From Chlorobiota bacterium (lineage in GTDB: Bacteria > Bacteroidota > Chlorobiia > Chlorobiales > Chlorobiaceae), in NCBI GenBank assembly GCA_016868665.1, contig VGGK01000023.1:1-34634 (forward strand): a stretch of 34,634 nucleotides of DNA, given 5' to 3'. Shown one piece after another: positions 1 to 34,634 of the stretch (within the stretch, counting starts at the first letter, position 1; each line of letters opens with the position of its first letter). Under the pieces are notes generated by a model, which did not search any database, was not told the origin of the DNA, and saw only the letters and a list, made by a program, of their open reading frames with translations. The position numbers and the translations under genes are program-made.

Positions 1-1877
1 CTCTTGCCCTGACAGGAAAAGGGGTGCGCTACGACAAGCTGCTGTTCGGAAACATGCAGTTGAATGCCCGCCACGTAGGCAGTCGTCTCGGTTTCGATTT
101 CCGAAGTTCGGCCGCGCCAGCCTCGGGATCGCCCGCTTCGCTTTCCATGAATACCATAGAGGGAAACGGATCGATACCGCTGAGTCTGCAATACTTCCCG
201 TGGAAAGCGAGTATTCCGGCACAGCAACCCGTCAATGCATCGTTCCGGTCGGATAACCTCTCGGCCCGGTTCATCGAATATGTACTGCCGTTTTTCGAAA
301 ACGCCGAAGGCATCATCCCCACCACGCTCGTGATAGGGGGAAGAACGCCAAAACCGGATATCTACCTCACATCCCGCCTGCAGAATACGAGGATAACGGT
401 TGAACCGACGCAGGTTACCTATATACTCAATGGCGCCGTAGAGGTCAATCCCGGACAGGTGGAACTGAAGGATATCCTCGTCAGCGACGCATCAGGCGGC
501 ACCGGCAAGCTCAGCGGCGTTATCCGGATTGTTGATCTTGAACCGAAAACTCTCGCACTCGGAGCCAGTTGTTCACAACTGCTTCTGTTCGATAAAAAGG
601 ATAAAAAAGACGAAACCTCTTTCGGCACAATTACCGGAACCACCCGTTCGATAAGAATGCATGGCGACCTCTCCTCGCCGGTTGTCGAAGGAGAAATGCG
701 GATCGACAATGCCGACTTTTCACTCTACAGAGCCGGGGCGAACGCAAGCGCAAAATATGCAGGCGTTGAAAAATTCATCGAGTTCGTCCCCCGCTATCCT
801 GCTGAAAAAACCGGTAACGGAGAGAATAACGGCGCAAAGGAACGTCCGGTGGAATTCTATTATTCGCTGCTCGATATCCTGCAGATCAGGGATCTGAAAC
901 TTACCAGCATCGAACCACTTAAATATACGGTAATTTTCGATCGCCTCAGGGGCGAGGAGCTTGAAACCACAATCGGCAATCTGTACCTGATCGTCAATAA
1001 AAGCAGCCAGCGATACCGGCTGTATGGATCGGTCAACATCACCGACGGAAAATACCGGTTTTCCAACACGAATTTCGATCTGGAAGACGGAGGAAAAATC
1101 ACCTGGAACAACGTTGAAATACGTGACGGACAGATGGATAATCTTTACGGAACCAGATATCTCAGCATCACGAATCCGCAGACCGGCGAAAGAGACAACG
1201 TAAAACTGCTGCTTGCAATTACCGGCACGCTCAACGAACCGCGCGTGGGCATGGGCTACTACCTGAACGAACAGATGCAGCCTTATGCCTCGCAGAGCAT
1301 GATCGGCGGCCAGCCGAGCCAGATCGATCCCAATGCGGAAATCAACGTACTCTCCATGCTGCTATCGAAACAGTGGTACGCTCCCCCCGGAACCACCGGC
1401 CAGATCGGCAGCCTCGCAGTATCGAGCGCGGGCCTGGCCGCCGGATCGGGACTCGTCTCCTCCCAGCTTTCCAGGGCGATCCAGAATATTGCCGGTGTAG
1501 AAAGCTTCAATGTCAACATGGGAGTCGACAGCAAGGGACAGCTCAGCGGACTCGATCTCTACTTTGCCGTGAACATTCCGGGAACGGACGGAAAAATGCG
1601 CTTCGTCGGTACGGGCAGCAGCCCGGATATCAGGGATAAGGGGCTATTCAGCTATTACGGCACGTCTCAGAAAATCGAGTATCGGGTTACTCCGAAGGTC
1701 TATGTCGAAGCTTACCGCTCATACGGGCAGCTTCCCGGACAGGGCTCGAACACCAATCTGCAGAAACCCTCCGAAACCTGGGGGGCGAGCATCTCCTATC
1801 GCGAGCGCTTCCACACCTGGGAGCAGTTCTGGAAACGCATCATGCCCTCCGGAAACAAGCAGGACAAAAAGAAATAA
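1..1877 (+). CDS. TamB-like translocation/assembly module (DUF490), C-terminal part
   Basis: The reading frame is open from base 3 with no start codon at its beginning, so the gene begins upstream of the window and only about 625 C-terminal residues are visible. The protein is rich in beta-strand-like repeats with many G, N, D and aromatic residues and ends in a basic tail (NKQDKKK). The last 350 residues resemble the DUF490/TamB C-terminal domain, including a 'GKITWNNVEIRDG' type strand and a final stretch like an outer-membrane strand (YVEAYRSYG). In proteobacteria TamB spans the periplasm and works with an Omp85 protein in outer-membrane assembly or lipid transport; the same role here is inference. 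It is followed after 52 bp by coaBC on the same strand. The N-terminal membrane anchor cannot be checked because it lies outside the window. Confidence 0.75.
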   Translation, partial: LALTGKGVRYDKLLFGNMQLNARHVGSRLGFDFRSSAAPASGSPASLSMNTIEGNGSIPLSLQYFPWKASIPAQQPVNASFRSDNLSARFIEYVLPFFENAEGIIPTTLVIGGRTPKPDIYLTSRLQNTRITVEPTQVTYILNGAVEVNPGQVELKDILVSDASGGTGKLSGVIRIVDLEPKTLALGASCSQLLLFDKKDKKDETSFGTITGTTRSIRMHGDLSSPVVEGEMRIDNADFSLYRAGANASAKYAGVEKFIEFVPRYPAEKTGNGENNGAKERPVEFYYSLLDILQIRDLKLTSIEPLKYTVIFDRLRGEELETTIGNLYLIVNKSSQRYRLYGSVNITDGKYRFSNTNFDLEDGGKITWNNVEIRDGQMDNLYGTRYLSITNPQTGERDNVKLLLAITGTLNEPRVGMGYYLNEQMQPYASQSMIGGQPSQIDPNAEINVLSMLLSKQWYAPPGTTGQIGSLAVSSAGLAAGSGLVSSQLSRAIQNIAGVESFNVNMGVDSKGQLSGLDLYFAVNIPGTDGKMRFVGTGSSPDIRDKGLFSYYGTSQKIEYRVTPKVYVEAYRSYGQLPGQGSNTNLQKPSETWGASISYRERFHTWEQFWKRIMPSGNKQDKKK

Positions 1878-1929
1878 GTCGTTCTCTTTTTATACATTAC
1901 TCTGTATTCTTCTCCAACGAACGAAGCTG

Positions 1930-3183
1930 TTGTTCGAAGTGAAAGGCAAAAACATCATCCTCGGCGTCAGCGGCGGGATTGCCGCCTATAAAACCCCGCA
2001 AATTGTGCGCCTGTTAAAGAAAGCCGGTGCGAATGTCCGTGTTGCACTTACCGCTTCAGCGGGCCGTTTCGTCAGCGAACTTTCTCTGGCTACGGTTTCC
2101 GGTGAGGCGGTCTGCCGGGAAATGTTCCCGCCTGCCGATATCCCGGGAACAGATTTCACCCGGCATATTTCGCTCGGCGAATGGGCCGACGCCCTCGTCA
2201 TCGCGCCGGCAACGGCCAATACTCTTGCCCGGCTGGCTGCAGGCCTCTGCGACGACATGCTATCGGCCTGTTTTATTACGCTGCGCCCCGGTAAACCCGT
2301 CCTGATTTTTCCGGCGATGGATGGCCAGATGTACCGGTCGGCATCGGTACAGCGTAATGTCGCAACGCTCGCCGCCGGAGGATGTACCGTCTTCGAACCC
2401 GAAAGCGGCGATCTCGCATCGGGACAATGCGGAACGGGACGGATGGCGGATCCCGGGATAATCGCAAACCGCATCGGGGCTGCGCTGCAGGCTGCCCGGC
2501 CGGACTCTCTCCTCGCCGGACTGCAGGTGGTCGTTACAGCAGGACCGACCAGGGAAAAAATTGACGGCGTTCGGTTCGTCTCGAACTATTCGTCGGGAAA
2601 AATGGGTTTTGCCGTAGCCCGGGCGGCCCGGGAGCGAGGAGCGGATGTGAGGCTTATCACCGGTCCGGTTCACCTTGAAACGCCGGAAGGGGTCGAACGG
2701 ATCGATGTAGAAAGCGCATGCCAGATGCATGATGCGGCAAAACCCTTCTATCCCATCTGTGCGGTTTTCATTGCCGCAGCCGCTGTAGCCGATTACCGGC
2801 CTGAAATGCCGTACGAGGGCAAACTGAAGAAAAACGAACACCAGATGCAGCTCCTTCTGGTGCGCAACCCCGACATCATCGCCGAATTCGGAGCGCAGAA
2901 ACGAACAGGCCAGCTTGCCGTCGGCTTTGCCCTCGAAACCTCCGAAGGGCTGGCGTACGCGCACCGGAAACTCGACGAAAAACATCTCGATCTCGTTGCC
3001 TTCAACACATACGACAGGAAAACCTCCGGATTCGAGGTCGATACCAATTCGCTGACCCTCATTGACCGTAACCATCGCGAAACAAGCCTTCCGCCTATGC
3101 AGAAAACCGATGCGGCAAGAATGCTGCTCGACCACGTTGAACAGCTTATCGCCGCAGCCGGTAACGGAGAAACCGAACGTTAA
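1930..3183 (+). CDS. coaBC: Bifunctional phosphopantothenoylcysteine decarboxylase / phosphopantothenate-cysteine ligase
   Basis: This enzyme makes 4'-phosphopantetheine for coenzyme A. CoaB joins cysteine to phosphopantothenate and CoaC, a flavoprotein, decarboxylates the product. From TTG 1930 the protein has 417 residues, the usual length. CoaC domain: GVSGGIAAYK at about 12-21, His79 in RHISL, PAMD at 128-131 and Cys167 in SGQCGTGRM. CoaB domain from about residue 198: VVTAGPTREKIDGVRFVSNYSSGKMG and KLKKN at 298-302. The start is uncertain: the frame is open far upstream, but the family begins only about 8-12 residues before GVSGG, leaving TTG 1930 or GTG 1939; neither has a clear Shine-Dalgarno site. 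The usual PAMN of CoaC reads PAMD here; I recall this variant from Bacteroidetes relatives, so it is probably a lineage trait. It is the first short-gap gene of the cluster running to ptsI. Confidence 0.93.
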   Translation: MFEVKGKNIILGVSGGIAAYKTPQIVRLLKKAGANVRVALTASAGRFVSELSLATVSGEAVCREMFPPADIPGTDFTRHISLGEWADALVIAPATANTLARLAAGLCDDMLSACFITLRPGKPVLIFPAMDGQMYRSASVQRNVATLAAGGCTVFEPESGDLASGQCGTGRMADPGIIANRIGAALQAARPDSLLAGLQVVVTAGPTREKIDGVRFVSNYSSGKMGFAVARAARERGADVRLITGPVHLETPEGVERIDVESACQMHDAAKPFYPICAVFIAAAAVADYRPEMPYEGKLKKNEHQMQLLLVRNPDIIAEFGAQKRTGQLAVGFALETSEGLAYAHRKLDEKHLDLVAFNTYDRKTSGFEVDTNSLTLIDRNHRETSLPPMQKTDAARMLLDHVEQLIAAAGNGETER

Positions 3184-3185
3184 CC

Positions 3186-3827
3186 ATGCAGGAACTGTTA
3201 TTTACAGGCAGCGAGCTCGCAGAGCGCCCGGCAGGGGACAGTGCAAACTTTTCATGCAGTGATCTCCGTGAGTTGTACGAAAGCTCTAAAACCTGTACGA
3301 AATGCGCGCTTTCGACGACTCGCCGCAACTTCGTTTTCGGTGAAGGAAATCCATCGGCAAGGCTTGTAGTGATTGGCGAAGCGCCGGGAGCCGACGAAGA
3401 TGCTCTTGGTCGGCCCTTTGTCGGACGTTCCGGTCAATTGCTCGACAAAATTCTTATGGCCGTGGGGTTCCGGCGGGAAGAGGTGTTCATCTGCAACATT
3501 CTTAAATGCAGGCCTCCGCAGAACCGCAACCCCTTGCCCGGAGAAATCGAATGCTGTCTTCCCTGGCTGCTGCGCCAGATTGAACTGATAGATCCCGGCA
3601 TGCTGCTCCTGCTCGGCAGGGTTGCCGCCAATTCGCTGCTGGATAACAACCTTTCGCTGGGCGCAATGCGAGGAAAGATCATCCGCTGGAAGCGATTCGA
3701 CTGCGTGGTGACCTATCACCCGGCCGCGCTCCTGCGGAATCCGAACTGGAAACGTGGATGCTGGGAAGACGTCCGGATGATGCGCAGCCATTACGACGCT
3801 CTGCCGGACAAGACGAACAATGCATGA
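3186..3827 (+). CDS. Uracil-DNA glycosylase, family 4 (iron-sulfur type)
   Basis: The enzyme removes uracil from DNA as the first step of base-excision repair. The 213-residue protein has the family 4 layout: an N-terminal extension, Cys37 and Cys40 in CTKC, the GEAPG active-site motif at 64-68 followed by ADEDALGRPFVGRSG, then CNILKCRPPQNRNP, and TYHPAALLR near residues 176-184 as the second active-site motif. Cys37, Cys40, Cys108 and Cys124 fit the four ligands of the expected [4Fe-4S] cluster. The ATG lies 2 bp after the coaBC stop, and the TGA overlaps the dnaB start (ATGA), so translational coupling is likely. Resemblance to phage DNA polymerase-related UDG-like proteins is expected for this family and gives no reason to change the call. 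Confidence 0.93.
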   Translation: MQELLFTGSELAERPAGDSANFSCSDLRELYESSKTCTKCALSTTRRNFVFGEGNPSARLVVIGEAPGADEDALGRPFVGRSGQLLDKILMAVGFRREEVFICNILKCRPPQNRNPLPGEIECCLPWLLRQIELIDPGMLLLLGRVAANSLLDNNLSLGAMRGKIIRWKRFDCVVTYHPAALLRNPNWKRGCWEDVRMMRSHYDALPDKTNNA

Positions 3828-5365
3828 CCATGATACGATCAGCACAGAAACAGAAATCCGACGCCATCGATTTCAGCAAGGATATCGATTTCAGCCGAGA
3901 AAGCAGGGTACCGCCCTATTCCACCGATATCGAACAGGAAGTGCTTGCCTGCCTTCTGCTCGAAGAAGAGCCTGTCGAACAGGTCATACAGATTTTCGGC
4001 GAGAACGGCGCGGAAGTGTTCTACGAAAAGCGGCACCAGATTATTTTCACGGCCATGATGCGGCTCTATCATAAACGGCAGGCTATTGACCTGATCACGG
4101 TCAGCGAAGAACTGCTGAAAATGAACGAGCTGGAACCCGTGGGAGGCCGGCATTACCTTGCCGAACTTTCGGGAAAAGTCATCAGTGCGGCCAACGTGGA
4201 ATATTACGCCCGGCTGGCCAAAGAGAAATATCTTTTCCGGCGGATGATCTCCATATCTGCTAAAATATCCTCTGTCGCATACAGCTCGTCGATGGATATT
4301 TTCGACCTTGTAGAACATGCGTCCCAGCAGTTCTTCAATATTTCGCAGGCCGGCATTAAAAAGAAGGCATCGCCCATCAAGGATCTGGTGAAGAACGGTA
4401 TTCGCATGCTTGAAACCCTCAGAGCATCGCAATCGTCGATCACCGGCGTCGGATCGGGCTTTTCGGAACTCGACCAGCTCACTGCAGGATTTCAGCCATC
4501 CGATATGATCATCATTGCGGCAAGGCCGTCAGCGGGCAAGACCGCATTCTCTCTGGCACTTGCACGAAACGCTGCGGTGGATTTCAATACGCCCGTGCTT
4601 TTTTTCAGTCTTGAAATGGCCGAAGTTCAGCTTGCTATCAGGCTCATGTGCGCGGAAGCCTATGTGGAATCGCAGCTTGTCAGAACCGGCCGTATATCTC
4701 CCGAGATGATGGGCCGGATCATCAACAGCATGGACAAACTCAACGATGCAAAACTCTTTATAGACGATACCCCGGGTATTTCCATTATGGAGCTGTCGGC
4801 AAAAACGCGCCGGATGAAGCAGGAACATAATATCGGCATGGTGGTGGTCGATTACCTGCAGCTGGTAACACCGGTCAGGGATGGAAAATCGAACCGCGAG
4901 CAGGAAATCGCGCAGATATCCCGTTCGCTCAAGGCTCTGGCCAAGGAGCTGAACATTCCTGTCATCGCGCTTGCCCAGCTCAACCGGTCGGTCGAACAGC
5001 GATCGGGCGACCGGAGACCTCAGCTGAGTGATCTCAGGGAGTCGGGCTCCATCGAGCAGGATGCCGACGTCGTCATGTTCCTTTCAAGGCCCGAAATGTA
5101 CGGCAAAGATACATTTGAGGACGGTTCATCCACGAAAAACATCGTCGAAATCGTTATCGGAAAACAGAGAAACGGCCCGATCGGCGACATCAGGCTTCTC
5201 TTCATGAAGAACTACGGACGTTTTCAGTCAACCGCCAACGTCTATATCACCGGCGGAGAACATGAAGAGAGCAGAGATATGCCAAACCACGAAATTCCGG
5301 AATCCCCCGAACCCCGCACGGTTCCTGCCACATCCTTCATCAACCAGGACGATGCACCTTTTTAA
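3824..5365 (+). CDS. dnaB: Replicative DNA helicase DnaB
   Basis: This is the ring-shaped helicase of the replication fork. I start it at ATG 3824, which overlaps the preceding stop (ATGA); ATG 3830 is an alternative. The protein then has 513 residues, a normal length. The N-terminal domain begins near residue 30 with PPYSTDIEQEVLACLLLEE. The RecA-like domain carries Walker A (ARPSAGKTAF, about 232-241), Walker B (VVVDYLQLV, about 340) and the C-terminal LSDLRESGSIEQDADVV motif with the arginine finger region. No intein is seen: the P-loop and Walker B regions, where dnaB inteins usually sit, are uninterrupted. The C-terminal tail of about 35 residues is rich in E and P and is unlikely to be folded. 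The ptsI start follows 9 bp after the stop. Confidence 0.97.
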   Translation: MTMIRSAQKQKSDAIDFSKDIDFSRESRVPPYSTDIEQEVLACLLLEEEPVEQVIQIFGENGAEVFYEKRHQIIFTAMMRLYHKRQAIDLITVSEELLKMNELEPVGGRHYLAELSGKVISAANVEYYARLAKEKYLFRRMISISAKISSVAYSSSMDIFDLVEHASQQFFNISQAGIKKKASPIKDLVKNGIRMLETLRASQSSITGVGSGFSELDQLTAGFQPSDMIIIAARPSAGKTAFSLALARNAAVDFNTPVLFFSLEMAEVQLAIRLMCAEAYVESQLVRTGRISPEMMGRIINSMDKLNDAKLFIDDTPGISIMELSAKTRRMKQEHNIGMVVVDYLQLVTPVRDGKSNREQEIAQISRSLKALAKELNIPVIALAQLNRSVEQRSGDRRPQLSDLRESGSIEQDADVVMFLSRPEMYGKDTFEDGSSTKNIVEIVIGKQRNGPIGDIRLLFMKNYGRFQSTANVYITGGEHEESRDMPNHEIPESPEPRTVPATSFINQDDAPF

Positions 5366-5374
5366 ACAACGAGT

Positions 5375-7174
5375 ATGAGTGAAAACATCACCGGACAATC
5401 CGAACTTCCCGCAATGCCGGAGGAAGGCAGGAAAAAGCATAAAGGAGCCGTTCTTAAAACAGGCGAAGATTCCTATCGCGGTATCGGAACATCCCGGGGT
5501 ATTGCAATAGGAACCTCCTATGCGTTTGAAAAGGAACAGTACGAACACGAGAGCAGAACCATTCTGCCCGAAGAGATCGAACATGAAATTGAACGGTTTG
5601 TCGCCGCATTGCACCGCTCGGAAAAAGAACTGAAAAAAATCGAGCGGGTAACGACGAGAAAACTGGGCAAGGGCTATGCTAACCTGTTCGAAGCCCAGAT
5701 CATGCTGCTGCACGACCAGATGCTGATAGAGGCCATTACTGCCCGGATCCGTAAGGAGCTTAAAGCGGCTTCGCTGGTAATCGATGAGGAATTCGGCAGG
5801 TACCTCGAACATTTCATGAATTCGGATGACCAGCTTTTCCAGGAGCGAGCCTGCGATTTCAGGGATATCAAGGAAAGAATCATCAGGAACCTGCACATCA
5901 AAAAACTGCACTCGTGGATACCCGAAGGCAGTATCGTGGTATCGGAGCATCTGTCGCCGGCAGACGTCATCCTGCTCAGCCGCAGCAACGTCAAGGGATT
6001 CGTCACCGATACCGGGGGTAAAACCTCCCACATCTCGCTTATATGCAAGTCGCTCAACATTCCTATGGTTGTCGGGCTCGGTAATTTCTCGCAGATGGTA
6101 TCGACCGGCAACCGGCTGATCATCGACGGCGGAACCGGCACGGTGGTGATCAATCCTGAAGAGAAAACCGTTGAACGGTATACCCGAAAACGGGACGAGG
6201 AACTGCGATTCGAGGCCGATGCCTCCAGAACGGCTGACCAGCCGGCCTATACCCGGTGCGGCGTAAGAATCTCTTTTTATTCCAATATCGATTTCAAGGA
6301 GGAGCTGACGGGAATGAAGGCCGCCGGTTCGGAAGGGGTTGGGCTTTTCAGAACCGAAAACCTTTTTATCGACGGAACCAAGGTACCCAGGGAATCCGAG
6401 CAGTTCAGCTATTACCTCGAAATGGCTGAAACAATCGCCCCGATGCCGCTTGTGGTGCGTCTCTTCGATATCGGCGGCGACAAGCTGCTCTATTCTCCGG
6501 TAAGGGAACCCAACCCCAATCTCGGATGGAGAGGCATCAGAATACTCATCGATGTTCCGGAAATCCTTGAAAACCAGCTCAGGGCCGTTGTGCGGGCGAA
6601 CATACACGGAAACATCCATATCCTCCTGCCGATGATCACCTCCGTCGAGGAAATACGGTTCATTACGGTAACGCTCGACAAGCTGTGCGATGAATTGAAG
6701 GAAGAGCAGGGACATGCCGAAAAGCCCTTCATCGGTGCAATGATCGAAGTGCCGGCCGCAGTGGAAATGATCGCAGAAATTGCCCGTGAGGTCGATTTCG
6801 TGAGTCTCGGAACAAACGATCTCACGCAGTATACGCTTGCGGTTGACAGGAACAACGTTATCGTACAGGATCTGTTCGACAAGTTCCATCCGGCGATCGT
6901 ACGGCAGGTGCACCGGGTCATCTCTGCAGCCCAGCAAAACAGATGCCGTGTCTCAATATGCGGGGATATGGGTTCCGATCCTCTTGCGCTGCCTTTCCTC
7001 GTTGGATGCGGCCTTCGCAAGTTCAGTATTGTAAGCGCCGATATAGCGAAACAGAAAAAACTCGTATCGGCCATGACCATTGCCGATACTGAAATGCTTG
7101 CTGCCGAGTGCCTTAAACTCGATTCGGCAGAAAAAATCAAGGGCCGCCTGGAAGAGTTCCTGGCAGCCCTGTAA
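5375..7174 (+). CDS. ptsI: Phosphoenolpyruvate-protein phosphotransferase (PTS enzyme I)
   Basis: Enzyme I takes phosphate from PEP and passes it to HPr. The 599-residue protein has the normal family order: an N-terminal HPr-binding helical part starting at GIGTSRGIAIG, the phosphohistidine swivel domain with GGKTSHIS (His219), then the PEP-binding barrel with GLFRTENLF, FDIGGDKLL, GWRGIRIL, SLGTNDLTQY and the active-site cysteine in SICGDMG (about residue 529). It has about 35 extra N-terminal residues before the domain. No HPr or sugar-specific EII gene is in the window, so a regulatory rather than sugar-uptake role is possible, but this cannot be decided here. It is the last gene of the plus-strand cluster; its stop lies 20 bp from the stop of the convergent ppiD-like gene. 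Confidence 0.95.
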   Translation: MSENITGQSELPAMPEEGRKKHKGAVLKTGEDSYRGIGTSRGIAIGTSYAFEKEQYEHESRTILPEEIEHEIERFVAALHRSEKELKKIERVTTRKLGKGYANLFEAQIMLLHDQMLIEAITARIRKELKAASLVIDEEFGRYLEHFMNSDDQLFQERACDFRDIKERIIRNLHIKKLHSWIPEGSIVVSEHLSPADVILLSRSNVKGFVTDTGGKTSHISLICKSLNIPMVVGLGNFSQMVSTGNRLIIDGGTGTVVINPEEKTVERYTRKRDEELRFEADASRTADQPAYTRCGVRISFYSNIDFKEELTGMKAAGSEGVGLFRTENLFIDGTKVPRESEQFSYYLEMAETIAPMPLVVRLFDIGGDKLLYSPVREPNPNLGWRGIRILIDVPEILENQLRAVVRANIHGNIHILLPMITSVEEIRFITVTLDKLCDELKEEQGHAEKPFIGAMIEVPAAVEMIAEIAREVDFVSLGTNDLTQYTLAVDRNNVIVQDLFDKFHPAIVRQVHRVISAAQQNRCRVSICGDMGSDPLALPFLVGCGLRKFSIVSADIAKQKKLVSAMTIADTEMLAAECLKLDSAEKIKGRLEEFLAAL

Positions 7175-7194
7175 TCAATTGATGATTCAACCGT

Positions 7195-9294
7195 TTACTT
7201 GCGGAGATCTTCGATCTTTGCGTTCTTGCGCAGGGAAGCGAAATATTCCGCAAAGAACTGCTCCTGTTTGGCCCTGACAAGGTTGGGCATAACATTGACT
7301 TTGACCTTTTTAATATCGACATCGCCGGGCATGACGCGTTTGTCGAGCCTCACGAGCGCATAGCCCGCCGTCGTTCTGACCGGCTTTGAGAGCACTCCGG
7401 GCTTCATGCCTGAAATCGCCTCTACAAGCGGACGGTCAATACCGTAACCGGGAATATATCCATCAACCCAACGAATATCGTCAGCCTGTACTATCCCGAA
7501 CGCCTTGTTGCCGGCCTCGATGGTTTCGAGCGTCGCCCCTGGTTTTGCAGAGAGCTCGGCAAGCATCTTTTCAAGTGCCTGTTCTTTCTTTTCCCGAACA
7601 AGTTCGGCGGTAATGCGTTTTTTCAGGTCATCGTCAAGAGCACGGAATCCCGTATCGTTCCTGCCGGTAAGGCGCATAACGTAAAAGCCCTTCTCCGTCT
7701 CGATAACGTCAGACAGTTCGCCTTCCGAAGCACCGAATGCGAATGCCGCAATTTTCTCATTGAAGCCTATAGATGGAATGGGTGCCCGACGGATGAACTC
7801 TCCGGTTTTTTCGATGCGGAGTTTGCCGGCAGCTGCGCTCTTCTCAAAGCCTTTCTCTTTGGCATCCATCTGGAACACCATGGCGGTCCGCCTCGATGCG
7901 TCAACCGTTTCGCTCGAGGGCCTGATCAGACGGACGACTTCCGAACACACCAGAGCGCTCTGATCTATTGCGTTCACCCTGATGATATGCAGGCCGAATT
8001 TCGTCTGCACCGGTCGCGTCAGAGAGCCCGGCCTCGAGGAAAAAACGGCTTCGGCGAATTCCGGTACCATGGCATCCTTTCCGAACCATCCGAGATCGCC
8101 GCCTCTTGCCGCACTTCCGGGATCCTCTGAGTACTTTCCGGCAAGCGTTTCGAAAGGAACGCCCTCCTGAAGCTGTTTATAGATATCCACCATGCGTTCC
8201 CTCACTTTTGCAACATCGTCCCTGCTTGCAGGATTGAATCGGAGCAGGATATGCGATGCCCTTGCCACCGGGTCTCCGGCGACGGCTTTCTTTACTTTCA
8301 GCAGCCTGTAGTAGCCGTTATCGGCAACAGGGCCGACGACAGTACCGGCTTTTGCATTACTGAAAACAACAGTACCGGCTTCAGGTGAGAAATCGGCGCG
8401 ACTGTACTGACGATCGACGCCGGTGGGTCGATCGCTCTGCACTTTAACGTAATCGCTGTCATTCTGAGTTGCAGAAAATTCAGCTCTGAGAGCCTCTAGT
8501 TCGGTACGGACAACGCTGCTGTCTTTCGCTGAAGGGACGAGCGGGAAAAACACATAATCCGCTTTTCTCGATGGCGGCTGCCGGAGCTGCTCCTTTTTGC
8601 TGTCGTAATAGGCCTGGATCTCTTCGGCCTTCACGGGAAACTTGCTGTCGGCACCGGCGACATCGAGTGGAACCGGAATGAACGATGCCGAAAACTTCAT
8701 ATATTCGCGCCTGACGACCGCTTCGAGTTCACGATCCGAAACATGCACCATGGACTGCAGGGCACGAATAAGCTTGCTGACCTTGAGTTCCCGACGGACA
8801 ATATCTTCGATCTGAAGCCACATCTCCTTGTTTTTCGGATCGCGGCGAGCGGCATCGAGTCTCTTGCGGTCAAGGGTTCCCGTTGCCGGATCCACGAAGT
8901 TCTGCCGTATGATCATCGGAGGATTGTCGCCATCGAGTGCAGCAACGATTTCGCTGTCGTCTACGAGGATCCCGAATTTCCTGAACTGCTCTTCGAGCAG
9001 CGCCTGATCGACGGCAACGTTCCATGCCTGCTCCTGAAGGCCAAGCTCGACTTCCGGGGTTATCTCGTCTCCGGGATTGGTCCTGCGGAAGTTTTCCGTG
9101 AATTCCCTGTATACTTCCTCATATCGCGCATACGGAACCGCTGTTCCGTTCACTTTGCCTGCGGCGCTGCCCTGGTTTCCGGAAAAACCGGAAAAGTTCA
9201 TCCCCCACTCGAACACGATGAGCGCAATAAATGCTGCCAGAAGCGCATACAGAATAAGATGGGTTTTTTCCCGCAAGCTGGTCATTACAGCCAT
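7195..9294 (-). CDS. PpiD/SurA-like peptidylprolyl isomerase, membrane-anchored periplasmic folding factor
   Basis: The 699-residue protein has one membrane segment at residues 11-29 (HLILYALLAAFIALIVFEW), then a SurA/PpiD-type N-terminal chaperone region. This includes the VNGTAVPYARYEEVYREF motif at about 48-65. A PpiC (parvulin) rotamase domain follows at about 345-450, marked by ASHILLRF, EDPGSAARGGDLGWFG and FGLHIIRV. A second, weaker parvulin-like segment follows around residues 490-590. The layout matches PpiD: N-in, periplasmic chaperone for outer-membrane and secreted proteins. The start ATG has an AAGGA sequence about 10 nt upstream. The gene lies 88 bp after pcm on the same strand, so the two may share a transcript. 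It converges on ptsI. Confidence 0.9.
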   Translation of the reverse strand: MAVMTSLREKTHLILYALLAAFIALIVFEWGMNFSGFSGNQGSAAGKVNGTAVPYARYEEVYREFTENFRRTNPGDEITPEVELGLQEQAWNVAVDQALLEEQFRKFGILVDDSEIVAALDGDNPPMIIRQNFVDPATGTLDRKRLDAARRDPKNKEMWLQIEDIVRRELKVSKLIRALQSMVHVSDRELEAVVRREYMKFSASFIPVPLDVAGADSKFPVKAEEIQAYYDSKKEQLRQPPSRKADYVFFPLVPSAKDSSVVRTELEALRAEFSATQNDSDYVKVQSDRPTGVDRQYSRADFSPEAGTVVFSNAKAGTVVGPVADNGYYRLLKVKKAVAGDPVARASHILLRFNPASRDDVAKVRERMVDIYKQLQEGVPFETLAGKYSEDPGSAARGGDLGWFGKDAMVPEFAEAVFSSRPGSLTRPVQTKFGLHIIRVNAIDQSALVCSEVVRLIRPSSETVDASRRTAMVFQMDAKEKGFEKSAAAGKLRIEKTGEFIRRAPIPSIGFNEKIAAFAFGASEGELSDVIETEKGFYVMRLTGRNDTGFRALDDDLKKRITAELVREKKEQALEKMLAELSAKPGATLETIEAGNKAFGIVQADDIRWVDGYIPGYGIDRPLVEAISGMKPGVLSKPVRTTAGYALVRLDKRVMPGDVDIKKVKVNVMPNLVRAKQEQFFAEYFASLRKNAKIEDLRK

Positions 9295-9382
9295 ATCAGT
9301 TCATTCCTTGAATAGTATTGATAAATCAGGGCGAAGCCTGTAACCGGAAATAACCGGGAGACTAAATTACGACCGGAATTGC

Positions 9383-10036
9383 TCAATTCCAACCCTCCCT
9401 TCCGATGAGCGGGACAAAAGCGAAATAGTGAAACAGCTCTTTTTCGTAGCGCGCGCCGACCCGGCGGTAGACGGTCATCCGCTGCATCCCCTGTTCTCCG
9501 ACCGGAATAACAAGACTTCCGTTTTCCGCAAGCTGCTGCAGAAGATGCTCCGGACAGCGGGGAGCAGCTGCCGTAACCATGATGCCCCCGAAAGGAGACT
9601 CTTCGGGCCAGCCGAGCGAACCGTCACCAAGCCTGCATGAAATGGGGAGCCCGAGTTCGGCAAAAAGCTGTACAGTGCGATCATACAGTGCGCGAATACG
9701 TTCAACCGTATAGACCCGGTAACCTATAGCGTCAAGTATCGCTGCCTGATAGCCTGAACCGGTACCGATTTCGAGTACCTTTGCCGGAGGTGGACAACGT
9801 TCAGCAAGGAGGGAGGTCATATAGGCAACCGTATAGGGTTGCGATATGGTCTGACCGTACCCTATCGGGTAAGCAGAATCCTCATATGCGAAGGAATGGC
9901 TTTTCTCGTCGACGAACCGGTGCCGTTCCACGCTTTCCATCGCTTCGAGCACGCGCAGATCGGAAATGCCTTTCTGCCGGAGTCCGTCAACCATCTCCCT
10001 GCGCCTTTCGGCCATATGCCCGCGCGGTCTGCTCAT
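9383..10036 (-). CDS. pcm: Protein-L-isoaspartate O-methyltransferase
   Basis: The enzyme uses S-adenosylmethionine to methylate L-isoaspartyl residues, starting repair of aged proteins. The 217 residues carry the family signatures: RHRFVDE near residue 38, YEDSAYPIGYGQTISQPY at about 51-68 and the SAM-binding VLEIGTGSGYQAAIL at about 87-101. The length is normal. An alternative start is Met8. The gene is divergent from the DUF123 gene at 10140, with 103 bp between them, and upstream of the PpiD-like gene; both minus-strand genes act on protein quality. Confidence 0.93.
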   Translation of the reverse strand: MSRPRGHMAERRREMVDGLRQKGISDLRVLEAMESVERHRFVDEKSHSFAYEDSAYPIGYGQTISQPYTVAYMTSLLAERCPPPAKVLEIGTGSGYQAAILDAIGYRVYTVERIRALYDRTVQLFAELGLPISCRLGDGSLGWPEESPFGGIMVTAAAPRCPEHLLQQLAENGSLVIPVGEQGMQRMTVYRRVGARYEKELFHYFAFVPLIGREGWN

Positions 10037-10139
10037 GGAACCCGCTCCGGAACACCGTTTCTGCGAAGCAGCATCGAACGGTTTGTAAATATAACGCCTT
10101 TCATAAGTTTAGAAACGGCTTGAGAAAAACGTATGAACA

Positions 10140-10733
10140 ATGAAATCGGAACAGTTCACGATTTTTGGAGACAAAGAAAAACAGGGCGCCTATCTTCTGT
10201 TTATCGAGCTGCAAAAACCCGTTCAAATCGCATTCGGCAGTTTCAGAAGAGGGACGCCTGTTCCTCTTGCTGCAGGATGCTACATCTATCTCGGTTCGGC
10301 GCTCGCGAGCAGACCCGGATACGAACCGCTCGCCAGAAGGCTTATTCGCCATGCATCGAGATCCGGAAGCTCCCGGCCTCATCCCATACTGAATGATTTG
10401 CTCAGACTGCTTCAGCAACTTGATCTTGCCTGTCCGGCAACCCTGCCTCCCGTCGAAAAAAAACTGCACTGGCATATCGATTATCTTCTCGACAGGCCGG
10501 AAACCTCTATTTTCCATATAGCGATCTTCAGAAGCCCGGACAGACTAGAAGCCGCTATGGCTGCATGGCTGGAAGAATGTCCGGAAACCTCCTCACCTGC
10601 CGCCCGGCTTGGTGCTCAGGATACCCGGAACAGCACGCACCTTCTGCACTGCTCGGATCCGGAAAACCTGCTGGCCCGTCTCCGCACCTTCATACCGTCT
10701 GTACTGCCGGATTGCGGGGGTCACTTTCCTTGA
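10140..10733 (+). CDS. DUF123 (GIY-YIG-like, Uri-type) domain protein
   Basis: The 197-residue protein has the DUF123 core: a QGAYLLFIEL first strand near residue 15, then LAAGCYIYLGSAL at about 43-55, RRLIRHAS at about 65, and KKLHWHIDYLLDRPET at about 107-122. The family is related to GIY-YIG nuclease folds and has been called 'Uri superfamily endonuclease'; its biological job is not settled. The C-terminal part (NSTHLLHCSDPENLLARLR) is typical of longer members that close with a conserved His/Cys region. The gene ends tail to tail with ftsY: the two stop codons lie inside each other's reading frames and overlap by 13 bp. Confidence 0.82.
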   Translation: MKSEQFTIFGDKEKQGAYLLFIELQKPVQIAFGSFRRGTPVPLAAGCYIYLGSALASRPGYEPLARRLIRHASRSGSSRPHPILNDLLRLLQQLDLACPATLPPVEKKLHWHIDYLLDRPETSIFHIAIFRSPDRLEAAMAAWLEECPETSSPAARLGAQDTRNSTHLLHCSDPENLLARLRTFIPSVLPDCGGHFP

Positions 10734-11674
10734 CGTCCCAGAATGGCTTCGACGAATTTTTCCCGGTCAAAAAGCTGCAGATCGTCTATCTTTTCCCCTA
10801 CCCCGATGTACTTGACGGGGAGTTTCAGCTCCCGTGAAATGGAGAGTACAATCCCACCCTTGGCAGTGCCGTCAAGCTTGGTCAGTACCAGTCCGGTCAC
10901 GTTGACGAATTTCGTGAACTCCCTTGCCTGCTGTACGGCATTCTGTCCGGTCGTTCCGTCAAGCACAAGAAGCACTTCATGAGGGGCAGTCGGCACTTTT
11001 TTGCGGGCAACCCGCATGATCTTGGCAAGCTCCTCCATAAGATGACTCTTGTTATGCAGCCTGCCTGCGGTATCGACAAGCACCACATCGGCATTACGGG
11101 CTACAGCCGAACTGACAGCGTCGTAGACCACCGAAGCGGGATCGGCCCCCTGTCCCTGGCCGATAAGCGGCACGCCGGCTCGGTCTGCCCAGATTTTCAA
11201 CTGTTCGTAAGCCGCGGCCCGAAATGTATCGGCTGCGGCGATGATAACTTTTTTGCCGGCCTTGTCGTAGTTATGGGCCAGCTTTGCAATGCTTGTGGTT
11301 TTCCCTGCCCCGTTCACGCCGACGACAAGAATCACATAGGGACTTTCGGGCAGCGGAACGTCGAAATCGAGCGGATGCTCCGTGTCGGTATCAAGCAGCA
11401 TCTGCTGAATCTCGTCCATCAGCATGTCGTTCAGCTCCTTTTCGGAACGATAGGTCTCTTTTTTCGCCCGTTCGGTTATCGCATCGACGATGGAAAGCGT
11501 CGTTTCCACGCCGACGTCGGCGGCAACAAGAATGGTTTCAAGCTCTTCGAGAAACTTTTCGTCGATGTCGGTTTTGCCTTGCGTTATTACCGAAAGCTTG
11601 TCGCGGAAGGTCTCTCTTGTTTTGCTGAGCCCCTCTTTCAGCCGGGACAATTTGAAATTGTCGAAAAAACCCAT
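10721..11674 (-). CDS. ftsY: Signal recognition particle receptor FtsY
   Basis: FtsY is the SRP receptor GTPase that delivers ribosome-nascent chains to the membrane. I start the protein at the Met of MGFFDNFKLSRLKEGL (317 residues), although the frame is open 23 codons further. Seen: the helical N domain (residues 1-100), G1 GVNGAGKTT (119-127), IIAAADTFRAAA (about 144-155), the DTAGR motif (201-205) and TKLDG (265-269). The long acidic A domain of E. coli FtsY is absent, as in many bacteria; a short basic amphipathic start may serve for membrane contact. It is divergent from thiL, and its 3' end overlaps the DUF123 gene by 13 bp. Confidence 0.96.
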   Translation of the reverse strand: MGFFDNFKLSRLKEGLSKTRETFRDKLSVITQGKTDIDEKFLEELETILVAADVGVETTLSIVDAITERAKKETYRSEKELNDMLMDEIQQMLLDTDTEHPLDFDVPLPESPYVILVVGVNGAGKTTSIAKLAHNYDKAGKKVIIAAADTFRAAAYEQLKIWADRAGVPLIGQGQGADPASVVYDAVSSAVARNADVVLVDTAGRLHNKSHLMEELAKIMRVARKKVPTAPHEVLLVLDGTTGQNAVQQAREFTKFVNVTGLVLTKLDGTAKGGIVLSISRELKLPVKYIGVGEKIDDLQLFDREKFVEAILGRQGK

Positions 11675-11807
11675 GATGAATGGAAAATTGCCTATGTTAC
11701 ATGAAAAAGCTCGGCTGACCGAGCCTGCATCTGAAGCAGTCATCGGCCTTATCTCGATCGCCTGAAAGCCTGTCGATGCTGTGTGTCTGAATAATGTACA
11801 TAAAAAT

Positions 11808-12875
11808 ATGCCTTATAAAGCCATTTCGGATATTGGCGAGTTCGGACTGATCGAACGGATTTCGAAGCTCGTGCAGCCGACCCTTGCCGGAAAGCCCGCT
11901 CTTGTGAAGGGAATCGGCGACGACTGTGCGGTCTACCGGCTTTCAGAAACCACAATGCAGGTTGCCACAACCGACCTGCTGGCCGAGCAGGTGCACTTCG
12001 ATCTGCTCTTCTCGCCGCTCCGGCATCTCGGCAGCAAATGCATCAGCGTGAACGTCTCGGATATCTGCGCCATGAACGCACTGCCGAGCTATGCGATGGT
12101 TTCGCTGGCCGTTCCTTCCTCTTTTTCCGTCGGGATGATCGAAGAACTGTACACCGGCATGAGTCAGGCCGCCTCGGAATACGGACTTGCCATTGCCGGA
12201 GGCGATACATCCCATTCCCGTTCGGGCCTTGTCGTTACGGTCTCCATGACCGGCGAGGTTTCTGCTGAGCGCATCACGATGCGCAGCGGAGCACAACCTG
12301 GCGATCTCATCTGCGTAACCGGAACCCTCGGCGGCGCGGCCGCCGGGCTGAAAGTGCTTATGAGGGAAAAGCATATCATGCTTGAGCACATTTCCGACAA
12401 CGAACCTTACAGCAACAGCATCATAGCCGATCTGGAGGAATACCGGAATGCGATCAGGCACCAGCTGCTGCCCGCAGCACGGATAGACATCGTAAAATTC
12501 TTTCATGAACGAAATATCGTACCCAGCGCAATGATCGATGTTTCAGACGGAATCGGTTCCGATCTGCGGCATATCTGTGCCAGCTCGGGCACCGGCGCGA
12601 TAATTCTTGAAAGCCGGATTCCCGTCAACCCCCAGGCCAGAGAGATCGCTGACGAACTGCAGGAAGATGTCATCACCTGGTCGCTCGCAGGCGGCGAAGA
12701 CTATGAGCTGCTCTTCACGCTGCCTCCCGAATCCGCATGTTCAATCGAAGATCGCAGGGATATAGCGGTTATCGGAGAAATAACGGAAAAAGAGACCGGA
12801 ATCCTGCTTACCGACATCTACGGCATGACCATCAATCTCTCCGACCTGGCCGGTTACGATCACTTCCGGAGATGA
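11808..12875 (+). CDS. thiL: Thiamine-monophosphate kinase
   Basis: ThiL phosphorylates thiamine monophosphate to the active cofactor thiamine diphosphate. From ATG 11808 the protein has 355 residues and shows the AIR-synthase/ThiL fold motifs: DIGEFGLI (8-15), GIGDDCAVY (35-43), TTDLLAEQVHFDL, SVNVSDICAMNA, IAGGDTSHS, MIDVSDGIGSDLRHI and SLAGGEDYELLFTLP near the C terminus. An upstream GTG at 11781 is in frame, but it would add residues the family lacks. No clear Shine-Dalgarno and no THI-box riboswitch is seen in the 133 bp separating it from ftsY. No other thiamine gene is nearby. Confidence 0.95.
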   Translation: MPYKAISDIGEFGLIERISKLVQPTLAGKPALVKGIGDDCAVYRLSETTMQVATTDLLAEQVHFDLLFSPLRHLGSKCISVNVSDICAMNALPSYAMVSLAVPSSFSVGMIEELYTGMSQAASEYGLAIAGGDTSHSRSGLVVTVSMTGEVSAERITMRSGAQPGDLICVTGTLGGAAAGLKVLMREKHIMLEHISDNEPYSNSIIADLEEYRNAIRHQLLPAARIDIVKFFHERNIVPSAMIDVSDGIGSDLRHICASSGTGAIILESRIPVNPQAREIADELQEDVITWSLAGGEDYELLFTLPPESACSIEDRRDIAVIGEITEKETGILLTDIYGMTINLSDLAGYDHFRR

Positions 12876-12971
12876 GCGCCGAAGAGAGGGATGAGTGCCA
12901 AATAGATGGAACATTATTTTGCTATAAAAAGGGAAGATGCTAAATTGACATCCCTGCTCCTGAACCAAGCA

Positions 12972-13057
12972 GCCGAAGTGGCGGAACTGGTAGACGCCCA
13001 GGACTTAAAATCCTGTGTTCAGCAATGGACGTGCGGGTTCGATCCCCGCCTTCGGCA
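12972..13057 (+). tRNA. tRNA-Leu (anticodon UAA)
   Basis: The acceptor stem GCCGAAG pairs with CTTCGGC. The D-arm region reads TGGCGGAACTGGTAGACGC, and the anticodon stem CAGGA/TCCTG holds the loop CTTAAAA with anticodon TAA. A long variable arm (GTGTTCAGCAATGGAC region) marks a class II tRNA. The T arm is GCGGG-TTCGATC-CCCGC. The discriminator is A, as expected for leucine. The bases that follow are CCC, so the 3' CCA is not encoded and must be added by nucleotidyltransferase. It is 86 nt long. Confidence 0.95.
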
Positions 13058-13188
13058 CCCCGACCAAAGCCGTTCGACTCTGCATTATCCAATTCCCGGG
13101 ATATTCACTACCTTTTAACTTGTTGCAGCACAACATCCCTGTTGACTGTTTCTCCGCGTTTTACGCAACCTGTAACCTTGTGACAGCC

Positions 13189-14565
13189 ATGAGCAGTTCA
13201 GATCCAACTAAAATCATCCTCGACGAACACGAAATGCCCCGGCAGTGGTACAATATCCAGGCCGATCTTCCCTCTCCCATGCCTCCGCCTCTCGGTATGA
13301 ACGGCCTGCCGGTTTCGCCCGATGATCTTGCAAAGGTTTTTCCCATGAACCTGATCGAACAGGAAATGAGTACCGAGCGATGGATCGACATTCCCGAAGA
13401 GGTGCTCGGCATCCTGAAGCTCTGGCGACCCTCGCCGCTGTACAGGGCTCGGAGACTTGAAAAAGCACTCGGTACTCCGGCAAAAATCTTCTACAAAAAC
13501 GAAGGCGTTTCGCCTGCCGGAAGCCACAAGCCAAACACCGCCGTCGCACAGGCCTGGTATAACCGGGAGTTCGGTATCAAATACCTGACAACGGAAACCG
13601 GTGCGGGACAGTGGGGAAGCGCGCTTGCGATGAGCTGCAAACTGATCGGGATCGAGTGCAAGGTCTTTATGGTTCGCATCAGTTTCGACCAGAAGCCGTT
13701 CCGGAAGATCATGATGAAAACATGGGGAGCGGAGTGCATCGCAAGCCCGAGCAGCCTGACAGCTGCAGGGCGTCGGATCCTTGAAGAAATGCCCGATACT
13801 CCCGGCAGCCTCGGCATCGCCATCAGCGAAGCGATCGAACAGGCCGTAGAGCGCGAGGATACCCGCTATGCGCTCGGCAGTGTCCTGAACCACGTGATGC
13901 TGCACCAGACCATCATCGGTCTCGAAGCAAAAAAACAGCTTGACAAAATCGGGCTTTACCCCGACGTTGTAATCGGTTGCGCCGGAGGCGGATCGAATTT
14001 CGCGGGCATCAGCTTTCCTTTTTTGTGCGACAGGATCCACGGCCGCGAGGTGCAGGTGATCGCAACCGAACCGGAGGCCTGCCCGACCCTCACGCGGGGC
14101 CCCTATGTGTACGACACCGGAGACGTCGCCAAAATGACACCGCTCCTGCCCATGCACAGTCTCGGACACCGCTTCATACCACCGGCAATCCATGCCGGAG
14201 GATTGCGTTACCACGGCATGGCGCCGCTGGTGAGCCATGTCAAACAGCTGGGCCTGATCGACGCAACCGCCCTGCCGCAGACCGAATGCTACAATGCCGC
14301 GCTGCTCTTCGCCCATACCGAAGGGTTCATTCCCGCCCCCGAAACCTCGCATGCCATCGCCCAGAGCATCCGTGAAGCCGAAAAGGCTAAAGAAGAGGGA
14401 AAGGAAAAAGTGATTCTCATGAACTGGTCGGGACACGGGCTTATGGACCTCCAGGGCTACGATTCTTTCATGTCGGGCAGAATAACCGACTACGCCCTGC
14501 CTGACGAACTGCTTGAGCAGTCCCTTGCGGCAATCAAGGACCATCCTCTGCCTCCGGGCGTATAG
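13189..14565 (+). CDS. Tryptophan synthase beta-like protein, TrpB2 type
   Basis: This is a PLP enzyme that makes tryptophan from indole and serine. The protein starts at ATG 13189 (458 residues); the frame is open further upstream through the tRNA, which is not coding. It is of the longer TrpB2 type: [16 protein letters not shown] (80-95), [18 protein letters not shown] with PLP lysine K114, [12 protein letters not shown], the phosphate-binding [11 protein letters not shown], and a long insertion around [11 protein letters not shown]-like sequence ([11 protein letters not shown]) and [19 protein letters not shown]. TrpB2 enzymes often act without TrpA; no trpA is next to it, which fits. It follows tRNA-Leu by 131 bp and ends at a strong terminator. 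Confidence 0.93.
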
Positions 14566-14589
14566 GGTTCCTGCCGCTGCGGTAAAAGA

Positions 14590-14625
14590 AAAGCGCCCGG
14601 AAAAACTCGCGGGCGCTTTCTTTTT
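14590..14625. terminator. Bidirectional intrinsic terminator between trpB2 and clpC
   Basis: A perfect 10-bp stem, AAAGCGCCCG (14590-14599) with CGGGCGCTTT (14610-14619), closes a 10-nt loop. It is followed on the plus strand by CTTTTT. On the minus strand the same stem is followed by TTTTCTTTT. It therefore can end trpB2 and clpC, whose stops are 25 bp and 18 bp away. Confidence 0.9.
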
Positions 14626-14642
14626 CTGTCTGCCGTAAGGGC

Positions 14643-17195
<2,553 letters not shown>

Positions 17196-17283
17196 TCTTG
17201 CTCGATAAATATGTTTGTTTTACAGTCCATGAAAATCACAGTTCTCCGAACGACCGGTGATACGCATCGATAAACCAAAATTA

Positions 17284-17312
17284 ATTATATAAATATAAGC
17301 CAGGAAAAGCAA
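17284..17312 (-). promoter_or_regulatory. Sigma70-like promoter of clpC
   Basis: On the minus strand TTGCTT (17307-17312) is followed after exactly 17 bp by TATAAT (17284-17289). This gives a leader of roughly 80 nt before the clpC start at 17195. The spacing and the perfect -10 box make it the best promoter candidate in the window; the region is A/T-rich. Confidence 0.5.
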
Positions 17313-17375
17313 TCGGCAGTAAAAGCAAAACAGCTTCCATCCATTAAAGGTTTCTACCTCCGAAACGGGGCGGTT

Positions 17376-17846
17376 ATGAACGTACATCATATTCTCATCG
17401 ACGACAGCAAGCCGGAACACCGGGAACTCTCCATCTGCCGGACCGGCACCATCAACCGGGTGCGTCTCGGGGACAGCGGCTACAGAGCCTATGCGACTCT
17501 CGAAATCGACGCTCACGACTGTGCCTCGCTTTTCCATTACGGCATCGTCGAGGCCTGCAATACCTTGCCGTTCGTCTCCGAATCCGGCAACGGTCTGGAC
17601 AGCTGGGACGAAGCCTACCTGCCGAACGGAAATCTGAGGAGCCTGAACAACATTATCGGAGAAGCGGCAGAAAAAATCGATCCCGGAATAGAGGAGACCA
17701 TTCTGCTCGGTTGGCAGGACAAGCCCGCAGCAATTGCCTGGCTTCGCAGGATCGATCCGAAAAAATTCCTTGGTTTCGTCGAAACGCTGGCCGGCTTCAT
17801 CGAGGAGAGCGAGCAGGGCGGCTACGACATGGAGTTCATCCTGTAA
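17376..17846 (+). CDS. Hypothetical protein, 156 residues
   Basis: I do not recognise this protein. It starts MNVHHILIDDSKPEH, has no signal peptide or membrane segment, and is acidic. It contains DAHDCASLFHYGIVEACNTLP around residues 48-68 and a C-terminal helical, acidic stretch (ETLAGFIEESEQGGYDMEFIL). The frame shows the same codon usage as its neighbours, the ATG is preceded by a G-rich GGGGCGG, and no competing frame looks better, so it is probably a real gene. It diverges from clpC and converges on cobB. No function is proposed. Confidence 0.65.
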   Translation: MNVHHILIDDSKPEHRELSICRTGTINRVRLGDSGYRAYATLEIDAHDCASLFHYGIVEACNTLPFVSESGNGLDSWDEAYLPNGNLRSLNNIIGEAAEKIDPGIEETILLGWQDKPAAIAWLRRIDPKKFLGFVETLAGFIEESEQGGYDMEFIL

Positions 17847-17931
17847 CGGTATTGAGAAATTATATCCGATCGTCCACCGTTGTTTTCGGCGCTTCGCACA
17901 ACTCGTACCCCATCCTTGACACCCGATATCC

Positions 17932-17952
17932 TGCGGTTTCGAGGTAACCGCA
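17932..17952. other. Small hairpin between the convergent hypothetical gene and cobB
   Basis: TGCGGTT (17932-17938) pairs with AACCGCA (17946-17952) around a 7-nt loop. No T-run follows on either strand, so it is not a classic terminator. It is the only clear structure in the 170-bp gap 17847-18016; the rest of that gap shows nothing I recognise. Confidence 0.3.
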
Positions 17953-18016
17953 AAGACCGGAAATTCCGCGATCGAAAAAACAGATACCGCGACTCCTGTG
18001 AGAATATATCCCCCCC

Positions 18017-19375
18017 CTATGCCAGATGCGCTGCCATGAGGAAGTCCGGAAAATCCCGCCGTTCTCCCCAATAGAGGTGCACATAGGAGGCGAAGGTGTT
18101 TCCGGTGCGGAAAAGTGCGGTACCGACAGGCTCGTTCCGGGTGTTTCTGACCGATGCCGCGTTCTGCAACAGGCCCTGCCGGACGATTCGGGAGTAGTGG
18201 AACTCGTGGCCGCGAAGCTCCAGAGGATAACCGCTATCGAACCGGACCTTGCGATAGCCGAGGCTCAGCCGGGCATCCTGCATGCTCGTATCGAGATCGA
18301 GCACCCCGCACATAGGATGCGAAGTTCCATCGGCTGTCGTAAGCGTTTTTCCCAGGTACATCAGCCCGCCGCACTCGGCCCAGGCTGCGCCTCCCCGCAT
18401 ACAATAAGCGGTTACGGCTTCGCGCATATCCCGGTTGGCAGCGAGTTTTTCCGCATGCAGTTCAGGATAACCGCCAGCCAGATAGAGCAGATCCGCCCGT
18501 GGAAGCGAACGATCTTCCATGGGACTGAAAAAGACAACCTCCCCATGCTCCTGCAGCACCGTCAGGTTTTCATCATAAAGGAAGTTGAACGCTTCGTCCC
18601 TGGCGACGGCGATAATCCTCCTTCGAGAACCGGCAGACTCCGGAGCGGAGAGCCGCGGCGCATCGATTTCGGGCAGAACAGTCCGGGCAATTTCAAGGAG
18701 CCGGTCAATGCAAACGGTCTTTGCGACATGCTCCGCCATGGCCTCGATGATCGCGTCGCGGTCGTAATCGGGCGAGGTATTGAGGCCAAGATGGCGCTCG
18801 CTGATCGAGATCCGCTGGTTTCGGGGCACATAACCAAGCGGTTCGACGCCGGCATCCTTCGCTGCCGCCTCGAGGTAGCTGTAGTGAGAGGACGTACCGA
18901 CCTGATTGAAAATCACTCCAGCAAGCCGCAAGTCCGGATCGAAGGTGCGAAACCCGTAGAGCAGAGGGGCCGCCGAGTAGGCCATGCTTTTTGCGTTCAG
19001 CACCATGATAACCGGAAGATCGAGCAGTTTTGCGATCTCCGCGCTGCTTCCCTCTGCTTTTTCGGCTCCGTCGAATAGTCCCATGACGCCTTCGACTGCA
19101 GAAACATCGGCATTTCGGCCATGCCGGGCGAACAGTTCGCGTGTATGCCGCTCCGAGGCCATGAAGGTATCGAGGTTGATGCCGTTGCTCTGTCTGCCGC
19201 AGCAGGATGCGGCCAATCCGTGCAGACGGGTATCGAGGTAGTCGGGCCCGCACTTGAACGGCTGAACCCTGAGTCCTCTTTTTGCGAAAATCCGCATAAG
19301 GGCGAGAGCGAGCGTGGTTTTGCCGGAACCGCTCGACGGCGCCGCCAGCAGGAATGCCGTGTGTGTTACAGCCAT
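18017..19375 (-). CDS. cobB: Cobyrinate a,c-diamide synthase
   Basis: This ATP- and glutamine-dependent enzyme (CobB/CbiA family) amidates the a and c side chains of cobyrinate or hydrogenobyrinate in the cobalamin pathway. Started at MAVTHTAFLLAAPSSG it has 452 residues. Seen: the P-loop-like APSSGSGKTT (12-21), CGPDYLDTRLH (about 42-52), VEGVMGLFDG (94-103) and the type 1 glutamine amidotransferase domain with GGYPELHAEKLAAN and the catalytic cysteine C335 in AWAECGGLMYLG. The frame upstream of this start runs into the preceding gene and is not coding. It follows the epimerase-like gene by only 7 bp, so the two are probably co-transcribed. No cobalamin riboswitch was seen. Confidence 0.93.
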   Translation of the reverse strand: MAVTHTAFLLAAPSSGSGKTTLALALMRIFAKRGLRVQPFKCGPDYLDTRLHGLAASCCGRQSNGINLDTFMASERHTRELFARHGRNADVSAVEGVMGLFDGAEKAEGSSAEIAKLLDLPVIMVLNAKSMAYSAAPLLYGFRTFDPDLRLAGVIFNQVGTSSHYSYLEAAAKDAGVEPLGYVPRNQRISISERHLGLNTSPDYDRDAIIEAMAEHVAKTVCIDRLLEIARTVLPEIDAPRLSAPESAGSRRRIIAVARDEAFNFLYDENLTVLQEHGEVVFFSPMEDRSLPRADLLYLAGGYPELHAEKLAANRDMREAVTAYCMRGGAAWAECGGLMYLGKTLTTADGTSHPMCGVLDLDTSMQDARLSLGYRKVRFDSGYPLELRGHEFHYSRIVRQGLLQNAASVRNTRNEPVGTALFRTGNTFASYVHLYWGERRDFPDFLMAAHLA

Positions 19376-19382
19376 AAGCGTC

Positions 19383-20192
19383 TTACTGCACGTGATGCAT
19401 GAAAGTGTAGCCAAGCGCGTTCTCGAGTTTCCGGCTGCTGACCAGCTTGAAGGCGGCCGGTTCCGCAGTCTCGGCTTCAGGCGGCAGCACAAGACCGGAT
19501 GCTTCGGCAGCGCGACGATAATAATCGATCCGTAGCGGATGTTCCGGACTGCATGCGTTGAACACCTCACCCCACTGCCGGAGCCGGATGATCTCCATGA
19601 TGATACGCACGCAATCGTCCCGATGGATCAGGTTCATTGGCTGCCGGGGTGCCGAAATCTCCGTCATGCGCGCAAGGTAGCTTTCGGGCCCCCGTTCATA
19701 CCCGACAAGCCCGCCGAATCGCACCACCGTAGTCTGGAACCCGCTCTCCTGCATGAGCATCTCTTCGGCATGCAGCAGTGCCTGCCCGGAAGGCGAATCC
19801 GGATCCAGAGCGTCCTCTTCGCTCACCTCGCGATTGAGCATAGGATAGACCGACGTGGAGCTGACGAACAGCACCGATCGCACCGGAGATTGCCCGAGAG
19901 CGTCGATAAGCGAAGAAATCTGCTGGATATGAAACTCCACGATATCTTCCCTCCTCGACGGCGGAATATTGAGGACGAGGATGTCGCTCTGCAGGAAATC
20001 GCAGAGGTCGTCCCCGTCGATGTCCGGATCGAGCGTCACGAGATAAGGCTCGATGCCAGCCTGGCGAAGCAGGTCGATCTTCGCCTCCTTCGTGGTGCTC
20101 CCTTTAACGAAATACCCTTCCTTCATGAGTGCGACGCCGAGCGGCAGGCCGAGCCAGCCGCATCCGAGAATACTTATCGATTCCTTCTGCAT
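19383..20192 (-). CDS. SDR-family NAD(P)-binding epimerase/dehydratase-like protein (YeeZ-like)
   Basis: The 269-residue protein begins MQKESISILGCGWLGLPLGVAL, where GCGWLGLPLG is a Rossmann-type dinucleotide-binding glycine motif at about 9-18. It has SVLFVSSTSVYP near residue 100, FGGLVGYERGPE, and LIHRDDCVRIIMEII, all typical of extended SDR or YeeZ-like proteins. The usual YxxxK is not obvious: the position after SSTSVY shows PSGQALLHAEEML, so catalysis may differ. The substrate is unknown. It sits directly upstream of cobB. The start at 20192 is set by the glycine motif; earlier in-frame codons are not needed. Confidence 0.8.
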   Translation of the reverse strand: MQKESISILGCGWLGLPLGVALMKEGYFVKGSTTKEAKIDLLRQAGIEPYLVTLDPDIDGDDLCDFLQSDILVLNIPPSRREDIVEFHIQQISSLIDALGQSPVRSVLFVSSTSVYPMLNREVSEEDALDPDSPSGQALLHAEEMLMQESGFQTTVVRFGGLVGYERGPESYLARMTEISAPRQPMNLIHRDDCVRIIMEIIRLRQWGEVFNACSPEHPLRIDYYRRAAEASGLVLPPEAETAEPAAFKLVSSRKLENALGYTFMHHVQ

Positions 20193-20300
20193 GGTACGTT
20201 TTGTTTTATGTGCGGTTCGCTGTCTCGTAAAACCGACCGTAAAATAACCATTTCGCAACCAAACCGGCATAACGTCTTGCAGCAAAACACGAAAATGGAT

Positions 20301-20328
20301 TTGAAGACTCGGTTGCTGTATGTACATT
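20301..20328 (+). promoter_or_regulatory. Possible promoter of the outer-membrane protein gene
   Basis: TTGAAG (20301-20306) and TACATT (20323-20328) are 16 bp apart and lie about 59 bp before the ATG at 20387. The match is moderate; it was picked because the downstream gene has a very strong ribosome-binding site and no upstream partner on its strand. Confidence 0.3.
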
Positions 20329-20331
20329 ACC

Positions 20332-20350
20332 AATGGGCACAACGCCCATT
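20332..20350 (+). other. Leader hairpin upstream of the outer-membrane protein gene
   Basis: AATGGGC (20332-20338) pairs perfectly with GCCCATT (20344-20350) around ACAAC. It would lie near the 5' end of the mRNA if the promoter just upstream is right, a position typical of stabilising hairpins on outer-membrane protein mRNAs. Confidence 0.35.
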
Positions 20351-20386
20351 TGTCTCTTGAACGACAACATTACGGAGGATAATACG

Positions 20387-20953
20387 ATGAACATATGGAG
20401 AACAGCTCTCGCCGCCGCCGTCCTTCTAATCGGCACGACGGCTTCTGCCCGTGCGGCAACACCTTACGTCAGCGGTTCCGTCGGAATCGCCATGATGGAA
20501 GATTCAGATCTCGGAAGCGGTTTTACCTGGCCTTACGACACCGGATATGCCGTTACCGGTGCCGTAGGTCTTGATAGCGGAAATCTGCGCCTTGAAGGCG
20601 AAATCGGTTATCAGAATAACGGTATCGAGGAGAGCGACATCGATGTATCAATGGTTACCTACATGGCTAACGGATACATCGATCTCGATCTGCCGATCAA
20701 TCCTGTCACTCCCTACCTTACCGCCGGTATAGGTCTGGCCGATGTAAAACTTGAAGGCTTTGGCTTATCCGACGACAGCAGCACGGTTCTTGCCGGCCAG
20801 GTGGGAGTCGGCGCAGGATTCAGCATCGCTCCGATGATCAAGCTCGATGCCAAATACCGTTATCTGATAACCGCGGATGCGGAATTCGATGGATTGGATA
20901 AAATCAGTATCGACAGCCATAACGTGATGCTCGGCCTGAGAATAGGACTCTGA
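20387..20953 (+). CDS. Outer-membrane beta-barrel protein (OmpA/opacity-like, small porin-like)
   Basis: The 188-residue protein has a signal peptide (MNIWRTALAAAVLLIGTTASARA, cleavage near ARA-ATP). It continues with alternating strands and turns ending in a strand typical of eight-stranded barrels (HNVMLGLRIGL, aromatic/aliphatic end). Motifs such as YVSGSVGIAMMEDSDLG and VTPYLTAGIGLADVKLEG match the OMP_b-brl family. ATG 20387 has a perfect GGAGG 8 nt upstream, which decides the start. It diverges from the epimerase-like gene and is followed by a terminator-like hairpin. The ligand or role is unknown. Confidence 0.85.
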   Translation: MNIWRTALAAAVLLIGTTASARAATPYVSGSVGIAMMEDSDLGSGFTWPYDTGYAVTGAVGLDSGNLRLEGEIGYQNNGIEESDIDVSMVTYMANGYIDLDLPINPVTPYLTAGIGLADVKLEGFGLSDDSSTVLAGQVGVGAGFSIAPMIKLDAKYRYLITADAEFDGLDKISIDSHNVMLGLRIGL

Positions 20954-20979
20954 GAGCCACATGAACCGATTCGACAGCG

Positions 20980-21005
20980 GCCCGTCCCAAAGGCGGGCTG
21001 TTTTT
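20980..21005 (+). terminator. Intrinsic terminator after the outer-membrane protein gene
   Basis: GCCCG (20980-20984) pairs with CGGGC (20994-20998), extended by weaker pairs towards the loop, and is followed by TGTTTTT. It lies 27 bp after the stop of the barrel gene. It overlaps the far upstream part of the next open frame, which is one reason to start that gene later (21048). Confidence 0.7.
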
Positions 21006-21047
21006 ATGAACTGCACACCGGAATCAAAAAAAAGCATGGACTCAGCC

Positions 21048-21890
21048 ATGAACGGCATCAACCTCTCGCTCACCATTCTTTCAGACAACAACGCGGCCGA
21101 ATGCTGCACTGCCGAACACGGCTTTGCCGCATTGATCGAAACGGGAACCTGTACCGTCCTCTTCGACACCGGCAGGGAGAATGTGCTTCTGCCTAACGCA
21201 GCGGCCCTTGGCGTCGATCTGTCCGAAGTCAGGCAGCTTGTATTGAGCCATGGCCATTACGATCATACGGGGGGCGTCTGCGATGTGCTTTCCCTTGCGC
21301 CAGAAGCCGACGTCTACCTCCATCCCGGCGCTTTCCGGAAACGCTACAGCATCCGTGAGGGCATTGCGAAACCGACCTTCATGCCTGAAAAAGTCTCGGC
21401 GACGCTTGCAGCACTGCCGGAAAACAGGATAAACTTCATCGAACAACCCTCGGTACTTCCTTGCGGAGCCGGAATTACAGGACCCGTCCCCCGGCAGACA
21501 GGGTTCGAAGATACCGGAGGACCATTCTACCTTGATACCGAAGGCGCCATACCCGACGCGATCGAGGACGATCTTTCGATATGGTTCGAAACCCGTGACG
21601 GACTGGTGCTGATTGCCGGATGCTGCCACTCGGGCATCGTCAACACGCTGCGTTATGTCACGGAACTTACCGGAAGAAACCGCATTGCCGCCCTTATCGG
21701 CGGATTCCATCTGTCGACGGCATCTCCGGAACGGCTCAACCGAACGGTCGAGGAGTTGAACGCTTTCGACATTGGCAGAATAATCCCCTGCCACTGCACA
21801 GGAGAGACCGCAGCTCTCTACTTCCGCCGCAACCTCCACTGCCCCGTCGAACCCGGCTATGCAGGGATGAAGGTGGAGTTCCCGTTATAA
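21048..21890 (+). CDS. Metallo-beta-lactamase-fold hydrolase (dihydropteroate/MJ0301-like group)
   Basis: The protein begins MNGINLSLTILSDNN in my start choice (280 residues; ATG 21036 is an alternative). It shows ILSDNNAAECCTAEHGFAALIE, then VLFDTGRENVLLPNAAALGVD, the metal motif LSHGHYDHTGG with HGHYDH at 68-73, GCCHSGIVNTLRYV and IGGFHLS, ending in an RIIPCHCTGE metal-ligand region. This order is that of the 'DHPS-like' MBL group, related to archaeal methyltransferase-associated enzymes of methanopterin synthesis; the true substrate is not known. It stands alone behind a terminator, and its stop lies 71 bp from that of the convergent phosphatase gene. Confidence 0.85.
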   Translation: MNGINLSLTILSDNNAAECCTAEHGFAALIETGTCTVLFDTGRENVLLPNAAALGVDLSEVRQLVLSHGHYDHTGGVCDVLSLAPEADVYLHPGAFRKRYSIREGIAKPTFMPEKVSATLAALPENRINFIEQPSVLPCGAGITGPVPRQTGFEDTGGPFYLDTEGAIPDAIEDDLSIWFETRDGLVLIAGCCHSGIVNTLRYVTELTGRNRIAALIGGFHLSTASPERLNRTVEELNAFDIGRIIPCHCTGETAALYFRRNLHCPVEPGYAGMKVEFPL

Positions 21891-21961
21891 CGGAATGCAA
21901 TATTTGTTTGTCGTAAGGATACGACTGCACAACAATGCCGGATGCCTGCCTGTCACGTATC

Positions 21962-22789
21962 TCACTTGTTACCGTAAGTTTTGATATATCCCGACTTCGG
22001 TTCGCTCAGTATGTCCAGCCAGGAACCATAGGTTGGATTAGGCAGCATGAACCATTTTTTGCCCCAATAACCCCGGTACTCGCCGACAAGACGATCTCTC
22101 TCCTCCGGAGTGATGGCGGATTTCACGCCCGGAAGAAAATCGCCGAAATCATCGCCGAAAAGCATCACGATCCGGTACTTTTTGGCAACCCGCTCTCTGC
22201 GGCTTTTCTTCTCGGAAGTCCAACCCGGTTCTTCGCCCTTCAACAGAATGGTCTCAGGCCCTGGATCGAGCATGCCTGCTTTGCGGAGATTGGCGATCGT
22301 ATCGGTTTGCTGCGGGCATGGCTCTCCCGATTCGCTTCGTTTCCTGCACTCCCTGTTTGAAATGAGAATCACCCGAACACCTTTACCCCGCATGGCATTG
22401 ATGAATTCGATCGCACCGGGAACGGCCGCAGCCTCCTGCAGGGCTACCCACTCGTCCCACGTGTCGGCACTCCATGCGCCGTTTTCAAGCACCAGTCTGC
22501 CCATATAGTCTGAATTGTCCAGCACGGTCTCATCGATATCCATTACAACCGCAGGCGGCAGGGAGACGCAGTCTCCATCCTGTTCCATTGCTGCCGTCCA
22601 ACTTCGATCTGCGAGCGCTGCGTCGATGTTTTGAAATGCAGCATTGTAGGTCTGCACGGCGCTGGCCTTGTACTCCGCCGAGGATTGCATCCACAGCAGG
22701 CTGTTGAGATTGTTGTTGGCGGTCGATGCGCACCCGGCAGAGAGCATCAGAACCATGCCGGCAAAGAGCGATCTGCAGAAATTGTTCAT
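21962..22789 (-). CDS. Class C acid phosphatase lipoprotein (HAD superfamily, e(P4)-like)
   Basis: The 275-residue protein has a lipoprotein signal peptide (MNNFCRSLFAGMVLMLSAGC, lipidated Cys20). It then has the HAD nucleophile motif VVMDIDETVLDNS with Asp84 and Asp86, VILISNRE (motif II), a lysine-containing stretch LLKGEEPGW, and FGDDFGDF with the metal-binding aspartates. This is the layout of Haemophilus e(P4) and related surface acid phosphatases, which dephosphorylate nucleotides such as NMN at the outer membrane. The start has a perfect GGAGG 9 nt upstream. It is divergent from the sensor kinase gene. Confidence 0.93.
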   Translation of the reverse strand: MNNFCRSLFAGMVLMLSAGCASTANNNLNSLLWMQSSAEYKASAVQTYNAAFQNIDAALADRSWTAAMEQDGDCVSLPPAVVMDIDETVLDNSDYMGRLVLENGAWSADTWDEWVALQEAAAVPGAIEFINAMRGKGVRVILISNRECRKRSESGEPCPQQTDTIANLRKAGMLDPGPETILLKGEEPGWTSEKKSRRERVAKKYRIVMLFGDDFGDFLPGVKSAITPEERDRLVGEYRGYWGKKWFMLPNPTYGSWLDILSEPKSGYIKTYGNK

Positions 22790-23078
22790 GAGAGTAACCT
22801 CCGAAAAATGGGGTTTGAATGATGGGTCAGCGTCAGATTTCGTTTTTGAAAAATACCAAAAGAACTGATTGTTCGCCCTGCAACTTCAAACATTTCAGGC
22901 AAACAGAACGGTAAAAATAACGGCAGATCAAACGCAAATACACCGGCTTTCTAAAAAAAAACGGCTGCAAGTTCCTTTTTTCAGGGTATTTTCAGCATGG
23001 TTCTCCACAAGATCCACAGCAATAATTATCAGAGCAGCATGACCGGAACTGAAACATGGATGTGAATTAACGAATACC

Positions 23079-25942
23079 ATGCATACCGACCCCCATAGAG
23101 CACAACTGATCCTGAACATCGCCACGGAAGTATTCCGGGAATGGAACCTGAATACCGGAATTATTCTGCTGAGCCCCCGGTATTACGAACTCACCGGCCT
23201 TGCTCCTTGTCCGGATACAACGGAAACCTGTTATGCAGAGATGGCCCGACTCCCTGTAAGTCACCAGAATTTTTTTCCCGCATCAGATCGTCCCTTGAAG
23301 ATAATACGGATACTGTATTCCTTTCGTATCAGCTGGAACCGGAAAACGGCACACCAATCTGGATAGAAAGCAAAGCCCGTATTTCCGGCTTTGATGACCA
23401 ACACCGGGCAGCGCGCATTATCGGTACCATGGAAAATGTTACAGGACGAAAACAGGCTGAAGAAAAACTGCGGAAACTCAATCGCGCATTGCTTGCAATC
23501 AACAAATGCAACCATGCGCTGCTGCATGCGGATAACGAAATTGCGCTGCTCGGCGACATTTGCCGCATCGTCGTCGAAACAGGAGGCTACCGGATGGCCT
23601 GGGTGGGATATGCCGAGCATGATGAAGCGAAAACCGTACGCCCCGCAGCCATGGCCGGCATTGAAGAAGGGTTCCTTGAACAGCTCAGGATTACCTGGTC
23701 GGACACCGAACGGGGACAGGGCCCTACAGGAAGTGCGATTCGTACGGGACAGGCTTGCTCGATCAGCAACACCCTGACCGACCCTTCATTCAAGCCGTGG
23801 CGGGAAGAAGCCCTGAAACAGGGTTATACGTCCGCACAAAGCCTCCCCCTGAAAAAAAACGGCACGGCATTCGGCACCCTGACCATCTACTCCTCCATTC
23901 CGGACGCCTTCGACGACGAAGAAACGCAACTGCTCACCAAACTGGCAGACAACCTCGCTTACGGCATAACGATGCTGCGAATCCGCAAGGCCAGGGAACT
24001 CGCCGAGGAACAGTTGCGCCAGAGCGAAGCCCGTTATCGCAGCCTCTTTCAGAACAGACATCTCGCCATGCTCATTATCGATCCTGAAGACGGCAGCATC
24101 GTCAACGCCAATCCCGCTGCCGCGAACTTCTACGGCTGGCGACAGGAAGAACTCCTCGAAAAAAAAATCACTGAAATCAATACCCTTTCCGAAGAGGAAA
24201 TTAAAAAGGAAATGCTGCGATCGGTGGAAAGAAAATGTAATTTCTTTCTTTTCAGGCATCGGCGTGCGGATGGTTCGATTCGCGATGTCGAAGTCGTCAG
24301 CGGCCCAATTACCATCGACGGCAAGCAGTTGCTTTATTCCATCATCAACGACATCACCGAGCGCAAGCGTGTACAGGAACTGCTTTCCGAAAGCAATGAA
24401 CGGACGCAATTCATTCTCTCCGCAGTCAATGCTGGTTTATGGGAAACTGAAACACCTTCGAACGCCAGCGTATGGTCCAGTGAAATCTGGAAGCTTTACG
24501 GTCTTGAACCTGACAGTTGCGAACCATCCTTTGACAACTGGCTCAGGACAATCATCCCTGAAGACAGGGATGGCACCGAACAGACCGCACTCGATGCCCT
24601 GAAAAAAGGCGCTGAGTTCAACAGCACATGGAGGGTTCGCGACAGCGACGGAACCGTGCGCTGGCTCATGACCAGGGGAATTCCCCATAAAGACAAGGAT
24701 GGAAGGATACTGCGATACGTCGGCATAGTCATAGACGTCACAGACAGGAAACAGGAGGAGGATAACAAGCGATTGCTTGAATCGAGCCTGCGCAAATCCC
24801 GGCGTCTTGAAACCATAGGAACGCTTGCCGGAGGAATAGCGCACGATTTCAACAATATCCTTACACCCATCATCGGTTACGCCGAAATGGGCATAAGCAG
24901 CACCGACGACAACGAGGCATTCCACGACTATTTTACGGAAATCATGCATGCCGCCGAACGCTCCCGAAATCTTGTCGAACAGATCCTGACTTTCAGCCGG
25001 GCCCAGGAAAGCACACCCTCTGTCATAAGCGTCCAGACAGTCATTGCCGAAGCGCTGAAACTCCTGCGCCCGTCAATACCATCATCCATTTCCATCGAGC
25101 AACGGATCGACAACAGCTGCAGCAATATCCTGGCCGACCCGTCGCGGATCCATCAGGTCATCGTCAATTTCTGCATCAACGCATTTCAGGCGATGGAGGA
25201 ATCGGGAGGCATCATGACAATTGAACTGACGGAAATCGTACCGGACGACGCCTTGGTGCTGCTGCATCCGAAACTGCAGAAGAAATCGTATATAAGGCTC
25301 ACTGTAGCCGACACCGGCATCGGTATGGATGAGGCAACTCTCGAACGGATGTTCGAACCATTCTTCACGACAAAACCGGTCAACAAAGGTACCGGTCTCG
25401 GGCTGTCTGTGGTTCATGGCATCATTACTGGCTGCAATGGGGTAATCACCGCGGCAAGCACCCCCGGAAAAGGCACTGTGTTTCATGTCTACCTTCCGAC
25501 CATCGACACTCCTTGCGGAAAAATCGGAACGCACGATTCTCCCATGCCCGGCAACGGTAACATTCTTATCGTGGACGATGAAACCGCCAACAACAGGATG
25601 ATGACCATATTGCTGACGAAACTCGGTTTCAATGTCACCGCGCTGGATTCGCCTGTCGAAGCTCTCGAACTTTTCAGGCAAAAACCCGACCAGTTCAATC
25701 TGGTCATCACTGATCTGACAATGCCATTGATGAGCGGTATCGAACTGGCTGTCGAACTGCACAAAGCAAGACCCCTGCTTCCGGTAATCCTCATGACAGG
25801 TTATGGCAAAGATATAGGCCACAAGGACCATGAACGATCGGGAATCGTCAAAAGCCTGCATAAACCGGTAAAAATCCCGGAACTCACGACAACCATCAAC
25901 CAGCTCATAACCCGCCCGGCTTCTGTCAAACCAGCCGAATAG
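23079..25942 (+). CDS. Hybrid sensor histidine kinase with GAF and PAS domains; first PAS domain split by a frameshift
   Basis: The uninterrupted frame from about 23141 (933 codons) carries a C-terminal half of a PAS domain, a GAF domain (about 120-275), two more PAS domains (about 293-405 and 415-540), HisKA with GGIAHDFNN (His568), the ATPase domain ([21 protein letters not shown]) and a receiver with VDDE, Asp858 in VITDLTMP and Lys908 in HKPVK. The N-terminal half of the first PAS domain ([24 protein letters not shown]) is in a different frame starting at ATG 23079. The two frames meet around 23270-23276, a run of seven T; a -1 shift or one extra T would join them. Without the join, translation must start later. 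It has no membrane segment, so it is probably cytoplasmic. It is divergent from the phosphatase gene; no separate response regulator lies nearby. Confidence 0.85.
23270..23276 (+). other. T7 homopolymer at the frame junction in the sensor kinase gene
   Basis: The N-terminal frame reads AAT TTT TTT CCC here. The downstream frame reads GAA TTT TTT TCC. A -1 slip over T_TTT_TTT or an added T joins the two halves of the PAS domain. It could be a sequencing error, a mutation, phase variation or programmed slippage. Confidence 0.55.
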
Positions 25943-26187
25943 CGTAAAACGGCCTATGAAATACCTCCCGCCGGTTCAGCTCAAACGGAAATCCTGTTTC
26001 GCCTATCCGCGTATACCGTTTGCATTATATACTCGGCAAACGCCTGGCAAACGCGGAAATGCTTTTCATGAGGCATCCAGTTATAAACGCCATTTTGCGC
26101 ATCCTGCCTGAGTATATTCCGCTGAACAAATAATCGGCGCTGACTGTTTAAAGAGCAAATGGACATAACAAACAAGAAACGGAGATC

Positions 26188-27087
26188 ATGGACAAACCTG
26201 AAGTGCTGGTAGCCGGAGCATCGGGCTATCTCGGCAGATTTGTCGTAAGCGAATTCGCCCGAAGGGGCTATACGGTTCGCGCGCTCGTAAGGAACCCCGA
26301 AAAGCTTGCAAGCGAAGGACCCAACCTCGAACCTTCGGTAGCTTCGCTCATAGAAGCAACGGTAAAGGGAGACGCCAAAGATACTGCATCGTTCAAAGAC
26401 GCATGCAGGGACGTAGATATCGTTTTTTCCTGCATGGGACTCACCAAACCCCAGGACAACCTCACCAGCGAGCAGGTTGATCATCTCGGCAACAGAGCCC
26501 TTCTTGAGGACGCCCTCACGCACGGCGTGAAAAAGTTTATCTACATATCGGTCTTCAATGCGGAGAAGATGATGAACGTCGATGTCGTCAAAGCCCACGA
26601 ACTCTTCGTGAAAGACCTTCAGGCCTCGGGCATCTCCTATGCCGTCATCCGGCCAACCGGCTTCTTTTCCGATATGGGCATGTTCCTCTCCATGGCGCGT
26701 TCCGGACACATGTTCATGCTCGGCGACGGCGAAAACCACGTCAATCCCATCCACGGGGCAGATCTCGCCAAAGTCTGCGTCGATGCGGCCGAAAGCAATG
26801 AAAAGGAAATCAGCGTGGGCGGCCCCGACATCTACACCTTCAACGAAACCTTGAACATGGCCTTCGAAGCCGTCGGCAAGTCCCCCTGGATCACCCACAT
26901 TCCCATGTGGATCGGAGATGCCGCGCTGTTTGTAACCGGCATTTTCAACCGCTCGCTGGCAGGCGTACTCGCCTTCGCGGTATCGGTAAGCGGACTCGAC
27001 AACGTCGCCCCGGCTGCCGGCACGCGACATCTCAAGGATTTTTACCGTGACCTTGCTGCAAAAGCAGAAAAAACCGGCCAACAATGA
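26188..27087 (+). CDS. NAD(P)-binding reductase/epimerase of the atypical SDR (NmrA-like) type
   Basis: The 299-residue protein begins MDKPEVLVAGASGYLGRFVV, with the dinucleotide-binding GASGYLGR motif at about 10-17. It continues with VRALVRNPEKL, VKGDAKDTASFKDAC, the conserved VFSCMGLTKPQDN and FIYISVFNAEK. It also has AVIRPTGFFSDMGMFL and a putative membrane-like helix near the C terminus (ALFVTGIFNRSLAGVLAFAV). The catalytic YxxxK is absent, as usual in atypical SDRs. Such proteins include plant and cyanobacterial chlorophyll-related reductases and quinone reductases, but I cannot assign a substrate here. GGAG lies just 3 nt before the ATG, closer than usual. The 245 bp upstream shows no other feature I can support. 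Confidence 0.82.
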   Translation: MDKPEVLVAGASGYLGRFVVSEFARRGYTVRALVRNPEKLASEGPNLEPSVASLIEATVKGDAKDTASFKDACRDVDIVFSCMGLTKPQDNLTSEQVDHLGNRALLEDALTHGVKKFIYISVFNAEKMMNVDVVKAHELFVKDLQASGISYAVIRPTGFFSDMGMFLSMARSGHMFMLGDGENHVNPIHGADLAKVCVDAAESNEKEISVGGPDIYTFNETLNMAFEAVGKSPWITHIPMWIGDAALFVTGIFNRSLAGVLAFAVSVSGLDNVAPAAGTRHLKDFYRDLAAKAEKTGQQ

Positions 27088-27122
27088 ATACCATGAAATG
27101 AAACTGCTTGCAAAAGGAATAA

Positions 27123-27167
27123 GGGGTAAGTAGGCCGGGGGAATTTCACCCCCAGCCTACTTACCCC
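27123..27167. repeat. Long near-perfect hairpin between convergent genes
   Basis: GGGGTAAGTAGGC (27123-27135) pairs with GCCTACTTACCCC (27155-27167). Inside it, after a C/A mismatch, GGGGG (27137-27141) pairs with CCCCC (27149-27153) around AATTTCA. No T-run follows on the plus strand, and on the minus strand the downstream bases are TTATTCC. It lies 36 bp after the reductase stop and 67 bp before the nitroreductase stop. Confidence 0.8.
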
Positions 27168-27233
27168 CACTGACTCAGTTACTTTTCAGATCACCGATCC
27201 TTGGAACTTACTTTGCAGAGCCCCCCCCGGCGC

Positions 27234-27800
27234 TCAGTCAATAATGGTGGAGCAATCCGCTTTTTTGGGCGGGGCTTCCGGATACGGCTCCGCCGGCCAT
27301 CCGAAGACGGCCGCAGCGTAAGGCTGGTGACCTTCAGGAAATCTCAAACCGATTTCACTGAAAATCGACTTGCCTTTTTCGGTGGCATGAAACATCATGA
27401 GGGCATGCGTCCAGCAGCTGCCCATACCAAGCGAGGTTGCGGCAAGCATCATGTTCTCCATGGCAAGGGTGCAGTCGTATTGCGCGGCCAGGGCACCGGG
27501 ATCTCCAGAGATGATGACCATCAGCGGAGCCTTATAGAAAACGCTGAATCCCTCCTGTCGTGCGACCTCCCTCAGGGCTTCGACATTCGATTCGAGGAAA
27601 GCGCTTCTGCAGTTCTCTTCGAGCTTCCGGAGCAGTTCAGGGTTCCGGATGGCCGTGAAGTGCCACGGCTGCTGGTTCATGGCGCTTGGGGCATAACGGC
27701 CGGCTTCGAGCATCTCTGCGAGTTCGGTCTGACCGACCGGATCGGGCCGATAGACGCGCACGCTTCTGCGCCTGAGTATCGTGGATATGGTCTCGTTCAT
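27234..27800 (-). CDS. Nitroreductase-family FMN oxidoreductase
   Basis: The 188-residue protein has the family pattern: an N-terminal ILRRRSVRVYRPDPV FMN-phosphate motif (about 8-22), RYAPSAMNQQPWHF (about 35-48), a central LAMENMMLAATSLGMGSCW (about 111-129) and a C-terminal FGWPAEPYPEAPPK. Members use NAD(P)H to reduce nitro compounds, quinones or flavins; the real substrate here is unknown. The length is right for a short NfsB/NfsA-like homodimer subunit. It lies 39 bp downstream of the minus-strand exported protein gene, so it may follow it in one transcript. Confidence 0.9.
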   Translation of the reverse strand: MNETISTILRRRSVRVYRPDPVGQTELAEMLEAGRYAPSAMNQQPWHFTAIRNPELLRKLEENCRSAFLESNVEALREVARQEGFSVFYKAPLMVIISGDPGALAAQYDCTLAMENMMLAATSLGMGSCWTHALMMFHATEKGKSIFSEIGLRFPEGHQPYAAAVFGWPAEPYPEAPPKKADCSTIID

Positions 27801-27839
27801 GGTTTTTCTGCTGTATAAATGGATAATGAAAAAAAAGCG

Positions 27840-28622
27840 CTACATCGTTGTCTGTCGCCAGTGCGGGTGCTCCCTTGAGGCTGAACGGATAATCTGGTAG
27901 ACATAGATGCGTTTTCTGGCGGGAGAGGTCAGGGTCTGGCCAAAAAGCTCGTTCTCCCCCGGCTCAAAGCTGGTGCTGAGATGGAAATTATCGAGCGCCG
28001 AGATAAACTGCTCGACCCACCTTTTTCCGCATCGTTCGTAATGTTTGAGCGGATCGAGGTAATTGACCGCCCTGATATGGTAATCGCCTCGCATTTCGAC
28101 CGGCTCGCCTCCCGCCGGAACCGGAACGCCCGCAACGACGTAAGCCGCGCTTCGAGGATCGAACCAGCGTCCGTTGTCGTCGGGAATCTCCCTGCTGGTA
28201 AACCCGAAATTGATCTTGTCCGGATCGTTCGGATCGTCCAGTCCGCCTGTTGCATATACCCTCTCACCGCGACTCTCCCTCCACGTGACAACCATCTCCG
28301 AACGACGGCCGTTGCAGCGGACTTCGCTGGTATGGCGATGTGACGAACGCCAGGCGTCGGCCCGGACGAGAGCGAGCACGCTGCCGCGAAGAGAACCCCC
28401 GTAACGCTGCGCAAGCGCCGCCTCGCTCGGATAAGCCCTGCTTTTCGGTATCTCGACCAGCGTTACCCAAGCCCATTCGCAATCATCGGGATCAGAGGGT
28501 TCCCGCATGGCTTTGACGGTAACATGGTAATAGGTCTCAGCTTCCGCACTGCCAAAGTCCGTGAGCAGAAAAACAAATAAAAGAACCGTTGAGACAGAAA
28601 AACGAAATGAAAGTAAATGCAT
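27840..28622 (-). CDS. Exported protein of unknown function
   Basis: The 260-residue protein has a signal peptide (hydrophobic core STVLLFVFLLTDFGSA, cleavage near AEA). The mature part is rich in Arg, Asp, Tyr and Trp and has two cysteines that could pair (Cys in DDCEWAWV and in EVRCNGRR), plus a later Cys in HYERCGKRW. I do not recognise a domain. An N-terminal Met downstream would lose the signal, so the start at MHLLSF is preferred. It diverges from the lipoprotein gene 146 bp away; the gap is A/T-rich and may hold both promoters, but no clear boxes were fixed. Confidence 0.65.
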   Translation of the reverse strand: MHLLSFRFSVSTVLLFVFLLTDFGSAEAETYYHVTVKAMREPSDPDDCEWAWVTLVEIPKSRAYPSEAALAQRYGGSLRGSVLALVRADAWRSSHRHTSEVRCNGRRSEMVVTWRESRGERVYATGGLDDPNDPDKINFGFTSREIPDDNGRWFDPRSAAYVVAGVPVPAGGEPVEMRGDYHIRAVNYLDPLKHYERCGKRWVEQFISALDNFHLSTSFEPGENELFGQTLTSPARKRIYVYQIIRSASREHPHWRQTTM

Positions 28623-28768
28623 ACCAGCTCCGTTTGAATTTATCGATTTTACCTGCGCTCAAATAACGCGCCCCAAAAACCGGAATGCATAACGGTTGCA
28701 CATTTTTATGCACTATTACATACCTTTTTAATAATAACAACTTGTCGCGTCTCAACCACCTGCTTATC

Positions 28769-29749
28769 ATGAAAATTCAGAGTCATCTCCCGGTTCTCGT
28801 CATCGCGCTGCTGCTTTCACTGTGGCTGCCGATGTCCGGTTGCAGCACTGTTCATCAGGCGATTGAAGCTTCTTTGCCGCCGCCCTCAGCCTCAGGCATA
28901 AGCGGAATGGCGCAGATCGACGGAAATTCCTGGCTCGTCGTTCACGATGCATTGTCGTTCGAAAACGGCCCCAGAATGTCGATCATCAGGCTGCCGGCAG
29001 ATGCTCCGCCGGTTTTCCATCCCGTTACTGTGGACTTCTGGCCGGATCCCGACGGCCGCGCAAGCGATCTGGAATCGCTATGCGCCGTTCCCTCGCGCCC
29101 GAACGAATACCTTATGGCTGAATCAGGAACATGGAAAGGAAAATTCGGGCGTTTGTTTCATCTTCGGCTCGATACCGGAACAAACAAAGCCGTTATTCTT
29201 GGCGTCATGAAACTGCCTGTATTGGCAGATAACAATCCGCAGCAGGTTGGCGATCAGTACGAGGGCGTTGCGTGCATCGAAGGAGCTGATGGCCGGTTAT
29301 GGCTCCTGCTCGGCGAAAGAGGAGGATCGCAACGATTTCCCGATGGCGTCATCCGATGGGGCACAATCGATCTCGAACGCCATGAGCTTCAGTTCACCGG
29401 AAAGGGGCTCGAGGGCGTGAAGGTCAATGCACCCGGTAAATGGAAAAACGGGCTGACAAACCGCGATATCAGTGACATGCATATCTCGCCTGAAGGGGTG
29501 ATCTGGCTGTCGGCCGCAGACGACAACGGAGATAACGGAACGTTCGCGTCGATCATCTACTCGCCGGGAAAAATTACCGGAAATTTCAACGCGCCCGTTA
29601 TGCGTAATCGTCATACCGAGGTATGGCGGGCTGTCAGTTCGATTAAAATCGAGGCGCTCAGCGGACCTGCGGAATCTGTCGCCGGAAGCCGCATGAGCAT
29701 CGGCAGCGACGACGAGAATTATGGCGGCATATGGCGGCCCGTGGAATAA
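28769..29749 (+). CDS. Lipoprotein, probable beta-propeller-like
   Basis: The 326-residue protein starts MKIQSHLPVLVIALLLSLWLPMSGC, a lipoprotein signal with lipobox PMSGC. The mature part has repeated patterns of strand-like segments, with 'GNSWLVVHDA', 'NEYLMAESGTWKGKFGRLFHL', 'GADGRLWLLLGERGG' and 'SPEGVIWLSAADDNG' suggesting blades of a propeller similar to the phytase/esterase-like or SMP-30-like groups; this is inference from pattern only. ATG 28769 is chosen because it starts the signal peptide; no clear ribosome site is seen. It is followed by the SEC-C gene after 56 bp. Confidence 0.65.
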   Translation: MKIQSHLPVLVIALLLSLWLPMSGCSTVHQAIEASLPPPSASGISGMAQIDGNSWLVVHDALSFENGPRMSIIRLPADAPPVFHPVTVDFWPDPDGRASDLESLCAVPSRPNEYLMAESGTWKGKFGRLFHLRLDTGTNKAVILGVMKLPVLADNNPQQVGDQYEGVACIEGADGRLWLLLGERGGSQRFPDGVIRWGTIDLERHELQFTGKGLEGVKVNAPGKWKNGLTNRDISDMHISPEGVIWLSAADDNGDNGTFASIIYSPGKITGNFNAPVMRNRHTEVWRAVSSIKIEALSGPAESVAGSRMSIGSDDENYGGIWRPVE

Positions 29750-29805
29750 TCGGTCGGACTGTTTTACATCTTCGACCAGTTTGAATAGTTCTACCATCAA
29801 GGGAT

Positions 29806-30825
29806 ATGATAAACGGCAATACCTATCACTCTTTTCCCTGCCCCTGTGGCAGCGGAAAACCATTTGACGAGTGCTGTTTCAGACCGCACAACAAGAAATC
29901 GGGCAATCCCATGGATGAGGTGATGCAGGCGCTGAAAGAGGCTCAACAGCATCGTGAGTTCGGCTCCATCAAGGATGCCAATCAGTTTATGCAAGAATTC
30001 ATGATCCGGCAGAACACAAAGCCTCGCGATGCTTTTGCCGGTTTGTCGCCCGCAGAAATGCGCAGTATTCTCAACACCCCTTTTGCGGCCCCTGACATCG
30101 CCACAGTTGCCGACGTTCTTCCGCAAAACCCGGACTGCACCGCAGCAGCGCTGTTCAAGGCGCTTGCCGACGCGATCGGCGACAAGGGACTCAAACCAAC
30201 CGCCACAGGAAATCTGCCCAGGAATACCGTTCGCGAAATTTCAATAGTCATCAACGGCACCGATACCTTCGGTACCGAACGCACTCCATACCAGCTGCTG
30301 AAAGAGGCCGACTATTTCGATCTCCACCTTATACGAATCGTAGCGGGTTATGCCGGTCTCATCAGAAAATACAAGGGCAGGTTTATCCTGACAAAAAAAT
30401 GCCGGACAATCCTTGACCGGCATGGCATGGCCGGAATCTGGCCGGAGCTTTTCAGGGTTTATGCAGAACAGTATAACTGGGCCTATAGAGACGGATACGG
30501 CCCCATGTATTTACTGCAGCGCTCGTTTCTCTTTACGCTCTATCTGCTCCACCGGTTCGGCTCGGAAAAACGTGACGGCCTGTTTTACGCAAATGCATTT
30601 CTCCGGGCGTTTCCTGCATTTCTTGACGAAATCACTCCAATGTACTCCAAAAGTCCGGAAGAGATAGCAATATCGTCTTATCTGCATCGGGTAATTGACC
30701 GGTTTGCAGGATTCTTTGGACTTGCGCATGTCGAAAAGTCGGACTGGAAGTATGGCGAGAACCGCGTGTATCAAGTCCGGGCGCTGCCGCTGCTCGATCA
30801 GGCAATCCGGTTTCATGTGCCGTAA
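29806..30825 (+). CDS. SEC-C metal-binding motif protein
   Basis: The 339-residue protein has an N-terminal SEC-C motif: PCPCGSGKPFDECC with Cys12, Cys14, Cys23 and Cys24, the metal-binding pattern found at the end of SecA and in many small unknown proteins. The rest has no known domain; it is mostly helical, with the FTLYLLHRFG and LRAFPAFLDEI stretches near residues 245-290. There is no signal peptide. It is the last chromosomal gene before the insertion sequence, whose left end lies 122 bp downstream. Confidence 0.72.
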   Translation: MINGNTYHSFPCPCGSGKPFDECCFRPHNKKSGNPMDEVMQALKEAQQHREFGSIKDANQFMQEFMIRQNTKPRDAFAGLSPAEMRSILNTPFAAPDIATVADVLPQNPDCTAAALFKALADAIGDKGLKPTATGNLPRNTVREISIVINGTDTFGTERTPYQLLKEADYFDLHLIRIVAGYAGLIRKYKGRFILTKKCRTILDRHGMAGIWPELFRVYAEQYNWAYRDGYGPMYLLQRSFLFTLYLLHRFGSEKRDGLFYANAFLRAFPAFLDEITPMYSKSPEEIAISSYLHRVIDRFAGFFGLAHVEKSDWKYGENRVYQVRALPLLDQAIRFHVP

Positions 30826-30999
30826 TTCGCTTGCGGGATTGCAGAAAACCTCAACCCTCCAGTGACGGGCTGAATCGTCCGCAAAAACGCTGTTCTGTTC
30901 TCAGCCGGACCACCCCCGGCGCCCATCTATCTGAACATGCTATATTTTGATAGACAGGTAAAGAAGCCATACCTTACCAACCAAAAGGAGGTATGAATC

Positions 31000-31305
31000 A
31001 TGGCGAACCAACAATCACGCCGTCAATACGACAAACAGTTTAAAATCGATGCCGTCAAGCTCACGCTTAAAGGCGATAAAACCGCCAAGGAAATTGCTGA
31101 TGCCCTCGGGATCAACCCACATGTGCTGTATCGTTGGAGGCTCAAGTACATGGCATCAAAGGAAAAAGCTTTTCCTGGAACCGGTAATCCTAAGGATGCT
31201 GAGGCTGAAAAAATACGGAAACTTGAACGGGAGCTCCGGTTAGTAACCGAAGAGCGAGAAATATTAAAAAAAGCCTGCGCTGTGTTCGCGAGGGAAAATC
31301 ACTGA
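31000..31305 (+). CDS. IS3-family transposase OrfA (helix-turn-helix)
   Basis: The 101-residue protein is the DNA-binding half of the IS3 transposase. It has the HTH_Tnp_1 pattern [19 protein letters not shown], then [24 protein letters not shown], and a coiled leucine/glutamate-rich C terminus ([22 protein letters not shown]) that normally drives dimerisation. A strong AAAGGAGG lies about 10 nt before the ATG. It ends at 31305, after the A7 site at which the ribosome can slip into the -1 frame that is orfB. Confidence 0.95.
31266..31272 (+). other. A7 slippage site for the OrfAB fusion
   Basis: The OrfA frame reads TTA AAA AAA GCC. A -1 slip over A_AAA_AAA gives AAA AAA AGC CTG, which is the frame of orfB (…[13 protein letters not shown]). 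IS3 elements make the active transposase by this kind of programmed frameshift. Confidence 0.75.
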
Positions 31306-31398
31306 TTTATAGTTTTATCAGTGATTACAAGAATACGTTTGCTGTCAGGACGATGTGCCGAGTGCTCGGCATCTCTGTCAGCAGCTATTATGCGTGGA
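31266..31398 (+). CDS. IS3 transposase OrfB, 5' exon
   Basis: In the -1 frame relative to orfA, the 5' part of orfB reads [20 protein letters not shown] and then [15 protein letters not shown]. This is the typical OrfB start, including the conserved YYAW motif. The frame breaks off at 31398, where the group II intron begins. The last base (A) plus the first two bases after the intron (CA) give an ACA threonine codon. OrfB has no separate start codon visible that would serve alone; expression is expected through the frameshift fusion. Confidence 0.9.
31385..31398 (+). other. IBS2 and IBS1, exon sites recognised by the intron
   Basis: IBS2 CTATTA (31385-31390) can pair with TGATAG at 31631-31636 (five Watson-Crick and one G-U pair). 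IBS1 CGTGGA (31393-31398), ending exactly at the splice site, can pair with TCCATG at 31700-31705 (five Watson-Crick and one G-U). The order and spacing fit EBS2 and EBS1 of a group II intron domain I. Confidence 0.65.
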
Positions 31399-31950
31399 GT
31401 GCGACGCGAAGTCGCGTATTTGAACTGTTCTTTGTAGAACCAGTTGTGCCGTCAACTGCCCCCACCGGCACATGCAGGATGAGTAATCGCCCTGTGTGAA
31501 GCTGCCGGAAACGTACCCGCGGGAAACCGTAGGCCGCCCCGTGAGGGAGAGCCGAATCTGCCAGTAGCAGGCGGAGAGGGGCAAGGGAGAGGATGGTATG
31601 GTTAACCTAGGTGAATCGTCGCAACCATCGTGATAGTAAGCAAGCGAAAGCTCACTGACAACGCTTGGACCAAAAGGTACGCGGGCAGGTATGCTCCCTT
31701 CCATGAGAGGCACACACGGCCAACAAATCCCGCCGGTGGAAAGACGGAACCTAACCCATCCGCATGTTCGATACGCGGAACACGGAAACCCCGTATTTTC
31801 GCCCGGTAATACCGGGCAATCCAACCGCAAGGACGGACTATGGAAATGCGGGCACAAGAACGAGGAAGAAGCGAATGCCGTCCTGTAATGGGGCGGATAG
31901 GGGTTGCAACATCACCCCACGTGAAAACGGGCAGACGTCCTCATGGTCTC
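31399..31950 (+). ncRNA. Group II intron ribozyme, 5' domains I to III (approximate)
   Basis: This G+C-rich non-coding stretch opens with the stem GCGAC-GCGAA-GTCGC directly after GT. It contains the candidate exon-binding sites EBS2 (31631-31636) and EBS1 (31700-31705). Many short inverted pairs are visible, for example CTGCCAGTAGCAGGCGG, but I did not fold the whole domain. The end of domain III is estimated; domain IV holds the protein gene from 31996. Confidence 0.7.
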
Positions 31951-31995
31951 GGATTGCAAGAACCTTGAAGAACCTCCCATAGAGAAGGAAAGCAA

Positions 31996-33477
31996 ATGGA
32001 TACGGTAAATACTGTATGTGCACCTTCCGGACTCGACTGGAATGGGATCAACTGGTCCCGGGCCAAGCGACAGGTCCGGAGGCTTCAGACACGTATTGCA
32101 AAGGCAACGAAGGAAGGCCGTCATGGCAAGGTGAAAGCCTTGCAGTGGTTGCTGACCCACTCGCACAGCGGCAAAATCCTTGCCGTCAAACGGGTGACGG
32201 ATAACCGGGGGAAAAACACCCCGGGAGTCGACGGAGACGTCTGGAAAACATCAAAAGCAAAGGCCAATGCCGCAGCATCGCTGAAACGGAGGGGGTACAA
32301 GCCCCTTCCCCTTCGAAGGATCTACATCCCGAAGAAGAACGGCAAGCAACGACCTCTCGGCATCCCAACCATGAAAGACAGGGCCATGCAAGCGCTCTAC
32401 TGGCTTGCACTGGAACCTGTAGCGGAAACCACTGCGGATGGCAACTCGTACGGGTTCCGGCCATGGCGGTCAACAGCCGACGCGGCAGAGCAGTGTTTCA
32501 TCTGCCTCGCCAGACGCGATTCCGCACAGTGGATCTTGGAGGCCGATATTGCCGGGTGCTTCGATGCCATCAGCCACCAATGGCTGATCGACAACATCCC
32601 CATGGATACGCCGATCCTCCACAAATGGCTGAAGGCAGGCTTCGTGTTCAACAACGAGCTCTTTCCCACAGCCTCGGGCACGCCGCAAGGCGGTATCATC
32701 AGTCCGGGACTGGCAAACATGTGCCTTGACGGCCTCGAGCACGCGCTTGCGGAAGCATTTCCGCGAGCCCGTGGCCTGAAAATGCACTTGGTGCGTTACG
32801 CTGACGACCTCATCATCACAGGAAACTCGAAAGAGTGGCTGGAACATGAGGTCATGCCAGTACTGGTCGACTTCCTTAAAGATCGAGGGCTCCGGCTCTC
32901 AGAGGAAAAAACCAGGGTAACGCACATTACGGAAGGAATCGATTTCCTTGGCTGGAACATGCGCAAATACGGCGGCAAGCTATTTATCAAGCCCTCGAAA
33001 GCGAACATCAAGGCCCACCTCACCAAGGTGCAGGGAATCATCAAGGCGAACAAGACGATCAAACATTCGGATCTTATCGGTATCCTCAACCCCGTCCTGC
33101 GGGGATGGGCGAACTACCACCGGCACAGTGTCGCAAAAAAAGTCTTTGCTCGAAACGACCACGAGGTCTGGTCAATGCTCTGGAAATGGGCAAAACGACG
33201 ACACCCAAATAAAGGTCTTCGATGGATCATGGACAAATACTTCCACACCAGAGGAGGCAGAAAATGGATGTTCGTCGCCGAAGAGGCAGACCGACAAGGA
33301 GAGCGACAGCTCTTTCTGGAAGCTAGCATGCCGATCCGGCGACATGTCAAAATCAAAACGAAGGCAAACCCGCACGATCCAGTGTGGAGGGAGTACTTCA
33401 GCGCTCGTAGAACCCAGATGTGGAAAACGACACCGTTGAGTTGCCGGGTGCCTCACGGCGCCTTACTCGAGGCTTGA
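31996..33477 (+). CDS. ltrA: Group II intron reverse transcriptase/maturase (LtrA-like), without HNH domain
   Basis: The 493-residue protein helps the intron to splice and copies it back into DNA. It has the N-terminal region (GINWSRAKRQVRRLQTRI), NTPGVDG (74-80), LPLRRIYIPKKNGKQRPLGIP, LEADIAGCFDAI, TPQGGIISPGLAN, the catalytic RYADDLII with YADD at 268-271, GIDFLGWN and the maturase X domain (LRGWANYHRHSVAKKVF). GAAGGAAA lies just before the ATG. Relatives of this type normally continue, after the RRHVKIK...ANPHDPVW segment, into an HNH endonuclease with CPVC and HH motifs. Here the protein ends after about 40 more residues, with no such motif. The stop TGA overlaps the first two bases of domain V. 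Confidence 0.95.
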   Translation: MDTVNTVCAPSGLDWNGINWSRAKRQVRRLQTRIAKATKEGRHGKVKALQWLLTHSHSGKILAVKRVTDNRGKNTPGVDGDVWKTSKAKANAAASLKRRGYKPLPLRRIYIPKKNGKQRPLGIPTMKDRAMQALYWLALEPVAETTADGNSYGFRPWRSTADAAEQCFICLARRDSAQWILEADIAGCFDAISHQWLIDNIPMDTPILHKWLKAGFVFNNELFPTASGTPQGGIISPGLANMCLDGLEHALAEAFPRARGLKMHLVRYADDLIITGNSKEWLEHEVMPVLVDFLKDRGLRLSEEKTRVTHITEGIDFLGWNMRKYGGKLFIKPSKANIKAHLTKVQGIIKANKTIKHSDLIGILNPVLRGWANYHRHSVAKKVFARNDHEVWSMLWKWAKRRHPNKGLRWIMDKYFHTRGGRKWMFVAEEADRQGERQLFLEASMPIRRHVKIKTKANPHDPVWREYFSARRTQMWKTTPLSCRVPHGALLEA

Positions 33478-33550
33478 GCCGTGTGCGGTAAAAGCCGCAC
33501 GCACGGTTCTTAGGGGACGGTGGCGCAGCAATGCGTCGCCGTTACCCGAT
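33476..33550 (+). ncRNA. Group II intron domains V and VI with branch-point adenosine
   Basis: Domain V is exactly 34 nt (33476-33509): GAGCCGTGTGCG pairs with CGCACGCACGGTTC around a short GTAAAAGC apex. Domain VI (33513-33547) is a 15-bp stem with a GCAA loop; the only unpaired base on its 3' side is A33544, 7 nt from the 3' splice site counting the final T as 1, which is where the branch-point adenosine sits. The intron then ends GAT at 33550. Confidence 0.93.
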
Positions 33551-34335
33551 CACAGCGTCCGGAAAGCAACAGAAAGCAAGAGAAACGGAAGATCATGACG
33601 GCTATCAGGGAAATCCATAAAGAGAGCCTCGAAACCTATGGAAGTCCCAGGATTGCCAATGCTTTACAGAAGAAGGGTTTTCAGTGCAGCCGCCCTCGGA
33701 CAGCCCGTTTAATGCGAGAGTTGGGTATTCGTGCAAAATGTGCCAAGAAGTTCAAGGTCACGACTGACTCGAACCACAATGAGCCCATAGCACAAAACCT
33801 CCTGGGGCAGGAGTTCTCGGTAGAAATGCCTTTCGAAGTATGGACGAGTGATATCACGTACATCCGTACCGCGACCGGTTGGCAGTATTTGACGGTGATC
33901 ATGGAACTCTTCAATCGGGAGATCATCGGGTATTCTCTCAGTAACAACCTTAAGACCGAAACGACAGTCAATCCTGCTCTGGACATGGCTGTACGGCATC
34001 GGCAGCCACCGTCAGGAGTCATTTTCCATTCAGACCGTGGCGTCCAATATGCCAGCAAATCGTTCAGGAAAAAGTTGGCAGATTACCATTTTATCCAAAG
34101 TATGAGCGGGAAAGGAAACTGCTATGATAATGCCGTAACGGAAACGTTTTTCAAGACATTGAAAACCGAGTGGATCTACGGAAAAAAATTCCGTAACCAA
34201 GAGGAACTTCGGCAGAGTCTTTTTGAGTACATCCAGATCTTTTATAACCGGAAAAGGGCACATTCTACCTTAGGGTATCTTGCACCAGCAGAGTATTTAC
34301 GCAATTATTATCAATCAAAGACTTTGGCTTCTTAA
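33551..34335 (+). CDS. IS3 transposase OrfB, 3' exon with DDE catalytic core
   Basis: From the exon junction the frame continues [20 protein letters not shown], then [15 protein letters not shown] (the usual N-terminal helical region) and the rve integrase core. The catalytic residues are Asp at 33850-33852 (VWTSDITYI), Asp at 34033-34035 ([10 protein letters not shown]) and Glu at 34141-34143 ([14 protein letters not shown]), spaced D-60-D-35-E as in IS3 transposases. The C terminus ends …[21 protein letters not shown]. The stop lies inside the right terminal repeat. No frameshift or stop is seen, so the spliced gene should be intact. Confidence 0.94.
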
Positions 34336-34447
34336 ATAGTCTATTTTTTTCTTGCAATTCCAGTTTTAACATTTAAGGGTATGGATCAACGCCTCGGAGA
34401 CTTCCAGGCACAGTGGATCATGCCTGTTGTTGTCAAATCCTCCAGCT

Positions 34448-34460
34448 TTGTTGTCAACAA
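34448..34460. repeat. Palindrome TTGTTG-T-CAACAA
   Basis: Six-base arms around one base form a perfect palindrome 75 bp before the last gene start in the window. The half site TTGTTGTCA also occurs at 34427-34435 and 34494-34502 in the same orientation, three copies in 76 bp. Such repeats in front of a start codon can be regulator-binding sites; this is not proven. Confidence 0.5.
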
Positions 34461-34476
34461 GTCTCATTTACATTGT

Positions 34477-34496
34477 CAATATATAACCATATATTG
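34477..34496. repeat. A/T-rich palindrome CAATATAT-AACC-ATATATTG
   Basis: Eight-base arms with a 4-nt loop lie about 40 bp before the final gene start. It is a candidate operator or promoter element; the third TTGTTGTCA half site overlaps its right arm. Confidence 0.5.
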
Positions 34497-34534
34497 TTGT
34501 CATCAATACAATATGAATACGACATGGCGGGCAA

Positions 34535-34634
34535 ATGAGAGAACGAACAACTGAAATAAGAAACTACATGCTGACAGCTTGCAGGGACAGGTCGCTCAAT
34601 GTCGCCGCGGAGACTGCAAGGCATTTCAAAATCT
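34535..34634 (+). CDS. Start of a gene cut by the window edge, possibly a helix-turn-helix protein
   Basis: From ATG 34535, preceded by GGCGGG, the frame stays open to the edge: MRERTTEIRNYMLTACRDRS, then LNVAAETARHFKI. The pattern of a charged start, a helix and then 'aAxxtArhFkI' resembles the first half of the winged-helix region in DUF4325/STAS-like or similar regulators, but 33 residues are too few to decide. The repeats just upstream would fit a regulator that controls itself. Confidence 0.4.
   Translation, partial: MRERTTEIRNYMLTACRDRSLNVAAETARHFKI

Follow-up and report, generated by a model that had tools for sequence, protein, structure and literature searches.

The window (the whole stretch of DNA analysed, 34,634 nt of contig VGGK01000023.1 of a Chlorobiota bacterium) carries an IS3-family insertion sequence, and the orfB gene of this element is interrupted by a group II intron encoding its own RT/maturase. 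The nesting is genuine, its boundaries are fixed to single-base precision, and the structure is intact. As the first-pass annotation had read from the sequence, the intron lies in the correct orientation within the IS3 orfB, and this reading was confirmed by the Rfam intron domains and by the match to the IS3 transposase model. The features of the locus are listed below, where G036 denotes Ca. Chlorobium antarcticum and G017 a Chlorobium congener.

30932..34362, + strand: IS3-family insertion sequence; TG..CA ends aligned with the copies in G036 and G017; match to IS3 transposase model NF033516
30932..30955, + strand: left terminal inverted repeat, imperfect, TGAACATGCTATATTTTGATAGAC, read from the sequence
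31000..31305, + strand: orfA, 101 aa, helix-turn-helix (Pfam HTH_Tnp_1, 1.1e-16; NF033516)
31266..31273, + strand: A7G slippery run, putative -1 frameshift site fusing orfA to orfB; the frame is then open through YYAW
31272..31398, + strand: orfB 5′ exon, read in the -1 frame; its last residues are ...SSYYAW, followed by base 1 of the Thr codon
31386..31398, + strand: intron target, with IBS2 TATTAT at 31386-31391 and IBS1 CGTGGA at 31393-31398
31399..33550, + strand: group II intron, 2,152 nt (RF02012, RF00029; empty copies contiguous at 31398|33551)
31633..31638, + strand: EBS2 ATAGTA, 6/6 pairs with IBS2
31700..31705, + strand: EBS1 TCCATG, 6/6 pairs with IBS1
31741, + strand: tentative EBS3 (A), opposite C at 3′ exon +1, a mismatch in the window copy
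31996..33477, + strand: intron-encoded RT/maturase, 493 aa (TIGR04416, 370 bits; Pfam RVT_N, RVT_1, GIIM; motif YADD)
33476..33509, + strand: domain V hairpin with two-base bulge (RF00029)
33513..33547, + strand: domain VI hairpin with bulged branch-point A at 33544, from the fold
33551..34335, + strand: orfB 3′ exon, integrase core and DDE residues (Pfam rve, 1.1e-22; NF033516, 304 bits)
34339..34362, - strand: right terminal inverted repeat, imperfect, TGGAATTGCAAGAAAAAAATAGAC on the - strand, read from the sequence

Without the intron, the IS3 element measures 1,279 bp. Its ends were fixed by the 3-bp target duplications that flank the IS copies in G036 (GCT) and G017 (AAA), and the limits proposed earlier, 30948 and 34346, were accordingly moved outwards; around the window copy itself, no target duplication was visible. 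The IS3 hallmarks found in the window are the overlapping orfA and orfB, the A7G run, the D-60-D-35-E core and the match of both orfA and orfB to NF033516. When the -1 shift at the A7G run and the removal of the intron were joined computationally, an OrfAB of 394 aa was restored, with the catalytic residues D234, D295 and E331 at spacings of 60 and 35, and the joined frame that had been predicted (...SSYYAW-T-QRPES...) was recovered. Read without splicing, the orfB frame stops 33 codons inside the intron. A tRNA gene unrelated to the nested element was also found in the window at 12972-13057 (+ strand; Rfam RF00005, 58 bits).

The intron opens with GTGCG at 31399, a GUGYG-type 5′ start, and interrupts the Thr134 codon between its first and second bases, immediately past YYAW. 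In the Rfam search, RF02012 (5′ intron domains) was located at 31440-31582 with 102.8 bits, and RF00029 (D5-D6) matched with 57.2 bits, its final base being exactly 33550. The D5-D6 fold had a z of -5.2, and the bulged A at 33544 is the seventh base counted from the intron 3′ end. The RT/maturase ORF lies in domain IV with its reading frame open, and its dN/dS was ∼0.29. A profile search of the 493-aa ORF found no HNH endonuclease domain. The nearest solved structure to the intron RT was 6me0 (633 bits), which we take to be TeI4h of Thermosynechococcus. A second group II RT, with one in-frame TAG stop, was observed elsewhere in the same genome (L135, contig C1 49174-50262).

Empty sites were searched for in 101 genomes, comprising the window genome and its relatives. 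Three Chlorobium congeners (G017, G025 and G011) were found to carry a 76%-identical IS with no intron, and the match to this IS was unbroken from query position 459 to 2612, corresponding to 31398|33551 of the window. Given that these empty copies are gapless over the predicted junction, the intron boundaries are exact to the base, and the boundaries called earlier at 31399 and 33550 held without change. Likewise, no empty copy, whether in the three congeners or in the window genome, lacked the joined sequence at 31398|33551. The copy in the window genome (a 2.38 Mb draft in 100 contigs) lies on contig C39 (L002 2308-3808); it is a 91%-identical IS without the intron, reads ATTATGCGTGGA|CACAGCG, and breaks off 11-12 nt upstream of the intron site. 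It represents the only other intron target in that genome, has one mismatch and is unoccupied. The C39 IS is fused in frame to a glycosyltransferase fragment, which is itself interrupted by another transposase gene too, and GATTTATATCG is present on both flanks of the IS. The 12 nt of C39 derive from the IS, given that the glycosyltransferase homologues in six congeners are without the motif. Intron-mediated exon shuffling was considered for this copy, which retains the 5′ exon to about IBS1 and IBS2, and was not supported. From its sequence, the C39 copy looks simply truncated, with the break close to the intron site.

The register of EBS2 is ambiguous, since GTGATA at 31630-31635 likewise pairs 6/6. 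Covariation was assessed in 16 members of the intron family, almost all of them inserted at unrelated sites, with the best 6-mer taken for each EBS region. In the EBS1 region, 89 of 96 positions paired with the exon of the same copy, against a permuted mean of 67.2; the EBS2 region gave 80 of 96, against 62.8, and none of 5,000 permutations was as good in either case. The target pairing is shown by covariation as well as by complementarity, and the covariation between EBS and exon provides independent support for the 5′ boundary of the intron. The best candidate EBS3 column, at 31741, was Watson-Crick paired with the +1 base in 10 of 13 copies; the assignment is weak, given that 78 of 2000 permutations matched this somewhere in the control.

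A related intron was found at the identical base of an IS3 in Ca. Chlorobium antarcticum (L034, L114). The two introns are 89.5% identical, as against 76% for the IS exons, and the IS of Ca. C. antarcticum is no closer to the window IS (76.2%) than to the empty IS of G017 (77.4%). Between the two composites, dS (NG86) was 0.27 for the intron RT versus 1.55 for the orfB 3′ exon, and 15% of fourfold sites differed in the RT versus 46% in orfB. The contig of Ca. C. antarcticum matches the window in the IS region only, and the flanks of the two IS are therefore unrelated. The split between the introns is therefore far more recent than that between their host IS, and on these sequence comparisons independent entry into two IS3 lineages, through the mobility of the intron itself, is the most likely course. 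The orfB of Ca. C. antarcticum (L114 7100-7200) is not in frame where it spans the first catalytic Asp, and this IS is probably inactive even if spliced, unless the frame reflects an assembly error. A survey of ∼60 genomes of the genus yielded no composites beyond these two, neither IS lineage being represented twice. In a phylum-wide sample, the junction of YYAW with an intron was present in 2/394 genomes, namely the window genome and that of Ca. C. antarcticum; in the OrfAB search, among the best 80 RT relatives in species genomes, the record of Ca. C. antarcticum alone had the YYAW junction. Viral contigs yielded 10 matches to the pattern of YYAW plus intron start, none near an RT or an IS3, and these were taken as chance.

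Based on this anatomy, a group II intron of a TeI4h-like lineage has very probably retrohomed into the IS3 orfB, where RT-assisted splicing would restore the transposase. The mobile intron would retrohome into the conserved orfB target TATTATGCGTGGA|, at the YYAW-T codons, and would recognise it through EBS2-IBS2 and EBS1-IBS1 pairing. The RT/maturase should then aid splicing of the intron from the orfAB transcript, by which the transposase frame would be restored exactly, and the excised RNP could insert at the corresponding site of other IS3 elements. Splicing in the cell, RT activity and any transposition of the composite are what we infer from the sequence. Points that weigh against this explanation are the mismatched EBS3 candidate (a weak one), the unoccupied target on C39 and the low exon ligation of RmInt1, another intron in an IS (see below). 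A possible but tentative extension is that a Chlorobium intron lineage has specialised on the YYAW codons common to IS3 transposases and passes between IS3 lineages, retuning EBS1 to each host; between the two YYAW-site hosts, EBS1 changes from T to C and exon position -1 from A to G.

The first-pass annotation had proposed that moving the IS would spread the intron, and this expectation was not supported: the host of the only other same-site intron belongs to a separate IS3 lineage, and the two introns resemble each other far more than their host IS do, a pattern indicative of retrohoming. That the composite moves as a unit, with splicing restoring the transposase and IS transposition serving as the main route of intron spread, is improbable, although the frame, the DDE core, the terminal repeats and the frameshift signal are all intact, and the composite of Ca. 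C. antarcticum has a clean 3-bp target duplication, from a jump that may have preceded or followed the gain of the intron. The scarcity of composites within the genus, the want of a second composite of the same IS among those genomes, the lower similarity of the IS than of the introns and the apparently inactive orfB of Ca. C. antarcticum all argue against unit movement, and, on the comparative evidence, the intron is more likely to have homed into IS3 elements than to have been carried by the IS. The identical insertion base in both introns would also be consistent with one insertion in a common IS3 ancestor, followed by faster evolution of the IS, but we consider this very improbable: synonymous change is >5x greater in orfB than in the RT, and the similarly distant IS of G017, G025 and G011 are empty, so that several losses would be needed.

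A further explanation, possible though on balance doubtful, is that the intron in practice silences the IS, with exon ligation being rare, the IS immobilised and the intron persisting by homing alone. For RmInt1 in ISRm2011-2, <1% of exons were correctly ligated in vivo, which its authors considered to limit the spread of the IS (PMC4238363), and the window IS may, by the same reasoning, be largely silenced. The stop that unspliced reading meets within the intron, and the presence in the window genome of one composite only, lacking a target duplication, would agree with silencing. However, OrfA and OrfB are still open in the window copy, so decay has not begun. Retrohoming into orfB followed by RT-assisted splicing is retained as the preferred explanation of the locus.

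By solved structure, the RT of the window intron is closest to the TeI4h/TeI4c introns of Thermosynechococcus elongatus (6me0). In T. elongatus, an IS and other introns serve as homing sites for this lineage (PMC2882425), as they do for relatives of the window intron. In contrast to the window intron, whose RT is without an En domain, TeI4h is located within a tRNA gene and encodes an En-containing RT (PMC2882425). RmInt1 of Sinorhizobium meliloti resembles the window intron in having no endonuclease domain, in lying in an IS transposase gene and in the dependence of that transposase on splicing (PMC4238363, PMC8914252). It differs in that it belongs to class D/IIB3, its host is not an IS3, and its splicing was measured, whereas splicing is predicted in the window. 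ISRm2011-2 belongs to the IS630 family. IStrons, like the window element, combine a ribozyme and an IS as one unit (PMC4227781), but they consist of a group I intron fused to an IS end and are moved by the IS transposase; the window element contains a group II intron, which encodes an RT of its own and interrupts the transposase gene.

The insertion at the YYAW codons had been described as not a textbook case, and this judgement stood in part. The YYAW site was not found elsewhere, but the targeting of IS3 transposases is itself known: in E. coli, E.c.I4 occupies particular positions within IS3 transposases (PMC3522654), and E.c.I4 of Escherichia/Shigella was assigned to class A in an analysis of ORFs without the endonuclease region (PMC3552965). 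The E. coli plasmid pE15-3 (L132 2208-4503) was also found to contain a group II intron in an IS3-type orfB at VADFTY|V, a site that adjoins the first catalytic Asp, with an ALIL frameshift pseudoknot upstream. This intron, which is not equated here with E.c.I4, differs from that of the window in its RT (31.6% identical) and in its site, DFTY|V rather than YYAW. No relevant publication on a YYAW-site insertion in Chlorobium was found in the open-access literature, and a published case may exist. The window case thus adds to a known kind, given that group II introns are commonly found in other mobile elements, with a YYAW site that was not found recorded.

The locus represents a clean natural nested mobile element for which matched empty sites exist, and the codon has been occupied a second time, probably through a separate acquisition. 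The divergence of the intron relative to that of the host IS distinguishes homing from co-transposition, which is impossible from a single nested case. YYAW is added to the IS3 transposase sites used by group II introns, the others being EV|FYN and V|TE in a locus treated below (L039) and DFTY|V in the E. coli plasmid.

Several related introns were observed in the course of the searches. At L039 1-4619 (G002, contig C18), an IS3 orfB contains a pair of distinct group II introns, at V|TESFF and EV|FYNRKR, ∼110 nt apart, and the first of these appears rearranged, with pieces of more than one RT. Relatives of the window intron were also found as twintrons in two Chlorobium genomes, where another group II intron hosts the relative in its RT ORF, at conserved codons FDF|LGW (L035 1336-3491, G024 contig C92; L036/L008, G057 contig C41). 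Other relatives, of ∼800 nt (L024 1331-2129, - strand; L025 1502-2297; L023), have no RT ORF, yet both their 5′ and their 3′ termini are intact and each has an EBS of its own; they are perhaps mobilised in trans. At L045, two group II introns lie head to tail, the first at 3402-5564 and the second from 5565 onward, with no intervening base.
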